This document shows positions 1 to 61,333 of a DNA stretch of 61,333 nt, in pieces. Position 1 is the stretch's first letter; each line of letters opens with the position of its first letter. The stretch is taken from contig JAJDNW010000011.1 in the NCBI GenBank assembly GCA_022340465.1, forward strand, positions 1-61,333, in the 5' to 3' direction. The stretch is from Deltaproteobacteria bacterium (GTDB taxonomy: Bacteria > Desulfobacterota > Desulfobacteria > Desulfobacterales > B30-G6). The position numbers and the translations under genes were made by a program. The notes beneath the pieces are model-generated. The model searched no databases. It saw nothing but the letters and a program-made list of their open reading frames with translations, and had not been told where the DNA came from.

Positions 1-1928
1 CCGAGATGGTCCGAGCTTTCCACCAAGTGCACCGGACAGCCTTGCCTCGACAGAGAAAGCGCGGCCGTCATGCCGGCAACCCCGCCACCCACGACAAGAG
101 CGGCGAATCTTACCGGCAGCTCCGTTTCCTGAAGCGGGCCGGCCAGAAAAGATTTTGCAACCGCCATCCGAACCATATCCTTGGCCTTGATAGTCGCCAG
201 GTCGGGATTGGCGGCATGAACCCAGGCATCCTGGTTTCGAATGTTGGCCATTTCCACAAGATATTTATTCAATCCGGCATTCATCAGCGTTTCCTGGAAA
301 AGTGGTTCATGAGTTCTGGGTGTACAAGCCGCCACTACGACCCGGTTCAGATTTTGCTCTCCAATGACGGCGGTCATTTTATCTTGGGTGTCCTGTGAAC
401 AGGTAAAAAGATTTTCTTCGACGTAAACAACACCGGGTAGTTCTTTTGCGTATTCGACAACGTCGGGAACACGAACGATTCCGCCGATGTTGATGCCGCA
501 GTTGCAGACAAATACGCCGATGCGCGGTCTTTGCCGTCTCACATCCTTCTGGGCCGGCACTTTCAAAACACGGGTTTGCGTGTTCCGGGCCGGGGCGAGT
601 TTTTCCGTTGCCGCGCAGGCTGCAGCACTGGCTTCCATTACCGATTGGGGAATATCCTTCGGCCCGGTAAGAACACCACAGGCGAATATGCCGGGAACCG
701 AGGTGGCCACCGGATGGAAGCTGTCGGAATCGGTAAAATGATGACGATTCAACCCGATGCCGAGCGTCTCCGACAACCGAACAACCTCAGGGTCGATATC
801 CAGCCCGGTGGAGAGAACGACCATATCGAATGTCTCCACTGTAAGAAGGCCTTCCCCGTCGATATAGCGCAGGGAAAGATCGTCGGTTCCCGTCACCGAT
901 TCCACCGTGTGGATCCGGGACGGAATAAAGCGGACACCCGTTTTTTTGGCCTTTTCAACATAGCGGTCAAAATCTTTTCCCTGGGTTCGCAAGTCCATGT
1001 AGAAAATGGCACAATCGAGCGCTTCGTCGCTGTGATCGCTTGCCATAACCGCCTGTTTGACGGCGTACATGCAGCAGACCGAGGAACAGTACCCATTGTC
1101 ACAACGATTGATTTCGCGCGACCCGACACACTGCAGCCATGCGATTTTACGCGGGTGTTTTCCAACCGCTTTTTTGCCTCGCATGCTGGAAGGCCGCAAC
1201 AGGTGGCCGGCATAGGGACCGGTGGCGGAAAGGATGCGCTCAAATTCGAGTGACGTAACCACATCCGGCAGCGTATGGTAGGCGTAAGTTTCGAGTCCGG
1301 CCGGATCGAAAGCCTTGAAACCGGGCGCCAGGATGACCGAGCCCGCCTGCAGAGAAAGCTTTTTGCCCGTGTCGTTGAAATTGATGGCTCCGGAAGGACA
1401 GTATTGTTCACAGGCACCGCATTTTCCCCCCTTTTTCAGGAAAATACAGTTTTCAGGATCGATGGCGTATTTAAGCGGTACGGCTTGGGAATAGGAAACA
1501 TAGATCGCTTTGCGCTTGGTAAGGCCCTCGTTGTATTCATCCGCCACTTTTCTGGGACATTTTTCCGCGCACACTCCGCAGGCGATGCATTTTTCCATGT
1601 CCACATATCTCGGACGCTGAAACACAGTGACCGTGAAATCGCCCTCTTTCCCGTCGATGGCGACAACCTCCGAAAGGGTTAGCAGTTCAATGTTGATATG
1701 CCGGCCGACCTCGACCAGTTTGGGGGAAATAATTCACATGGAGCAGTCGTTGGTGGGAAATGTTTTGTCAAGTTGCGCCATGGCACCGCCAATTGCCGGC
1801 GATTTTTCCACCAGGTAGACATAAAAACCTGCGCTGGCTATATCCAGTGCAGCCTGCATGCCGGCAATCCCGCCGCCGACCACCACCACAGCTCCCTTAA
1901 TATCTTCAACGTTTCGATCTGGATTCAT
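1..1928 (-). CDS. hdrA: HdrA-like FAD/iron-sulfur oxidoreductase, selenoprotein (3' end beyond window)
   Basis: This is a cytoplasmic flavoprotein of the heterodisulfide reductase subunit A family, which moves electrons between ferredoxin, FAD and disulfide or other partners, often by flavin bifurcation. The N-terminus has a Rossmann FAD motif (VVVVGGGIAGMQAA). An in-frame TGA (1734-1736) follows the motif FPTNDCSM and is followed by IISPKLVE, where homologues carry Cys or Sec, so it is read here as selenocysteine. Two 4Fe-4S motifs come next (CIACGVCAEKCP and CGACEQYCP), then the HdrA motif CDNGYCSSVCCMY, a CNCGINIGG segment and, near the left edge, a second GGGVAGM FAD motif. The two FAD motifs indicate a long, duplicated HdrA. 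The ATG at 1928 is chosen because AGAGG lies about 8 nt upstream and the FAD fold starts soon after. It is the last visible gene of a sigma-54-type operon with two receiver proteins. The partner cannot be named from the window. Read with the TGA as a stop, the gene would wrongly appear as a 64-residue peptide. Confidence 0.9.
1701..1718 (-). promoter_or_regulatory. Bacterial SECIS element for the hdrA selenocysteine codon
   Basis: The transcript reads CUGGUCGAGGUCGGCCGG. The stem CUGGUC pairs with GGCCGG (two G-U pairs) and encloses the loop GAGGUC, whose GGUC matches the apical loop known from the E. coli fdhF SECIS. The stem begins 15 nt after the UGA, within the distance range of bacterial SECIS elements. 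SelB should bind it. The element overlaps coding sequence, as is normal in bacteria. Confidence 0.75.
1734..1736 (-). other. In-frame UGA selenocysteine codon in hdrA
   Basis: The TGA interrupts an otherwise continuous HdrA frame that stays open from 1733 to the window edge. The residues on both sides (NDCSM and IISPKL) match the conserved motif in which HdrA proteins have Cys or Sec. A SECIS-like hairpin begins 15 nt downstream. A sequencing error is unlikely because flanking homology is continuous without a frameshift. Confidence 0.85.
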
Positions 1929-2022
1929 AAAAGGCCTCTTTTGTTCTGCTTTCTTAACAGCAACCCAAGAAAAAACGGCAGCACGCAGCTCCCCATTCAC
2001 TCCTGCGTTACCACTGCGGGGT

Positions 2023-2400
2023 TCACTCTTTGAAGAATGCCTTTTCAACGGTTGTATTCAGATCATCGTCGGTGAAAGGTTTGGTCAGATAATCAGCGGC
2101 ACCCAGTTTCATGGCCTGTACCGCATTCGACATGGTCGAGTATCCTGTCATAACGATGATGCAAGGCATCGGTGACATGTTGCAGACCTCCCGCAGAATC
2201 TCCATTCCGTCGACATCCGGTAATTTTATGTCCAGTAAAATGACCTCGTACGTTTCCTTTCTGATCGCCTCCAAGCCGGTTCTGCCTGTCAGACAGCGGT
2301 CAACCCTATGGCCCCTTTCGCCGAGCACCAGTTTACACGCGTCGCAGATAACGCTTTCATCATCTATCACGAGAATGCGAATGGGTTTTAGCGGTTTCAT
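2023..2400 (-). CDS. Single-domain response regulator (CheY-like receiver)
   Basis: This 125-residue protein consists only of a receiver domain. It has the acidic pocket (VIDDES), the phosphoacceptor Asp in LLDIKLPDVDG (about residue 56), the MTGYST switch Thr/Ser and the Lys in LTKPF. There is no output domain, so it probably passes a signal by protein contact or acts as a phosphate sink. Its N-terminal half closely resembles the receiver of the NtrC-type regulator at 3486-4898 (both contain VICDACKLVLGE), which suggests both are phosphorylated by the same kinase (4982-6220). It lies between another receiver protein and hdrA. The Shine-Dalgarno sequence is weak, so translation may depend on the upstream gene. 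Confidence 0.9.
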   Translation of the reverse strand: MKPLKPIRILVIDDESVICDACKLVLGERGHRVDRCLTGRTGLEAIRKETYEVILLDIKLPDVDGMEILREVCNMSPMPCIIVMTGYSTMSNAVQAMKLGAADYLTKPFTDDDLNTTVEKAFFKE

Positions 2401-2482
2401 TTTTCAATAGGCAACGAATCGCATGCAGCGGGACCTCTATCGACATCGGAACCAATTTCCGGGATCGACAAAGGTGCACCGC

Positions 2483-3172
2483 CTACCAGGCTTCTCTTTC
2501 CAGACGTTTGTAGATAAACATGAGTTGTTTTTGGGTAAGCTCACCGACATTCTGGTTGATCCATTTCAGGTCTCCGGAGACAATCGCCGCCTTGGCCTCG
2601 CTGGAGAGGTGGTATCCCTCCAAGGCACTGGAGCCGTTTTGCATCAAATCTTTCCAGAAGTCGGAATCTTCAGCCGTTCGATTCAGAACCTGCGTAACCT
2701 CCCGCTTCTGGATGAGCCTCTGTTCCTCTGTTTCAGCCTTTTGGGCTTCTGTCTTGACTGCCGTTTCCTCTTGGGTCGACAGCGCTTCGGCAATGGCGTT
2801 TTTGATCTCTTCTTCGGTAAAAGGCTTGGGCAAAAAATCATGCACCCCCATTTTCATGGCCTCCACGGCCGTGGCGGTGGTACCATATCCCGTGATGACG
2901 ATTACCTCGGTTTCGGGTTTCTGTTCTTTGACCTGCCTGATGATTTCCATGCCATTGATATCGGGCAGCCGGAGATCGGCAACCAGCAGTTCAAATTTCT
3001 TTTCCCGAAACGCCTTCATGGCCAGCTCGCCCGTACCGGCGAGAGCAACATCATACCCCTCTTCGGTAAGAACCATCTCCAGGCCCTTGGCAACGGTTAC
3101 ATCATCCTCCATGACCAGAATATGGCGAGGAATGTGGTCTACGCCAAACCGGTATTCTTGTAATGCCGTCAT
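2483..3172 (-). CDS. Response regulator with receiver and C-terminal LigA-like helical domain
   Basis: The protein has 229 residues. Residues about 17-130 form a receiver domain (MEDD acidic pair, phosphoacceptor in LLVADLRLPDING, ITGYGTT, LPKPF). A Glu/Lys/Gln-rich, probably coiled-coil linker follows at about 130-165. The tail (about 165-229) contains FWKDLMQNGSSALEGYHLS, then EAKAAIVSGDLKWINQNVGEL. This resembles the small helical LigA-like domain found in protocatechuate dioxygenase alpha subunits and in some regulatory proteins; the assignment is by pattern only. There is no DNA-binding motif. An AGGAGG ribosome site lies just upstream of the ATG. It is the first gene of the transcript from the -24/-12 promoter at 3233-3248, ahead of the single-domain receiver and hdrA. 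Confidence 0.85.
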   Translation of the reverse strand: MTALQEYRFGVDHIPRHILVMEDDVTVAKGLEMVLTEEGYDVALAGTGELAMKAFREKKFELLVADLRLPDINGMEIIRQVKEQKPETEVIVITGYGTTATAVEAMKMGVHDFLPKPFTEEEIKNAIAEALSTQEETAVKTEAQKAETEEQRLIQKREVTQVLNRTAEDSDFWKDLMQNGSSALEGYHLSSEAKAAIVSGDLKWINQNVGELTQKQLMFIYKRLEREAW

Positions 3173-3232
3173 GTTGGCCCCTCCTTTTGTTTGCGATTAG
3201 AGTAAATTCTGACAGCATTTTATAATGTAGAC

Positions 3233-3248
3233 AGCAAACCATGTGCCA
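3233..3248 (-). promoter_or_regulatory. Sigma-54 (-24/-12) promoter for the receiver-receiver-hdrA operon
   Basis: The minus strand reads TGGCAC-ATGGT-TTGCT, a full match to the sigma-54 consensus TGGCAC-N5-TTGCW. Counting from the -12 C puts the transcription start near 3222, giving a leader of about 50 nt with AGGAGG before the ATG at 3172. The adjacent NtrC-type activator gene is the obvious candidate regulator. Confidence 0.85.
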
Positions 3249-3485
3249 AAAATGACACGCCCGCCCATTAAGCTAATTATGCATTGAATTCAAATTGTTA
3301 CAATTTTTTCAGGCCGATCTCATTCCGCATCGACAACAGCGAAGTGCATATTAATTTATATGCTTCAAAAACCGCTACATACAAATTGAGTGTGATTTCT
3401 AATTGTTAGGAAATGTATAATAAATTATACGCTGGTATGCTTTTTCATACGACATGACTGCCGTCGGCTGGAAGGGGATGTCTCT
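3249..3485. promoter_or_regulatory. AT-rich intergenic region upstream of the sigma-54 promoter
   Basis: This 237-bp stretch between the NtrC-type gene and the -24/-12 promoter is AT-rich with no credible ORF. It is where enhancer sites for a sigma-54 activator would be expected. No clear repeated operator was recognised by eye. Confidence 0.4.
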
Positions 3486-4898
3486 TCATCGAGGGGAAAT
3501 CTTGTGTTTTTTCAGAAGTGTCGAAAAATTGGACCGCTGCATGCCGACACGTTTAGCGGCATGGGTGATGTTCCAACCGGCTGCCTGCAGGGCTTTTCTA
3601 AGGAATTGTTTTTCGATGGGGCCATAATGCGTTTCGATGATTTTCGATTTGATCTGTTTTAGTTCATTCAGGGTCTGCGGGTCATTCCCGGTCGAGTGGT
3701 CATCCCCGGTATAGAGATTGCTTAAAAGGTGGCGGTATCCCAATACGTTTCTGTCGGACATGATGACCAGTCGTTCGACGATGTTTTTTAGCTGCCGCAC
3801 ATTGCCCGGCCAGTCGTAAGCAATCAGCACCTCTATGGCTTCATCTGAAAAGCCCTTTATTTGCCGCCCCATCTCCTTGCTGAAGGTTCGCAAAAAGTGA
3901 TAGGCCAATCTGGGAATGTCGTCCCTGCGATCTCTCAGGGGAGGGATGTAGAGCGGAAGGACATTGAGGCGATAATAAAGATCTTTTCTGAAAAGGCCGT
4001 CTTGGGTCATCTTCTTTAAATCCTGGTTGGTTGCAGCGATGACGCGTAGGTCCGACTCCCTCGCGTGGCTTGCTCCCACCGGTTTGTACTGGTGGAACTC
4101 CATCACTCTTAGGAGTTTAGCCTGGAACTCGCAGTTTAAATTGGCGATCTCATCCAAGAACAGGGTGCCACCGTCGGCAATTTCAAAAATACCTGCTTTG
4201 TTCTGAGAGGCTCCCGTGAAGGCACCTTTGACGTGTCCGAACAATTCGCTTTCGAGGAGTGTGGAAGAAAATGTGCTGCAATCGATGGCGATGAACTGCT
4301 TAACCGCACGTTTGCTGTGGGCGTGGATCGCGTTGGCAAACAACTCTTTGCCGGTGCCGCTTTCTCCGATGATGAGGACCGTGCTGTCGGTCGGTGCGGC
4401 CTTGCGGATTTCATCAAATATTTCCAAAATTTTTGGATTTTTACCGATGATATTGCTGAAATCGAATTTTGCGAAAAGCTGTTCCCGGAGGATGAGGTTT
4501 TCCTCTTTCAGCCGTTTGTTCTCAATGGCCTTGGCAGCCGACAGGCGCAGTTCGCCATCGTAAAAAGGTTTGGAAAGGTAGTCGAAGGCCCCCAGCTTCA
4601 TGGCTTCTACGGCGTTTTCTACCGAGGCATAACCGGTCATGACGACAAGGTTCACTGCAGGCTTTTCCTGGTGTATGCGTTTTAGGATTTCCAGTCCGTC
4701 CATGTCCGGGAGTTTAATATCGATCAGAACCAGATCGTAGTCGTTGCGCAGGGCATGGGCGACACCTGCAACGCCTGTCTCTGCAGCCGTTACCTGGTGG
4801 CCGGCTTCGCCCAGCACCAGCTTGCAGGCATCGCAAATCACCTTTTCATCGTCGATGACAAGAACGCGGGCCGGGGTGATCTTGGTTGTCGATCTCAA
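3486..4898 (-). CDS. NtrC-family sigma-54-dependent response regulator
   Basis: This is a 470-residue transcription activator with the classical three-domain layout. The receiver (about 10-125) has the phosphoacceptor in LVLIDIKLPDMDG. The AAA+ domain (about 145-380) has Walker A GESGTGKE, the sigma-54-contacting GAFTGA loop, the GGTLFLDEI Walker B region and the RDLYYRLNV motif. The Fis-type helix-turn-helix is at the C-terminus (GWNITHAAKRVGMQRSNF, about 440-465). The start is TTG at 4898 with a GAGGGA ribosome site about 7 nt upstream. The kinase gene lies immediately upstream on the same strand. It probably activates the -24/-12 promoter at 3233-3248 and perhaps the kinase/SpoVR operon. 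Confidence 0.95.
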   Translation of the reverse strand: MRSTTKITPARVLVIDDEKVICDACKLVLGEAGHQVTAAETGVAGVAHALRNDYDLVLIDIKLPDMDGLEILKRIHQEKPAVNLVVMTGYASVENAVEAMKLGAFDYLSKPFYDGELRLSAAKAIENKRLKEENLILREQLFAKFDFSNIIGKNPKILEIFDEIRKAAPTDSTVLIIGESGTGKELFANAIHAHSKRAVKQFIAIDCSTFSSTLLESELFGHVKGAFTGASQNKAGIFEIADGGTLFLDEIANLNCEFQAKLLRVMEFHQYKPVGASHARESDLRVIAATNQDLKKMTQDGLFRKDLYYRLNVLPLYIPPLRDRRDDIPRLAYHFLRTFSKEMGRQIKGFSDEAIEVLIAYDWPGNVRQLKNIVERLVIMSDRNVLGYRHLLSNLYTGDDHSTGNDPQTLNELKQIKSKIIETHYGPIEKQFLRKALQAAGWNITHAAKRVGMQRSNFSTLLKKHKISPR

Positions 4899-4981
4899 CG
4901 GTTTCCCTCACGCTTCACCCCAGGGTTGCAAAAGCCATGGGGCAACAAATAGTTACCATGTTGCTCGTGCGACCATGGGGA

Positions 4982-6220
4982 TTATTGAATAAGAGGAAGG
5001 CTGATGGTAAATCGGCACCCGCCTTCCTCGAGATTCTTCATGTTCAGGCGGCCCTTGTGATTGCGGATGATACCGTAACTGACGGACAATCCAAGCCCGG
5101 ACCCATCCTGTTTGGTGGAAAAAAAGGGATCAAAGACCCTGCCCATCTGCTCCAGTGGGATGCCGGGGCCGGTATCGGAAATATGGACGACGATCCGTTT
5201 GCGGGAGGAATCCTCCAGGGTCTGGATCGTTATGCGGCCGTTCTTGTCAATCGCCTGGGCGCCGTTCAACAACAGATTGACAAAAACCTGTTCGATCTGG
5301 CCCTCATCCAACAAGGTTGGACTGATGTTGTCCGCTAAATTTCTGGCAAGCGTTATGTGCCGCAGTTTGAATTCGTTTTCCAGGATCTTATAGGATTTTT
5401 CGAAGATGTCATTGATGTTGGACAGAACTTTGGTCGGCTCTTGTTCCCGGCTGAATTCCAAAAGTTCCTGTATGATCACTTTACAGCGCTTTGTCTCGCG
5501 GATGATGATGCCCAACCCCTCGTGAAAGGGGCTTCCGGCAGGCGCCTTTTTATACAAGTTGGAGCTGTAAAGGAGAACCCCGGCTAAAGGGTTGTTGATT
5601 TCATGGGCAATACCGGCCGCCATGCGGCCTAAGGCAGACAGTTTTTCCGTGTGCAGGGCCAGTTGGTCATATTTGGTTTGCTGGTCTTCGATATAGCGAA
5701 CCTTTTCGATCGCGCAGGCACATTGGGCCGCGAGCGATTCAAGAAACTGGATTTCCTCTTTTGAAAAATCCCGGGGTGTGTCGAAGCAGATGCGCAGTAT
5801 GCCGGCGATCTGGTTTCTGAATTTGAGGGGTACGTCGATGACCTTCTGGATGCCTTCGGTGGCGATCTCTTTTGGATATTGAATTCGCGGATCGTGTTGA
5901 ACATCCTTGATAACGATGGCTCGATTTTCTTTGTACAAATCGGTGATCAGATTTATTTGGGTTGCCGGCCTTTTGGACAGGTATTCCTCGCTCAATCCAT
6001 ATGCCGAGTTGAGCTCCAACTCCCCCGTATCCAGGTTCAGAACCCGCAGCATCGTACCCTTGGCGTTCAGCGCTTCGGCCGCCTTCCAGACCACCAGTTC
6101 GAGAACTTCCTGCAATTCCGTGCTGGAATGGACCATTCTGCTGATTTCCCGAAATGCATTGTAGAACGTTTCTATCTTCTTTAATGACTTCATATGCTTT
6201 CCGTTTGCTGTCAGCGGCAT
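4982..6220 (-). CDS. GAF-domain sensor histidine kinase
   Basis: This 412-residue histidine kinase has no transmembrane segment, so it is cytosolic. An N-terminal GAF domain (about 25-185) could bind a small ligand or sense redox state. The dimerisation/phosphoacceptor H-box is GRMAAGIAHEINNPLAG (His about 205). The HATPase domain shows the N box (NLLLNGAQAI), G1 (DTGPGIP) and G2 (GSGLGLSVSYGI). ATG at 6220 follows AAGGGG closely, and an internal ATG (MKSLKK) is an alternative start. It sits 18 bp downstream of the long PrkA-like gene and 83 bp upstream of the NtrC-type regulator, linking the PrkA/SpoVR genes to the sigma-54 circuit. Confidence 0.93.
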   Translation of the reverse strand: MPLTANGKHMKSLKKIETFYNAFREISRMVHSSTELQEVLELVVWKAAEALNAKGTMLRVLNLDTGELELNSAYGLSEEYLSKRPATQINLITDLYKENRAIVIKDVQHDPRIQYPKEIATEGIQKVIDVPLKFRNQIAGILRICFDTPRDFSKEEIQFLESLAAQCACAIEKVRYIEDQQTKYDQLALHTEKLSALGRMAAGIAHEINNPLAGVLLYSSNLYKKAPAGSPFHEGLGIIIRETKRCKVIIQELLEFSREQEPTKVLSNINDIFEKSYKILENEFKLRHITLARNLADNISPTLLDEGQIEQVFVNLLLNGAQAIDKNGRITIQTLEDSSRKRIVVHISDTGPGIPLEQMGRVFDPFFSTKQDGSGLGLSVSYGIIRNHKGRLNMKNLEEGGCRFTISLPLIQ

Positions 6221-6238
6221 GCGCCCCTTTTTAAAAAA

Positions 6239-8611
6239 TCATTTCGCGAATTTATCGGCAAGCTCATGATCGATGACATAGATGCAGATCTCCTTGGCGC
6301 CCTGCGGCGTATATTTGCTTTTCTCGCAAAGATTGGACATCAAGAAGGTGACGTCCTCCCGTATGCGCCGGTCGTGGGACTTGAACGACGCTTCGTTAAA
6401 ATCCTTGATCGCCTGACGGAAATTTTCATTTTTGAGGAAGGGCTCAAGCACCTTTTCCTTCAGGTTGAAAACGTAGCGCTCGTGCAGGCTTTGATAAAGC
6501 TCGGTTTCCTTTAAGGGGATCCCCTCCAGCATCACCTCCTGCGTCATCGTCTTGGATGCGTATGCTTTCTGGGTGTCGTACCTGAAGGACAGGCGCTTCT
6601 TTTCATCCTGACTTTCCCCCAGCAGCCGGCGCTCGATGCCCTCGAAAAATGCATCTGAAATCTCGATCCGGTCACCGGTAAAAATACAGGTGGCCACGCT
6701 GCCAAGGTCAAAATTGCTCGCAAAAAGGTAGTTCAAAAGGTCCCTTTCAATTTGAGCCTCGTTGTAATAGTAAAGCGACTCCTTCACCTCCTGCAAAATG
6801 GTGTAATCATACATATCCAGCAGCGAAACGAGAAACTGATCGGGAATCGAACGGTTCAAATCCTGACGTATCTTGGTAAAAAACAGGCACAGCGTGGACA
6901 TGTCGATAAGCTTGTCCTCTCTGGCGTATTCGGAGTAAAACTCGCTGAAGATCTTAATTGAATCCCGTCCCGAAAAGCCACGGGCGCCCTCTGAGACCGA
7001 TTCAGCGATTATTTTCCGGCGCCGCTTGGCCGTGAAGCGTTTGCGGTCCTCTTCGGTAAGCCAGGAAGGGATGTACCCGGTGTATATCTCCATTTTCAGA
7101 AGCTGCAGGTTTTCGTCGCAATAGCGACCGTATTTTTTAGGATCGCCGATCCATTCCAGAAGTGCTTCGGATTTGGTACTCAAACGCGTCGATATGATGA
7201 CACGGGCGAAATTGTGCAGCACGCGCGGAAGGAAACTGTCGTCGATATGCCTGCCGAAAATATTCCGGTAAATGGCGACTTCCGTGTTGAGGTCGAGCAC
7301 ATAGGGAATGTTTATGTATTCGATGCGGTCTGAAAACGACGGCAAATTCTGCACATTTTTTTTGTCTTCGGGGTTCATGAGCGCCATGAGCAGCGAGTTG
7401 ACGTTTTCTTCGATATCTTCAACCTTGTGGACCCCTTCACTGATGATGTTGTGAAGTTCGATCAAACGCTCTACGTTATGCGACTTGATATCCATGAGGG
7501 CGTAAATGCCGTTGTTGGTTTTAGCATACCGTGAAAACAGATATTTCACCTGGTTGCTGTCACGCAGCAGGTTGTTGATGCGGTTCTGCAGTACCGGGTT
7601 GCCCATGATGTTCTGACGCATGGGACGGTCACCAGGATTGAACACGCTGATGCCCTCCCCCAGCCGCCGGTTGAACTGATAGGGGCGCGCGTAAAGCATG
7701 CGAAACACCTTCAAAGGATTCTTGAGTCTTCTCAATAAAGCCCAGTAAATCGAACTGCAAATGGTGCAGGACGAGTCCCTGAAAATCCATTCATACTCTT
7801 TTTCCGTAAAGAGCTTCCATTTAAATTCATCGTTGGCAAGCAGGTCGTCCAGAAACCTACGCCGGTAATGCTTGGGGATCATGACGATGGGGTGGTCATG
7901 GCTCGGGCAGGGAACCTCTATATATTCTTCATCGGCCTGCTCCGCTTCTCCGGCCTCGCGTGCCTCCCCCCACTCCCTGACCGGAAACGGCATCCCGGCC
8001 CCCGCATCGTTTTCATCAACATCCTCCCGGCTGGAAAAGGGCGCCATCACCTCGACCACCTTATCAAAGATTGGGATCCTTTCCTCCTCGGTCAGACGGC
8101 CCAGAAGATTTCGATCGAGACGCCACAGCGATTCGAACCGGGAGCCTTCTTCTGTCTTGGTGTACTCCTCGAATTTCATCAGGAGATTGTTTAAAAAGGT
8201 GCTCTTGCCGCACCCCGGCGGCCCGTGAAAAATATAGATCTTGTTTTGTTGCGTGCCCCTCCTGAGCGCCTCCACCTGTTCCATGAAACGGTTGGCAAAG
8301 AGCCTGTCGGCGAAAAAGGGATGATCGGTCCCTTCCACAAACAGCTCCGCGCAGTCGTAGTTCACGAAGTGGATCGATTCGGGGTCATCGGGATATTCGT
8401 CCTCTTCTTCACTGACAAAGGTTTTGATCATGTCGTGAAATACCTGGAACACATTCCTCAAGACCTGATGCGGCCTCGCAACCATCGTTTCCAAAAACTC
8501 CTCAAATGAAACCGGCATGTTATGATGACGGTCGCTGATAATACGGTCCAGGTTCTGCATGGCCGTGCCGACCTGGCGGCCGCTCTCTTTTTCGGGTCCC
8601 GGCTTTTCCAT
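6239..8611 (-). CDS. Long PrkA-like AAA+ serine kinase/ATPase (second paralogue)
   Basis: This 790-residue AAA+ protein is related to PrkA/YeaG. Walker A is GPPGCGKST (residues 130-138). The segment CPSHDHPIVMIPKHYRR resembles the Cys-His motif of PrkA proteins and is followed by CTIC, a possible metal site. An acidic, low-complexity insertion (about residues 190-235) interrupts the ATPase region. The C-terminal half contains the PrkA-type helical region. At 790 residues it is longer than typical PrkA (about 640-690) and is clearly distinct from the other paralogue at 11906-13966. It lies 9 bp downstream of the SpoVR gene and 18 bp upstream of the kinase gene, so it belongs to the same transcript. 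The kinase activity and its targets are inferred from the family. Confidence 0.8.
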   Translation of the reverse strand: MEKPGPEKESGRQVGTAMQNLDRIISDRHHNMPVSFEEFLETMVARPHQVLRNVFQVFHDMIKTFVSEEEDEYPDDPESIHFVNYDCAELFVEGTDHPFFADRLFANRFMEQVEALRRGTQQNKIYIFHGPPGCGKSTFLNNLLMKFEEYTKTEEGSRFESLWRLDRNLLGRLTEEERIPIFDKVVEVMAPFSSREDVDENDAGAGMPFPVREWGEAREAGEAEQADEEYIEVPCPSHDHPIVMIPKHYRRRFLDDLLANDEFKWKLFTEKEYEWIFRDSSCTICSSIYWALLRRLKNPLKVFRMLYARPYQFNRRLGEGISVFNPGDRPMRQNIMGNPVLQNRINNLLRDSNQVKYLFSRYAKTNNGIYALMDIKSHNVERLIELHNIISEGVHKVEDIEENVNSLLMALMNPEDKKNVQNLPSFSDRIEYINIPYVLDLNTEVAIYRNIFGRHIDDSFLPRVLHNFARVIISTRLSTKSEALLEWIGDPKKYGRYCDENLQLLKMEIYTGYIPSWLTEEDRKRFTAKRRRKIIAESVSEGARGFSGRDSIKIFSEFYSEYAREDKLIDMSTLCLFFTKIRQDLNRSIPDQFLVSLLDMYDYTILQEVKESLYYYNEAQIERDLLNYLFASNFDLGSVATCIFTGDRIEISDAFFEGIERRLLGESQDEKKRLSFRYDTQKAYASKTMTQEVMLEGIPLKETELYQSLHERYVFNLKEKVLEPFLKNENFRQAIKDFNEASFKSHDRRIREDVTFLMSNLCEKSKYTPQGAKEICIYVIDHELADKFAK

Positions 8612-8620
8612 CGCGCCAAC

Positions 8621-10273
8621 CTACAATTCACGTCTGCTGAGTTTTCGATTTTCCATCTTGTATTCCACCCGCCGCCAGACGATGCCTCCCGGTTCACCGT
8701 CTACTGGTGTCGAAATGGCCGGATAGGCTGCCGGTGTCGGTGGTTTTTCAGGTGTCCTGGCCGCCACTTCGCTGGTTTCCAACTTGACCGGTTTGCCCCA
8801 CAAATATTCGATGCCCATCATGGTGTTGGCGATGAACTCCTTCACCAGGGGTTTGCCTTCGAAATGATGCACCAAATACAGTTCCTGACCGTCGTCATCC
8901 CGGTCTTTGACGGTGATATGGGGAGGATGGTAGAGTGTATTCCCAATCATCTTTAGGTACTCACCGACATCGCGACTTCTGACGTAGTATTCCCAAACCA
9001 TCTTTGTTTTGTTCAGCCTCTTTCCGGCCACAAATAGGTTGTGGCGGTTCATGAACTCCTGGGTCAGAAAGATGTTGATGAACATGGAGTCGCAGAAATT
9101 CTCACGTACGCTGAAAATATAGTTTCGGCCTTGGCCGGTTTCGGCGTCAAACGTCTTTCTCGCCCCGGCATCCCTCAGACGCTGGAACGCAAAAGCGTAG
9201 CGGCCCTTGTCGGCCATCTCCTCGATTTCTGAAAAAAGCCGCATTCCCAATGCGTAGGGGTTCAAGCCCACGCGCGGCAGAAAGGTCACCGCGGCGTTGA
9301 CCCTGGCAAAATCCACTTCGTGGCCACGGATGCGCTCGTCCTCGATAAACAGCCGCTCGTGCCAGTAGCTGGCCCACCCCTCGTTCATGATCTTGGTACG
9401 GATCTGCGGCTGGAAGAACAGGCTGGTCTTGCGGACAACCTGCATCACCGTTTTCATCCACCGGTTCTCTTCCCTGTTCAAAACGTCCGAGTGCTCCATC
9501 AGATATTGAAGCAGGTCCAGGTGCCCGTCGGATTTCTTTTCCAGGTTTTTCTGGAACAGCGCCCGGAACTCCGGGTGCTTCTTCTCTACTTCCGCAAAGA
9601 ACGAGTCTTCGCCCAGCTCGCCGTTTTCACCTATGCATTGGTTGTAGCGTTCTATTTCCTTGACATACGTGTTGATCTGGACATTCAGAACCGTCTGCAG
9701 AAAAATGTCGAAATAGTAATTCAACCGCTTGCTCTGATCGTCTCGGGTGCCGCCGTTCATTTCCGCCAGCGTTTCATGATACCCCACCAGGTTGTCTATG
9801 CCCCTTGCGAATTCAATGACATAGTCCACCCACTTGTTCTTTTCAGCCCGCAGGCGCGCGATCAGACGCTTGTCCGCCAGTGCCTGACCGGTAAAATCGT
9901 AGTCCCAGGTGTGTTGAAAGTAGATATTGTTCTGAAAAAAATCGATGTGCCCCAGCACATGATAGAAAATCATCACGTTGAGCCAGTCGGGGTTGTTGTC
10001 GTTGTAAAAGGAGATCGCCGGGCGTGTGTTGATCACGGTCTCATACGGGTTGCCCGGATAAAGCTCATACTTCCCTTTTTCCTTGAGCACTTCCACATCG
10101 TGCACCCAGTAGTCGTAGAGGGTCGGTATCATCAACTTGGGAGACAGTTCCAGAAGGTCGCGGTTGGTGACGATGTATTCCAGACTTTCGTCCTCGAAAC
10201 GCAGCCCGGCCTCCCGGGCGCGTTCCTTGCAGCCCTCCATGATCTTTTTGGTATGTTGGCCGATGAGCTCCAT
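8621..10273 (-). CDS. SpoVR/YcgB family protein
   Basis: This 550-residue soluble protein belongs to the SpoVR family, named for B. subtilis spore cortex formation and represented by YcgB in E. coli. Its biochemical activity is not established. Visible family signatures are FYHVLGHIDFFQNN, VGYHETLAEMN, MNEGWASYWHERL and LPRVGLNPYALG; the conserved His and Glu residues suggest a metal site. SpoVR proteins commonly co-occur with PrkA and DUF444 (YeaH) proteins, and all three are adjacent here on one strand. The C-terminal 40 residues are proline- and charge-rich. The start at ATG 10273 gives a full-length family member. It ends 9 bp before the second PrkA-like gene. Confidence 0.93.
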   Translation of the reverse strand: MELIGQHTKKIMEGCKERAREAGLRFEDESLEYIVTNRDLLELSPKLMIPTLYDYWVHDVEVLKEKGKYELYPGNPYETVINTRPAISFYNDNNPDWLNVMIFYHVLGHIDFFQNNIYFQHTWDYDFTGQALADKRLIARLRAEKNKWVDYVIEFARGIDNLVGYHETLAEMNGGTRDDQSKRLNYYFDIFLQTVLNVQINTYVKEIERYNQCIGENGELGEDSFFAEVEKKHPEFRALFQKNLEKKSDGHLDLLQYLMEHSDVLNREENRWMKTVMQVVRKTSLFFQPQIRTKIMNEGWASYWHERLFIEDERIRGHEVDFARVNAAVTFLPRVGLNPYALGMRLFSEIEEMADKGRYAFAFQRLRDAGARKTFDAETGQGRNYIFSVRENFCDSMFINIFLTQEFMNRHNLFVAGKRLNKTKMVWEYYVRSRDVGEYLKMIGNTLYHPPHITVKDRDDDGQELYLVHHFEGKPLVKEFIANTMMGIEYLWGKPVKLETSEVAARTPEKPPTPAAYPAISTPVDGEPGGIVWRRVEYKMENRKLSRREL

Positions 10274-10493
10274 AACACAAAACCTTTTTTCGGCGGTTAC
10301 ATCGTCGTTTTTTCTTCTTTTTGGCGGAAGCCGCTCATCATTGCCCCCTCAAACCCAAGGCATCCTTTCGATATGCCGCCTTGAAAATATCAGGAACGGT
10401 CATGCACGCCATTCGTAACGCTTTTCTGGCGATCACGATAGAAGGACGCTGCTGTTGTCTACCAAACACAAATCACGACACACCAAACACCGG

Positions 10494-11888
10494 TTACGAA
10501 ATCAACCGTTTTATGCCCTCGATCAACCGCGGTTCATCCGCATTTTCCCGCACGGCATCCAGCCTGAGAAGCTCCTTTTTTTCGTTCAGCAGGCCGGATT
10601 TTCCGATATATTTCTCCACTTCCGTTCCGCGGTGCGTGGTGCCGGCATGCTCGGCGATGGTTATGCCTACACGGTTGGCATAGGTCAGCATTTTTTTCAG
10701 TTCGGGAAGGGCCTCCACGCCCTCCTTGTCCCAGTCGTCGCCATCCGTCCCGTGGAAGACATAGATATTGTAGTCCCGTGACAGGCTCTCCGCTTCCACG
10801 ATCTCGTTCACCAGACGGTAGGCCGAAACCACCTTGGTGCCGCCTGCTACCCTGGAGTTGTAGTAGGTATAGAAATCGTCCACCTCCTTGGCCGACGTGT
10901 CGTGGAGGATGAAGCGCGACTCCACTTGGCGGGCGTACTGATAAAGCAGCCAGCTGTAGATCAGGACATGCTGGGTCACCACCAGTTCGGTCACCTTGCC
11001 CTGCATGGAGCCCGAGTAATCGCGCAGGAAAAATATCATGGCCTGGGATTCGTAGTCCTTCTCCTTGGAAAGGATGCGGTAGACCCTGTCCGCGGGCGTT
11101 ATCAGAAAGCGGGTCGGGTCTATGGCGAAGGGGTCTGTAAGGTTGCCCAGGTTGATGTTGGTCTCCACGATTTCACGCAGGGTCGCCTTCTTGTCGAGCA
11201 CCTGGCCGAATCCCTTGTGCTTGTCTGTCAGGTCGTAGGTGTAGCGCGTCAGCGACCGTTTTTTTCCCTTGTCCTTGAGGTTGGGCAGTTCGAACTTCTC
11301 GGTCAGTATCCTGCCCAGGTCGTAGGCGCTGGATTCCATTTCATGGGGGCCCTCTTCACCTTCCCCGGGGCCGGCACCGCTGCCGGGTTCGGGCGTGCGC
11401 ACCGGCTCTTCGCCGATCACCTCGCCCTCCTGGCCGTCACCCGAACCGCCGGAAGCCTCTTGTTCGTCATCCCGCACCGCCAGCTTGTCATGGATGAATT
11501 TTTCTTCGACCGTCGTGGGCACCACCACGACGCGGTCCTTTCCGCCCCGTCCCGGCTTGACCATGCGGCCCACCCGGATTTTCCGGGGAAACCCGTCCGC
11601 TTCCCGCTGCTTGTCCTTTTCCAGCAGTTCGTCCAGGGAGCGCAGCCCGGCATGATAGTCCCCCGAAGCGAGCCTCATATCCTGGAGAACCGACAGATCG
11701 TGATAGTCATAAAATCCGTCCACATTGCCCTGAATTTTCTCGCCGCTGCCCGGGTCCCTGACAATTCTGTCCTCCGGAACGCCGTGCGACCCCTCGAACC
11801 GGACCTCCGCCAGGACCTTCTCCTCCTCCTCCGGCGTCAGCCCGCGGACTTTTAATTTTTTATATAGGTCGATCAGGCTTTTGTTCAC
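10494..11888 (-). CDS. yeaH: DUF444/YeaH family von Willebrand factor A protein
   Basis: This 464-residue protein has an N-terminal charged region, a Gly/Glu/Pro-rich low-complexity linker (about 125-185) and a C-terminal von Willebrand A-like domain. The MIDAS-type motif is DYSGSMQGK (about residue 300), and HGTDGDDWDKE follows later. DUF444 proteins are encoded next to PrkA/YeaG across proteobacteria and are thought to work with the kinase; the mechanism is unknown. The start is GTG at 11888 with TGGAG 7 nt upstream. The gene follows the PrkA/YeaG gene by 17 bp. A 220-bp spacer separates it from spoVR, with no obvious ORF or terminator. Confidence 0.93.
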   Translation of the reverse strand: MNKSLIDLYKKLKVRGLTPEEEEKVLAEVRFEGSHGVPEDRIVRDPGSGEKIQGNVDGFYDYHDLSVLQDMRLASGDYHAGLRSLDELLEKDKQREADGFPRKIRVGRMVKPGRGGKDRVVVVPTTVEEKFIHDKLAVRDDEQEASGGSGDGQEGEVIGEEPVRTPEPGSGAGPGEGEEGPHEMESSAYDLGRILTEKFELPNLKDKGKKRSLTRYTYDLTDKHKGFGQVLDKKATLREIVETNINLGNLTDPFAIDPTRFLITPADRVYRILSKEKDYESQAMIFFLRDYSGSMQGKVTELVVTQHVLIYSWLLYQYARQVESRFILHDTSAKEVDDFYTYYNSRVAGGTKVVSAYRLVNEIVEAESLSRDYNIYVFHGTDGDDWDKEGVEALPELKKMLTYANRVGITIAEHAGTTHRGTEVEKYIGKSGLLNEKKELLRLDAVRENADEPRLIEGIKRLIS

Positions 11889-11905
11889 GGTTTACTCCAG
11901 CAATT

Positions 11906-13966
11906 TTATTTCTCATCCTCCTGGGTACAGAAGTACTCAATCGTCTTCTGGGCACAGGTGTTGCAATACCCCAGCTTGTTGAGCATCGTGTCTATCATGC
12001 GGTCGTAAAGTTTCTGATTCTCCTCGTTTGTGCGGTTGGCCAGAGCGCCGATCAGACTCCCGGCGCCGGCGATGTCGGATTTCAACCGGACGTCGGTCAC
12101 CGCCTTGACCAGTTCGAGGTTGTCCATGAAGTCATAGTCCGGGTCCACGGAAATCTTCTGACCATATATCTTGCGGATGGAGGTCCGGAATGATTCCCGC
12201 TGCTCTTCGGTTTTCAGGCCCAGCCGCTCCTCGACGCTCTTGATATAGCGCTCGTCCACTTTCAGTGCCTTGAGTTCACCGGTCTGCGGATCTTTGTATT
12301 TCCACATTTTGTCCGCACCCAGGTTTTCGGCGTCGATGCCGATGATCATGTTCACGTAGTTGATCACGTCTTTGCGGATGGCCAGAGGTTCGTCCATATA
12401 GGCGTTGAACATCTCGGTCATGATGCGCTCACGATAGAGGCCCTTGGCCGTTTTCAGGTCCTCGAGGTACTTGACCCTGTCGTTGGCGTCGGTGACATAA
12501 TCCAGGATAACCCGTTCCATGGACCGAAAAATGTCGTAGGCAAACATGCAGCGTCCCTCGTTGGTTTCCGAGCTCTCGATGAGCAATTGGATGGATCTTC
12601 CCAGGTTCCGCTGGCCGAGCCCCTTCTGTCCGAAACGCTTGGTTATGTCCGGGTTCTGGCTCAGGCTGTCGATCACTTCCGCGAGCGTTTTGATGCTTTT
12701 TTCCCCGGCGACCTCCCCGGCGGCCAGTTTCATGGTTTCGATGGGCGTCAGCTTCTCCGACCGCGGCAGCCGCGTCATCACCACCGCCGCCGATGCGGCG
12801 TAGTTCAGGTTGGGATCCTGGTGGAGTTCCTCGCGCAAAAAGGTCGTCCGGGCCTCGCTGCCGATGGCGTAACCCGTGAGGTCTTTCTGCAGTACGTAAT
12901 TGGTGTTGTGCGAGATGTAGGATACCCGGCAGCGGTCGACGATGGGCGCCTCCTCTTTCTCTTCCAGAAAGCGATTGAACTCGGAGTTGTTGGAGGTGGC
13001 GATGATCAAGGAGTCGATGGGCCATTTGAAGCCGTCGATCTCGATGTTGCGGTTCTGGATGACACCGAGATAGACCTGGACCAGGTCCTTCTTATTTTTG
13101 AATATTTCATCGCTGAAGTGAATGCCTCCGCCGGCGACTCGGGCCAGAGCCCCGCGCCGCAGATCAAACCGGTAGGGGTTGTTGGTGTCGATGATGTGCA
13201 GCAGGCGCTGGATGGATTCCTCTCCCAGAAGATCCACGGCCGAAGAGGTGATCTTGTCCTTTGCGGGATATTTCCCGGTTACCGTTCCCAGGCTTTCCGT
13301 GAGCGGCACCGGGAAAATATCGACCATCTGGAGCATTTTGTCCATGTCGCCATCGGTAAAGTTGCGGATGTCGTTCCAGATGTATCCCGAACAGGCCCCC
13401 AATGGCCTGTAGTTTTCATAAAGCCGCTCCACTGCGGCATCGCTGAACCCAAAGCTCTCGCCCAGAAACCGCCGGTTTTCTTCCGCGTTCTCGAACAGGT
13501 TCATGGCCAGGATGGCAGGGTCCTCGTAAGTCTGCGATTCGATGACCGCAATCCTGCCATAGCTTCCCAGCTTATCCATACCGTTGAAGCGGAACGTGTA
13601 CCGGCGGTTCGGATCTTGGGACAAAAACTCACGGTACTTTTCACACACGAATTCAACAAAAAAGGTCTTGCCGTTTCCGGGCTCGCCGACAAGCACATAG
13701 GCCATCTCCTGCGACGAGCCCCCTTCGGCGGCGTCTTTGACATAGGAAACGAAGCTGTTGATCTCGTCGTACATTCCGATCATATGCTTGCGCCCCGTAC
13801 GGAATATGCTGAAATCGTAGGTAGATTTTCCATTGACCGTCACCTTGCCGATGTCGCAGTCGAGGATCATCCTGGCCACGGCCTGAAACGCGTTCTCGAA
13901 ACGCCTGTTGCCGACTTTGACTTCTGACATGTGATGATGAAGCGCCGAATTCGTTTGCTTAGCCAT
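11906..13966 (-). CDS. yeaG: PrkA/YeaG family AAA+ serine protein kinase
   Basis: This 686-residue protein is a PrkA-family AAA+ ATPase with serine kinase activity reported for the family, usually in stress and starvation responses. Walker A is GEPGNGKT (residues 94-101), a GGGIHFSDEIFKNK Walker-B region lies at about 290, and the sensor region IIATSNNSEFNRF follows. The C-terminal half is the conserved PrkA helical domain, ending with ANRTNEENQKLYDRM. The final segment CNTCAQKTIEYFC carries three Cys, a possible metal or redox site. The ATG at 13966 is preferred over a longer frame reaching 14038 because GGGAGGT lies just upstream. It is the first gene of the yeaG-yeaH-spoVR-prkA2 cluster. 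Confidence 0.93.
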   Translation of the reverse strand: MAKQTNSALHHHMSEVKVGNRRFENAFQAVARMILDCDIGKVTVNGKSTYDFSIFRTGRKHMIGMYDEINSFVSYVKDAAEGGSSQEMAYVLVGEPGNGKTFFVEFVCEKYREFLSQDPNRRYTFRFNGMDKLGSYGRIAVIESQTYEDPAILAMNLFENAEENRRFLGESFGFSDAAVERLYENYRPLGACSGYIWNDIRNFTDGDMDKMLQMVDIFPVPLTESLGTVTGKYPAKDKITSSAVDLLGEESIQRLLHIIDTNNPYRFDLRRGALARVAGGGIHFSDEIFKNKKDLVQVYLGVIQNRNIEIDGFKWPIDSLIIATSNNSEFNRFLEEKEEAPIVDRCRVSYISHNTNYVLQKDLTGYAIGSEARTTFLREELHQDPNLNYAASAAVVMTRLPRSEKLTPIETMKLAAGEVAGEKSIKTLAEVIDSLSQNPDITKRFGQKGLGQRNLGRSIQLLIESSETNEGRCMFAYDIFRSMERVILDYVTDANDRVKYLEDLKTAKGLYRERIMTEMFNAYMDEPLAIRKDVINYVNMIIGIDAENLGADKMWKYKDPQTGELKALKVDERYIKSVEERLGLKTEEQRESFRTSIRKIYGQKISVDPDYDFMDNLELVKAVTDVRLKSDIAGAGSLIGALANRTNEENQKLYDRMIDTMLNKLGYCNTCAQKTIEYFCTQEDEK

Positions 13967-14417
13967 TGTTACCTCCCATGCAGTGTGGACTTCGACTTCA
14001 ACGATGAGGTGGGCCTCGTCTTTCAGCCCTGATTGCACCGCCTTTCATGGCCTTCGGCTACCTGTGCCGACGGGAATGTGGGCTCTTGTTCACCAGCGGC
14101 CCTGGTGCCGATACCCCTTGAGAATAAATTTCAGAATTCGTTGTTGTCGCGGGAAATCGTGCACCCTTGGGTTGTGATGGCGCATATCCAGTGAGCGATG
14201 GAACAGGGCGGCATGTTTCCCATGTTCATCTCTGGTAGAAGGTGGGCTGTAACTTGATGACTGAATGCTGCTTTCTACAGATGCCACAGGCATTCTGCAA
14301 GTCAGGGTCGCGTCAGCTGCGATAGATCTGTAAAAACAGTTGGCATAATTTTTCTCGCTGTTTAAGAATAACGATCTATAGACCACTTTTCAACAAAAAA
14401 CGGAAAAATTGATAAAT
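13967..14417. promoter_or_regulatory. Intergenic region upstream of the PrkA operon
   Basis: The 451 bp between the divergent PrkA operon and the Cys-rich protein gene must hold the promoters of both. On the minus strand a weak -24/-12-like sequence, CGGCAC-CAGGG-CCGCT (14095-14110), keeps the GG-N10-GC core but lacks the TT of the -12 box. A 98-codon minus-strand frame (14090-14386) resembles no known protein and is not called. Nothing else is recognised. Confidence 0.3.
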
Positions 14418-14930
14418 ATGCCCGTCTTAATCCCTCCATGGAAAAAACAGTCAGAATGGCGGGAGCTGCACAAAACCCTGGCCGCCCTGATCTCCAGCCG
14501 TGAGAAAGGGCTGGCCGACGCCAGGACCGCTGCCCGGAACATCCGCATGCACTTAGTCGACGTTGCCCTTCCAATGGAGAATCTCTGCCTGGAGACCTGC
14601 CGGTTTTGCCCGGGCGTCTGCTGCCGTGCGGCAACGGTATGGGCGGACTTCAAAGACGCCCTCTTCTGGCACCTCGCAGGGCAAAACATTCCCCCGGCGC
14701 AAAACCTGTCCCGGGCAGGGCAGACCTGTCGTTATCTCGGCGCGAAAGGCTGCACCCTGCCCCGTCTGTCACGGCCGTTCATGTGTACCTGGTACATTTG
14801 TCCCACCCAGGTCTCCCGGTTGAGAAACCTGCCGCAATCTGCCTCCTGCACAAAGCTGAAAATGACCCTGCAAACCATAAAAGATCTGCGCACGGAAATG
14901 GAAAATGCCTTTATTTGCGCAGTATTATGA
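14418..14930 (+). CDS. YkgJ-like cysteine-cluster protein
   Basis: This small (170-residue) soluble Cys-rich protein carries CRFCPGVCCR (about 54-63), then CRYLGAKGCTLPRLSRPFMC and TWYICP. The pattern Cx2Cx3CC ... C ... C ... RPxxC resembles the YkgJ/UPF0153 zinc- or iron-chelating family. The function is unknown. ATG at 14418 is used; a TTG three codons upstream is also open, and neither has a strong ribosome site. It is transcribed divergently from the PrkA operon and upstream of the iorA promoter, so it is probably monocistronic. Confidence 0.6.
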   Translation: MPVLIPPWKKQSEWRELHKTLAALISSREKGLADARTAARNIRMHLVDVALPMENLCLETCRFCPGVCCRAATVWADFKDALFWHLAGQNIPPAQNLSRAGQTCRYLGAKGCTLPRLSRPFMCTWYICPTQVSRLRNLPQSASCTKLKMTLQTIKDLRTEMENAFICAVL

Positions 14931-14966
14931 TCCTACCACGCACGTATCGGATGCCAACATTTTTCC

Positions 14967-14994
14967 TTGACACAACCACAATTGTAGCTGTAAT
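14967..14994 (+). promoter_or_regulatory. Sigma-70-type promoter upstream of iorA
   Basis: A consensus -35 TTGACA (14967-14972) is separated by 16 bp from TGTAAT (14989-14994), a five of six match to the -10 box. The predicted start is about 85 nt before the iorA ATG. Confidence 0.6.
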
Positions 14995-15085
14995 GTAGCT
15001 CTTAAAAAATTCCTCTCCACAATTTCGCTTACGGCTGTCGGATGCGGAGGATCTCACCCAACCCACATTCATCGAGGACCATACC

Positions 15086-16933
15086 ATGCATAAACTTCTC
15101 AGCGATAACCCAGGTAAAAAAATGCTCCTGCTCGGCAATGAGGCCATTGCCAGAGGAGCCATAGAAGCGGGCGTCGCCTTCGGTTCCACCTACCCGGGCA
15201 CGCCCTCATCCGAAATTTCCCTGGCCTTTTTCCAAATGTCACAGGAAAGCGACCTGTATTTCGAATACAGCACCAATGAAAAAGTGGCCCTGGAAGTGGC
15301 CGCAGGCGCGGCCAATTCGGGTGTGCGCACCATGTGCATGATGAAGCATGTCGGCCTCAACGTGGCAGCCGACCCGCTCATGACCCTGGCTTATGTCGGC
15401 GTCACTGCGGGCATGGTGATCGTGGTCGCCGACGACCCCTTCATGTTTTCAAGCCAGAACGAGCAGGACAACCGCTATTATGGCAAACTTTCCGGCCTGC
15501 CCATTCTCGAACCGTCCTCGGTGGAAGAGGCCAAGGAGATGGTCCCCTATGCCTTCGACCTGTCGGAGCGGCTCAAGGAACCGGTCATCCTCCGAACAAC
15601 CACCCGCATAAACCACTCGACCGGCATCGTAGAATTAAAAGAGATTCCGCCACGCGTCGTCAAGGGCGCCTTTGTCAAAGACCCCATGCGCTGTGTAACC
15701 GTGCCCGCCGTATCCAGGGGTCTGCATGTCAAGTTACTGGAAAATATCAAGAAAGCGGAGGAGGTCGCCGCCTCCTCCCCATACAATTTTATCGAGGGCG
15801 ACGGTCCCTGGGGCATCGTCTGCAACGGGGTTTCCTTTAACTACGTTTCCGATGCAGTCAGGGACCTGGGCATTGAAAACAGAACCAGGATACTGCGCAT
15901 CGGCTTCTCCCATCCCATGCCGGCTTCCCTGGTCCAAACGTTTATCAAGGGCTGTGAAAAAATCCTGGTGGTCGAAGAAGGCGAACCCTACATGGAGGAA
16001 ATGGTCAAGGTTTACGCTCAGGAGGCCAATCTGGGCATTCCCATCCGGGGAAAGGGTGACGATCTTTTTTCACGCCTTTACGAATTCAATCCTGCGCAGG
16101 TCAGGCAACATGTCGCCGCCTTTTTCGGTGCAGCCTATACCGCCCCCGCCCAGACGGACGTTTCCGATGTCCCTGACATCCCCCAAAGGCCGCCCAACCT
16201 CTGTGCCGGCTGCTCCCACCGGGCGACGTTTTACGCCATCAAAAAGGCCACCGGTGGCTTGGATGTCATTCACCCTACGGATATCGGCTGCTACACCCTC
16301 GGATTTCTGCCGCCCATGGCCATGGGCGACTTCGTGATCTGCATGGGATCTTCGGTCAGTTCCTCGTGCGGTTTTTCCCGGGCGACGGACCAAAAGGTTA
16401 TTTCCTTCATCGGAGACTCGACCTTTTTTCACTCGGGCATCACCGGTCTGGTCAACGCCGTTTTCAACAACCACGATTTTACCCTGGTGATTCTGGACAA
16501 CGGCACGACGGCCATGACCGGCCACCAGCCCAACCCCGGCGTGGACATGGAAAATTTCAACCTGAACGGCTACGGACGCGTTTCCATCGAAGCCCTGGTG
16601 AAGGCTCTGGGCGTCCAGCACGTATCGGTCATCAAGCCCTACCGGTTGAAAAAAAGCATCGCCGCCATCAAGGAGGCCCTGGACTTCAAAGGGGTGTCGG
16701 TGGTCATTGCCCAGGAGACCTGCACCCTTTTTGCCAAGGGGATTAAAAAGATCAAACCACGCGCGTTTTATGTGAGCGACAAGTGCAAGAACCATCGGGA
16801 GTGCATAGAAACGTTCACCTGCCCGGCCTTCTTCATCCAAGGGGACAAGCCGGCCATTGACGCAAACACCTGTGTCGGTTGCGCCGTCTGCGCTCAGATC
16901 TGTCCCGAAAATGCCATATTACCTTTAAAATAG
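15086..16933 (+). CDS. iorA: Indolepyruvate:ferredoxin oxidoreductase, alpha subunit
   Basis: IorA oxidatively decarboxylates aryl pyruvates (indolepyruvate, phenylpyruvate, hydroxyphenylpyruvate) to aryl-acetyl-CoA with reduction of ferredoxin, using thiamine diphosphate. The 615-residue protein has the N-terminal pyrimidine-binding domain (GSTYPGTPSSEI), a central domain and the ThDP-binding region (GDSTFFHSGITGL, then NAVFNNHDFTLVILDN). The C-terminal ferredoxin domain has CKNHRECIETFTCP and CVGCAVCAQICPENA. The ATG at 15086 is preceded by GAGGA. The beta subunit follows after 20 bp and an aryl-CoA ligase after that, a common pairing in anaerobes that degrade aromatic amino acids. Confidence 0.96.
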   Translation: MHKLLSDNPGKKMLLLGNEAIARGAIEAGVAFGSTYPGTPSSEISLAFFQMSQESDLYFEYSTNEKVALEVAAGAANSGVRTMCMMKHVGLNVAADPLMTLAYVGVTAGMVIVVADDPFMFSSQNEQDNRYYGKLSGLPILEPSSVEEAKEMVPYAFDLSERLKEPVILRTTTRINHSTGIVELKEIPPRVVKGAFVKDPMRCVTVPAVSRGLHVKLLENIKKAEEVAASSPYNFIEGDGPWGIVCNGVSFNYVSDAVRDLGIENRTRILRIGFSHPMPASLVQTFIKGCEKILVVEEGEPYMEEMVKVYAQEANLGIPIRGKGDDLFSRLYEFNPAQVRQHVAAFFGAAYTAPAQTDVSDVPDIPQRPPNLCAGCSHRATFYAIKKATGGLDVIHPTDIGCYTLGFLPPMAMGDFVICMGSSVSSSCGFSRATDQKVISFIGDSTFFHSGITGLVNAVFNNHDFTLVILDNGTTAMTGHQPNPGVDMENFNLNGYGRVSIEALVKALGVQHVSVIKPYRLKKSIAAIKEALDFKGVSVVIAQETCTLFAKGIKKIKPRAFYVSDKCKNHRECIETFTCPAFFIQGDKPAIDANTCVGCAVCAQICPENAILPLK

Positions 16934-16953
16934 AGAACAAATAGGATGTTGAC

Positions 16954-17547
16954 ATGGATACAAAAAGACTGATTATCGTGGCGGTGGGAGGGCAAGGGAA
17001 CCTGCTGGCATCGAAGGTACTGGGAGAGGCGGCGCTGCTTTCCGATATTCCGGTCAGGATGAGTGAAATTCACGGAATGGCGCAACGAGGCGGTGTCGTG
17101 GAGTCCGCCGTCGTTTTTGGTGATGCCCGAAGCACCATTATATCGGATGGTGAAGCCGACGTACTGGTGGGGTTTGAACCGTCCGAAACCCTGCGTGCCC
17201 TCAACAAATGCAATCCTGACACCATTGTCATCACCAATACGGCCCCGCTTCCGCCTTTCACTGTCGGTCTCGGTATCGGCGTCTATCCCGACATGGATGA
17301 GCTCAAACGGTTGATCAGGGAAAAAACCGCCAGCCTTATCGCTTTTGACGCTATCAAGCTGGCCAAGGAAGCCGGCAATGTCATGTCCTTGAACATTGTC
17401 CTGATGGGGGCTCTCATCCAGACCGGCGTCCTTTCCCTCACGGAGGAAAGCGTGAAAAAAGCGATCGAGACCACCACTAAAAAGGCCTTCGTGGAGACAA
17501 ACCTGAAAGCGTTCGAACTCGGGTTCGCAGCAGCCGGAAGTGCATAA
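16954..17547 (+). CDS. iorB: Indolepyruvate:ferredoxin oxidoreductase, beta subunit
   Basis: This 197-residue protein is the gamma-type subunit partner of IorA (2-oxoacid:acceptor oxidoreductase family). The N-terminal GGQGNLLASKVLGEAA motif and the segment EIHGMAQRGGVVESAV are diagnostic. It starts 20 bp after iorA and is cotranscribed with it. It has the usual family length with no anomaly. Confidence 0.96.
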   Translation: MDTKRLIIVAVGGQGNLLASKVLGEAALLSDIPVRMSEIHGMAQRGGVVESAVVFGDARSTIISDGEADVLVGFEPSETLRALNKCNPDTIVITNTAPLPPFTVGLGIGVYPDMDELKRLIREKTASLIAFDAIKLAKEAGNVMSLNIVLMGALIQTGVLSLTEESVKKAIETTTKKAFVETNLKAFELGFAAAGSA

Positions 17548-17722
17548 ATCCCGCAGTTGAAACGCTGGGGTAAATACAAGGGTTGTTTCCATCTGACGGC
17601 ACGTTAGCCGACAGCCTGTATGCAATTTTTTCTAATACCCGAATTTGGATTTTCGCATATAGCAAAGAAGTCGCTGCTCATCATCGACGGAAAAATCCAG
17701 ATCAAAACGAAGGAGGAAAACG

Positions 17723-19030
17723 ATGCCCTGGAACAAAGAATTTGAGTGCATGCCGGTTGAAAAACTGCAAAAATTTCAATTGGAAAAGTTCAAGGAAACC
17801 GTTGAATGGGTTGCCAGGAAAGTCCCCTTCTATAAAAGGAAATTCAAAGAACTGGGCGTCAAACCGGGCGATATCAAGTCACTGGAAGATGCGGCCAAAC
17901 TCCCATTGACCGTCAAGGAAGACCTGCGCGACAACTACCCCTTTGGATTGTGCGCGGTGCCCCTCAAAGATGTCGTCAGGGTGCACGCCTCCTCCGGTAC
18001 CACCGGCAAACCGATCACCGGTCCCTATACGCGGGCGGATCTGGACCAGTGGACCGAGTGCATGGTCAGAAATTTCCATGCCGCCGGCGTTCGGCCTGAA
18101 GATATGTTGCAAAATGCTTACGGCTACGGACTTTTTACGGGCGGGTTGGGATTCCATCAGGCAGCCACCAAAATGGGGTGCACAACGGTTCCCACCAGCT
18201 CCGGGCTGACCGAGAGACAGATTACCCTGATGAAGGATTTCGGGGTAACCGTCCTCTGCTGTACGCCGTCCTATGCGCTCACCATAGCCGAACGGGCCGA
18301 AGAGCTGAAGGTGGATATCAAGGCACTGCCGCTGAAGGTCGGCGTCTTCGGAGCCGAGCCCTGGACGGTTCAAATGCGAGACGAGATAGAAGAGCGCATG
18401 GGCATCAAGGCCATGGAAGCCTATGGGCTTACCGAACTGGGCGGCCCCGGGGTGGCTTATGACTGCGAGGAGCAAAATGGTCTCCACATCAATGAAGACC
18501 ACTACCTGGCCGAAGTTGTCGACCCCGCCACCATGGAGCCGCTTCCGCTGGGTGAGAAGGGAGAACTCCTTTTCACGTCACTCCAGCGCCGGGCCATGCC
18601 CATGATCCGCTACCGCACCAAGGATATCACCAGCCTCAGCCGGGAAACCTGCTCCTGCGGACGCACCTTCTTGAAAATGGAAAAAATTTCCGGACGCACC
18701 GACGACATGCTGATCATCAGCGGTGTCAACGTATTCCCCTCGCAGATTGAATCGCTGCTGCTGGACATCGACGAAGTCGAGCCCCAGTATCGCCTCATCG
18801 TCCGCAAAAAAGGATATCTGGATCAACTGGCCGTCCAGGTGGAAGCCAAACCGGAAGTGTACGAAGCCGGAAAGGAAAAACAGCTGGAAGTCGAAGCCAA
18901 GATCATGGCCCACATCAAGGGCAACATGGGCATCGGCGTCGAAGTCGACCTGGTCGAACCCAAATTCATCGCGCGCAGCGAGGGCAAGGCCTTGAGGGTC
19001 GTGGATGAGAGGCCCAAGCAGCTGCGATAG
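17723..19030 (+). CDS. paaK: Phenylacetate-CoA ligase (AMP-forming)
   Basis: This 435-residue ligase is of the PaaK type and activates phenylacetate or related aryl acids to CoA thioesters with ATP. It shows the PaaK P-loop HASSGTTGKPI, the adenylate-binding YGLTELGGPG, the hinge region RTDDMLIISGVNVFPSQIE and the C-terminal PaaK domain with GKALRV near the end. An AAGGAGG ribosome site precedes the ATG. It follows iorAB by 175 bp. In archaea and clostridia such ligases run with Ior to conserve energy or to activate arylacetates; which direction applies here is not decided by sequence. Confidence 0.93.
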   Translation: MPWNKEFECMPVEKLQKFQLEKFKETVEWVARKVPFYKRKFKELGVKPGDIKSLEDAAKLPLTVKEDLRDNYPFGLCAVPLKDVVRVHASSGTTGKPITGPYTRADLDQWTECMVRNFHAAGVRPEDMLQNAYGYGLFTGGLGFHQAATKMGCTTVPTSSGLTERQITLMKDFGVTVLCCTPSYALTIAERAEELKVDIKALPLKVGVFGAEPWTVQMRDEIEERMGIKAMEAYGLTELGGPGVAYDCEEQNGLHINEDHYLAEVVDPATMEPLPLGEKGELLFTSLQRRAMPMIRYRTKDITSLSRETCSCGRTFLKMEKISGRTDDMLIISGVNVFPSQIESLLLDIDEVEPQYRLIVRKKGYLDQLAVQVEAKPEVYEAGKEKQLEVEAKIMAHIKGNMGIGVEVDLVEPKFIARSEGKALRVVDERPKQLR

Positions 19031-19191
19031 TAAAGAATCCTGGCCCAGAGGACCAGGTTTCAAATACTGGGAAAAATTTTCATATATTCCCTTGAAACCG
19101 CGCTATCGCATGATTGCATAGACAACATCAACCGTTTCCAACATGCCTGATCGAACCGGTTGGGTAAGAAAATTTATTAGGGGGTGTCGAA

Positions 19192-20139
19192 ATGAGCAAA
19201 ACCCCGAAATTCAATCCCCGGTCGTTTGCCGTTATCGGTGCGGGCCCGGTGGGATCGATCGTCGCCGCCTTTCTGGCACATAACGGCTACGACGTCACCT
19301 TGTGCGATATCGTACCGGAACTGGTCAATCCCGCCCTGGATCCCGGCATTATGATCGACGGCGCCGAGAATTTGCAGCAAAAGGTCACGCGCGTCATCAC
19401 AGCCGTCGATGAATTGGGCCATCATGACCCGGATGTGATTTTCATCACCGTCAAAGCCAATGCCCTGCCCCTGATCGTTTCGGCCATCGAAACCTTTCAC
19501 CGGGAAGGACGTTATGTTGTCAGCTGGCAGAACGGTATCGACACGGAACGGGAAATCGGATCCACCCTGGGAGGACGGGCGGCCATGCGCGCGGTGGTCA
19601 ATTACGGCTGCGGGCTCAAGGCGCCCGGGAAAGTGCACATGCCGTTTCACCACCCGCCGCACTTCATCCAGGAACTCGATCCCCGGTCGAAACACGCCGC
19701 CGTAGCAGTGGCCGAAGCCCTCACCAAAAGCGGACTCGAGACAGAGCACACCGACCAAATCATCTCCATGGTATGGCGAAAGGCCGTGATGAACGCCTGC
19801 ATGAACCCCGTGTGTGCCGTAACAGGACTGACCATGGCCCAAAGCATGACCGACCCCATTATTTTCAACCTGGTTGACAACCTGGTCAAGGAGTGCATCA
19901 AGATAGCCAGGGCCAATGAGATCAGCCTGGGTTGGGATTTTTATCCCCATGCCATCGAATACATGAGCAATGCAGGCGACCACAAACCCTCCATGCTGAT
20001 GGACATCGAAAACGGCCGTCGGACCGAAATCGACTATATCAACGGCAAGTTTGTCGAATATGGCCGCCAGGCCGGCATCGAAACCCCGTTCAACATCACC
20101 ATGCGTTCACTCGTAAAAGGGCTGGAATCGAGACTATGA
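19192..20139 (+). CDS. Ketopantoate reductase (ApbA/PanE) family 2-oxoacid reductase
   Basis: This 315-residue NAD(P)H-dependent dehydrogenase has the N-terminal GAGPVGS nucleotide motif, ITVKANAL with the conserved Lys, WRKAVMNACMNP and the C-terminal family motif KPSMLMDIENGRRTEIDYINGKF. The family reduces 2-dehydropantoate to pantoate, but homologues act on other 2-oxoacids. Its stop overlaps the start of a dehydratase activator gene (ATGA), so the two are translationally coupled. That suggests its product is a 2-hydroxyacid feeding a 2-hydroxyacyl-CoA dehydratase rather than pantothenate synthesis. That role is inference from context. Confidence 0.88.
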   Translation: MSKTPKFNPRSFAVIGAGPVGSIVAAFLAHNGYDVTLCDIVPELVNPALDPGIMIDGAENLQQKVTRVITAVDELGHHDPDVIFITVKANALPLIVSAIETFHREGRYVVSWQNGIDTEREIGSTLGGRAAMRAVVNYGCGLKAPGKVHMPFHHPPHFIQELDPRSKHAAVAVAEALTKSGLETEHTDQIISMVWRKAVMNACMNPVCAVTGLTMAQSMTDPIIFNLVDNLVKECIKIARANEISLGWDFYPHAIEYMSNAGDHKPSMLMDIENGRRTEIDYINGKFVEYGRQAGIETPFNITMRSLVKGLESRL

Positions 20140-20912
20140 CCAAATTGCGCCCCGTGTACGCCGGAGTCGATGTGGGGGCCTCCCGGACCAAGGTTGCCAT
20201 ACTGAATGCGAAGCGTGAACTCGCGGGTTACTCTATTGAAAAATCGGGAACCGACTTTACGGCCACTGCCGACCGCTGCCTTGAGGCGTCGCTGGAAATG
20301 GCCCGGGTTTCCAGGGAGGATGTTTCAAAAGCCGTGTCAACGGGGTACGGCAGAAAAAACGTTTCCTATTCCGACGATAGCAAAACCGAGATCGGATGCC
20401 ATGCTAAGGGATGTTTTCACTACTACCCCATGGCTATCACGATTATAGATATCGGCGGTCAGGACAACAAAGTCATCAAACTGGATGAAAAAGGCCTGCG
20501 GACCGGCTTCAAAATGAACCGTAAATGCGCTGCCGGCACCGGCGCCTTCCTGGAAGAGATGTCTGCACGCCTTGACATCCCTTTGGATGAAATGGACGGT
20601 TTGGCCAGGCAGTCGACCGACATGGTGAAACTGGGCAGCTTCTGCACGGTTTTCTCGGCAACCGAGGTCCTCGAAAATATAAGAAACGGTAAAAAGGTTC
20701 CGGACATTGTCAAGGGACTTTTCTATTCAGTCATCAAGCGGGTCATCGAAATGGACGCCTTAACCGATAGCGTGGTCATGACCGGCGGTGTCGTGGCCCA
20801 CAACCCTTTCCTTGTCGCCATGACAGAGGAAATTATCGAAAAAAAAATCCTGGTGCCGGAGCATCCCCAGTTGACCGGAGCCGTGGGGGCGGCGCTTTAT
20901 GCCATGGCGTAA
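20136..20912 (+). CDS. 2-hydroxyacyl-CoA dehydratase / benzoyl-CoA reductase activator ATPase
   Basis: This 258-residue protein is of the HgdC/FldI/BcrD/BadG family. The homodimer carries one 4Fe-4S cluster and uses ATP to push a low-potential electron into its partner enzyme. Visible are the ASKHA phosphate loops (GVDVGASRTKVA and IIDIGGQDNK), the cluster cysteines in NRKCAAGTGAF and SFCTVFSATEV, and MTGGVVAHNP. The ATG at 20136 overlaps the preceding stop codon; longer frames upstream only read through the previous gene. The partner subunit follows at 20972. It is soluble and oxygen-sensitive by family. Confidence 0.94.
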   Translation: MTKLRPVYAGVDVGASRTKVAILNAKRELAGYSIEKSGTDFTATADRCLEASLEMARVSREDVSKAVSTGYGRKNVSYSDDSKTEIGCHAKGCFHYYPMAITIIDIGGQDNKVIKLDEKGLRTGFKMNRKCAAGTGAFLEEMSARLDIPLDEMDGLARQSTDMVKLGSFCTVFSATEVLENIRNGKKVPDIVKGLFYSVIKRVIEMDALTDSVVMTGGVVAHNPFLVAMTEEIIEKKILVPEHPQLTGAVGAALYAMA

Positions 20913-20971
20913 CGAGTCATAAGCCAGAAAACCAGGTATCACCTATAAAAAACCAGTTGGAGAGCCCCATA

Positions 20972-22219
20972 ATGCTTGACGAAAAAAAGCCCGTTATCCG
21001 TCGCCTGAAGACATCCAGAGATATGGGCAAGTTCATGGCCGATTACTACTACGAGCTCGACGATGCCGCCAAAACCGGCAACCGAAAAATCGCCTGGTGC
21101 ACCAGTGTCGGCCCGGCGGAAATCCTGAGGGGGATGGGTTTTTTGACCTACTTCCCGGAGACCCATTCCGCCATGCTGGGGACATCGCGAATGGCCACCG
21201 ACCTCATTCCCAAAGCCAATGCCATCGGCTACTCGCCGGACATCTGCTCCTATCTCACCGCCGATATCGGTGCCTTTCTGGATGGGGTCACACCGCTTTC
21301 AAAAGCGTTCAAGGGGATCGAAAGCGTACCCAGACCGGATGTCCTCGTATTTAACACCAACCAGTGCCGCGACGTTCAGGACTGGTTCAACTGGTACGGC
21401 GAGAAATTCAACGTGCCGGTGCTGGGCGTCCATTCCTATGTGGGCGTCAATGACATCACCCCCCCGCTCATCTCCTCCATTGCCAGACAGATGGAGAACA
21501 TCGTGGAACCGCTCGAGGAAGTCGCCGGAAAAAACCTGGACATGCATGCACTCAAACAGGCGGTCGCCCTGTCCAGGGAATGCTCCGATCTGTGGGCAAA
21601 ATGCCTCGCCGCTGCCGCGGCCAAACCCTCGCCGCTTACCTTTTTCGACGGCACGACCCTTATGGGGCCGGCGGTTGTCGGCCGGGGCACCCGAAAGGCG
21701 GTCGATGCCTACAAACTGCTGCTCGAAGAGCTCCAAGAGCGTGTCAGTCAAGGTGTCGGGGCGCTGGAAGAGGAACACCACCGAATTTACTGGGAAGGCA
21801 TGCCGGTTTGGGGCCGCCTTGGCATGCACTCCAAGATGTTCGGCGCGTTAAAGGCCAACGTGATCGCTTCGACCTACTGCAGCAGCTGGATTTTTTCGGC
21901 CCTGGACCCGGAAGACCCCTTCAACAGCATGGCCCGGGCCTACACGGAGCTGTTCATCGTACGTTCGGATGAATACAAGGAAAGGTACATCAAAGACAAA
22001 CTCGACTTTTTCAATATCGACGGTATCATCTATCACGATGCCAAGACCTGCCCCAACAACTCCAACTGCCGCTACGGCATGCCCCAGCGGCTGGAGAGGG
22101 AAACCGGCATCCCCAGCCTGACCATTAACGGTGATCTCAACGACCTGAGGCTCCTGTCCGATGAACAGATGAAAACCAATGTGGAAGCGTTCATCGAACA
22201 ACTCGAGGAAAGGAGTTAG
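20972..22219 (+). CDS. 2-hydroxyacyl-CoA dehydratase / benzoyl-CoA reductase family subunit (HgdB/BcrC-like)
   Basis: This 415-residue iron-sulfur protein of the HgdB/BcrC family catalyses reductive radical chemistry after activation by the upstream ATPase. The N-terminal region KIAWCTSVGPAEILRGMG and GYSPDICSYLTADIGAF match the family, as do FNTNQCRDVQDWF and the C-terminal TCPNNSNCRYGMPQ ... GIPSL. ATG at 20972 with GGAGAG 7 nt upstream is preferred over a TTG at 20957. Canonical enzymes have two homologous subunits, and only one is present here. It may form a homodimer like double-cubane proteins, or its partner may be elsewhere. The substrate is unknown; the neighbours suggest an aryl- or acyl-CoA. 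Confidence 0.88.
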   Translation: MLDEKKPVIRRLKTSRDMGKFMADYYYELDDAAKTGNRKIAWCTSVGPAEILRGMGFLTYFPETHSAMLGTSRMATDLIPKANAIGYSPDICSYLTADIGAFLDGVTPLSKAFKGIESVPRPDVLVFNTNQCRDVQDWFNWYGEKFNVPVLGVHSYVGVNDITPPLISSIARQMENIVEPLEEVAGKNLDMHALKQAVALSRECSDLWAKCLAAAAAKPSPLTFFDGTTLMGPAVVGRGTRKAVDAYKLLLEELQERVSQGVGALEEEHHRIYWEGMPVWGRLGMHSKMFGALKANVIASTYCSSWIFSALDPEDPFNSMARAYTELFIVRSDEYKERYIKDKLDFFNIDGIIYHDAKTCPNNSNCRYGMPQRLERETGIPSLTINGDLNDLRLLSDEQMKTNVEAFIEQLEERS

Positions 22220-22224
22220 GAAGA

Positions 22225-23778
22225 ATGACCGCATGGATGAATCTCGGCCAGCAGTTCAAGATGAATGCCAAAAAATATCCGCAACGGATCGCCATGAAAG
22301 ACAGGGAGCGCGTGTTCACCTATTCCGAATCCAACCGGCGGGTGAACTGCCTTGCCCACGGACTGATTGAACTCGGGCTTTCCCGGGGGGACAAGGTGGC
22401 TGTTTTCATGGAAAACAGCATCGAGATCGTTGAAATCTTCCTGGCAACCGCTAAAACCGGCCTGACCATCGTGCCCATAAACTTCAGACTGGTGGGGCAG
22501 GAGGTGGAATACATCGTCAACAACTCCGACGCCAAGGCGTTTTTCGTGGATGCCGAGTTTACCCCCATGGTCGACACCATCAAGGATCGGTTGCATAATA
22601 TCTCCGGCGACAACTACATCGCCGTGGGTTCCGAGCGTCCCGGTTATAAGGAGTATGAGGCTTTGCTCCAAGGCGCCCCCGAGGATGAACCCGATATCCC
22701 TGTCGACTCGCGGGAGAGCTGGATTCTGATCTACACGTCGGGCACCACCGGCAAACCCAAAGGCGTCGTCCGTTCGCACGCATCGCACATCGCTTTCTAC
22801 CTGATCAACGCAATCGACTACGGGTTTAACGACCACGATATCTGTTTGAACGTCATGCCCCTGTGCCACATCAACTCGACCTTTTTCACGTTCACCTTTC
22901 TCTATATCGGTGCATCGGTGTACATCCATCCGGCGCGGTCCTTCAAGCCGGTTGAAATCATGAAGATCATCGAAAAAGAAAAGATAACCTTCATATCGCT
23001 GATCCCGACGCACTACAACCTCATTCTGAACATCCCGGAAGAGGACCGCCATTTCGATGTCACTTCGGTGCGCAAACTTCTCTGCTCCTCCGCCCCTGTC
23101 CGCAAAGACATGAAGTTGGCCATCATCGACTTCTTCTCCGGGGTGGATCTCTACGAAGCCTACGGATCGACGGAAGCCGGAGGCGTCACCGTCCTCAAAC
23201 CGGAGGACCAGATGAGAAAGCTGGGATCCATCGGGCAGGAATGCCTGGGCTCCGACGGTGTCAGGCTGCTGGATGAAAATGGAAAGGAGGTCGGCGTGGG
23301 TGAGGTCGGGGAACTCTACTCCAGGAGTCCCATGCTTTTCGATGAATACTATAAACTGCCGGAAAAGACGGCGCAATCCTTCAACAACGGATGGTTCAGT
23401 GCCGGCGACATGGCCCGCAGGGATGCGGAAGGCTTCTTCGAAATCGTCGATCGCAAGGACAACATGATCATCTCCGGCGGGGAAAACATCTACCCGAGCG
23501 AGGTGGAGGAAGTTATCGGCAGCCACGAGTGCGTCTTCGACTGTGCCGTTATCGGACTGCCGGACGACAAGTGGGGGGAAAAAGTGGTCGCCGTGATCGT
23601 CCCCAAGGGTACAAAAAAGGAAGAAATATCCGAAGAGATGATCATGGATTGCTGCCGGGAGCAGATGGCCGGCTACAAAAGGCCCAAAAAAATCGTCTTC
23701 ATAGATGAGGATGACATGCCCCGCACCCCCACGGGCAAGATTCTGCACCGCAAACTGCGTGAAAAATACAAGGATTAA
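22225..23778 (+). CDS. AMP-forming acyl-CoA synthetase
   Basis: This 517-residue ligase of the ANL family forms acyl-CoA from a carboxylic acid, ATP and CoA. It has the P-loop LIYTSGTTGKPKG, the adenylate motif YEAYGSTEAGGV, the hinge IVDRKDNMIISGGENIYP and the C-terminal Lys region RTPTGKILHRKL. It starts 5 bp after the dehydratase-like gene with an AGGAG-type ribosome site inside that gene's end, so it is cotranscribed. It most likely makes the CoA thioester used by the dehydratase-like enzyme. The exact acid cannot be deduced. Confidence 0.93.
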   Translation: MTAWMNLGQQFKMNAKKYPQRIAMKDRERVFTYSESNRRVNCLAHGLIELGLSRGDKVAVFMENSIEIVEIFLATAKTGLTIVPINFRLVGQEVEYIVNNSDAKAFFVDAEFTPMVDTIKDRLHNISGDNYIAVGSERPGYKEYEALLQGAPEDEPDIPVDSRESWILIYTSGTTGKPKGVVRSHASHIAFYLINAIDYGFNDHDICLNVMPLCHINSTFFTFTFLYIGASVYIHPARSFKPVEIMKIIEKEKITFISLIPTHYNLILNIPEEDRHFDVTSVRKLLCSSAPVRKDMKLAIIDFFSGVDLYEAYGSTEAGGVTVLKPEDQMRKLGSIGQECLGSDGVRLLDENGKEVGVGEVGELYSRSPMLFDEYYKLPEKTAQSFNNGWFSAGDMARRDAEGFFEIVDRKDNMIISGGENIYPSEVEEVIGSHECVFDCAVIGLPDDKWGEKVVAVIVPKGTKKEEISEEMIMDCCREQMAGYKRPKKIVFIDEDDMPRTPTGKILHRKLREKYKD

Positions 23779-23920
23779 TTATTTCGCGGAAACCGATGAA
23801 ATGATTAATCCTTGAAAAGGGCTTCGCCCTTCAAGCAAAAAATTTAAATGACTATTTGAAAAATAAAACAGGCAGAAACGAAAGCGGAGTTATGGGAGCA
23901 AAATTCAAATTAACAACTAG

Positions 23921-23966
23921 CGGCGACTTGTCTCGACGTAGCTCGAAGAGCGAAGACGTAAGCCGC
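23921..23966. repeat. REP-like palindromic intergenic element
   Basis: The stretch from GGCGACTT to AAGCCGC contains a central hairpin AGCTC-GAA-GAGC and flanking ACGT steps, giving an imperfect stem. It has the look of a dispersed extragenic palindrome, but no second copy was found in this window. Confidence 0.35.
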
Positions 23967-23970
23967 ACAC

Positions 23971-24010
23971 TAATAAAATTTTCCAGCGGCCCACCCGGAA
24001 AATTTTATTA
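23971..24010 (+). terminator. AT-rich perfect hairpin between acyl-CoA synthetase and thiolase
   Basis: TAATAAAATTTTCC (23971-23984) pairs perfectly with GGAAAATTTTATTA (23997-24010) across a 12-nt GC-rich loop. It ends 20 bp before the thiolase ATG and has an A-rich, not T-rich, 3' side. It could be a terminator or processing site for the upstream transcript, or a leader structure that affects thiolase translation. Confidence 0.4.
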
Positions 24011-24030
24011 AAAAGGGAGGGAACCGACCG

Positions 24031-25221
24031 ATGTTAAAAAACGCGTACATTCCTTATGGAGGATACTACAGCACGCCCTTCTGCCGCTGGCAGGGCAGTC
24101 TGGCAAATGAAAATTCGATCGTGCTGGCGGCAGAAACATCCAAACGATGGCTGGCATTCAAAGAATGGGATCCCGGCATGTTCGACTACCTTTACCTGGG
24201 AATCACCATCAGCCAGATACACCAGTTCTATGCCGCCCCCTGGGCAGCCGCCCTCATGGGCGCCGGAGAAATCCCGGGAATCGCCCTGGCCCAGGCCTGC
24301 ACCACCGGAACGACTTGCATCTACCAGGCGGCCGTCGGCGTGGAAACCGGCCTTTACGACAATGTCTACGTCATGACCACGGATCGCACCTCCAACGGTC
24401 CCCACACCATCTGGCCCAATCCCAAGGGGCCGGGCGGTGAAGTCATTTCGGAAAACTGGCTCATGGACAATTTCAACAGCGATCCCAATGTGGGCCTACG
24501 CATGGTGGAAACCGCCGAGAATGTGGCCAAGGAGGAAGGCTTCACCAAAGAAGCCTGTGACGAGCTTTCTCTCAGGCGCTACGAACAGTATGCCCAGTCG
24601 CTGGACAACGACCGTGAATTCCAGAAGCGTTACATGTTCGGTGCGGAAGTCAAGGTGTCCCGCAAAAAAAGCGTCCTGGTGGAAGAGGACGAAGGCATCA
24701 TGCCCACGACTGCCGAGGGTCTGGCCGCCCTTAAACCGCTGATTCCGGGGGGCGTGCTCAGTTTCGGCGCCCAAACCCATCCCGCCGACGGCAACGCCAG
24801 CATGGTCGTCACCACCGAAGGAAAAGCCCGGGAGCTCAGCTGCGACCCTTCCGTTCCGGTTCAGGTCGTTTCCTACGGGTTTTCCAGAGAGCGCAAGGGC
24901 TACATGGCGGCCGCGCCCGTCCCCGCCAGCCGCATGGCCCTGAAAAATGCGGGGCTCGGCATCGGCGACATCAACGTGATCAAGACTCACAATCCCTTTA
25001 TCGTCAACGACATCAATTTCGCCAAACAGTTCGATATCGATGCAAGCACGATGAACAACTACGGCTGCTCCATGATCTACGGCCACCCCCAGGGCTCCAC
25101 GGCCACCCGCCTGATCGTCGAGGGAATCGAGGAAACCGTGGAAAAGGGCGGCGGCTACCTGCTCTGGGCCGGCTGCGCCGCGGGCGACTGCGGGGCGGCT
25201 TTGGTTCTCAAAATAGGATAA
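24031..25221 (+). CDS. Thiolase-family acyl-CoA acetyltransferase
   Basis: This 396-residue thiolase fold protein keeps the nucleophilic Cys (LAQACTTGTTCIY, about residue 90), an HNPF segment, the YGHPQGSTA motif and the C-terminal Cys region GCAAGDCGAALV. It is a degradative-type thiolase or a related acyltransferase. It would release acetyl-CoA after side-chain shortening or condense acyl groups. A GGGAGG ribosome site lies upstream. It ends the plus-strand cluster, converging on the livK gene across a terminator. Confidence 0.88.
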   Translation: MLKNAYIPYGGYYSTPFCRWQGSLANENSIVLAAETSKRWLAFKEWDPGMFDYLYLGITISQIHQFYAAPWAAALMGAGEIPGIALAQACTTGTTCIYQAAVGVETGLYDNVYVMTTDRTSNGPHTIWPNPKGPGGEVISENWLMDNFNSDPNVGLRMVETAENVAKEEGFTKEACDELSLRRYEQYAQSLDNDREFQKRYMFGAEVKVSRKKSVLVEEDEGIMPTTAEGLAALKPLIPGGVLSFGAQTHPADGNASMVVTTEGKARELSCDPSVPVQVVSYGFSRERKGYMAAAPVPASRMALKNAGLGIGDINVIKTHNPFIVNDINFAKQFDIDASTMNNYGCSMIYGHPQGSTATRLIVEGIEETVEKGGGYLLWAGCAAGDCGAALVLKIG

Positions 25222-25227
25222 AAAATA

Positions 25228-25270
25228 GCCCTCCATCGGCTCGTTTCGAATCGGTGGAGGGCATTTTTTT
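25228..25270. terminator. Bidirectional rho-independent terminator
   Basis: GCCCTCCA (25228-25235) pairs with TGGAGGGC (25255-25262), the stem extends inward by four more pairs including G-U, and a T7 run follows on the plus strand with an A-rich stretch on the other side. It sits between convergent thiolase and livK genes. Confidence 0.85.
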
Positions 25271-25310
25271 GGATTTGCAATCGACGCCGGGTCAACCCGG
25301 CTGTTTTTTA

Positions 25311-26531
25311 TTAGTTTATCCAGCGCGGCTTGACAAACTTCCCGTACGGATAGGGTGTCAGCGGCGGATCGGTGAAAATCGGCTGCAATTCACCACCATG
25401 CACCTGGTAGTGGACCACAGGAGCACCGGCTTGGGCTCGCAGCACATTGTCCTTGTCCCACTTGATCAGGCCCAGTTCGCCCTCATACCCGTTCTTTTGG
25501 ATATAGGCGTTCACGGCTTTGAAATCATAGGCATCGCCCACTTTTTCCACCGCATGCGCCCAGGCCTTGACCGCCGTGTAGGCAATCCAGGCACCGGCCG
25601 GAACCTGGTGTTTGTAAAGACCAACAAACTTGTCAACCCAGGCTTGAGCGGCGGCGTTGGGGGCCTTGGGGCCGGGCAGTCCGCTGGGCATTTCTCCCAC
25701 GATGCCGTCGGCCGAGGTCCCCAGCGCGTCCACAACCTCGCGCGGCGTAATCCCCCACCCCAGGCTGATAATGGCATTGGAGGGTTTCTTCAAAAATTGC
25801 TGTACGAAGGTGATGTTTTCCTGCCCGCTGGGAATTTCCATGTGAATAATGGCCGGTTTGATCCTGCGAATCTGAGAGAGGATCACCCCCCACTCATTGG
25901 TGCCGTAGGGCACGGTTTCGCGTTTGGCGACCTTCCAGCCTTTTTCCTTGAAGCTTTTTTCGAGCGTGTCGCCCACTTCGAGGCCCCAGGAGTCATCGGT
26001 ATTGATGATGACCACCTTCTGGTTGGGGTACTTGTAGGGTAGCGCCATCAAGGCCCGAAACATGCTCTTGGCCTGTTCGACCCCCACATCGGTGGTCTGA
26101 TAGATGTTGTAGTACTTTTTGGGGTCTTCTCTGAAGATGTCAACGGCTGCCTGGGAGCCGTCATCCGCAAAAAAGGGTGCATCATATTTGCCGTAGGCGC
26201 GCACATCCTGTCCCCAACCCGCCCAGCCGGCATGCACGGAGGCCACCCTTTTCTGACCGCACAGGTAATCGGCCGCCTGCATGACCACTTCGGGCTCGAA
26301 GCCTTTGGAATCGAAACGAATTATTTCGATCTGCTTGCCCAGCAATCCGCCCGCCTCGTTGATCTCATCGATGGCCATCTTGATCCCCTTGAAATAATCG
26401 GCCCCCGAACCGGCAGCCCAGCCGGTCATGGGAATCGGCACCCCCACCGGGATGGTGTCCGCCGCCATGGCCCCGGGGATGATAAGAAGACACAGTGCCA
26501 TTGCCAACGTAATCAGCTTGAATCGCTTCAT
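25311..26531 (-). CDS. livK: ABC transporter substrate-binding protein, branched-chain amino acid type
   Basis: This 406-residue periplasmic binding protein of the Leu/Ile/Val (type I) family has an N-terminal signal peptide (MKRFKLITLAMALCLLIIPG, probable cleavage after AMA). The mature start DTIPVGVPIPMTGWAAGSG is typical of the family. It is the last gene of the livGFHMK operon, 122 bp after livM, with its own GGGAGG ribosome site. In this bacterial group such systems often carry aromatic or short carboxylic acids as well as amino acids, so the substrate is left open. Confidence 0.93.
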   Translation of the reverse strand: MKRFKLITLAMALCLLIIPGAMAADTIPVGVPIPMTGWAAGSGADYFKGIKMAIDEINEAGGLLGKQIEIIRFDSKGFEPEVVMQAADYLCGQKRVASVHAGWAGWGQDVRAYGKYDAPFFADDGSQAAVDIFREDPKKYYNIYQTTDVGVEQAKSMFRALMALPYKYPNQKVVIINTDDSWGLEVGDTLEKSFKEKGWKVAKRETVPYGTNEWGVILSQIRRIKPAIIHMEIPSGQENITFVQQFLKKPSNAIISLGWGITPREVVDALGTSADGIVGEMPSGLPGPKAPNAAAQAWVDKFVGLYKHQVPAGAWIAYTAVKAWAHAVEKVGDAYDFKAVNAYIQKNGYEGELGLIKWDKDNVLRAQAGAPVVHYQVHGGELQPIFTDPPLTPYPYGKFVKPRWIN

Positions 26532-26653
26532 TTTCGCCTCCCTTTTTTGTTAGTTGTTGCACGTCGACCGCCCCGCGGAGCCGTTTGCCGGCAAGCCCCA
26601 GGATTGCGGCTTGTTATCAACTGCTCAGAGCGTTGCATTCACACCGGACAGCC

Positions 26654-27619
26654 CTATCCGATCTCTATGCTTCTCTCGGAACGCTTTAAAAAAAGACCCA
26701 TGACACCATTGGGGAGGGCCAGCACCAGAACTACCACCAGCGCCCCCATGGTGACCGCCCGGTAGGCGCCCAAAGGCGCCATGAGTTCGCTGCCGGTCAC
26801 CACCAGGAAGGCTCCCAGGATGGCCCCCGGGAAATGACCCAGCCCGCCTACCAGCATCATGACCATCAGAATGCTGAACAAATCCAGGTCCAACATACGA
26901 AACGAAAGCACGCCATAAAAATGGCCGTAAAAGGCCCCGATGATCCCGGTTAAAAATGAGGTCAGGGCAAAGACCATCAGCTTGTACTTAAAGGCACTGA
27001 CGCCCAGACTCATGGCGAAATCCTGAGAATCCTTGAGTGCCAGGAATGCCGTTCCCCAATAGGATTTGATCGTGAACATAATCGTCAGAGCGCAGGCCAA
27101 GGATATCAGCAATGTCAGATAAAAGGTCGGCACCATGTTGGCAGAACTGAACGTATACCCGAATATGTTGATGGGAGGAATGGTCAAAAGCCCCACAGAC
27201 CCGCCCGAGCCCAGGGCGATGCCGATTTCGCCCCTTAGGGTCGGCTGCAGCGCCATGTGCACCCCGAAGGTCACCAGCGCCACATAGGGCCCGGCCAGTT
27301 TGAGGCAGGGAAGTCCCACTAGAACCCCCATGACGGCAGTGAACAGACCGGCGATCAGGATAGCCAAGACCGGCGTGACATGGTGATTGATGGACAGGAT
27401 ACCGGAGCAGTAGGCTCCCATGACGAAAAAGGCCACCTGCCCGAAGGAAAAAATACCGGCGAATCCCATCATGACATCCCAGCAGGAGGCGACCACGGCC
27501 CAGATGAGGCACATGATCAAAATGTTCATTATGAATTTGACGTCCCCCACAAAGATGGGCAGAATCGCCATGATCGCGTAGGCCACACCGATGATAATGG
27601 CCATGTGTTTCAGACGCAT
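26654..27619 (-). CDS. livM: Branched-chain amino acid type ABC permease LivM
   Basis: This 321-residue inner-membrane permease has about eight to ten hydrophobic segments and the LivM-type motif FAGIFSFGQVAFFVMGAY near residue 55. The EAA-like loop lies around the segment TAFLALKDSQDFAMSLGVSAFKYK, split by membrane spans. It pairs with LivH, whose gene ends 3 bp upstream. Confidence 0.94.
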   Translation of the reverse strand: MRLKHMAIIIGVAYAIMAILPIFVGDVKFIMNILIMCLIWAVVASCWDVMMGFAGIFSFGQVAFFVMGAYCSGILSINHHVTPVLAILIAGLFTAVMGVLVGLPCLKLAGPYVALVTFGVHMALQPTLRGEIGIALGSGGSVGLLTIPPINIFGYTFSSANMVPTFYLTLLISLACALTIMFTIKSYWGTAFLALKDSQDFAMSLGVSAFKYKLMVFALTSFLTGIIGAFYGHFYGVLSFRMLDLDLFSILMVMMLVGGLGHFPGAILGAFLVVTGSELMAPLGAYRAVTMGALVVVLVLALPNGVMGLFLKRSERSIEIG

Positions 27620-27622
27620 AGG

Positions 27623-28525
27623 CTACTCACCTTTACCCATAAGGCCCTGGGGCCTGAACACCAGAGTGGCCAGCAGAAGTACGAAAAGGGCGATGATACC
27701 GTAGCTCATACCGAAGATCCAGCCCACAAAAGCCTCGAGCATGCCGATAATGAAGGCGGCGTACAGACCGCCGCGAATGGAGCCCATGCCGCCGAAGGCC
27801 GTGACCACCCAGGCTTTGACCATGATGGTGCCGCCTGACATGGGGTTGATAAACCATTTTTGGCTCAGGAGAATGCCCCCGAATCCCACCATGACCGTTG
27901 AAATTGCAAAGGTCGATGCGAAGATTCTTTCCTTGGGAATACCAACGATTTTGGCACCGACAGGATTTTGGGCCACCGCTTGCACCGCCAATCCGATGCG
28001 GGTGTTGTTGAGCACCCACCCGAACAGCAGAACACCGCCTAACGACATGAAAAAAATCATGATATCCTGGTAGGCAAACACCAGTTGACCGATGTCTAGC
28101 GTGCCTTCCAGGATCGGTGGCAGTGATTTCATGCGCACGCCGAAAACGACCGTGTATAAGCTGGTTAAAAAAAGCGCCAGGCCAAGGGTCAGCATCATGA
28201 CCTTGTTTTCCCAATCCTCCCGTTTTCGCAAAGGCGCGATCATGAGCTTTTCCAAGCCATAGCCGACGGCAAACATCAGGGGCATCACGATGATGAATAT
28301 GACAGGATACCCACCGAACTGGAGGCCGAGTCCGCAAATCAGAATCCAGGCAAAGTACCCCCCCATGTTGAAAAAATCGCCATAGGCGAAATTGAAAGCC
28401 TTGGTTACGCCGTAGACCAGCGTCATTCCCACGGCCATCAGGGCGTACACCGATCCCGTAGACAGTCCGGCAATGATGACGTCGGTGATTTCGTAAAACA
28501 GCAGTATGGTATCTTCGCTGAACAT
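27623..28525 (-). CDS. livH: Branched-chain amino acid type ABC permease LivH
   Basis: This 300-residue integral membrane protein has the LivH N-terminal signature GLSTGSVYALMAVGMTLVYG and the motif FNFAYGDFFNMGGYFAW. The cytoplasmic coupling segment near AQNPVGAKIVGIPKERIF is clear. It forms the membrane pore with LivM. There is a 97-bp spacer from livF. Confidence 0.95.
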   Translation of the reverse strand: MFSEDTILLFYEITDVIIAGLSTGSVYALMAVGMTLVYGVTKAFNFAYGDFFNMGGYFAWILICGLGLQFGGYPVIFIIVMPLMFAVGYGLEKLMIAPLRKREDWENKVMMLTLGLALFLTSLYTVVFGVRMKSLPPILEGTLDIGQLVFAYQDIMIFFMSLGGVLLFGWVLNNTRIGLAVQAVAQNPVGAKIVGIPKERIFASTFAISTVMVGFGGILLSQKWFINPMSGGTIMVKAWVVTAFGGMGSIRGGLYAAFIIGMLEAFVGWIFGMSYGIIALFVLLLATLVFRPQGLMGKGE

Positions 28526-28622
28526 TGGAAATGGATTCCATCCCTCCGTAACATGTGCAGGCGGTGTCGCCCCCTTATCGCCCTCCCAAAACGTTCTGAC
28601 CCAAGTTCAACTCAGGTCTGAG

Positions 28623-29327
28623 TTACATGCCCAGGAATATCTCCTTGAGGTGTTCGTTGTTCAGAGCCTCGTCCTTGTCGCCCTCGAAAGAAATCCGCCC
28701 CTCCTCCATGACATAGATACGATCGGCCAACTCGGTGATCTGCGGTATGTTCTGCTCCACCAGCAGAACGGTTTTCCCCTCTGCGCTGATTTGCTTGATG
28801 ATGGCGAATATCTCATGTCGCAGGCTGGGCTGGAGTCCCAGTGACGGCTCGTCGATGCACAGGAAATCGGCGTTGGACATCAGTCCCCGGGCAACGGCCA
28901 GCATACGCGCTTCTCCACCGCTCAAGGTGGAGGCCGGCTGCTTACGGCGTTCCACCAGGCGTGGAAAAAGATCGAACACCCATTCCAGGTTCTTTTTTTC
29001 GTGAGGCCGGGCGTTTTTTGAATAAGCTCCCATCTTGAGGTTTTCAATGACAGCCATATGGGGAAAGAGCTCCCGGCTTTCGGCAATGTAGATCAACCCG
29101 AGATTGACGATCTTCTCGGTAGCCATGCCGACGATGGGGGTGTCCTTGTAAACGATCCTGCCGGTGACATTTTTCACCAGCCCGCAGATGGATTTCAACA
29201 GGGTGCTTTTGCCGTGGCCGTTGGGCCCCAGCATGACCACGACTTCCCCTTTGCCGACGAATAAGGCGATGTCGTGCAGAACATGGGATTCGCCGTAGAA
29301 TACGTTCAGATTTCCCACCTTAAGCAT
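28623..29327 (-). CDS. livF: Branched-chain amino acid type ABC ATPase LivF
   Basis: This 234-residue ATPase has Walker A GPNGHGKST, signature LSGGEARMLAVARGLM and Walker B FLCIDEPSLGL. The C-terminal LKEIFLGM is typical of LivF. Its start overlaps the end of livG by 8 bp, so the two are translationally coupled. Confidence 0.95.
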   Translation of the reverse strand: MLKVGNLNVFYGESHVLHDIALFVGKGEVVVMLGPNGHGKSTLLKSICGLVKNVTGRIVYKDTPIVGMATEKIVNLGLIYIAESRELFPHMAVIENLKMGAYSKNARPHEKKNLEWVFDLFPRLVERRKQPASTLSGGEARMLAVARGLMSNADFLCIDEPSLGLQPSLRHEIFAIIKQISAEGKTVLLVEQNIPQITELADRIYVMEEGRISFEGDKDEALNNEHLKEIFLGM

Positions 29328-30030
29328 TTTCTTCCCCCAGGTAACAGGTGATCACCTCCTCATTGCAGACGACCTCCGTGGGATTTCCCTGACAAATCAT
29401 TCGCCCCGACTCGATAATCAACAGATTTTCGGTGAGCTCGGTGAGCACTTTCATGAAGTGTTCGATGATGATGATGGTGATGCCCAGATCGCCGTTGATC
29501 CTCGAAATCAGTTTCATGAGTTCCCTGATCTCATTGGCGTTGCACCCGGCCATGGGTTCGTCCAGCATGAGGATCTTGGGTTTGGTGGCCAGCGAGGCGC
29601 CGATCATCAGCTTTTTTTTCCCAAGAAGGTTCAGGAGACCGGTTTTCTTGAAACGTTCCTTTTCCAACCCGACAAATCGTATGACCTCGTCCACGTGGTT
29701 CGAATCGAGCCCTCCCGGAGCGCCGAAGCGGCTGCCCACGGAAATGCTTTTCTGCACGCTCAGGCTGGGAAAGGTCTGCGGGATCTGGAAGGTGCGGGCG
29801 ATGCCGGCTTTGGCAATGCGATACGGCGGGAGGCCGCTGATGTCGCGGCCGTCGAATTCAATCTTGCCCTCGAAGCTGTAAAATCCGGTGATCAGGTTGT
29901 AGAGGGTGGATTTGCCTGCACCGTTGGGCCCGGCGATGCCGAAGATCTGTCCCTTATTTACATTGAAACTCAAGTCGTCAACCGCTTTCAGTTCGCCGAA
30001 TCGCTTTGTAACGTTGCAGGCCTTGAGCAT
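29320..30030 (-). CDS. livG: Branched-chain amino acid type ABC ATPase LivG
   Basis: This 236-residue ATPase, first gene of the livGFHMK operon, has Walker A GPNGAGKST and Walker B PKILMLDEPMAG. The region between them is LivG-like (ARTFQIPQTFPSLSVQKSISVG). The ABC signature is unusually degenerate: the expected LSGGQ is replaced by LGKKKLMIGASLATKP. ATG at 30030 is favoured over a GTG two codons upstream because AGAGG is better spaced for it. Confidence 0.93.
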   Translation of the reverse strand: MLKACNVTKRFGELKAVDDLSFNVNKGQIFGIAGPNGAGKSTLYNLITGFYSFEGKIEFDGRDISGLPPYRIAKAGIARTFQIPQTFPSLSVQKSISVGSRFGAPGGLDSNHVDEVIRFVGLEKERFKKTGLLNLLGKKKLMIGASLATKPKILMLDEPMAGCNANEIRELMKLISRINGDLGITIIIIEHFMKVLTELTENLLIIESGRMICQGNPTEVVCNEEVITCYLGEENA

Positions 30031-30084
30031 CCTCACCTCTTTGGGGTTTCATCTCACGCCATATTGACTTTGTGATGGATGATG

Positions 30085-30114
30085 AATCTACAATCAGAAC
30101 GTATGGTGTGTCAA
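30085..30114 (-). promoter_or_regulatory. Sigma-70-type promoter for livGFHMK
   Basis: On the minus strand TTGACA (30109-30114) is separated by 18 bp from TAGATT (30085-30090), a four of six match to the -10 box. The start would lie about 50 nt before livG. The remaining 240 bp up to the MaoC gene hold no ORF that I can support. Confidence 0.55.
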
Positions 30115-30358
30115 GAGCGGTGCCCAGAAAAAAAATTACCCCAAGGTTGCAGTCTTGAGGGCTACAATCCGTGACGCATGACCGGCAAAGCCTTGAAGCC
30201 TGATTGAATTGCCAGACCCCGCGCCGTTACGGAAACAGACGTATAATAGATTGACTCCACAGCCGGACCATCGTTATAGTCTTGGCGGTAACCCCAGTGG
30301 AATTTAAGGGCTGCCTTTTCGAATATATTCAGATGATATACAACCCGGAGAAAAAAAC

Positions 30359-30832
30359 ATGACAGCCGAAATGATCGTCCCATCCCTCTATTTCGATGAT
30401 TTCCGACCCGGCCAGACATTCATTACCAGAGCCCGCACCGTCACGGAAGCGGACGTCGCCGGTTTTGCCGGCCTTTCATGGGATCACAATCAGCTGCACA
30501 CCGACAAGGAATATGCCGCCTCGACACGCTTTGGACGGCGAATCGCACACGGCCTTTTAGGCGTCATCATGCACGCCGGATTGTCGTACCAGCTTACGGA
30601 AGACAGCATTCTTGCACTGCTGGAACTCTCCTGGAAGTTCAAGGCGCCTATCTTCGTCGGCGATACCATTCACGTGGAGCAGACAGTCGAAGATCTCCGT
30701 GAAAGTTCGCAGGGCGGCAGCGGCATTCTCACCTTTGACAAAAAAATAGTCAATCAGAAGGGCGAGGTGGTGCAAACAGGCAAAACGACCGTATTGCTTG
30801 CCAAAAGAACCCCGGATTCAATGCTTGATTAA
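30359..30832 (+). CDS. MaoC-like (R)-specific enoyl-CoA hydratase
   Basis: This 157-residue hot-dog fold protein hydrates or dehydrates acyl-CoA intermediates. The catalytic motif is visible as SWDHNQLHTDKEYAA ... FGRRIAHGLLGV, giving the conserved Asp-His pair and the HG turn. An N-terminal FDDFRPGQTF is typical. CCGGAG precedes the ATG. It converges on the acyl-CoA dehydrogenase gene with a 4-bp overlap of their 3' ends. It is probably part of a CoA-ester degradation route. Confidence 0.9.
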   Translation: MTAEMIVPSLYFDDFRPGQTFITRARTVTEADVAGFAGLSWDHNQLHTDKEYAASTRFGRRIAHGLLGVIMHAGLSYQLTEDSILALLELSWKFKAPIFVGDTIHVEQTVEDLRESSQGGSGILTFDKKIVNQKGEVVQTGKTTVLLAKRTPDSMLD

Positions 30833-32616
30833 AATGCCTTGGCCGGCATCTCCAAGACTTCCCGGCCCTCTCGCAGGCAGGTGAGGATGGTCGCACGAGT
30901 GTGCGGAAGTGTTGTCCCGGCAAAAAAGGTCGCCTGCAGAACTTTGCCCCTGTGAAAGTCGTACCTTGCCCCCTTTTTCTGCGCAGGCTCGAAAGCGATA
31001 CGCGCAAGATCCAAAAGCCGCCAGGCCATGATGACTTCACCGAAAGCCATAAGGGCGGGAAAGGTGTAAGACGCCCACTGGAGGGGATCGCTGCTCATGC
31101 GGTCGCCCATGCTGCGGGACATGTCGAAGAGCGCCGCCACCGTTTGCCGGAGTTCCTTCACACTGCAGCCCAATCCGGGATGCTCCTCGTTGGCGCTGCA
31201 AAAGGCGCCGATTTCCTCCTGAAACGCACTGAGGCACGCGCCGTCGCGGATACGCAGCTTGCGGCCCATCAGGTCCATGGACTGGATGCCATTGGTCCCC
31301 TCGTAAAGCGACATGATCTTGGCGTCCCGCAGATACTGCTCCAGCGGGTAGTCCTTACAGAATCCGTATCCTCCCAGGCACTGGATGGCGGTCTCACACA
31401 CACGGAATCCCATGTCCGAGCAGTAGGCCTTGATGATGGGCGTCATGAAGTCGACCAGGTCCCGGTAGTGATCCCTTGCAGTCCCCTGCGGAAGTTCCAT
31501 TGAATAATCCTGCCAGAGTGCCCCCGTGTAGATCATGGAGCGCATACCGTCCACCGCAGCCTTCATCCAGAGCAGCATCCGGCGCACATCCGGGTGGTCG
31601 ATGATGGCGACATCCCCCTGTTTGCGGCGGGCGACATCGCGACCCTGTTTGCGTTCCTTTACATAGGCCAGCGCGTTCTGGTAAGCCGTGCTGCCCAGGG
31701 TCATGCCGCTGACGCCGGTGTTGATGCGGGCCGCGTTCATCATCTGGAACATATGCGCCAGTCCCTGGTTGGCCTGGCCGCACAGGTAACCGATGCAACC
31801 GTCCTTTGCACCGAATGACAGGGCGCAGGTGGGCGAAGCATGCAGTCCCAGTTTGTCCTCGACCGCGGTGCAGACCACATCGTTGGCCTGCCCCGGTGTT
31901 CCGTCGGCGGCGACACGCACCTTGGGGACGATGAAGAGGGATATGCCCTTGACACCGGGGGGGGCGCCTTCGATCCTGGCCAGCAGAAGGTGAATGATGT
32001 TCTCGGTCAGATCCTGATCCCCCCACGAAATGAATATCTTGGATCCCTTAATGCGGTAGTGATCGCCTTCCGGGTACGCCGTGGTCTGAAGGGCCGCCAG
32101 ATTCGAGCCGGCATCCGGTTCGGTCAGGCACATGGTTCCGGCCCATGTCCCCGCATACATCTTGGGTACGTATGTTTTCTTGAGGGAATCGGTGGCAAAA
32201 CTCTCGATCAAATGGGCGGCGCCGTGGGTGAGGCTGGGCGCCATGTTGAATGCCTGGCAGGCGCCGTACATGAGGTCATTGACCACGATGCGCATCATAT
32301 GCGGGAATCCCTGGCCGCCGTAGGTCAAGTTTCTGGCAGCGGCAATCCAGCCGTCCCGCCCGTACTGTCGGAATGCCTCGCGAAATTCAGGCGGGCAAAC
32401 CACCTTGCCGTTTTCCAGCCTGGCCCCCCATGCCTCCCCGATCTCTTGCAGCGGGTCCAACACCCCTTTTGCAAAATTGACCGCTTCCGAAACCAGCATG
32501 TCCAGGGTCTTTTCGTTCAACGACCGGTAGCGCTCCAGACGGCACAGGTTTCCGTACGCCAGCTGTTCCTTCAGTATGAATAGAATGTCTTTTTGATTGA
32601 TTTTGAAGTGTCCCAC
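30829..32616 (-). CDS. Acyl-CoA dehydrogenase (long, FadE/DmdC-like)
   Basis: This FAD-dependent dehydrogenase of about 595 residues introduces an alpha-beta double bond in an acyl-CoA and passes electrons to ETF. It has MCLTEPDAGSNLA for flavin binding, KIFISWGDQDL, the C-terminal helical domain and the catalytic Glu in SLYEGTNGIQSMDLMGRKL. The length fits the long subfamily with an extra C-terminal domain. GTG at 32616 is preferred because AGGAG lies just upstream and residues FKINQKDILFIL begin the family fold. The open frame continues upstream into an SDR tail with no stop between, so a longer annotated start would be misleading. Confidence 0.92.
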   Translation of the reverse strand: MGHFKINQKDILFILKEQLAYGNLCRLERYRSLNEKTLDMLVSEAVNFAKGVLDPLQEIGEAWGARLENGKVVCPPEFREAFRQYGRDGWIAAARNLTYGGQGFPHMMRIVVNDLMYGACQAFNMAPSLTHGAAHLIESFATDSLKKTYVPKMYAGTWAGTMCLTEPDAGSNLAALQTTAYPEGDHYRIKGSKIFISWGDQDLTENIIHLLLARIEGAPPGVKGISLFIVPKVRVAADGTPGQANDVVCTAVEDKLGLHASPTCALSFGAKDGCIGYLCGQANQGLAHMFQMMNAARINTGVSGMTLGSTAYQNALAYVKERKQGRDVARRKQGDVAIIDHPDVRRMLLWMKAAVDGMRSMIYTGALWQDYSMELPQGTARDHYRDLVDFMTPIIKAYCSDMGFRVCETAIQCLGGYGFCKDYPLEQYLRDAKIMSLYEGTNGIQSMDLMGRKLRIRDGACLSAFQEEIGAFCSANEEHPGLGCSVKELRQTVAALFDMSRSMGDRMSSDPLQWASYTFPALMAFGEVIMAWRLLDLARIAFEPAQKKGARYDFHRGKVLQATFFAGTTLPHTRATILTCLREGREVLEMPAKAF

Positions 32617-32820
32617 GTGTGGCTCTCCTGTTTTTTGGTCAAATACTCTTCCCCCGCAAAGATCGAATGCCCGCCCCGTGATGCCCCGGGCATCTTCGGA
32701 AGCCAGGTAAAACGCCACAGCCGCTACCGCCTGCGTCGACAGCACCTTTTTCTGCAGATTCCGTCCGGCAATGCGTTTTTCGATTTGATCTAAACCGTTA
32801 ACGGGTATGCGTTTCTCCGA
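32617..32820 (-). pseudogene. Remnant of a short-chain dehydrogenase (C-terminal fragment)
   Basis: The frame just upstream of the acyl-CoA dehydrogenase encodes QAVAAVAFYLASEDARGITG and then FDLCGGRVF, the standard C-terminal end of SDR proteins (VAxxxxFLAS, ITG, DGG). It is bounded by a stop at 32821-32823. The N-terminal Rossmann half and active-site Tyr are absent. It is in frame with the downstream gene without a stop, which points to a deletion that removed the rest of the SDR. Confidence 0.7.
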
Positions 32821-32976
32821 TCAGAACTATCAACGTGTCAGTGCCTGGATTTACGCATTCTAGCCTGCGCTAGAACCGTAGACAAGGAACCAAATTCTGT
32901 CAATAATATTTTCTACTGTTTAATAGTAACGATTGAATTTAGCTTAAAAATACAGTGTCTCACTATGATTTATCGC

Positions 32977-33003
32977 TTGACAATAGAGAATATATATTAT
33001 TAT
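32977..33003 (+). promoter_or_regulatory. Sigma-70-type promoter for the TetR gene
   Basis: A consensus TTGACA (32977-32982) precedes TATTAT (32998-33003) by 15 bp in a very AT-rich stretch (about 32880-33050). The spacing is short, so another -10 choice in the TATATATT run is possible. The AT-rich block is likely the control region for this regulator and perhaps for the dehydrogenase. Confidence 0.45.
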
Positions 33004-33054
33004 TGTGGAAATATTCACAGCTTAAACATTCAATTTGTGGATAAGGCCTAAATC

Positions 33055-33726
33055 ATGCCTCACCAGCCCGATCTGTCAAAAACAAACACAAAATTGCTCA
33101 AAAACCCACGCAAGGGTGCCAGGATATTAAAGGCCGCAGAGAGCATTTTTGCCGAAAAAGGCTTCCAGTCCGCAACCATCTCTGATATTGCCAAAATAGC
33201 CAAAGTCTCTGAAGCGACGATCTATGAATATTTTTCCTCCAAAGAGGAACTGCTTTTTGCAATACCAGCAGAGACGATTAAAGAATACCACGAAAAAAAC
33301 AGTGAAATCCTCCCTTACATCCAGGGCGCGGCCAGTAAACTGAGCTTTCTGATCAAACGCCACCTTGGGCTTTATATGGACAACCCGGATTACGCCAACG
33401 TCGTTATGTTGAACCTGAAGGTCAACCGCAATTTTTTACAAACCGAAGCGTATCGAATCGTTCAGTCTTCGGCTAGAAATTATATTCGTGTGATTGAGGA
33501 AGGGATTCATAACGGAGAGTTCAGGTCTGAAATCAATCCCTATCTCGTCCGTTCCATGATTTGGGGCACCATCGAGCATTCAGTTACCAGGCGGAGCATG
33601 ATCGGTGAGCCGCATGACCTGATGGCGCTTGCCGATGATATTTGCGATACCATCTTTGCCGGTATCCGCAACCTGAACCATGAACCGAATATCACTGTCA
33701 ATGTAATGCTCAAAAAAACTGAATAA
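33055..33726 (+). CDS. TetR family transcriptional regulator
   Basis: This 223-residue regulator has an N-terminal helix-turn-helix (KAAESIFAEKGFQSATISDI, then AKVSEATIYEYFSSKEELLF) at about 25-75. The ligand domain follows. It resembles the TetR group that controls fatty-acid and CoA-ester metabolism, in keeping with its neighbours (dehydrogenase, ligase, 3-hydroxyacyl-CoA dehydrogenase). Target sites were not identified. Confidence 0.92.
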   Translation: MPHQPDLSKTNTKLLKNPRKGARILKAAESIFAEKGFQSATISDIAKIAKVSEATIYEYFSSKEELLFAIPAETIKEYHEKNSEILPYIQGAASKLSFLIKRHLGLYMDNPDYANVVMLNLKVNRNFLQTEAYRIVQSSARNYIRVIEEGIHNGEFRSEINPYLVRSMIWGTIEHSVTRRSMIGEPHDLMALADDICDTIFAGIRNLNHEPNITVNVMLKKTE

Positions 33727-33861
33727 AATCGTGTCCCACGATTGTACGCTGCCGTTCCCCGGCGTATGGCTGTTGAGAGATCGCCGCGTCTTGGTCGACA
33801 GGGCCGTGCAAGCTTCAGGTAACAGCGCACGCACGCCGCCATCGGGATCACGGAGAATCCT

Positions 33862-34815
33862 ATGAATCTGGCACAATACCTGGAAACCTCGGCAAAAAAA
33901 TTTCCTGATAAGGCCGCCGTGCGTCATGAGGGTGAAATTATCACTTACGAAGAACTGAACGTTTCATTTTACCAGGGTCTGACAGTCGAGCTTCTCACCC
34001 AGTTCGATCCAAAAAGGGTTGTCGAAATTATAGAAAATGAAGAGCAGACCATTCTGTTCGCCGTTCCCACCATGGTCAATCGCTTGATACAGGCAACCGA
34101 AGATGCGCCACCGAAACGTTCGTCACTGAAATTCTGTGTTTCCGGCGGCGCATCCCTTCCGGTTGAATTCATACGCCGTTTTGAAACACGCTTCGACACC
34201 AGGATTTACGAGGGGTATGGGTTGACCGAAGCACCGGTCTGTGTGGAAAACCCTTATGGCGGCTTGGCCAAACCCGGCAGCATCGGCCTGCCTATTCCCG
34301 AATTCGAAGCCAAGATTGTTACGCCGAAAGGGTCTGCGGTTGAACCGGGCGCCCCCGGAGAACTGCTCATCAAGGGGCCCGGTGTCATGAAGGGCTACCT
34401 CAACCGGCCTGCGGAAACCGGAAAGGCCCTCGAGGATGGCTGGCTTCACACCGGTGATATCGCCCGCATGGATGAGGACGGCTACATTTACATTGTCGAC
34501 CGCAAAAAAGATCTCATTATCCGCGGGGGCTACAATGTCTACCCCCGGGAAATAGAGGAAGTCATCTATCAGATTCCGGAAGTTCTGGAAACGGCCGTCA
34601 TCGGGTTGCCCCATGCCGATCTCGGGGAGGAAGTCATGGGCATCGTGGTACTGAACGACGGCGCGGAAATCAGCGAAACCGAGATCCGGGATTATGTGAA
34701 ACAGCGTGTAGCTCCCTATAAATACCCCCGCGTCATTCAAATTCGCCGAGAGCCGCTGCCCAAAAGCGGCACCGGAAAAATTCTGAAAAAGGAAATCAGA
34801 AACAACATCGATTGA
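33862..34815 (+). CDS. AMP-forming acyl-CoA ligase with large internal deletion (probably inactive)
   Basis: The 317-residue product begins like an ANL ligase (LAQYLETSAKKFPDKAAVRH, then ITYEELN, residues 1-33). It jumps directly to sequence normally found near residue 230 (GLTVELLTQFDPKRVVEIIE). About 200 residues are missing, including the P-loop of type TSGTTGKPKG. The C-terminal half is intact: YEGYGLTEAPV, IVDRKKDLIIRGGYNVYP, KSGTGKILKKEIR. The frame is preserved and a ribosome site (GGAG) is present, so a protein could be made, but adenylation is unlikely. It sits 12 bp before the 3-hydroxyacyl-CoA dehydrogenase gene. An assembly deletion is the alternative. Confidence 0.85.
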   Translation: MNLAQYLETSAKKFPDKAAVRHEGEIITYEELNVSFYQGLTVELLTQFDPKRVVEIIENEEQTILFAVPTMVNRLIQATEDAPPKRSSLKFCVSGGASLPVEFIRRFETRFDTRIYEGYGLTEAPVCVENPYGGLAKPGSIGLPIPEFEAKIVTPKGSAVEPGAPGELLIKGPGVMKGYLNRPAETGKALEDGWLHTGDIARMDEDGYIYIVDRKKDLIIRGGYNVYPREIEEVIYQIPEVLETAVIGLPHADLGEEVMGIVVLNDGAEISETEIRDYVKQRVAPYKYPRVIQIRREPLPKSGTGKILKKEIRNNID

Positions 34816-34827
34816 GGAGTTGGAATT

Positions 34828-35709
34828 ATGACCATTCATAAAATCTTCGTGGCCGGCGCCGGCCTCATGGGCGGCGGCATCTCTCAGATCAGTGCTCAGG
34901 CTGGCTACCAGGTTGTCATGCAGGACCTCACGGACGACATTTTGACAAAACGGTTGGACGCCATTCGATGGTCGGTGGGCAAACTCGTGGACAAGGGACG
35001 CGTCCAGGGCACCGTGGAAGAAATCATGGGCCGCATCGAAACCGCCACCGACCTGGAAGCGGCGGACAGCGCGGATTTCGTTTTCGAGGCGGTTGTGGAA
35101 AACCTGGATGTCAAACGCGAGCTTTTTGCCAGGCTGGACAAGATATGCCCGCGACACACCATTCTGGGAACCAATACATCCGCGATTCCGGTAACCGAAA
35201 TCGCCGTGGCCACCCAACGGATCGACCGGGTTGTCGGGACCCATTTTTTCAGTCCGGTGCCCATGATGCGGGCCGTTGAGATTGTCAAGGGCCTGGGCTC
35301 CTCCGATCAAAGTGTGGATGTTGCCGAAAATCTGTGCCGGACCTTGGGCAAGGAAACCATCCGGGTCAACCGGGACGTGGCCGGTATCGTACTGAACCGG
35401 CTGAATTTTCCGGCCACCATCGAAGCCATCAAACTGGTTGAGAGCGGTGTCGCCACTGTCGATGACATTGACAAGGGCATGCGCCTCGGATTCGGAAGAC
35501 CCATGGGACCCTTTGAAACCGCCGACATGGCGGGCCTGGACGTGGGCTACAACGCCATGCGCGCCGTTTACGAGGAAACCCGGGACCCGAAATTCTATCC
35601 GCCGATGCTACTCCAGCGCAAAGTCAAACTGGGGCATTTAGGCCGCAAGACGGGCATCGGCTGGTACAAATATGACGCGGACGGCAAGAAAGTCGGCATG
35701 GCTGAATAA
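34828..35709 (+). CDS. 3-hydroxyacyl-CoA dehydrogenase (3-hydroxybutyryl-CoA dehydrogenase type)
   Basis: This 293-residue NAD-dependent enzyme oxidises L-3-hydroxyacyl-CoA. The N-terminal Rossmann motif is VAGAGLMGGGISQISAQAG. The catalytic segments GTHFFSPVPMMRAVEIV and NRLNFPATIEAIKLVESG and the C-terminal GRPMGPFETADMAGLD are all conserved. The length is typical of the short, single-function form. GAGGAG precedes the ATG. It is likely cotranscribed with the deleted ligase. Confidence 0.94.
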   Translation: MTIHKIFVAGAGLMGGGISQISAQAGYQVVMQDLTDDILTKRLDAIRWSVGKLVDKGRVQGTVEEIMGRIETATDLEAADSADFVFEAVVENLDVKRELFARLDKICPRHTILGTNTSAIPVTEIAVATQRIDRVVGTHFFSPVPMMRAVEIVKGLGSSDQSVDVAENLCRTLGKETIRVNRDVAGIVLNRLNFPATIEAIKLVESGVATVDDIDKGMRLGFGRPMGPFETADMAGLDVGYNAMRAVYEETRDPKFYPPMLLQRKVKLGHLGRKTGIGWYKYDADGKKVGMAE

Positions 35710-35849
35710 ATATCATCAACCGCTTGACAGCTACCCGCTTCCTGGCAGGAGATCGTCTATCGACGATGACCGCCAAAGCGCCAGGGTGGCGTCAAATCAC
35801 ACCTAATTTGTTTGCAACGCAACTTAGGCAACAGAAAGGAGGACATCAT

Positions 35850-36893
35850 ATGAGCACGAAAGGACTATCGAGATTGGGTTTGTTTGTTGCGCTTGCCTTG
35901 TGTTTCCTTGTTGTGACGATGACCGGAGCACCTGCACAGGCGGCGGAAAAAGTCATCAAGTGGCGCGTGCAGTCGCACTGGCCCGCTTCGAGTAGTTCCT
36001 ACAAGGCCAGCCTCGAGGTGTTGGCGGAGCGCATAAAAGAGAGGACCGACGGCCGGCTGATCCTGGAACCCTACCCGTCCGGCTCCCTGGTGCCTGCCAA
36101 GGAAATATTCAACGCGGTTAAAAGGGGCATGATCCAGATGGGCACCATCTCGCCCGCCTATATCCGGGATCAGGTCGAGGTGGCCGGCATTGCGGCGGGA
36201 CTGCCCTTTGCATTTAAAAATGTATGGGAGTGCGCCTATTTCCACAAATGGCTCGGATTTGAAAAAATGATCCGGGAGGGTGCCGCCAAACACGGTGTCT
36301 TCTATTCCACGGACAAGGTTTACCCCACGGAGCTCGTGCTGAAAAAACCGGTTAGAAGTCTTGACGACTTCAAGGGCCTCAAACTGCGCTCATCCGGTGT
36401 ACTCCAGGTTTTCCTAACCTCCCTCGGCGCTGCCGCCTCCTATCTCCCCGGCGGCGAGGTGTATCCCTCCCTGGCATCCGGTGTGATCGACGGCGCCCAC
36501 TGGGGTGCGGCCCAGGGAGCCTACAGCATGAAGCTGTATGATGTCTGTAAATACCATCTCCTCCCGGGTCTCAACATAGCAGGGACCGATGCGTTCGTGG
36601 TCAACCAGAAAGCCATCGACAAGCTGCCCGAAGACATTCAGGAAATTCTGTATTGGTCGCTGGAAGAAGAGTTCTGGAAAAGAACCAACCAGTACATCTA
36701 CCTGGAGGCCATTGTTCTGGCCAAGGCGGTCAGGGAAAAAGGCGTGACCGTTCTCAACCTCCCGCCCGAAGAGCAGAAAAAAATCACCGAGATCGCCATG
36801 GACATGTGGGAGAAGGAAGGAGAAAAAGGTCCTGAGGCCGCCAAAGCGCTGCAGATGCTGAAAGACTACCTCACGTCGCTCGGCCATCTCTAA
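35850..36893 (+). CDS. dctP: TRAP transporter substrate-binding protein DctP
   Basis: This 347-residue periplasmic receptor of the TRAP DctP family has a signal peptide (GLFVALALCFLVVTMTG, cleavage after AQA). The mature protein starts with EKVIKWRVQSHWPAS. The family core PSGSLVPAKEIFNAVKRGMI, GLKLRSSGV and GVIDGAHWGAAQG is present; the last resembles receptors for 2-oxo or other monocarboxylates. ATG at 35850 follows AAAGGAGG and starts the signal peptide; an upstream TTG frame would spoil it. The membrane subunits follow after an unusual 409-bp spacer. Confidence 0.93.
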   Translation: MSTKGLSRLGLFVALALCFLVVTMTGAPAQAAEKVIKWRVQSHWPASSSSYKASLEVLAERIKERTDGRLILEPYPSGSLVPAKEIFNAVKRGMIQMGTISPAYIRDQVEVAGIAAGLPFAFKNVWECAYFHKWLGFEKMIREGAAKHGVFYSTDKVYPTELVLKKPVRSLDDFKGLKLRSSGVLQVFLTSLGAAASYLPGGEVYPSLASGVIDGAHWGAAQGAYSMKLYDVCKYHLLPGLNIAGTDAFVVNQKAIDKLPEDIQEILYWSLEEEFWKRTNQYIYLEAIVLAKAVREKGVTVLNLPPEEQKKITEIAMDMWEKEGEKGPEAAKALQMLKDYLTSLGHL

Positions 36894-36896
36894 TGC

Positions 36897-37046
36897 GGCA
36901 GTCGGAAGACAGAGGTCGGTTGCCGGTGGGTGAAGCCCTGGGCGCCATCGCCAAGGGCAGATCGCATTGTAGTGCGGGGATTTATCTCTGCGACAACTGA
37001 ATGCTTGCGGCAGCCGGTCTCCGACCTCCGCTCTCGGACCTCTGGA
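36897..37046. repeat. Imperfect inverted repeat between dctP and dctQ
   Basis: The left arm around GTCGGAAGACAGAGGTCGG (about 36901-36919) is matched on the other strand by sequence ending in TCTGG near 37046. The arms flank about 90 bp that includes a CGGGGATTTAT element. It looks like a mobile or REP-type intergenic insertion, not a gene. Confidence 0.45.
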
Positions 37047-37078
37047 ATTAACGGTCTTTACATTGCGGAGCAGATCTT

Positions 37079-37159
37079 GTGCCCGCCGGATTGGTGATGA
37101 AAGAAGGCAGATTCTTAATAAAATCAGATCGTGGAAACATCATCAATCCGGCTGGGCAC
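37079..37159. repeat. Second imperfect inverted repeat upstream of dctQ
   Basis: GTGCCCGCCGGATTG and TGATGA (37079-37100) pair with TCATCAATCCGGCTGGGCAC (37140-37159) with only small bulges, enclosing about 39 nt. The structure could attenuate or stabilise the dctQM part of the transcript. Confidence 0.5.
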
Positions 37160-37302
37160 ACCGCTAGCCCTGCAGAATCTTAATGATATGGCGCTTTGAA
37201 ACTATAGACCCTTGGCCTCCCCGACCGAGGTTGAAACGGAACAGCCTTATGACAATTGCTATAAACCTGGGTAAAGCTGAAACTTAGAGGAGCTTGGATT
37301 CA

Positions 37303-37839
37303 ATGCTCGAACGTATCCTCAAGACGATCGATGCCATCAACAACGGCATCGGCCACATCCTTTCCTACTTTTTGTTTCTGTTCTTCGGACTGCTGTTGAT
37401 GGAAGTCTTCTTGCGCTACTTCTTCAACTCCCCGACCGTCTGGGCCAACGAGCTGTCACAGATGCTGTTCGGCGCCTACGCCGTTCTGGGCGGGGGCTAC
37501 ATTCTGCTCACCGGCGGGCATGTCAACGTGGATATCGTCTATTCGCGGCTCGACAAAAAGCACAAAGCCCTGTTGGACATTGTCTCCTCGTTCCTGTTTT
37601 TCCTTTTCTGCGGCATGCTGCTGGTCTACGGCGGGTCACTGGCCTGGGATTCGCTCTCCAGATTCGAACATTCCCAGTCGGCCTGGAATCCTCCGCTTTA
37701 TCCGGCCAAGCTGACCATACCGTTAGCGGCCATTCTGCTCATCCTGCAGGGCATCGCCAAACTGATCAGGGATGTTCTCATCCTGCTGGGCAAGGACACG
37801 CCGGCAACACCGGAACAGCAGAAAGGAGAAACCCTATGA
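37303..37839 (+). CDS. dctQ: TRAP transporter small permease DctQ
   Basis: This 178-residue membrane protein has four hydrophobic segments and the DctQ signature of a Trp/Asn/Glu-containing loop (SPTVWANELSQMLFGAYAVLG). It couples the receptor to the large permease. ATG at 37303 with GAGGAG upstream is preferred over TTG at 37294. Its stop overlaps the dctM start (ATGA). Confidence 0.93.
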   Translation: MLERILKTIDAINNGIGHILSYFLFLFFGLLLMEVFLRYFFNSPTVWANELSQMLFGAYAVLGGGYILLTGGHVNVDIVYSRLDKKHKALLDIVSSFLFFLFCGMLLVYGGSLAWDSLSRFEHSQSAWNPPLYPAKLTIPLAAILLILQGIAKLIRDVLILLGKDTPATPEQQKGETL

Positions 37840-39146
37840 GCATTGAACTCCTGACCCTGTTGTTCTTCGGGGCTCTGGTCTTTTTCCTGCTGTCCGGTCT
37901 TCCGCTCTCGTTTGTATTGGGCGGCGTCTCCATGATTTTTCTTTACTTCACCTGGGGACCTGAATCCTTCTACATGGTAGCCGCCCAGACCTGGGGCGCC
38001 ATGAATAAATTTTCCTTGGTGGCGGTCCCCCTCTTTATTTTCATGGCCATGATCCTGGAGCGATCCGGCGTGGCCAGAGATCTCTACACCATGATGTACC
38101 TCTGGTTCGGCCCGGTCGGTGGCGGACTCGCCATCGGTACCGTGGTCATTTGCGCCATCTTTTCGGCCATGTGCGGCATCAGCGGCGCGGCCGTGGTCAG
38201 CATGGGAACCATTGCCCTGCCTTCCATGCTCGAACGCAATTACGACAAGGAACTGGCCCTGGGATGCATCAACTCGGGAGGCGGCTGGGGCATTCTCATA
38301 CCGCCCAGCGTCATCATGATTCTTTACGCCCTCATATCGGGCGAATCCATCGGGCGGCTCTTTGCGGGGGGCGTCTTTCCCGGACTGCTGCTGCTGGTGC
38401 TGGTTTCCATCTACATAGCGGTTCGATGCTACTATCAACCGCACTTGGGACCGGCCATTCCCAAAGATCAGCGCGGAAACTGGAAAGAAAAATTTATCGC
38501 TCTCAAGGCGGTCATTCTGCCCGTGGGCATCGTGGTCATGGTCTTGGGGTCGATCATCGGCGGCATTACGACCCCCACGGAAGCGGCTGCCATGGGGGTG
38601 CTGGGAGCTATTATCTCCTCCCTGATCTACCGCCAGTTTTCATGGCCGTTGTTTAAGGAAGCCGCCCTGAGAACCCTCAGGCTCACCGGCATGATCATGT
38701 GGATCCTCTTCGGCGCCTACTGTTTCAGTGCAGCCTACCACGGCATGGGGGCCCATCAGTTTATCGAGAACATCATGGCCTACATTCCCGGCGGCCCCTG
38801 GGGCACCATCGTCTTTATCCAGTTGGTTATCTTTCTGCTGGCCATGATTCTGGACCCGGCCGGCATCATGATGATCACAGTCCCGGTATTTTTGCCGATC
38901 ATCAAGGCGCACGGTTTCGACCCCCTGTGGTTTGGGATCCTTTTTGTCATCAACATGGAAATCGGGTACATGACGCCGCCCTTTGGTTTCAATCTTTTCT
39001 ATCTCAAGGGCATCGTGCCCAAGGGCATCACCATGGGCGACATCTACCGCTCGGTCGTCCCTTACACACTCGTGGAACTGACCGGCCTGGTGATTATTAT
39101 GATCTTTCCCCAGATTGCCCTGTGGCTGCCGAACCTTTTGTTGTAA
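37836..39146 (+). CDS. dctM: TRAP transporter large permease DctM
   Basis: This 436-residue secondary transporter has about eleven to twelve membrane segments. Family motifs include FIFMAMILERSGVARDLY, GISGAAVVSMGTIALPSML and GWGILIPPSVIMILYA in the N-terminal half, and ITTPTEAAAMGVLGA and LDPAGIMMITVPVFLPI in the C-terminal half. Translation is coupled to dctQ. With DctP and DctQ it should import an organic acid using the sodium or proton gradient. Confidence 0.95.
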   Translation: MSIELLTLLFFGALVFFLLSGLPLSFVLGGVSMIFLYFTWGPESFYMVAAQTWGAMNKFSLVAVPLFIFMAMILERSGVARDLYTMMYLWFGPVGGGLAIGTVVICAIFSAMCGISGAAVVSMGTIALPSMLERNYDKELALGCINSGGGWGILIPPSVIMILYALISGESIGRLFAGGVFPGLLLLVLVSIYIAVRCYYQPHLGPAIPKDQRGNWKEKFIALKAVILPVGIVVMVLGSIIGGITTPTEAAAMGVLGAIISSLIYRQFSWPLFKEAALRTLRLTGMIMWILFGAYCFSAAYHGMGAHQFIENIMAYIPGGPWGTIVFIQLVIFLLAMILDPAGIMMITVPVFLPIIKAHGFDPLWFGILFVINMEIGYMTPPFGFNLFYLKGIVPKGITMGDIYRSVVPYTLVELTGLVIIMIFPQIALWLPNLLL

Positions 39147-39262
39147 TGAAACAGGCCGGGCGACAATTTCGGGTTGAGGAACGAAGGCGTGGATGTTAAT
39201 GATCATTTATTGACCTACCTGTTTGCCTGCTATTCTCTTTATTTGACTCAAACTGGGCTGAA

Positions 39263-39859
39263 ATGATGGGAACCGGCACCAAGCAAAAAATGCTCGACAT
39301 CGCCAGAAAACTTTTCTGGAAAAAAGGCTACAATGCCGCAAGCCTGAGGGATATCGCCGACGCCTATGGATGCAAGCCTGCCAATATTTACAACTTCTTC
39401 AAAAAAAAGGAAGACATCCTCTACGAAGTGCTGCTTGAAGAGATGGAACAGATCATAGCGCCCATCGCATGCCTTGAAGAGGATGACATCGGCGATCCAG
39501 AGGTTCAGCTTCGGCTGTTCATTGAGAGCCACCTGGAAACAACCCTCAGTTTCAGGCGTTCTGCAAAGCTGCTTTTCGATGTCGGCCTGGACCAGCTGCC
39601 TCCTCGGAGACGTAAGGCCATCATCGCCATGCGCGACAGGTATGACCGCATTATCCGCCGGATCATCCGCAAGGGTGTCGAGCGGAATGTGTTCGCACCG
39701 GTGAATGAAAAGCTAGCCGGGTTCATGATTGCCAGCATGATCACGCGCAGCAGGCTCTGGTATCACCCCGGCAAAGGGGTATCCGTACCGGAGCTGGTCA
39801 GGTTCATAAATGATTTTTCGCTAAACGGCCTGAAAAAGGTCGCATCGAGGCAATCTTAG
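39263..39859 (+). CDS. TetR family transcriptional regulator
   Basis: This 198-residue regulator has an N-terminal helix-turn-helix (ARKLFWKKGYNAASLRDI, then GCKPANIYNFFKKKEDIL). It lies between the TRAP operon and the second Liv operon and is a likely local regulator of one or both. Two adjacent ATG codons (39263 and 39266) could serve as start. No palindromic operator was identified by eye. Confidence 0.9.
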   Translation: MMGTGTKQKMLDIARKLFWKKGYNAASLRDIADAYGCKPANIYNFFKKKEDILYEVLLEEMEQIIAPIACLEEDDIGDPEVQLRLFIESHLETTLSFRRSAKLLFDVGLDQLPPRRRKAIIAMRDRYDRIIRRIIRKGVERNVFAPVNEKLAGFMIASMITRSRLWYHPGKGVSVPELVRFINDFSLNGLKKVASRQS

Positions 39860-39995
39860 CAAATACGTGAACTGTACCGGATATTGCGTTCCATGGCCGT
39901 GGGGAGGCGACCCTCCCTCCTTAAAACGTTATTTCAAGCCGTGCGCTTGTGAAATGCTAATACCAACAACCATCAAGGTAAGGAAAGGAGGAAAC

Positions 39996-41312
39996 ATGAA
40001 ACCGATCAAACCCATCACGATTCTGGTAATGGCCTGTGTGGCCGTGTTCTTCCTGATCGGCCCGGCCTGGGGCGCCAAGACCATTAAGATCGGCGTCATC
40101 GGTCCCATGCAGTTCGTGCAGGGCAAGGGGCACTGGAACGGCGCCACGATGGCGGCCGAAGAGATCAATGCCAAAGGCGGGGTCAAGGTCGGCGGCAAGA
40201 TGATGAAAATCGAACTGGTCAAGGCCGACTCCAACGAATTCCTGAACGTCACCGACGCCACCAATGCCATGGAACTCCTGGTGACCCGCGACAAGGTGGA
40301 TTTCATCGTGGGCGGATTCCGCAGCGAGGCGGTGCTGGCCATGCAGGACATCGCCATGGACTACAAGACCATCTTCATCGGCTGCGGCGCCGCTCACCCC
40401 GAGCTTTGTGAACGGGTGGCCAAAGATTACGACACCTACAAGTATTTTTTCCGGGGAACACCCTTCAACTCACGATTTTTGGTCAGGACCTGCTTCATCC
40501 AGATGGCAACCGTGGGCGCCATCCTTAAACAAACCCTGGGTCTAGAAAAAGTGAAAGTTGCCATCGCAGCTGAAAAAGCCATGTGGGTGGATCCCATGAT
40601 CAAGGCCGCCGAAGGGTTCATTCCCAAAATGGGCATGGAGGTTGTGGGAATCTGGCGACCCTCGCCCGTGGCCACGGATGTGACCGCCGAACTCTCAGCC
40701 ATCCAGCGGTCGGAAGCGCATCTGATTTTCACCATCTTCTCGTCTTCCGTGGGTATTCCTTTTGCACGCCAGGCCGGCGAGCTCAAAATCCCGGCCGCCC
40801 AGGTGGGCATCAATGTGGAAGCCCAAAAAGAAGGTTTCTGGAATGCCACCCAGGGCATGGGCAACTATGTGATGACTCTCAACACGTACTGCCCGGGCGT
40901 CGAAATGAATGAGCTCACCAAGCCCTTCATGGACACCTACACGAAAAAATATGGTGAAGCACCGACCTATACGGCCGACACCTATTCCGCCATCGTATAC
41001 GCCATCGTCCCGGCTGTTGAAAAGGTCGGCTCGCTGGATGCGGACAAGCTGGTGGCCTTCATGGAAAACGACGTGCACCTGGTCCCGTCCGGGAAAGTGG
41101 CCTACATCAAGGACGATGAGGGCCGGCCGCTGCACGACCTGCGCTGGGGCCCCGGTTATCTCACCAGCCTCGGGGTCCAGTGGCAGGACGGCACGATGGT
41201 AGGTGTCTGGCCCAACAAGTGGAAGGCGGCCGAGGGCGCGCCTGAAATCACCTACAAAGGGATTCAGCCCTATAAAATCGCGCCCTGGATCATCGAGGCC
41301 TATAAAAAATAA
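39996..41312 (+). CDS. livK: ABC transporter substrate-binding protein, branched-chain amino acid type
   Basis: This 438-residue periplasmic binding protein has a signal peptide (ITILVMACVAVFFLIGPAWG, cleavage after AWG). The mature start KTIKIGVIGPMQFVQGKG and the pattern AAEEINAKGGV, FIVGGFRSEAVLAMQDIA are family-typical. ATG at 39996 follows AAAGGAGG and begins the signal peptide. It heads the second Liv operon. The CoA ligase within the operon suggests a carboxylic acid ligand. Confidence 0.93.
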   Translation: MKPIKPITILVMACVAVFFLIGPAWGAKTIKIGVIGPMQFVQGKGHWNGATMAAEEINAKGGVKVGGKMMKIELVKADSNEFLNVTDATNAMELLVTRDKVDFIVGGFRSEAVLAMQDIAMDYKTIFIGCGAAHPELCERVAKDYDTYKYFFRGTPFNSRFLVRTCFIQMATVGAILKQTLGLEKVKVAIAAEKAMWVDPMIKAAEGFIPKMGMEVVGIWRPSPVATDVTAELSAIQRSEAHLIFTIFSSSVGIPFARQAGELKIPAAQVGINVEAQKEGFWNATQGMGNYVMTLNTYCPGVEMNELTKPFMDTYTKKYGEAPTYTADTYSAIVYAIVPAVEKVGSLDADKLVAFMENDVHLVPSGKVAYIKDDEGRPLHDLRWGPGYLTSLGVQWQDGTMVGVWPNKWKAAEGAPEITYKGIQPYKIAPWIIEAYKK

Positions 41313-41417
41313 GTTTTCATCCGCTCTCGAACACCTAGATCCTGACATGGGGCTCGAGGGTGTTCGAGAGCATCATTGTTTATCAACCATCACTGAAAAT
41401 TTATTTTGTGAGGCCCT

Positions 41418-42287
41418 ATGCTACTGGACATTCTGATTACGACCATCATCAACGGCAGTACCTACGCGCTTTTGGCCATCGGGTTCTCCCTGGTTTTCGG
41501 GGTGGCCCGCATCGTCAACATCGCCCACACCGCGTTTTACATGGTGGCGGCCTACTGTATTTACTTTGCTTCCCACAGGCTGGGGCTGCCTCTCTTCGCG
41601 GGCATGCTGGCCGGCATCGTGATCGCACCCGTCTTGGGGTTGATTGTTTACAAGATCTTTATCGACCCCATCCGCGAGCATGAAGCCGCCGTCCTGATCG
41701 GTACGATCGCTCTGGCCATCGCCCTGCAGGAGGTGATGCTGATCATTTTTTCGGGCGACTACCTCAGTGTCCCGCCCATCGTGGCCGGCTATTTTATTTT
41801 TTTCGGCGTAAAGATTTTCTACCAGCACCTGATCACTTTCGTGGCGGTGTTGGTTGTGTTGGGCGCCCTGCGGTTTCTGTTGATGAACACCCGACTGGGG
41901 GTGGCCATCCGGGCCACGGCCCAGGACCGGGAAGTGGCCAACCTCATGGGCATGAACGAAAGCCGGGTGGCGCTGATCACCGTGGGCATTTCCATAACCC
42001 TGGCGGCCCTGACAGGCGCTGTCGTCGCCCCCCTGACCATCGTGGATCCTTTGATGTGGAAGCACCCCCTGATCATGATGATGGCCGTGGTGGTGTTGGG
42101 GGGGCTGGGAAGCATCAAAGGCAGCTTCATTGCCGCCTACATTCTGGGGTTGGCTGAATCGCTGGTGGTTTTTCTGATTCCCATGGGGGCGTTCCTCAAA
42201 GGGTCGGTTGCGCTTTCCATCATGATTCTGGTGCTGTTGCTCAGGCCGGAAGGTCTTTTCGGAGTTGTTTTCGAGGAAGAGAGATAG
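41418..42287 (+). CDS. livH: Branched-chain amino acid type ABC permease LivH
   Basis: This 289-residue inner-membrane permease has the LivH signature IINGSTYALLAIGFSLVFG followed by IVNIAHTAFYMVAAY. The coupling loop ATAQDREVANLMGMNESRV is present. LivM follows after 2 bp. A 105-bp spacer separates it from livK. Confidence 0.95.
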   Translation: MLLDILITTIINGSTYALLAIGFSLVFGVARIVNIAHTAFYMVAAYCIYFASHRLGLPLFAGMLAGIVIAPVLGLIVYKIFIDPIREHEAAVLIGTIALAIALQEVMLIIFSGDYLSVPPIVAGYFIFFGVKIFYQHLITFVAVLVVLGALRFLLMNTRLGVAIRATAQDREVANLMGMNESRVALITVGISITLAALTGAVVAPLTIVDPLMWKHPLIMMMAVVVLGGLGSIKGSFIAAYILGLAESLVVFLIPMGAFLKGSVALSIMILVLLLRPEGLFGVVFEEER

Positions 42288-42289
42288 GC

Positions 42290-43330
42290 ATGGATCTGAT
42301 ACGCTATTACATCGGCAAATTCTTCAAACTTATCAAAAGCGAAATTTTCGTCCTGCCCAGCCGGATCATCGTGGCCCTGTTCATCTTGCTGCTGCTGGTT
42401 CTGCCGCTTTTTACCAGCAACCTCTATCTGCTGCGCATCATCATCCTGGCCAGTATTTTTGCCATATTCGCCGCCAGCTGGGATTTGCTGTCAGGGTTCA
42501 CGGGCCAGATGAACTTCGGGCACGCCCTGTTCTTCGGGGTGGGGGCCTACGGGGCCGCCATGCTCAACCACAAGCTGGGGCTGCCGCCCATTGCCAGCAT
42601 CCCCTTGGGAGCGCTGGCCGCCGTACTGGTGGGCCTGATCATCGGCATCCCCTGCCTCAGGCTGCGGGGAACCTATCTGGCCCTCACCACCCTGGCGTTC
42701 CCGATCATCCTCATGGGACTGGTCTTCGCGTTTCCAGATCTCACCGGCGGCGAACTCGGCATTTCCGGGCTGAAACGGTTGGCCCGCTCCAGGGTGACCA
42801 ATTACTACATCATCGTCCCTGTCACGCTGGTGCTGGTCTTTGCCATGTGGAAGATAACCGATTCCAACACCGGCATCATTTTCCATGCCATCCGTGAAGA
42901 TGAAGTGGCTGTGCGGGCAGCGGGCATCAACACCACCCGCTACAAGCTGCTGGCCTTCTGCCTGGCCGGCTTTTTCGCCGGGGTCGCCGGCGGTCTGTAT
43001 GCCCACTTCATGCGCATCGCCGGGCCGTCTACCCTCGAGGTCGACATGTCCTTTCAGGTGGTGATCTGGTCGGTCTTTGGCGGGGTCGTGACCATCTGGG
43101 GACCGGTGGGCGCCGTCTTCATCCTGTTTCCCCTGCTGGAGTTTTTCCGCTTGTGGCCGGAACTGCGCATGCTGATGTTCGCCTTTGTCATATTGTTGAT
43201 CCTGCTGTTCATGCCCCAGGGTCTGCTGCCCTGGCTGCGGGACAAAATCGAAAACGAATGCCCGCGCTGCAAAGTCCGCAACATCGCGACCCGCAAAAAC
43301 TGCCGTGTGTGCAACGCGGAAATACACTGA
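42290..43330 (+). CDS. livM: ABC permease LivM with C-terminal zinc-ribbon-like tail
   Basis: This 346-residue permease has the LivM motif LLSGFTGQMNFGHALFFGVG and the loop IFHAIREDEVAVRAAGINTTR. After the last membrane span it ends with a soluble tail ENECPRCKVRNIATRKNCR plus VCNAEIH. Four Cys in CxxC-x10-CxxC spacing form a zinc-ribbon-like knuckle at about residues 324-341. Standard LivM proteins lack this. It could bind a metal or a partner such as the neighbouring ligase or ATPases. Confidence 0.93.
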   Translation: MDLIRYYIGKFFKLIKSEIFVLPSRIIVALFILLLLVLPLFTSNLYLLRIIILASIFAIFAASWDLLSGFTGQMNFGHALFFGVGAYGAAMLNHKLGLPPIASIPLGALAAVLVGLIIGIPCLRLRGTYLALTTLAFPIILMGLVFAFPDLTGGELGISGLKRLARSRVTNYYIIVPVTLVLVFAMWKITDSNTGIIFHAIREDEVAVRAAGINTTRYKLLAFCLAGFFAGVAGGLYAHFMRIAGPSTLEVDMSFQVVIWSVFGGVVTIWGPVGAVFILFPLLEFFRLWPELRMLMFAFVILLILLFMPQGLLPWLRDKIENECPRCKVRNIATRKNCRVCNAEIH

Positions 43331-43415
43331 CCCGCCCCATGGCGGAACACGGGTTGTCGCCAGAAATGATCGAATAATGGTGAAATACCCAGGACAAGGA
43401 GGAGAAAGCGTCTCT

Positions 43416-45125
43416 ATGGATCCCAAAGAAGCCTATATGCGTAAACCCTGGCTGCAGTACTACCCCGAAGGGGTGCCCCACAGCGTCGAAATCCCGGAAA
43501 AGACGGTCCACGAGCTGTTTGACGACATGGCCGACACCTACGCCAAAAAAACCGCCCTGGTCTTTTACGGCAAGAAGATTTCCTATAAAGAACTGAAAGA
43601 GTCGACCAACCGTTTTGCCGCTGCCTTGACCGCTATGGGCGTTAAAAAAGGCGACACCGTTTCGCTCTATCTGCTCAACTGCCCCCAGTACGTGATCGCC
43701 TATTTCGGCGCCCTGAAAACCGGAGCCAAAGTGACCCCTATCAGCCCGGTATACACGAGCCAGGAGGTGCGGCATCAGTTAACCGACAGCCAGGCCAGGA
43801 CCATTGTCTGCGAAGACATGCTCTATGAAAATGTGGAGCGCTCAGGCGTGGCCTTGGACAACGTGATTTTGTCGAACATCGGGGATTATCTGCCCAAACT
43901 GAAAAAGCTGTTCGGCAAGGCGGCGTTGAGCAAGGCCTACCAGGGGCGCAGCGCTCCCACTCCGGACCGGATCAAGCAGGCCGGCCTGCACACCTTCAAG
44001 GACCTTTTGAGACAATATCCGCCCGATCTGCCGGATGTGGCCCTGAACCCCCGAGAGGATTTGGCAGCCCTGCCCTACACCGGCGGGACCACCGGTCTTC
44101 CCAAAGCAGCCATGCTGACGCACTACAATATGGTTGCCCTGCAGGAACAGGTTCGGTCCTTCTGGCCTTTTATGGAGGAAGGCAATGAAACCATCATCGC
44201 CTTTCTGCCCTTTTTTCACATATACGGTCAGGTGGTGCTCATGCTGGGCGGCCTCACCCAGGGAAACACGATTGTCCTGTTCACGACGCCCGACCTGGAC
44301 GAAATTCTCGAATCCATCGAGCGCTACCGGGCCTCGGCATTTTACGGTGTGCCCACCTTGTACGAATACCTCAAGGAGCATGAAAAAGCCGACAGGGTCA
44401 ACTGGAAACGGCTCAAAATCGTTGTCTGCGGCGCAGACACCCTGCATGACTCCACGGCTCAGGGGTGGGAGCGCCGTACAGGCACTCGGATACTGGAAGG
44501 CTACGGTATGACCGAAACCACGGCCGTGAGTCACACCACCCCCCCGGATCGTCCTAAAAAGGGCTCGTTCGGCGTCCCCATTCCCAACATGCGTGCAGCC
44601 ATCATCGACATCGACGGCACGGCATTCAAGCCCGTTGGTGAGGAGGGTGAACTCATTCTGAACGGCCCTAACATCATGCAGGGCTACTGGCAGCGCCCGG
44701 ACAGCATCACCGAGGATTTCGTGGAAATCGACGGCGAAATGTGGCTGCGGACCGGTGACCTGGTGCGCATGGACGAGGAGGGTTATTTTTATTTCTTCGA
44801 CCGCAAGCGCGACCTCATCAAGCACAAGGGGTTCTCGGTTTTCGCCCGCCACGTGGAGGAGACCCTTTACGGTCACCCGCAGGTCAAAGCCGCCGGTGTG
44901 GTCGGTGTTCCGGACCCGAAGGTCGGCAATATCATCAAAGCCTATGTGGTGCTGCAGAGCGAAGCCAGGGGCAAGATATCCGAAGAGGAAATCATCCAGT
45001 ACTGCAAGGACAACATGGCCCACTACAAGGTTCCCGGTATCGTCGAATTCAGAGGAGAGCTTCCCAAAACAGACGTGGGCAAAGTGTCGCGGCGGGAACT
45101 GAGAGAAGAAGCGGAGGAAAGTTGA
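43416..45125 (+). CDS. Long-chain-type acyl-CoA synthetase (AMP-forming) inside a Liv operon
   Basis: This 569-residue ligase of the FadD type has the P-loop LPYTGGTTGLPKAAM, the adenylate motif LEGYGMTETTAVSH, WLRTGDLVRMDEEGYFYF and a C-terminal GKVSRREL. The substitution of the usual S by G in the P-loop (GGTTG) is seen in many FadD-like enzymes. ATG at 43416 follows GGAGGAG with about 11 nt spacing; a longer open frame upstream overlaps livM and is less likely. It lies between livM and livG, so uptake and CoA activation of the same acid are probably coupled. Confidence 0.92.
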   Translation: MDPKEAYMRKPWLQYYPEGVPHSVEIPEKTVHELFDDMADTYAKKTALVFYGKKISYKELKESTNRFAAALTAMGVKKGDTVSLYLLNCPQYVIAYFGALKTGAKVTPISPVYTSQEVRHQLTDSQARTIVCEDMLYENVERSGVALDNVILSNIGDYLPKLKKLFGKAALSKAYQGRSAPTPDRIKQAGLHTFKDLLRQYPPDLPDVALNPREDLAALPYTGGTTGLPKAAMLTHYNMVALQEQVRSFWPFMEEGNETIIAFLPFFHIYGQVVLMLGGLTQGNTIVLFTTPDLDEILESIERYRASAFYGVPTLYEYLKEHEKADRVNWKRLKIVVCGADTLHDSTAQGWERRTGTRILEGYGMTETTAVSHTTPPDRPKKGSFGVPIPNMRAAIIDIDGTAFKPVGEEGELILNGPNIMQGYWQRPDSITEDFVEIDGEMWLRTGDLVRMDEEGYFYFFDRKRDLIKHKGFSVFARHVEETLYGHPQVKAAGVVGVPDPKVGNIIKAYVVLQSEARGKISEEEIIQYCKDNMAHYKVPGIVEFRGELPKTDVGKVSRRELREEAEES

Positions 45126-45126
45126 T

Positions 45127-45894
45127 ATGGCTGTGCCTTTTCTGGAAGTCAACGGCGTTACGAAAAGCTTCGGTGGGTTGAAGGCCGTCAGCGACGTCAC
45201 CTTCAATATGAACAGAGACGAGATCATCGGCCTCATCGGGCCCAACGGCGCCGGCAAGACGACCCTGCTGAGGCTGATCACCGGCTTTTTGAAACCGGAC
45301 AGCGGTTCCATCCTTTTCAAAGGCAAATCCATCACCCGTATGAAAACATGGGATATCGTCAACCTGGGTGTTGCCGGCACCTTCCAGAACATGCGACCTT
45401 TCAGGCGGCTGCCGATCATCGCCAATGTCATGGTTTCCTGTTTGTGCCCGCGGGCCATGAAGCGCGGCGAATGGGTCAAGCGCATCGAGGCCAAAGCCAT
45501 GGATGCCCTGGAGTTTGCCGGCATTTCGGACATGGCCCTTGAAAAAGCGTCGACCCTTTCCCAGGGGGACCTCAAAAGGCTGGAGGTGGCCAGGGCCATT
45601 GCCACGGAACCGGAACTGCTGCTCCTGGATGAGCCCTTCGGCGGCCTGAGCCCGGCGGAAACCGATCTAATGGCCAAATCGATCCACAGGCTGCACAAGG
45701 GCGGTCGCTTCGGCCGATTGCACAGCGAAGGTCCGGCCATGATCATCATCGAACACAAACTGCAGCAGCTCATGAAAATCGTGGACCGGGTGATCGTGCT
45801 CAATTTCGGCACCATGGTGGCGGACGGACAGCCTGAAGTGGTCTGTGCAGACAAGCAAGTCATCGAATGTTATCTTGGGGAAGGAGGCATATAG
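45127..45894 (+). CDS. livG: Branched-chain amino acid type ABC ATPase LivG
   Basis: This 255-residue ATPase has Walker A GPNGAGKTT, a degenerate signature LSQGDLKRLEVARAIA (LSQGD in place of LSGGQ) and Walker B LLLLDEPFGGL. It starts 1 bp after the ligase stop, so it is tightly coupled to it. An insertion HKGGRFGRLHSEGP precedes the H-loop (IIIEHK). Confidence 0.94.
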   Translation: MAVPFLEVNGVTKSFGGLKAVSDVTFNMNRDEIIGLIGPNGAGKTTLLRLITGFLKPDSGSILFKGKSITRMKTWDIVNLGVAGTFQNMRPFRRLPIIANVMVSCLCPRAMKRGEWVKRIEAKAMDALEFAGISDMALEKASTLSQGDLKRLEVARAIATEPELLLLDEPFGGLSPAETDLMAKSIHRLHKGGRFGRLHSEGPAMIIIEHKLQQLMKIVDRVIVLNFGTMVADGQPEVVCADKQVIECYLGEGGI

Positions 45895-45896
45895 CC

Positions 45897-46646
<750 letters not shown>

Positions 46647-46656
46647 CAGGCCGCCG

Positions 46657-47229
46657 TTAATTTCCGAAAAGCACGCGCCGGCCACCCATATTTTTGGAAA
46701 CCTCGATCACCGTCAAGCCGGCATTCTCGCCGGCTTCCACGGTTTCCGCAAACATGCTTTTGTTGACATGAAACCTTGGTTCCACCACCAGCATCCGGCC
46801 GCCCGCCTTGAGCATGTCGGCAACCTCTTTAAAAAAGAGCGAGGGGCTCGGGGTTTCGTGGACCATGTAATAGGCTAAAACAAAGTCCGCCCTGAGGGTC
46901 AACCCGATGCGGTGCGCTTCGCATTGGTGAAAATCCATGCGATCCATCAACCCGTACCTGGCCGCCTTTCGTTTCACATGGGCAATCATCTTTTCCTGCA
47001 AATCTACGGCCACAACCCGGCCGCTTTTGCCCACCCGCCTTGCCATTTCAATGGAAAAAAATCCAGGTCCGCAGCCGACGTCGACGACCGTGTCCCCCGG
47101 CTCGATATAGGGGCCGACAATACGTTTCGGGTTCTGGACGATTTTTCTGAACCAGTTGTCCAAAAAAAAAGAAATGGTGTGCGGACACACATGCGGAGAT
47201 AGGTTTTCTTTTTCTGTCTGTTCCAACAT
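46657..47229 (-). CDS. Class I SAM-dependent methyltransferase
   Basis: This 190-residue Rossmann methyltransferase has the SAM motif VVDVGCGPGFFSIEMA at about residue 48 and the acidic motif VVAVDLQEKM. The region HQCEAHRIGLTL is followed by DFVLAYYMVHETP. It resembles small arsenite- or UbiE-type enzymes but the acceptor is unknown. A GGAGGAGGG ribosome site lies upstream. A MarR-type operator at 47402-47420 sits in its promoter, so it is likely controlled by the adjacent MarR protein and may be a detoxification enzyme. Confidence 0.85.
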   Translation of the reverse strand: MLEQTEKENLSPHVCPHTISFFLDNWFRKIVQNPKRIVGPYIEPGDTVVDVGCGPGFFSIEMARRVGKSGRVVAVDLQEKMIAHVKRKAARYGLMDRMDFHQCEAHRIGLTLRADFVLAYYMVHETPSPSLFFKEVADMLKAGGRMLVVEPRFHVNKSMFAETVEAGENAGLTVIEVSKNMGGRRVLFGN

Positions 47230-47401
47230 GCCCTCCTCCTTTCATAGTGCTTAATTTGCTGAAATCAAATTATTTTTACACAGAATTTTTCTCCGTATTC
47301 TCCCGCATGGATATTCGATATTGGAATTTCCGGTTTTATCCGGGTTGGTTTTTCAGTCAGAAAGTCGCAAAGAACGGCGGAATTCCTTTCTGAAAACCAT
47401 G

Positions 47402-47429
47402 GTGTATAGCAGATATACACTTTAGTCAA
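47402..47429 (-). promoter_or_regulatory. MarR operator and promoter of the methyltransferase gene
   Basis: The plus strand carries the perfect palindrome GTGTATA-GCAGA-TATACAC (47402-47420). On the minus strand TTGACT (47424-47429) followed after 15 bp by TATACA could form the promoter, so a bound repressor would cover the -10 box. The site closely matches the operator at 47894-47928. Confidence 0.75.
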
Positions 47430-47435
47430 TTTTTT

Positions 47436-47894
47436 TTACTGCATGGCCCGTTTGATAAAATCTTCCACCTTGTCGATGAAGTCAAATAGAAAGTCGATCT
47501 TCTCCGCATCCAGATCCGTGAAATAGGCCTTGAAACCCCCATCCATGTTCTCGTGCCAGTATCGGTGGGCATAATAGGCCGTTTTCCCCTTGGACGTCAG
47601 CCTGACAATCGAGCGCGAGCTGTTCTGCGGATCGGAATTTTTTAGCGTAAACCCCTTTTTTTCCATCCTTTTCAAATTCTGGGATACGGCCCCCTTGGTG
47701 ATGCCCAGCAATCCGCTCAGATCGGTGACGCTGAGCGCTTCATTGTGGTCGCCGATGATTTCGATGAGATGGATTTCCCGGCTCTTAAGGGCCTCCCCCG
47801 TGCCGAAACGGCGCGGCATCTTTTCGAGCTTGCCCGCCAGGTCGACGATCCTCATGAAGCGTTCGTGGAGAAGATGTATTTTCGATTCCATCAT
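47436..47894 (-). CDS. MarR family transcriptional regulator
   Basis: This regulator of about 152 residues has a winged helix: SREIHLIEIIGDHNEALSVT, then LSGLLGITKGAVSQNLKRME (recognition helix) and the wing KKGFTLKNSDPQNSSRSIVR. The start is uncertain. A longer frame begins at 47963 with an AGGA site, but the region between 47928 and 47894 is a long palindromic operator containing TTGACA. The likely transcription start is therefore near 47896, and ATG at 47894 or 47891 would be nearly leaderless. It probably represses itself and the methyltransferase gene. Confidence 0.88.
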   Translation of the reverse strand: MMESKIHLLHERFMRIVDLAGKLEKMPRRFGTGEALKSREIHLIEIIGDHNEALSVTDLSGLLGITKGAVSQNLKRMEKKGFTLKNSDPQNSSRSIVRLTSKGKTAYYAHRYWHENMDGGFKAYFTDLDAEKIDFLFDFIDKVEDFIKRAMQ

Positions 47895-47928
47895 GACATT
47901 AGCGTATAGCACATATACACTAATGTCA
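47894..47928. promoter_or_regulatory. Long palindromic MarR operator with promoter
   Basis: TGACATTAGCGTATA and TATACACTAATGTCA are 15-bp arms with one mismatch, separated by GCACA. TTGACA on the minus strand (47924-47929) is at the outer edge and TATACG 15 bp downstream, so operator and promoter coincide. The core GTATA-GCA(C/G)A-TATAC is shared with 47402-47420. Confidence 0.8.
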
Positions 47929-48119
47929 ATAAAAAGATGAAACTCTGATTCAAAATTCGTCATTTTATAGAATTCCTAGTTCGTGTTTCAGCAGGCTGCC
48001 CAATAACCCCGATATCGCAGCGACGAAACTGAAAGCTCAGGGCTAACGCTTTGAACTACATGTGAATAATAGCATTAAATTTCAAATTGCTAGTGTAATA
48101 CTTCCATAGTTCCGAAAAT

Positions 48120-48145
48120 ATGTAGCGGGGATTTATTCCTGCTGA
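48120..48145. repeat. Short REP-like element (copy B)
   Basis: TGTAGCGGGGATTTATTCCTGC matches the element TGTAGTGCGGGGATTTATCTCTGC at 36968-36991 between dctP and dctQ. AGCGGGGA-TTTA-TTCCTGCT can fold as a short hairpin. It lies in the roughly 230 bp of otherwise featureless sequence between the MarR gene and the MFS remnant. Confidence 0.4.
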
Positions 48146-48189
48146 AGCGATTTGCGGGACATGCCGTTAAGCCATCGGATACTGACCAC

Positions 48190-48677
48190 CGACTGCAGAT
48201 TACCGGCCACAATCCTCGTCCATGGTAGCTATACCGCTCATCAGCTGGGTTTTTGATTTGGCCTGTGCCAGCTGGTCCTTTACCACGAGCTGGGATAGAA
48301 TGGCGGGAATCGCCGGGTCGAAAAAGGCCGTGCAGATGGAAAGGGTCACCTGGGCCGACAACAGCAGCGTGAAAGACAGCTGGTCGGCAACCTAGAGCAA
48401 TGCCATGCCATGAGAATCAGCCCACGGGCGGCATCATCGGCACCGACGATGATCCTCTTGCGGCTGTAGCGGTCGATAACCGCCCCGGCCACGATGCCCA
48501 GGACCATCCCGGGCCAGGACCATCCCGGGAAAGATCGAGCAGAAGAGCACCTGGCCCATTCTGGCCGGTGGCCCGGTTGTTTTCATCACCATGAAGGCCA
48601 CGGCCAGCATGTGAAACCGGCCCCCCGCCTGGGAGACCAGCTGTCTTCCGAGCAACAGGTAGAGATTGTGGTTCATC
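48190..48677 (-). pseudogene. Broken major facilitator superfamily transporter
   Basis: From ATG 48677 the frame gives LYLLLGRQLVSQAGGRFHML and later ILFCSIFPGMVL-like sequence. It then shifts frame at a 16-bp tandem duplication (48498-48529). Removing one copy restores GIVAGAVIDRYSRKRIIVGA, the MFS loop motif GxxxDRxxRRR. Further on, another frame encodes FFDPAIPAILSQLVVKDQLA after a second disruption near 48395. No C-terminal half remains. It is a decayed efflux-type transporter. Confidence 0.8.
48498..48529. repeat. 16-bp tandem duplication in the MFS pseudogene
   Basis: CCAGGACCATCCCGGG occurs twice head to tail (48498-48513 and 48514-48529). Sixteen is not a multiple of three, so the duplication shifts the reading frame. 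Confidence 0.95.
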
Positions 48678-48753
48678 GATTTATTTGCCCATTTTTTTGT
48701 TCGGCTTAAGGCTAAGGAAGGTGCATGCCGAAACAGCGGCGCAGCCGCGTTCC

Positions 48754-48802
48754 GTAAAGGCATGGGTCGTGATCGCTTGGCGATCACGACCCATGCCTTT
48801 AC
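48754..48802 (-). terminator. Perfect 23-bp hairpin at the end of the TPR gene
   Basis: Positions 48754-48776 and 48780-48802 are perfect inverse complements around a TTG loop. The stem includes the TPR stop codon (48799-48801) and ends in TTTAC on the minus strand. It may terminate or stabilise the TPR transcript, although no long U tract follows. Confidence 0.6.
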
Positions 48803-49386
48803 TTGTACTGCTGAATGAGCTCGTCCACCGATTGCCCGTTGGGCGCCATGGCAACCGGATTGATTTCCAGCAGCCCTTCCCAGGCAGCGATAGCGCCCGC
48901 TTTGTCCTTCAGGTCGTGCAAAAGCACGACCCCCTTGTTGAAGCGGGCGTTCTGCTCTTGCGGGTCGATGGCGATCACCCTGTCGAACAGTTCCACGGCC
49001 TTTCTGGGATTGCCGCTGCGGCGGTACATGATGCCCAGATCGGTGAGGACATTGGTATTGTCCGGGGCCAGCTCCAGAGATTTCTCATAGGCGAATATCG
49101 CCTTTTTATACTCATCACGGTCGAAATAGAGATGTCCCAGTTGGACCCAGGCGTCGGCATTTTGCGGATTGCGTTTGACTTCCTTTTCCAGGGCCGCCAG
49201 CATACCATCCCTGTCACCGGGCTTGTTCTGCTGGCTATGCTGACGGGAGAAAGACGTTTCTGCATCCAGTTTGTAAATGGTAAGCGCAATGCCGCCGACA
49301 AAGCCCACCGCCAGTGCCAGGATTACCAGAATCACGACGGTCTGGCTTTTCACGTAGCCTTCGATTTTCGTGTTTTTTGCTTCCAT
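48799..49386 (-). CDS. Membrane-anchored tetratricopeptide repeat protein
   Basis: This 195-residue protein has one N-terminal membrane segment (TVVILVILALAVGFVGGIAL, about 16-35). It is followed by a charged linker and three TPR units: NADAWVQLGHLYFDRDEYKK, NTNVLTDLGIMYRRSGNPRK and NARFNKGVVLLHDLKDKAG. The layout resembles NrfG or the TPR part of CcmI, which help cytochrome maturation, but no such genes are near. It is probably a scaffold on the periplasmic side. The DUF1638 gene lies 31 bp upstream. Confidence 0.85.
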   Translation of the reverse strand: MEAKNTKIEGYVKSQTVVILVILALAVGFVGGIALTIYKLDAETSFSRQHSQQNKPGDRDGMLAALEKEVKRNPQNADAWVQLGHLYFDRDEYKKAIFAYEKSLELAPDNTNVLTDLGIMYRRSGNPRKAVELFDRVIAIDPQEQNARFNKGVVLLHDLKDKAGAIAAWEGLLEINPVAMAPNGQSVDELIQQYK

Positions 49387-49417
49387 TACCCAACTATAGG
49401 CATCGATAGCTTCATTG

Positions 49418-50128
49418 TCACGGGTCGATGATCATCTCCTGCCGCAGGACCTCTCCCGGCCTCAAATGAATGAAATCCGCCTCGGCATAGGGGCCGAATA
49501 AAAGCTTTTTGAAATAATCGGGGTTACCGGGCATCTCCACATATTGTATGTCCAGGAAACGGGCGTTTTCCCGGGCTATTTTTCTCAAGTACGCCGTGTC
49601 CGCCGCTTGGGTGTCGATCATGAGAATGCGGGTATAGTTTTTCAACTCTTCGCGGATACCCCACTCGGCTCTCTCCCTCCCCATTTTAGGCAGATAGGTG
49701 TACTCCATGATCCCCAGCGGGTCCTTGCGGTCTTCCACCCATCCCGGTGTCAGGTAATAGGTGCCGGGTTCCTCGTAGAACTCTTTTTCATAGGCGTCCC
49801 GCGAACCCAAAAAGAGGGCGATGCAGTCATGCACCCGCGGAACGATCAGCCCCTGGGGCGGCGCCACGATTCCCACGATGCCGTTCGAGCAGAGGCCATA
49901 CCCCAGGACGATCTGCCCGGCGTAGGTCGCCGCGTCATCGATTTCAACTTGAATCACAGACGGCATCTGCACGGGTTTTTCATGCATACTCTGGTCCAGA
50001 TAGCGAATTTCGACCTGTTCGCCCGTGCCGTTAAGGGCATCCAGTTCGGGTTGCATAATCCGGCAGGCGATGACGACCCGGGGGAGCGTTGTGTCGGCCT
50101 GCGATGGCAGATCCATTCCATTTTTCAT
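49418..50128 (-). CDS. DUF1638 family protein
   Basis: This 236-residue soluble protein begins its conserved part with VVIACRIMQPELDAL and contains YLDQSMHEKP, IVLGYGLCSNGIVGI and VPRVHDCIALFLGSR. It then has YYLTPGWVEDRKDP and ends with DFIHLRPGEVLRQEM. These match the uncharacterised DUF1638 family, common in anaerobes. The conserved Cys and His residues hint at a metal site. It is probably cotranscribed with the TPR gene. No function can be assigned. Confidence 0.85.
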   Translation of the reverse strand: MKNGMDLPSQADTTLPRVVIACRIMQPELDALNGTGEQVEIRYLDQSMHEKPVQMPSVIQVEIDDAATYAGQIVLGYGLCSNGIVGIVAPPQGLIVPRVHDCIALFLGSRDAYEKEFYEEPGTYYLTPGWVEDRKDPLGIMEYTYLPKMGRERAEWGIREELKNYTRILMIDTQAADTAYLRKIARENARFLDIQYVEMPGNPDYFKKLLFGPYAEADFIHLRPGEVLRQEMIIDP

Positions 50129-50540
50129 GCATCCTGCTATAATTCCGGCCGACCGAGCCTGTCAAGCCGATATATTTTCAGCCGTTGCCCTGTACGATAT
50201 CATGCCTCGGCCCTCGGCAATCAATGCGTTTTATTTCGGCAACCTTATTTCGGGTTATAGGTCCGAAAATTTATAAAAAAAATAAGCGCTTTAAAAATTA
50301 CCTCAAAAGCGATATTACATTACAACATTGTAAAGCCCGAAGGTAAACACCATATTGGTTACGCAACCTCGAGGCTTAGATCTGTTGCGAATGAAAGGAT
50401 AAAGCGCTCTGGAAAAAAAAGCTGACAACACCAAGCCGACGGCAGACGCGTCCGGTGCCGCCCCACCGGACACCGCCAAACCAGGACGGCCTCCGCGCCG
50501 GAAAAAGTATAGTAAAAAACGCAGGGCCAAGGGCAAGGCC

Positions 50541-51878
50541 GTGCATCCGACTCCGAAAAAAAACGGGAAAGATCTCCACGACGACTGGGATCCGGCCCGT
50601 TTCGACGTCCCACCGGTAGAAGGGCGGACACGCTTTCACGACTTCGATCTGCCGGCACCCCTGATGCACGCCGTTTTCGATCTTGGATTTCAATACTGCA
50701 CCCCGATTCAGGCCGAAATTCTGCCCAGCACGCTCGACGGCAGGGATGCCACCGGGCGGGCACAGACGGGTACGGGCAAAACGGCGGCTTTTCTCATCAC
50801 CATCATCACCCATTTGCTGACCAATCCGCCGTCTGAGCCGAAAAAATCGCGCTCACCAAGAGTGCTGATTCTGGCCCCCACGCGCGAACTTGTGATCCAG
50901 ATTTCCGAAGAAGCGCGCGAACTGTCCAAATACACCGATATCAACATCGTGTCGGTGTTCGGTGGAATGGATTACGTCAAACAGCGCCGCACCCTGTCCG
51001 AAGGCGCTCTGGACATCGTGGTGGCCACCCCCGGCCGGTTGCTGGATTTCAAAAGAAAACGCGACCTGACGCTGAGGGACGTAGAGATATTGATCATCGA
51101 CGAAGCGGACAGGATGCTGGACATGGGTTTCATTCCCGATGTTCGCAACATCATTTACAGCACGCCCCAAAAAGACCGGCGGCAGACCCTGCTCTTCAGC
51201 GCCACCCTGTCTGAAAATATCGTCAGGTTGGCCACATCATGGACCCGCAACCCCGTAACGGTCGAAATCGAACCGGAACAGGTTGCCGTGGATACGGTCG
51301 AACAGAAAGTGTACATCGTGACCACGGATGAAAAATTCGCCCTGCTGTTCAACATCATCGACAAAAAGGATCTCCCGCGCGTCCTGGTGTTCTGCAACCG
51401 TCGCGATGAAGTCAGGCGTCTTTCGGAAAAGCTGACCCGACATGGGGTCAGGTGCTCCACCCTTTCAGGAGACGTCCCTCAAAAAAAGCGCCTCCGCCGC
51501 CTGGAGCAATTCAAAGGCAACAAAATACGGGTGCTGGTCGCCACCGATGTTGCCGGTCGCGGCATCCACATCGAAGGCATGGACCATGTTATCAACTACA
51601 CGCTGCCCAGAGATCCCGAAGATTACGTCCACCGCATCGGACGCACGGGGAGGGCCGGTGAAAGCGGTACCTCCATCAGCTTTGCCGACGAAGAGGACGC
51701 ATTTTACATTCCCGCCATCGAGGATTTCATCGGTTTCGAACTGCGCTGCACCCGGCCGGAAGACAGCTGGCTGGTTCAGCCCAAACCGGTCAAAACCAAA
51801 ACGCGCAGACGCCGGCCGCCCAGCAACAGAAAGGCGCGGCCAAGCGCCCGCGGAAAGGCCCCCCGTCGAAAATCCTAA
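50541..51878 (+). CDS. DEAD-box ATP-dependent RNA helicase (RhlB/RhlE-like)
   Basis: From GTG 50541 the product has 445 residues with all helicase motifs in order: Q motif ([13 protein letters not shown]), [44 protein letters not shown] and [10 protein letters not shown]. The C-terminal tail is Lys/Arg-rich for RNA binding. The coding frame stays open for about 44 codons upstream, with a Lys/Arg/Pro-rich composition typical of RhlB N-terminal extensions. It has no ATG, GTG or TTG. A CTG at 50409 preceded by AAAGGA is a possible true start. Confidence 0.93.
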
Positions 51879-51945
51879 CCCCCAACCTGCAACCGCCTGA
51901 TCCGCATCGGAAAGCTTGGGCATATTTCTGGAAAACGCGTCACAC

Positions 51946-53037
51946 ATGGTCCTCGAGAAAAACCGCCGCATAACCAAAAAACTGCTGGACTGGTACCGTC
52001 GCCACCGGCGCGATTTACCATGGCGTCGAACGCGTGATCCGTACAAAATTTGGATTTCCGAAATTATGCTCCAGCAGACCCAGGTCAAAACGACCGTTCC
52101 TTACTACCGCCGATTTCTGGCCCGTTTTCCCGATATTTACGCCCTGGCCGCAGCCGATCTTCAGGATGTTCTCAAGTTGTGGGAGGGGTTGGGATACTAC
52201 GGCCGGGCCCGAAACATGCACCGGGCGGCCAAGGAGATTGTCGCCACCCACGACGGTGCGATTCCGGACGACATGGATAAGATCAAGAATCTGCCCGGTG
52301 TGGGAGACTACATTGCGGCCGCCGTCTTGAGCATTGCCTACAACCAGCCCCATCCGGTCGTGGACGGAAACGTCAAGCGGGTTTTTGCGAGACTCTTCCG
52401 CATCGATGCGCCGGTCAATGTTCAGCGCTCTTATTCCGTGTTTAAAAAGAAGTCCGAAGAATTGATGCCCCCGGATTCACCTGCGGACTATAACCAGGCG
52501 CTCATGGAATTGGGGGCGCTGGTCTGCAGGCCGGCTACCCCCCTGTGCGCCCAGTGCCCCCTGCGGGCCGATTGTCTTGCTTTTGAAGGCGGCAGCACAG
52601 CCGAGTTCCCCAAAAAGATAAAAAGAAAACCGCTTCCTGAGCACACCCTCGTTATCGCCGTCGTGGTGAAAAACAACCGGGTGCTGCTTACCCGGCGGCA
52701 GGAGCAGGGGCTTCTGGGTGGGTTGTGGGAATTTCCCAATGGGCGCCTGGGCCCGGGCGAATCACCGGAAGCCGCCTGCCCGCGGGTCGTGAAAACCAAG
52801 CTGAACCTGACGACCCGCATTGAGGCGCGTGTCGCCGGTATCAGACACGCCTACACCCACTTTAAAATCAAGGCCGACGTATTCGTCTGCCGGCATGTGG
52901 GAGGCAGGGTTCGCTTGAACGGTCCGGCAGACTACCGTTGGATCGCCCTGGACGAAATCGACGCCTATCCCCTCCCGAAAGCCAATCACAAATTCCTGCC
53001 GGCCCTCCGCAGGGTGCTGAACCCCAAGGTTGCATAA
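51946..53037 (+). CDS. mutY: A/G-specific adenine DNA glycosylase MutY
   Basis: This 363-residue glycosylase removes adenine mispaired with 8-oxoguanine. The catalytic HhH-GPD region shows WISEIMLQQTQVKTTVPYY, KNLPGVGDYIAAAVLSIA and HPVVDGNVKRV with the catalytic Asp. The 4Fe-4S loop is CRPATPLCAQCPLRADC. A C-terminal NUDIX-like MutT domain (TLVIAVVVKNNRVLLTRRQE) reads the oxidised base. ATG at 51946 fits the family N-terminus; a TTG at 51916 is open but adds an atypical leader. It overlaps nothing and follows the helicase by 67 bp. Confidence 0.95.
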   Translation: MVLEKNRRITKKLLDWYRRHRRDLPWRRTRDPYKIWISEIMLQQTQVKTTVPYYRRFLARFPDIYALAAADLQDVLKLWEGLGYYGRARNMHRAAKEIVATHDGAIPDDMDKIKNLPGVGDYIAAAVLSIAYNQPHPVVDGNVKRVFARLFRIDAPVNVQRSYSVFKKKSEELMPPDSPADYNQALMELGALVCRPATPLCAQCPLRADCLAFEGGSTAEFPKKIKRKPLPEHTLVIAVVVKNNRVLLTRRQEQGLLGGLWEFPNGRLGPGESPEAACPRVVKTKLNLTTRIEARVAGIRHAYTHFKIKADVFVCRHVGGRVRLNGPADYRWIALDEIDAYPLPKANHKFLPALRRVLNPKVA

Positions 53038-53199
53038 ACGACGTGGCAACGTATATATAAAAGATGGCGGACGGAAGCAGTAGCAACGGTTGCCCGATGC
53101 CGCTTTCAAGTGGTATGTGCGGTCTGTTTGGGGAGGCTGACGAATTAACCCGACAACCGCCGTGATCATTCAACCCAAGTCGACCCCGGCGTTGCGGGA

Positions 53200-53317
53200 T
53201 TGAGCGTTTCAAATATTGACCCGGGCCATGAATCATGCGATACATGGGTCCCAACAGGGTTTGAATTGAAAATAGGTTTGTTTTGATCACTCTTAAAATT
53301 TGAAACGCTCAACTTAG
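53200..53317. repeat. Inverted 15-bp repeats upstream of the ferredoxin gene
   Basis: TTGAGCGTTTCAAAT (53200-53214) is the inverse complement of ATTTGAAACGCTCAA (53298-53312). The right copy is part of TTGAAACGCTCAACTTAG (53300-53317), repeated exactly at 56602-56619. The rest of the 317-bp gap after mutY shows no ORF. Confidence 0.7.
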
Positions 53318-53354
53318 GATCAAGTATCCATCAACCAACAAGAAGGAGGTCGTA

Positions 53355-53549
53355 ATGAAAGTTCGTGTAACCAGTCAATGCATGGGAGATAGAAACTGCA
53401 ACAAACTCTGTCCTGAAGTTTTCGAGTATGACGAAGATGAGCTCATGTCCATCGTTAAAATGGACCCGATTCCGGAACATCTTGAAACCGTGGTACAGCA
53501 GGCCGTTGATGAATGCGGCGCGGATGCCATCGAGATTATAGAAGAATAA
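53355..53549 (+). CDS. Monocluster 4Fe-4S ferredoxin
   Basis: This 64-residue acidic ferredoxin has cluster ligands in QCMGDRNCNKLCPEVFEYD and a distant Cys in VDECGADAIEI. The pattern CxxDxxCxxxCP has Asp at the position that Cys occupies in two-cluster proteins, as in Desulfovibrio-type ferredoxins. AAGGAGG precedes the ATG. It carries low-potential electrons in the cytoplasm and could serve IorAB or the dehydratase activator. Rubrerythrin follows after 21 bp. Confidence 0.93.
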   Translation: MKVRVTSQCMGDRNCNKLCPEVFEYDEDELMSIVKMDPIPEHLETVVQQAVDECGADAIEIIEE

Positions 53550-53570
53550 CCTGAACCAGAGAGGTGCAGA

Positions 53571-54146
53571 ATGGGAAAATTCAGGGACAGCCAGACAGCC
53601 AGAAACCTGTTGGCATCCTTCGCAGGTGAATCCCAGGCACGCAACCGCTACACCTATTTCGCACGCAGATCCCGGGAGGAGGGCTATATACAAATAGCCG
53701 ATATTTTTGATGAAACCGCCAACCAGGAATGTGAACACGCCCTTCGTTTTTTTAAATTTTTCAACGGGGGTGAGTTGGAGATTACCGGTTCGTTTCCTGC
53801 CGGCACCATCCGGGATACGTATGAAAATCTAATTGCCGCCGCCGATGGCGAAAGGTTCGAACATGCAGAGCTCTACCCGGGGTTTGCAAAAATAGCCGTT
53901 GAGGAGGGATTTCAGCGCGCCGCCGACACATGGAATGCCATCAGCATTTCGGAAAAACAGCACGAAAAACGCTACCGTGAACTTGCTGGCAACCTCGAAG
54001 CGGACCGCGCGTTCAAAAGAAAGGATGAAGCCGTCTGGCGCTGCCGAAACTGCGGTTATATACACACCGGTGCTGAAGCGCCGGAAAAATGCCCGGCATG
54101 CGTCAAACCGCAAGGGTATTTCGAACTGTTGTGTGAAAACTGGTGA
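53571..54146 (+). CDS. rbr: Rubrerythrin
   Basis: This 191-residue peroxide-scavenging protein of anaerobes has a ferritin-like diiron domain (FAGESQARNRYTYFARRSREEGY, split here; ETANQECEHALRFFKF; EEGFQRAADTWNAISISEKQHEKRY). It ends with a rubredoxin-like domain (WRCRNCGYIHTGAEAP, EKCPACVKPQGYFELL). All expected Glu, His and Cys ligands are visible. It is cotranscribed with the ferredoxin, a likely electron donor. Confidence 0.96.
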   Translation: MGKFRDSQTARNLLASFAGESQARNRYTYFARRSREEGYIQIADIFDETANQECEHALRFFKFFNGGELEITGSFPAGTIRDTYENLIAAADGERFEHAELYPGFAKIAVEEGFQRAADTWNAISISEKQHEKRYRELAGNLEADRAFKRKDEAVWRCRNCGYIHTGAEAPEKCPACVKPQGYFELLCENW

Positions 54147-54250
54147 AACCCGGCGTTGCGACGTTGCGGCAATCCACTACCTTCAGCTAAAGCCGAAGGC
54201 TTCGTCGTTAGAAGAGGGATTTTCTACCACTCCCCTCATGGGACACAAAA

Positions 54251-54285
54251 AAACGGCGCCCCTAACATGCTTCGGGGCGCCGTTT
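54251..54285. terminator. Bidirectional terminator between rubrerythrin and csp
   Basis: AAACGGCGCCCC (54251-54262) pairs with GGGGCGCCGTTT (54274-54285), a 12-bp stem with an 11-nt loop, followed by a T-rich tail on the plus strand and preceded by A7 that gives a T tail on the minus strand. Confidence 0.9.
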
Positions 54286-54307
54286 CTATTTTTCGATCAA
54301 ACAGTCG

Positions 54308-54508
54308 CTAAACAACGGTTACGTTGACTGCTGCCGGCCCTTTCTGGCCTTCCTCAATATCGAAGGTAACCCTGTCGCCCTCATCGAGAGACCTGAAACC
54401 GACTGCATTGATCCCGGAATGATGAACAAATACATCCGGTCCATCTTCCTGTTCAATGAAGCCATAACCTTTGCTGTTATTGAACCATTTCACGATACCA
54501 TTTGCCAT
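54308..54508 (-). CDS. cspA: Cold-shock domain protein
   Basis: This 66-residue nucleic-acid-binding beta barrel has both RNP motifs (KGYGFIEQ and VFVHHS) and the start [10 protein letters not shown]. It is an RNA chaperone. GGAGGG lies upstream. It converges on rubrerythrin. Confidence 0.96.
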
Positions 54509-54859
54509 TGTGACACCCTCCTTTCAAAAAAATTCTCATGGTTCTACTTCGGGTTGTCAACACGACAAATGGATCTCCCCGCTAGTAATGAACCGGCCCG
54601 CCGAATAGAACGCGCCTTTATTGATTGGCGCTATTATAAACACATTCTTTATAAAAATCAAGCTTATTTTCAGCATATTATTGTAAAAAACGAAAAAAAA
54701 AGGCTTACTGAGCGTTAATTAAAATCGTTTTGAAACTCCCTGCCCCTGATCCCGAACCGCAATCTCACGCCGCCGATAAGCGACACGGAGCGTTCTGCTT
54801 TTTGCAGCACTGCGCCACACGGCACCTCATTTTTACTTTTTTCCGCAAGATGCGGCCTT
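54509..54859. promoter_or_regulatory. Long leader/promoter region of csp; otherwise empty
   Basis: This AT-rich stretch upstream of the cold-shock gene contains no protein-like frame. Cold-shock genes often have long leaders, but no conserved structure was recognised. Two small frames read here have no family resemblance. Confidence 0.3.
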
Positions 54860-55000
54860 TCAGTTTGTTTCACATGCGTGGTGCAGATAAAGGCAAATCA
54901 TGTCTACGCAGGCTTCGATACTCATTAAACCCGTGTTCAGCACCATATGGTAATGCACCGGATTGCGAATGTCCTTATTGTTTTCCTTTGCCGCCGTTGG
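54860..55000 (-). pseudogene. C-terminal fragment of a cytidylate-kinase-like protein
   Basis: The last ~43 codons of a minus-strand frame read DIRNPVHYHMVLNTGLMSIE followed by ACVDMI. This resembles the C-terminal end of cytidylate-kinase-like proteins (DPxxYHLVxNTGxLSxEEA). The nucleotide-binding N-terminal domain is missing, so it is a gene remnant. Confidence 0.5.
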
Positions 55001-55148
55001 AGTGACGCAGTGCGCCCTGTATTGGGGTGGTATGCAACCCTCTGCAGCCCTTGCTTGTAGAAGATGCATAAGCTACGGCATCTGCCTTGTAAAGCACAAT
55101 TTGTTTTAAGTTAGGCTTGCTTTCCCTCCTTAAACATAGTACGCAAAC

Positions 55149-55177
55149 AAAGCTATATTAAAGCTACTATAAAGCTA
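55149..55177 (+). repeat. Three phased direct repeats (AAAGCTA) upstream of the Mo-hydroxylase operon
   Basis: AAAGCTA starts at 55149, 55160 and 55171, an exact 11-bp period. The array lies 26 bp before the ATG of the small subunit. Repeats on one helical face suggest a binding site for a regulator of the molybdenum hydroxylase. Confidence 0.6.
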
Positions 55178-55202
55178 TGTTTTCCACAAGGAGCCGGCAG
55201 AG

Positions 55203-55700
55203 ATGAAACATGACATCAAACTCACGGTCAACGGCGACACCTACTCACTGGCCGTCGACCCTTGGCGTACCCTCAACCAGGTCCTGCGCGAAGACCTAAA
55301 CCTGACAGGAACCAAGCTTGGCTGCGGCTCAGGCGACTGCGGCGCATGTACGGTTATCCTGGAAGGAAGATCGGTAAGCTCTTGCTTGACGCTGGCGGTC
55401 GAAGCGGACGGGAAAAAAATCATGACGGTGGAGGGCCTGGCCCCTTCGGGGGAAGAACTCCATCCCATTCAGGAAGCCTTCATCGAAAAGGGTGCCATCC
55501 AGTGCGGATTCTGCACGCCGGGTATGGAATTGTCCGCCTATCACCTTCTCAGTAAGAATCCCCGCCCCACCGACGAACAAATTCGGGAAGGGCTTTCCGG
55601 GAATCTGTGCCGTTGCACAGGGTATAACAAAATTGTAGAGGCGATCGCCGCTTCTGCAGAAACCATGAACCGAAAATCGAAAAAGAGGAAGAAGCGATGA
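55203..55700 (+). CDS. Molybdenum hydroxylase small (2Fe-2S) subunit
   Basis: This 165-residue protein has two 2Fe-2S clusters and belongs to the xanthine oxidase/CO dehydrogenase small subunit family. The plant-ferredoxin-type cluster is in GCGSGDCGACTVILEG. The second is in IQCGFCTPGMELSAYHLL and NLCRCTGYNKIVEAI. Its stop overlaps the start of the FAD subunit (ATGA). AAGGAG precedes the ATG. Confidence 0.95.
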   Translation: MKHDIKLTVNGDTYSLAVDPWRTLNQVLREDLNLTGTKLGCGSGDCGACTVILEGRSVSSCLTLAVEADGKKIMTVEGLAPSGEELHPIQEAFIEKGAIQCGFCTPGMELSAYHLLSKNPRPTDEQIREGLSGNLCRCTGYNKIVEAIAASAETMNRKSKKRKKR

Positions 55701-56572
55701 CACGCTCGGGGTTTACCTACACCGCTCCGGAAAGCATTGAAGAGGCCGTGGGGCTACTCGCCAGGCTGGGTGAAAACGCCTATGTCATGGCAGGCGGCAC
55801 GGACCTGCTGATAAAACGGAAACACGGCTTGATAAAGCCGGAGGCTGTTGTGGCCCTGAAAAGGATCAAGAACCTCGACCGCATCAGCATCGGTCCGAAA
55901 AAGGGCTTGGTTATCGGAGCGACGGCCCTCATCGCCGATGTGGCCGCACATCCCTCCATCCGGAAAATATACCCGGCCATTGCCGACGCGGCACAGAATA
56001 CCGCCAATGTGCAGATCCGCAACATGGGCACGATTGTCGGCAACATTTGCAATGCGTCGCCCTCCGCCGACAACGCGCCCACCCTGTTGGCCATGGGGGC
56101 GACCCTCTCCATTGCCGGCCCCGACGGTTCGCGTTCGCTCCCGCTGGAGGACTTTTTCAAGGGGCCGGGCATTACGGCGCTGAAACCGGCTGAAATCGTC
56201 ACAGCCGTCACCGTCCCCCCGCCCCCGCCTGCATCCGGTGCCGCCTATGTCCACCTGTCGGCCAGGGGAAAAGTCGACTGCTCCGCCGTATGCGTCGGAA
56301 CCCAGGTAGTCATGCAAGGTCTCAAGGTGAAAGATGCGAGGGTGTTTGTCGGCGCATGCGCCCCCGTTCCCATACGGGCCCCGAAAGCCGAACGTGCCGT
56401 CATCGACACCACCTTCAGTGAGCGCAAGGCTGAAAAGGCCGGGGAGAGCGCCGCCCGGGAAGCCGCCCCCATAACCGATGTCAGGGCCACCAGGGATTAT
56501 CGCAATCAAATGGTGGCGGTATTGACCAAACGGGCGCTGATACAGGCCTGCAAAAGAGCTCGCAGGGCCTGA
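55697..56572 (+). CDS. Molybdenum hydroxylase medium (FAD-binding) subunit
   Basis: This 291-residue FAD protein shows the CoxM-type motifs AYVMAGGTDLLIKRKHG and NMGTIVGNICNASPSADNAP. No extra 4Fe-4S loop of the kind found in 4-hydroxybenzoyl-CoA reductase beta subunits is evident. It transfers electrons from the 2Fe-2S clusters to an acceptor. It is coupled to the small subunit. Confidence 0.94.
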   Translation: MTRSGFTYTAPESIEEAVGLLARLGENAYVMAGGTDLLIKRKHGLIKPEAVVALKRIKNLDRISIGPKKGLVIGATALIADVAAHPSIRKIYPAIADAAQNTANVQIRNMGTIVGNICNASPSADNAPTLLAMGATLSIAGPDGSRSLPLEDFFKGPGITALKPAEIVTAVTVPPPPPASGAAYVHLSARGKVDCSAVCVGTQVVMQGLKVKDARVFVGACAPVPIRAPKAERAVIDTTFSERKAEKAGESAAREAAPITDVRATRDYRNQMVAVLTKRALIQACKRARRA

Positions 56573-56601
56573 AATACGAACACCTAATCTGAGCGATACC
56601 A

Positions 56602-56619
56602 TTGAAACGCTCAACTTAG
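56602..56619 (+). repeat. 18-bp repeat shared with 53300-53317
   Basis: TTGAAACGCTCAACTTAG is identical to the copy upstream of the ferredoxin gene. Here it forms the right arm of an imperfect hairpin with CTAATCTGAGCG (56584-56595), lying between the FAD and molybdenum subunit genes. Confidence 0.7.
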
Positions 56620-56638
56620 CTAACGTCAAGGAATTCAC

Positions 56639-58915
56639 ATGGACGCATATTCTCAAATCGGCAAGGATGTTCCCAGGGTCGACGCCCGCGAAAAAGCCAC
56701 CGGCACCGCCGTCTACACGGACGATATCAAACTGCCGGGCATGCTGCACGGTAAGCTCCTGCGCAGTCCGCTTCCCCATGCACGCATCACCGGGATCGAC
56801 GTCAGCAGGGCCCGTCGACTGCCGGGTGTAAAATGCATCATCACGGGTGAGGACACACCGAAAGTCACATACGGCAACTGGCGTCTGTTTCCCGCCACCC
56901 AGGATGAATATCCCCTCGCCGTGGGAAAGGTTCGTTTTATCGGGGATGAAGTCGCCGCCGTGGCCGCCGTGGATCCCGATACGGCCGCAGAGGCCGTGGC
57001 ACTGATCGATGTCGAGTACGAGGAACTGCCGGCGGTATTCGATGTTAGCGAGTCTGTCGGGAAGAACGCACCGGTCATTCACGCCGCCACCCCCAACAAT
57101 ATAAGCGTGGACAGGAAAATTGCCTACGGCGACATCGAGAAGGGGTTTGCAGAATCCGACTATGTGCGCGAAGACGTCTTCACGGTTCATGCGGTAAGCC
57201 CCGCCTATCTCGAGCCCTGCTCCTCCCTGGCGCAGTGCGACCTCGACGGACGCATCACGTTGTGGACCTCTACGCAGACACCCTACATCGTTCAGTGCCT
57301 GCTGGCATCCACCCTGGGTATGCGTGAAAACGACATCCGGGTAATCAAACCCGCTGTCGGCGGCGGCTTCGGAGGGAAAATGGAGCTGCGCCCATGGGAA
57401 TTCTGTGCCGCCTTTATGGCCAAGCTTACCGGGAGGCCGGTCAAGTTCACCCTCACCCGCGAGGAGGAGTTGACCACCGGGCGCCGGCGTCACCCCATGC
57501 GACTCACAAGCAAGGTCGGCTTTAAAAAAGACGGGACCCTCATGGCCAAGGACCTCCATATTTACCTGGACGGCGGCGCATACAACGCCATGGGCCCCAC
57601 AGCCACCTTCCTGTGCGGCAACTTCGGTGCCATGCTCTACCGCTACCCCAATTATCGTTTTATAGGACAGCACGTGTACACGAACAAGCCGCCGGCAAGC
57701 GCCATGCGAGGATTCGGTGCGCCTCAGTCTCTGTTTGCGGCGGAGTCGCAGATGAACATGGCCGCTGAAGCGTTGGGCATCGACCCCATCGACCTGCGCA
57801 TCAAGAACGCCATGGTCACGGGCGACACCATTCCCGACGTGGCCACCGTTTCCAGCTGCGGCTTCATCGAATCGCTGGAAGCGGTCAGGGAAATGTCCAA
57901 CTGGAAACGCAACCGCAAAAAGAAAAAGAAAGGCTACGGCATCGGCATCGGCTGCTACAGCTTCATATCCGGGGGCGTCTTCAACTGGTTCAACACCCAG
58001 TATCCCTTCTCCGCTGCGGAGGTGAAGGTTTTTTCCGACGGAACGGCCCACCTTCTCACCATGGCCTCCGACATCGGCCAGGGGGCCAACACGGTTCTCA
58101 AACAGATCCTTGCGGAAGAGTTGGGTCTGGCCATGGAGGATATCAGGCTGACCGCGGCCGACACGGCCATAACCCCCCAGGCGGATCTGGGTACCTGGGG
58201 CAGCCGGGTAACGCTCATGGCCGGCAATGCCATCAAGGATGCGTCCCGACAGATCAAGGAAATTCTTTTTGGTGCCATATCCGCCCGCTTCAACCTCAAC
58301 GTGATTTTCGACATGGAGTGCAAGGGCGGCCGCGTACAGGCCAAGGGCAAGCCCGACCGCGGCATGGCTTTCGGTGAAGCCGTGGCCATGGTTCAAAAGG
58401 CCAACAGAGGGGTGCCGATCGTGGCCCGGGGGTATTACACACCCAGAAACAAGGGTCTGGTAACACCCGCCTTCAGCTTTGGCGCTCAGGTGGCGGAGGT
58501 AGACGTGGACGAGCAAACGGGCGTCGTGCAGGTGAAACAAATGTACACCGCCCACGATTGCGGCACGGTAATCAATCCGATGTCGGTGGAGGGGCAGCTG
58601 CAAGGATCCATCCACATGGGGCTCGGATACGCCCTTTCCGAAGAACTGGTGATGGAGAAAGGCCGAACCCTCACCAACACCTTTTTGGACTACAAACTGC
58701 TGACCGCGATGGACATGCCGCCCGGCGAATCCGTCTGCATCGAAACCTACGAGCCGGACGGCCCCTTCGGCGCCAAAGAAGCGGGGGAAGGATTGGCGTC
58801 TCCAACCGCACCGGCCGTTGCCGAAGCGGTCTATAATGCGACCGGCTACCGCTGTAAGGACTTGCCCATTACGCCGGAAAAAATACTAAAAAACCGTAAG
58901 CCCACATCTAGTTGA
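56639..58915 (+). CDS. Molybdenum hydroxylase large (molybdopterin) subunit
   Basis: This 758-residue catalytic subunit of the xanthine oxidase family hydroxylates or dehydroxylates an aldehyde or N-heteroaromatic/aromatic substrate. Molybdopterin contacts are seen in VGGGFGGKMELRPWE, ASAMRGFGAPQSLFA and MASDIGQGANTVLKQILAEE. The catalytic Glu is in KEAGEGLASPTAPAVAEA. The AMRGFGAPQ loop is of the xanthine dehydrogenase/aldehyde oxidoreductase type and lacks the CO dehydrogenase Cys loop (AYRCSFR). The substrate is not known. Confidence 0.95.
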   Translation: MDAYSQIGKDVPRVDAREKATGTAVYTDDIKLPGMLHGKLLRSPLPHARITGIDVSRARRLPGVKCIITGEDTPKVTYGNWRLFPATQDEYPLAVGKVRFIGDEVAAVAAVDPDTAAEAVALIDVEYEELPAVFDVSESVGKNAPVIHAATPNNISVDRKIAYGDIEKGFAESDYVREDVFTVHAVSPAYLEPCSSLAQCDLDGRITLWTSTQTPYIVQCLLASTLGMRENDIRVIKPAVGGGFGGKMELRPWEFCAAFMAKLTGRPVKFTLTREEELTTGRRRHPMRLTSKVGFKKDGTLMAKDLHIYLDGGAYNAMGPTATFLCGNFGAMLYRYPNYRFIGQHVYTNKPPASAMRGFGAPQSLFAAESQMNMAAEALGIDPIDLRIKNAMVTGDTIPDVATVSSCGFIESLEAVREMSNWKRNRKKKKKGYGIGIGCYSFISGGVFNWFNTQYPFSAAEVKVFSDGTAHLLTMASDIGQGANTVLKQILAEELGLAMEDIRLTAADTAITPQADLGTWGSRVTLMAGNAIKDASRQIKEILFGAISARFNLNVIFDMECKGGRVQAKGKPDRGMAFGEAVAMVQKANRGVPIVARGYYTPRNKGLVTPAFSFGAQVAEVDVDEQTGVVQVKQMYTAHDCGTVINPMSVEGQLQGSIHMGLGYALSEELVMEKGRTLTNTFLDYKLLTAMDMPPGESVCIETYEPDGPFGAKEAGEGLASPTAPAVAEAVYNATGYRCKDLPITPEKILKNRKPTSS

Positions 58916-59072
58916 GACAGGCTGCGGGCTGATAGTGACAGGCGGCTTTGCCGCACCATTCCGCCCACATAATCTCCTTCATAAATTGACATTCACAACC
59001 CGTTGTGTAAAAAACCGCAAGTGCTATCGACTTGAACTTTAGGTTGAATTTTACCCCATAAGGAAGGCAATC

Positions 59073-59882
59073 ATGAACAGTGAAAGGGTGATCGATTATA
59101 TCGTTGAATGGTTGGACGACTACTGTGAAAAGTCGGGGTTAAGAGGGTTTGCCGTCGGGGTATCGGGAGGTATCGACTCGGCGGTAACCTCGACACTGTG
59201 TGCGAAAACGGGCCGCAGGGTGCACCCCCTGAACATGCCCATCTACCAGGACAAGACCCAGGAAAGCAGATCCGGCAAGCACATCGCCTGGCTCGAAAAA
59301 AATTTCAGCAACGTTTCCGGAATTCACATCGACCTGACGCCCCCTTTTCAGGCATTTGAAAAAACGCTGCCAAAGGAGATCCAGGACGGACTGACCATGG
59401 CCAACACCCGCTCGCGCCTCCGCATGGTAACCCTGTACGCCTTTGGCACCCACCATAGAATGCTGGTGGCGGGCACCGGCAATAAGGTGGAGGATTTCGG
59501 CGTGGGTTTTTACACCAAATACGGCGACGGCGGCGTGGATATCTCCCCCATCGCCGATCTGATGAAATCGGAAGTGTATGCCCTGGGGAAGTCCCTGGGC
59601 ATTATCGAAGAGATCCTGCAGGCGCCCCCCACGGACGGGCTCTGGGAGGACAACCGCACCGATGAAAGCCAGATAGGTGCCACGTATGCCGAACTGGAAT
59701 GGGCCATGCGCCATGAAAACTCGCTCAAACAGGAAGCACTGACATCCCGCCAGGAGGAGATTCTCGCCATTTTTCGCAGGTTTCACAAGGCTAACCGCCA
59801 TAAAATGGACCCTATTCCGGTGCTGGAAATCCCGGAGAGCGTCAAAAAAAGCGAGTTTAAGAAACCGGTGTGGAAGGCTTAA
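59073..59882 (+). CDS. nadE: NH3-dependent NAD+ synthetase
   Basis: This 269-residue enzyme adenylates and amidates deamido-NAD. It has the PP-loop VGVSGGIDSAVTS, NTRSRLRMVTLYAF, VAGTGNKVEDFGVGFYTKYG and the C-terminal PPTDGLWEDNRTDESQIGAT. No glutaminase domain is present, so it uses free ammonia. AAGGAAG precedes the ATG. Confidence 0.96.
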   Translation: MNSERVIDYIVEWLDDYCEKSGLRGFAVGVSGGIDSAVTSTLCAKTGRRVHPLNMPIYQDKTQESRSGKHIAWLEKNFSNVSGIHIDLTPPFQAFEKTLPKEIQDGLTMANTRSRLRMVTLYAFGTHHRMLVAGTGNKVEDFGVGFYTKYGDGGVDISPIADLMKSEVYALGKSLGIIEEILQAPPTDGLWEDNRTDESQIGATYAELEWAMRHENSLKQEALTSRQEEILAIFRRFHKANRHKMDPIPVLEIPESVKKSEFKKPVWKA

Positions 59883-60076
59883 TTAAAGGTTTCCCTCCGC
59901 GGCTGGGGATTTCCCCTGCTGGCAGCCATGTTGATCGCGACGGCTCATTCCTGCACCCGCGCTGGAAAAGGTTCTTTGCCGCTCTCCGATAATGTGTTCG
60001 CCTTGCGATGCGACCGACTTGCCGCATCCGGTATGGTAATACTAGAATTTTGCATAAAATTTGACAAGGAGTGTGT

Positions 60077-60742
60077 ATGCAGACAAACGTATGTATTCAA
60101 AGCCGTCGAACCGTCCGAAAATTTCTGCCGACGCCCGTACCCAGGGAAGTGATCGAGGAGCTGATTGCCGATGCCTCGTGGGCCCCGTCCTGGGGAAACA
60201 CCCAGCCATGGGAACTGATCGTCGTCGCAGGGGCGGCCCTGGACAAGTTCAAAGATGAAAACAGACGGGCAATGATGGCCGGCGCGACCTCTACGCCCGA
60301 CATCCCCATGCCCCAAAAATGGCCCGATGCCAACAAGACCAGATATCGGGACGTGGGCAAAAGCGTGTTGAGCTCTCTTTCGATCCCGCGCGAGGACATC
60401 GAGGGAAGAACGAACTACTACGGTGATATGTTTTTTATGTTCGATGCCCCGGCACTGCTGTTGATCCTGCTGGACAAGAACCTTCTCGTGGAATATGCCA
60501 TGCTGGACGTGGGGCTCTTCCTGCAGACATTCATGCTTCTGGCCTGCGACAGGGGACTGGGCACGGCCGCCCTGGCAGCCTCGGTCACCTTTCCGGATGT
60601 GGTGCGCAAACTCCTGCCAATTCCGGAAAACAAACGCCTGGCCATCGGTGCAGCCATCGGCTGGCCCGATGAAAACGCCCCGGTAAACAATTTCCAGCGC
60701 GAACGGGCACCCATGGAAGAGCTGTTCACCTGGATCGAGTAG
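60077..60742 (+). CDS. Nitroreductase family FMN protein
   Basis: This 221-residue FMN-binding protein has the N-terminal SRRTVRKFLPTPVPREVIEE, SWAPSWGNTQPWELIVV and C-terminal IGAAIGWPDENAPVN motifs. It reduces nitro or quinone compounds or related electron acceptors. ATG at 60077 with AAGGAG upstream is preferred over a GTG two codons earlier. Confidence 0.93.
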   Translation: MQTNVCIQSRRTVRKFLPTPVPREVIEELIADASWAPSWGNTQPWELIVVAGAALDKFKDENRRAMMAGATSTPDIPMPQKWPDANKTRYRDVGKSVLSSLSIPREDIEGRTNYYGDMFFMFDAPALLLILLDKNLLVEYAMLDVGLFLQTFMLLACDRGLGTAALAASVTFPDVVRKLLPIPENKRLAIGAAIGWPDENAPVNNFQRERAPMEELFTWIE

Positions 60743-60751
60743 AGGCGGGTA

Positions 60752-60964
60752 ATGAAAATTCGAGACGCCGAAAACAGGAACATCGATCTGTTCGCACAGA
60801 GGATCTGGAGCGCCTACCATGACGTGGCCCTGCGTTTCGGCCTGACCCCGCACAACGCCCATAAGCACCCTTCCAACGGTACCGATACATGGGTGTGGGA
60901 GGCGAAACCAAATCATTCGACCACCTCCCTTTTGAGGTCGCCTTTCTCTCGTGCAGGAGAGTAA
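60752..60964 (+). pseudogene. Short fragment, possibly the N-terminus of a GNAT acetyltransferase
   Basis: The 70-residue frame begins MKIRDAENRNIDLFAQRIWS and contains RFGLTPHNAHKHPSNGT, which resembles the start of certain GNAT proteins (GLTPENxPxHPSNCT). Similarity stops at about residue 48 and the acetyl-CoA-binding core is absent. The remaining 60965-61113 shows no gene. The assignment is from memory of family patterns and is tentative. Confidence 0.35.
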
Positions 60965-61113
60965 AAGGCTAACCCGTGCATTATTTGGCGGCAAGGCCCT
61001 ATTTGCCAAGGCGTTGCAACCACGGGGTTTGCTTTATCACCGACTTGCTGGTAGAGTACCCAACGGTGTTGCAACTGCAAGGAAACGCCAGCGGCAACGA
61101 AAGGAATGAAGCC

Positions 61114-61333
61114 GTGTCTGAAGCGCTGAAGTGGAGAAAAACACATTGTGCCAGGATGGACCATGGCGGATGTGCCCTGATCGTGGGTGTAAAAAACAAC
61201 CGTGTGGTGACGATCAAGGGTGACCCCGAAGGCTACCGCAACCGTGGCTATATCTGCGCCAGGGCCAAGGCCCTGCCCGATCGCCTCAACCACCCCGGCA
61301 GGCTGATTTCCCCGCTGCGAAGAAGCGGCCCCA
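61114..61333 (+). CDS. Mo-bisMGD (DMSO reductase family) oxidoreductase, 5' end
   Basis: From GTG 61114 (AAGGA 8 nt upstream) the frame runs off the right edge. It reads KTHCARMDHGGCALIVGVKN, then GDPEGYRNRGYICARAKALP. This is the N-terminal 4Fe-4S segment of molybdopterin oxidoreductases, with CxxxxxxxC ... GDPxxxxxxGxxCxxA spacing and an Asp/His in place of the second Cys. The substrate cannot be told from 73 residues. Confidence 0.85.
   Translation, partial: MSEALKWRKTHCARMDHGGCALIVGVKNNRVVTIKGDPEGYRNRGYICARAKALPDRLNHPGRLISPLRRSGP

Follow-up and report, generated by a model that had tools for sequence, protein, structure and literature searches.

The window analysed here, 61,333 nucleotides long, comprises all of contig C11 in a draft genome of 4.39 Mb and 162 contigs. 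At its left-hand end, on the minus strand, lies an hdrA-like gene (positions 3–1928) that comprises 642 codons when an in-frame TGA is read through and that is truncated where the contig ends. The TGA at 1734–1736 (TCA on the plus strand) corresponds to residue 65 of 642, where open reading frame and alignment to residue 197 of 5odc_A place a putative selenocysteine (Sec), and the translation reads MNPDRN...TFPTNDCSM-U-IISPKLVEVGRHINIELL. It is the sole interruption of the frame, with 577 codons beyond it up to the contig edge. A preceding sequence-only reading had placed the TGA directly after N-D-C-S-M in hdrA, with HdrA homology continuing for more than 570 codons; both statements are borne out, none of the 577 codons being a further stop, and searches against NCBIfam, Pfam and PDB sequences find HdrA homology on both flanks of the TGA. 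Closed homologues longer than 900 amino acids measure 967–1027 residues.

The cut gene does not reach the curated NCBIfam HdrA cut-offs (NF040770, 655.4 of 1100 bits; NF041778, 449.7 of 1400; NF041891, 472.2 of 1300), and neither does the homologue L075, read past its stop to 1202 residues (943.9, 688.8 and 684.1 bits, respectively). HdrA-like is therefore the safe name, and in this broad sense of a flavoprotein with the HdrA fold and its Fe-S and FAD domains the assignment follows from the searches and from a structural model of L075.

Upstream of hdrA, and likewise on the minus strand, Pfam matches identify two response regulators (2023–2400 and 2483–3172), an NtrC-type sigma-54 activator (3486–4898) and a GAF histidine kinase (4982–6220). 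These regulatory genes provide context and lie outside the recoding itself. Histidine kinase, NtrC and the response regulator RR2 adjoin hdrA in 7 of 10 fetched loci, which derive from the best matches and lean to close orthologues, two of them spanning only 8.7 and 10.8 kb. Because these three genes travel with hdrA, sigma-54 control of the HdrA complex is suggested. In many relatives a Sec-containing MvhD is encoded downstream of hdrA; here the contig ends first. Farther upstream, at 6239–14038 (minus strand), genes for a PrkA C-terminal-domain protein, SpoVR, DUF444 and a second PrkA stand in a row (Pfam), an arrangement that we take to resemble the PrkA-YeaH-YcgB stress module. It was rejected as a conserved unit with hdrA, being present in none of the 10 fetched loci.

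The hairpin behind the TGA and its two registers

Folding and comparison place a candidate bacterial SECIS hairpin, CUGGUCG-AGGU-CGGCCGG, at 1701–1718 (minus strand), hereafter register A. Its 7-bp stem carries a 4-nt loop that begins 22 nt after the UGA, with a folding energy of -10.2 kcal/mol. The expectation of a hairpin at SECIS distance thus holds, but not that of GGUC in its loop: the apical loop is AGGU, and GGUC extends from the loop into the stem, covering its first base. A figure legend in PMC13188914 gives the constraints on bacterial SECIS elements as a loop of 3–9 nt, a stem of 4–16 bp, a G in the first two loop positions, a distance of 16–37 nt from the UGA and an energy of at most -7.5, and the register A hairpin lies within every one of them. 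As a single folded sequence the hairpin is no better than chance when compared with shuffles (z from -0.87 to +1.10), the same simple model is passed by 82 of the 2087 TGA triplets of the window, and Rfam at its gathering threshold gives no match anywhere in the window. A sub-threshold Rfam snoRNA match near the TGA site was set aside as irrelevant.

Comparable sites came from three sources: the genome of the window, 30 loci found when 116 genomes of its order were searched, and 80 named GTDB loci. A motif search of 149 loci, duplicates included, found 110 TGA, 10 TGC and 10 TGT codons at the position, i.e., a TGA or a Cys codon in 130 of 130, and the UGA thus aligns with a conserved Cys of homologues, as in bacterial selenoproteins. 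The cultured relatives Desulfocicer vacuolatum DSM 3385 (L103) and Desulfoluna limicola ASN36 (L136) are among those that have TGA here. The genome of the window itself holds the same TGA in six hdrA copies, all six with the exact hairpin, together with at least one Cys paralogue (contig C127). From the 130 sites, 113 distinct ones with the LDKTFPTNDC motif and enough flanking sequence were compared, leaving out duplicates, divergent Cys paralogues (L021, L024, L030/L032 and one L140 site) and sites too near sequence ends; among those left out is the Sec copy L114, the core of which ends in CGT instead of CGG and retains six of the seven pairs.

The exact 18 nt of the hairpin are shared by 94 of 98 Sec copies but by none of the 15 Cys copies (Fisher 2e-15, for rows that are not independent); with the Sec copies clustered at 90%, the count is 76 of 80. 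Over 213 nt the Sec copies share a median nucleotide identity of 71%. Conservation ends abruptly at the stem ends, and synonymous sites on both flanks vary; the His codon right after the stem, for instance, is CAT in 40 and CAC in 39 of the 80 Sec clusters. Because the 18 nt are identical in nearly all Sec copies but in none of the Cys copies, the hairpin stands out above chance despite an ordinary folding energy, and it shows the selection in Sec but not Cys copies that marks a selenoprotein gene. All seven stem positions can form standard pairs in 79 of 80 Sec clusters, a number that includes L115 and L129, which pair this way only with many wobbles and fold in a second register instead, compared with 0 of 15 Cys copies.

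The four departures among the 98 Sec copies are L139 and the three second-register copies L115, L129 and L138. In L139 a U.G pair has become U-A, so that pairing is kept at the cost of a Gly-to-Asp exchange, and the same replacement is found in G010, G346 and G379 in a pattern search of the phylum. Both sides of one pair have changed in G253 (CTG..CGG to TTG..CGA), silently with respect to the protein, while the terminal stem pair is broken in the Sec copies L114 and G225, and G053 has a changed loop, AGTT. In this search, TGA plus hairpin with at most two mismatches was found in 97 of 297 phylum genomes, a few of them by chance (e.g., one match in contig C1 of the genome studied here, G000), compared with 6 of 297, counted by eye, for the reversed pattern. 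Nearly intact SECIS elements also stand behind Cys codons in L061 (genome G106), at G096:C113:15270-15305 and in L212 (G361); these three copies are probably recent changes from Sec to Cys.

Against a null of synonymous codons at 110 sites the bias in energy is moderate, with a mean z of -1.41 for 95 Sec sites (median p 0.10) and -0.36 for 15 Cys sites. Of all 4608 synonymous ways of encoding LVEVGR, the observed 18 nt share first place in stability with one other, which has GAA for GAG, alters the loop and is present in 0 of 80 Sec clusters. All seven pairs are kept by 64 of the 4608 encodings, and the AGGU loop by 32 of those 64. Since stem strength, protein constraint and the required loop G can together explain the freeze, we do not claim a function beyond SECIS for the 18 nt.

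In the second register (register B), L115, L129 and L138 fold as GAGUGC-GGUCG-GCACUU with the loop 27 nt after the UGA. The corresponding 17-mer behind a TGA, with at most two mismatches, occurs in 23 of 297 phylum genomes (reversed-pattern control, 1 of 297). Among the 26 matches listed, 22 are Sec-hdrA (21 without a mismatch and one with a single mismatch), the others being L212, a Cys copy with a near-intact hairpin, L204 and L205, which are not hdrA, and L190, which lacks the TGA. The hdrA copies listed under register B are L115, L129, L138, L191–L203, L206–L211 and L213–L215. Loci L150–L179 and L190–L215 were fetched by the patterns themselves, and their frozen letters, fixed by construction, are therefore not counted as evidence of freezing; informative are only the free codons outside the element, which are codons 12–13 in register A and 6–7 in register B. 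The latter vary indeed, between TTG and CTG and among GTC, GTT, GTG and GTA. Register B is accompanied by Cys for Val at codon 9, and because each register is held nearly letter for letter, the RNA signal would dictate part of the peptide. A FastTree phylogeny without support values, in which the pattern-fetched loci are included, implies at least three changes between the registers and nine between Sec and Cys. One Sec copy in L184 fits neither of the two sequence forms, its letters reading GATGTC-GGTC-GACATC in the +27 register. MvhD, often encoded downstream of hdrA, has a hairpin of its own, ATTACC-N5-GGTAAT, in 49 of 49 Sec copies versus 0 of 8 Cys copies; this frozen Sec-MvhD hairpin is seen in L020 and in relatives among L073–L146, with mvhD beside hdrA.

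Selenocysteine machinery and alternative explanations of the TGA

The sequence-only reading would have been overturned by a genome lacking selC or selB. This has been ruled out, as selA, selB, selC and selD are all present above their cut-offs: selB on contig C44 (374 bits, cut-off 242), selC on C138 (75 bits, gathering threshold 47), selA on C130 (593 bits), and selD on C13 (locus L016 of G000). The last has an in-frame TGA of its own, within GAG-U-ASK, and is on this sequence evidence a selenoprotein gene too. Across the order, a tRNA-Sec match above the cut-off is present in 97 of 116 genomes, at only 50–57 bits in four of them; the remaining 19 have none above it. Several of these 23 genomes, with a weak match or none, carry TGA-hdrA. 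Because 20 of the 23 possess selA, missing contigs are the likely reason for the absent tRNA-Sec matches. The three in which selA was not found are G062, G077 and G106. The only hdrA match of G106 is L061, a Cys copy whose 18 nt differ at one position, whereas G064 of the same genus has both selA and a TGA copy; L061 is a probable SECIS fossil left after loss of selenium use in G106, subject to the incompleteness of that genome (77% complete). Similar SECIS remnants were reported for other families as early as 2006 (passages of PMC1794560).

Judged from the sequence comparison, the TGA is very probably read as selenocysteine, directed by the hairpin behind it. A real stop or a disabling mutation, which would make the gene split or a pseudogene, would agree with standard annotation, where the frame would end at the TGA, and with the ordinary energy of the hairpin alone; such a reading is highly improbable in view of the 577 further codons of HdrA homology that contain no other stop, and of a TGA that recurs in six copies and in many genomes of the phylum together with the frozen hairpin. 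For a sequencing or assembly error that turned TGC or TGT into TGA it can be said that the genome is a draft of 162 contigs with the gene at a contig end. The exact hairpin, however, is absent from all 15 Cys copies and yet present here, and the same site is found in many separate assemblies; with TGA in six copies of this genome and the TGA-hairpin pattern in 97 of 297 phylum genomes, an error is very unlikely, to the point of being negligible.

UGA has been recoded as Trp or Gly in other lineages, and this precedent would allow the codon to be read through general reassignment, or else by SECIS-independent suppression, with the hairpin incidental. The alternative residue, however, is Cys in all sites found, the neighbouring genes at 2023–2400 and 6239–8611 end in TGA, the hairpin is constrained in TGA copies and not in Cys copies, and the genome encodes a complete Sec machinery, which leaves reassignment or suppression hardly any probability. 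Several paralogues per genome share the 18 nt, as they would if these had spread by recent gene conversion or transfer between copies and had no RNA function. Against such a spread stand the sharp stop of conservation at the stem ends, beyond which the codons vary, the median identity of the Sec copies given above, and the second register, in which the element's first two codons are free and another stretch of 17 nt is kept instead; conversion is accordingly a most improbable source of the freeze.

For selenocysteine insertion directed by the hairpin, the following course is proposed. SelB would bind the hairpin whose loop begins 22 nt downstream of the UGA at codon 65 and would bring in the Sec-tRNA(Sec) that decodes this UGA. 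Because the hairpin lies within the coding sequence, selection for it would freeze the synonymous sites of LVEVGR.

Domain order and the predicted role of Sec65

The first HdrA thioredoxin-reductase/FAD domain, with an inserted ferredoxin, is encoded at 591–1889 (minus strand; residues 14–446, corresponding to 146–567 of 5odc_A) and bears the Sec. The alignment with 5odc_A shows no HdrA N-terminal domain ahead of it. Instead, the HdrA N-terminal Fe-S domain lies mid-chain, at 129–533 (minus strand; residues 466–620, corresponding to 2–156 of 5odc_A), and its four Cys residues are invariant in 45 of 45 rows of the alignment. It is followed at 3–128 (minus strand) by the start of a second HdrA FAD domain, assigned from the frame and homology searches, the rest of which lies beyond the contig. 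An AlphaFold2 model of the full-length homologue L075, which is 76% identical to the protein of the window, has a pLDDT of 87.3 and a pTM of 0.87. Its residues 9–446 superpose on HdrA 149–575 (8rwn_A; Z 50.5, rmsd 1.3, 423 aligned residues), and residues 465–1013 on HdrA 2–643 (5odc_A; Z 32.3, rmsd 2.7, 544 aligned residues). Since each half of the model matches HdrA, the protein is, as modeled, a covalent HdrA pair, the final third being taken from homologues because the gene in the window is cut off.

In a gap-free alignment, Sec65 falls on residue 197 of 5odc_A, Cys197 of methanogen HdrA. The FPTxxCxx[U/C] motif is present exactly once, and in the N-terminal half, in 66 of 66 closed homologues longer than 900 amino acids; these were chosen for having one motif, and the count shows that none has a second. 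The motif is absent from the second FAD domain in the seven rows listed of 45, two of which (L074 and L129) have a Cys elsewhere in the stretch. The Cys197 site and the N-terminal domain are thus divided between the two halves in the complementary manner of fused HdrA. According to passages of PMC9012536, Cys197 of one methanogen HdrA ligates the N-terminal Fe-S cluster of its partner HdrA, a cluster on the route of electrons to ferredoxin, and where two HdrA units are fused or in tandem, the N-terminal domain and Cys197 are split between them. The same source names M. wolfeii for the crystallised HdrA, and 5odc is titled M. thermolithotrophicus; we read Cys197 of that paper as residue 197 of 5odc_A.

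By homology to the Cys enzyme, Sec65 is predicted to be the fourth ligand of the [4Fe-4S] cluster of the N-terminal domain and, because both HdrA partners are fused, to close this selenium-ligated site within one chain. The order along the chain would be FAD domain 1 with the Sec, the N-terminal Fe-S domain, FAD domain 2 lacking the Cys197 motif, and a ferredoxin domain, so that Sec65 would supply the ligand that in methanogens is given in trans by the other protomer.

As a whole, we are close to certain that the gene encodes a Sec-containing HdrA-like flavoprotein of a sulfate-reducer-type bacterium, a reading that combines hairpin- and SelB-dependent decoding, frozen synonymous sites, a covalent HdrA pair and Sec65 as a cluster ligand. 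A further joint proposal we consider evenly balanced between right and wrong, namely that registers A and B are mutually exclusive and near-invariant, have part of the peptide dictated by the RNA and have switched at least three times, and that, on the ferredoxin side of an electron-bifurcating flavoprotein, a [4Fe-4S] cluster completed within one fused chain has the Sec as a natural selenolate ligand.

Relation to known selenocysteine-containing and fused HdrA proteins

Sec-HdrA proteins of Deltaproteobacteria, with multiple copies, operons, hdrA fusions and duplications, were described in 2006 in passages of PMC1794560, and the gene in the window belongs to this known kind; the identification is correct and, with such proteins on record since then, ordinary in kind. 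The proteins reported there from Syntrophobacter fumaroxidans and Desulfotalea psychrophila likewise use UGA for Sec with a bacterial SECIS, but the passages concerned, unlike the present comparison, describe neither an invariant 18-nt element nor two hairpin registers. A near-invariant hairpin, its two registers and the prediction of a selenium ligand within a fused chain were not found in the open-access literature searched, which is a weak negative. In Desulfococcus multivorans, too, a Sec-HdrA with UGA and SECIS is described (passages of PMC5109826). The sulfate reducer Desulfobacterium autotrophicum HRM2 also has Sec-HdrA paralogues (HdrA/HdrL) beside mvhD and a complete sel machinery, according to the part of PMC2702500 considered; compared with it, a two-component/NtrC cassette lies upstream here, and the contig ends before the downstream partner.

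Annotation would wrongly divide the Sec-hdrA of the window into two pieces and, as there are six such copies, a substantial share of this organism's HdrA genes would look broken on paper. UGA followed by 15 nt and the 18-nt element, or by 21 nt and the 17-nt element, provides search keys with which Sec-HdrA can be located in genomes lacking annotation, and registers A and B together amount to a natural experiment on the SECIS features that bacterial SelB requires. Should the Sec be a cluster ligand, the effect of selenium on a low-potential Fe-S cluster could be studied in these bacteria. In archaea, SECIS elements are located mostly in the 3' UTR, as stated in PMC13188914 in the part consulted.

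The HdrA of the methanogen HdrABC-MvhADG complex (5odc) has the same domains, with Cys197 aligned to Sec65, but is a single unit, present twice in a dimer of complexes, whereas here two units are fused with the N-terminal domain between them. In the HdrA chain 9sfi_A (also 9t1s), the aligned position is occupied by X, an unknown or non-standard residue, which is probably Sec. The fused or tandem HdrA proteins of ANME archaea and Moorella, as far as covered in the passages of PMC9012536, show the same complementary split of Cys197 and N-terminal domain; in the ANME fusions, however, the half with the N-terminal domain comes first, whereas in the protein described here the Sec half leads the chain.
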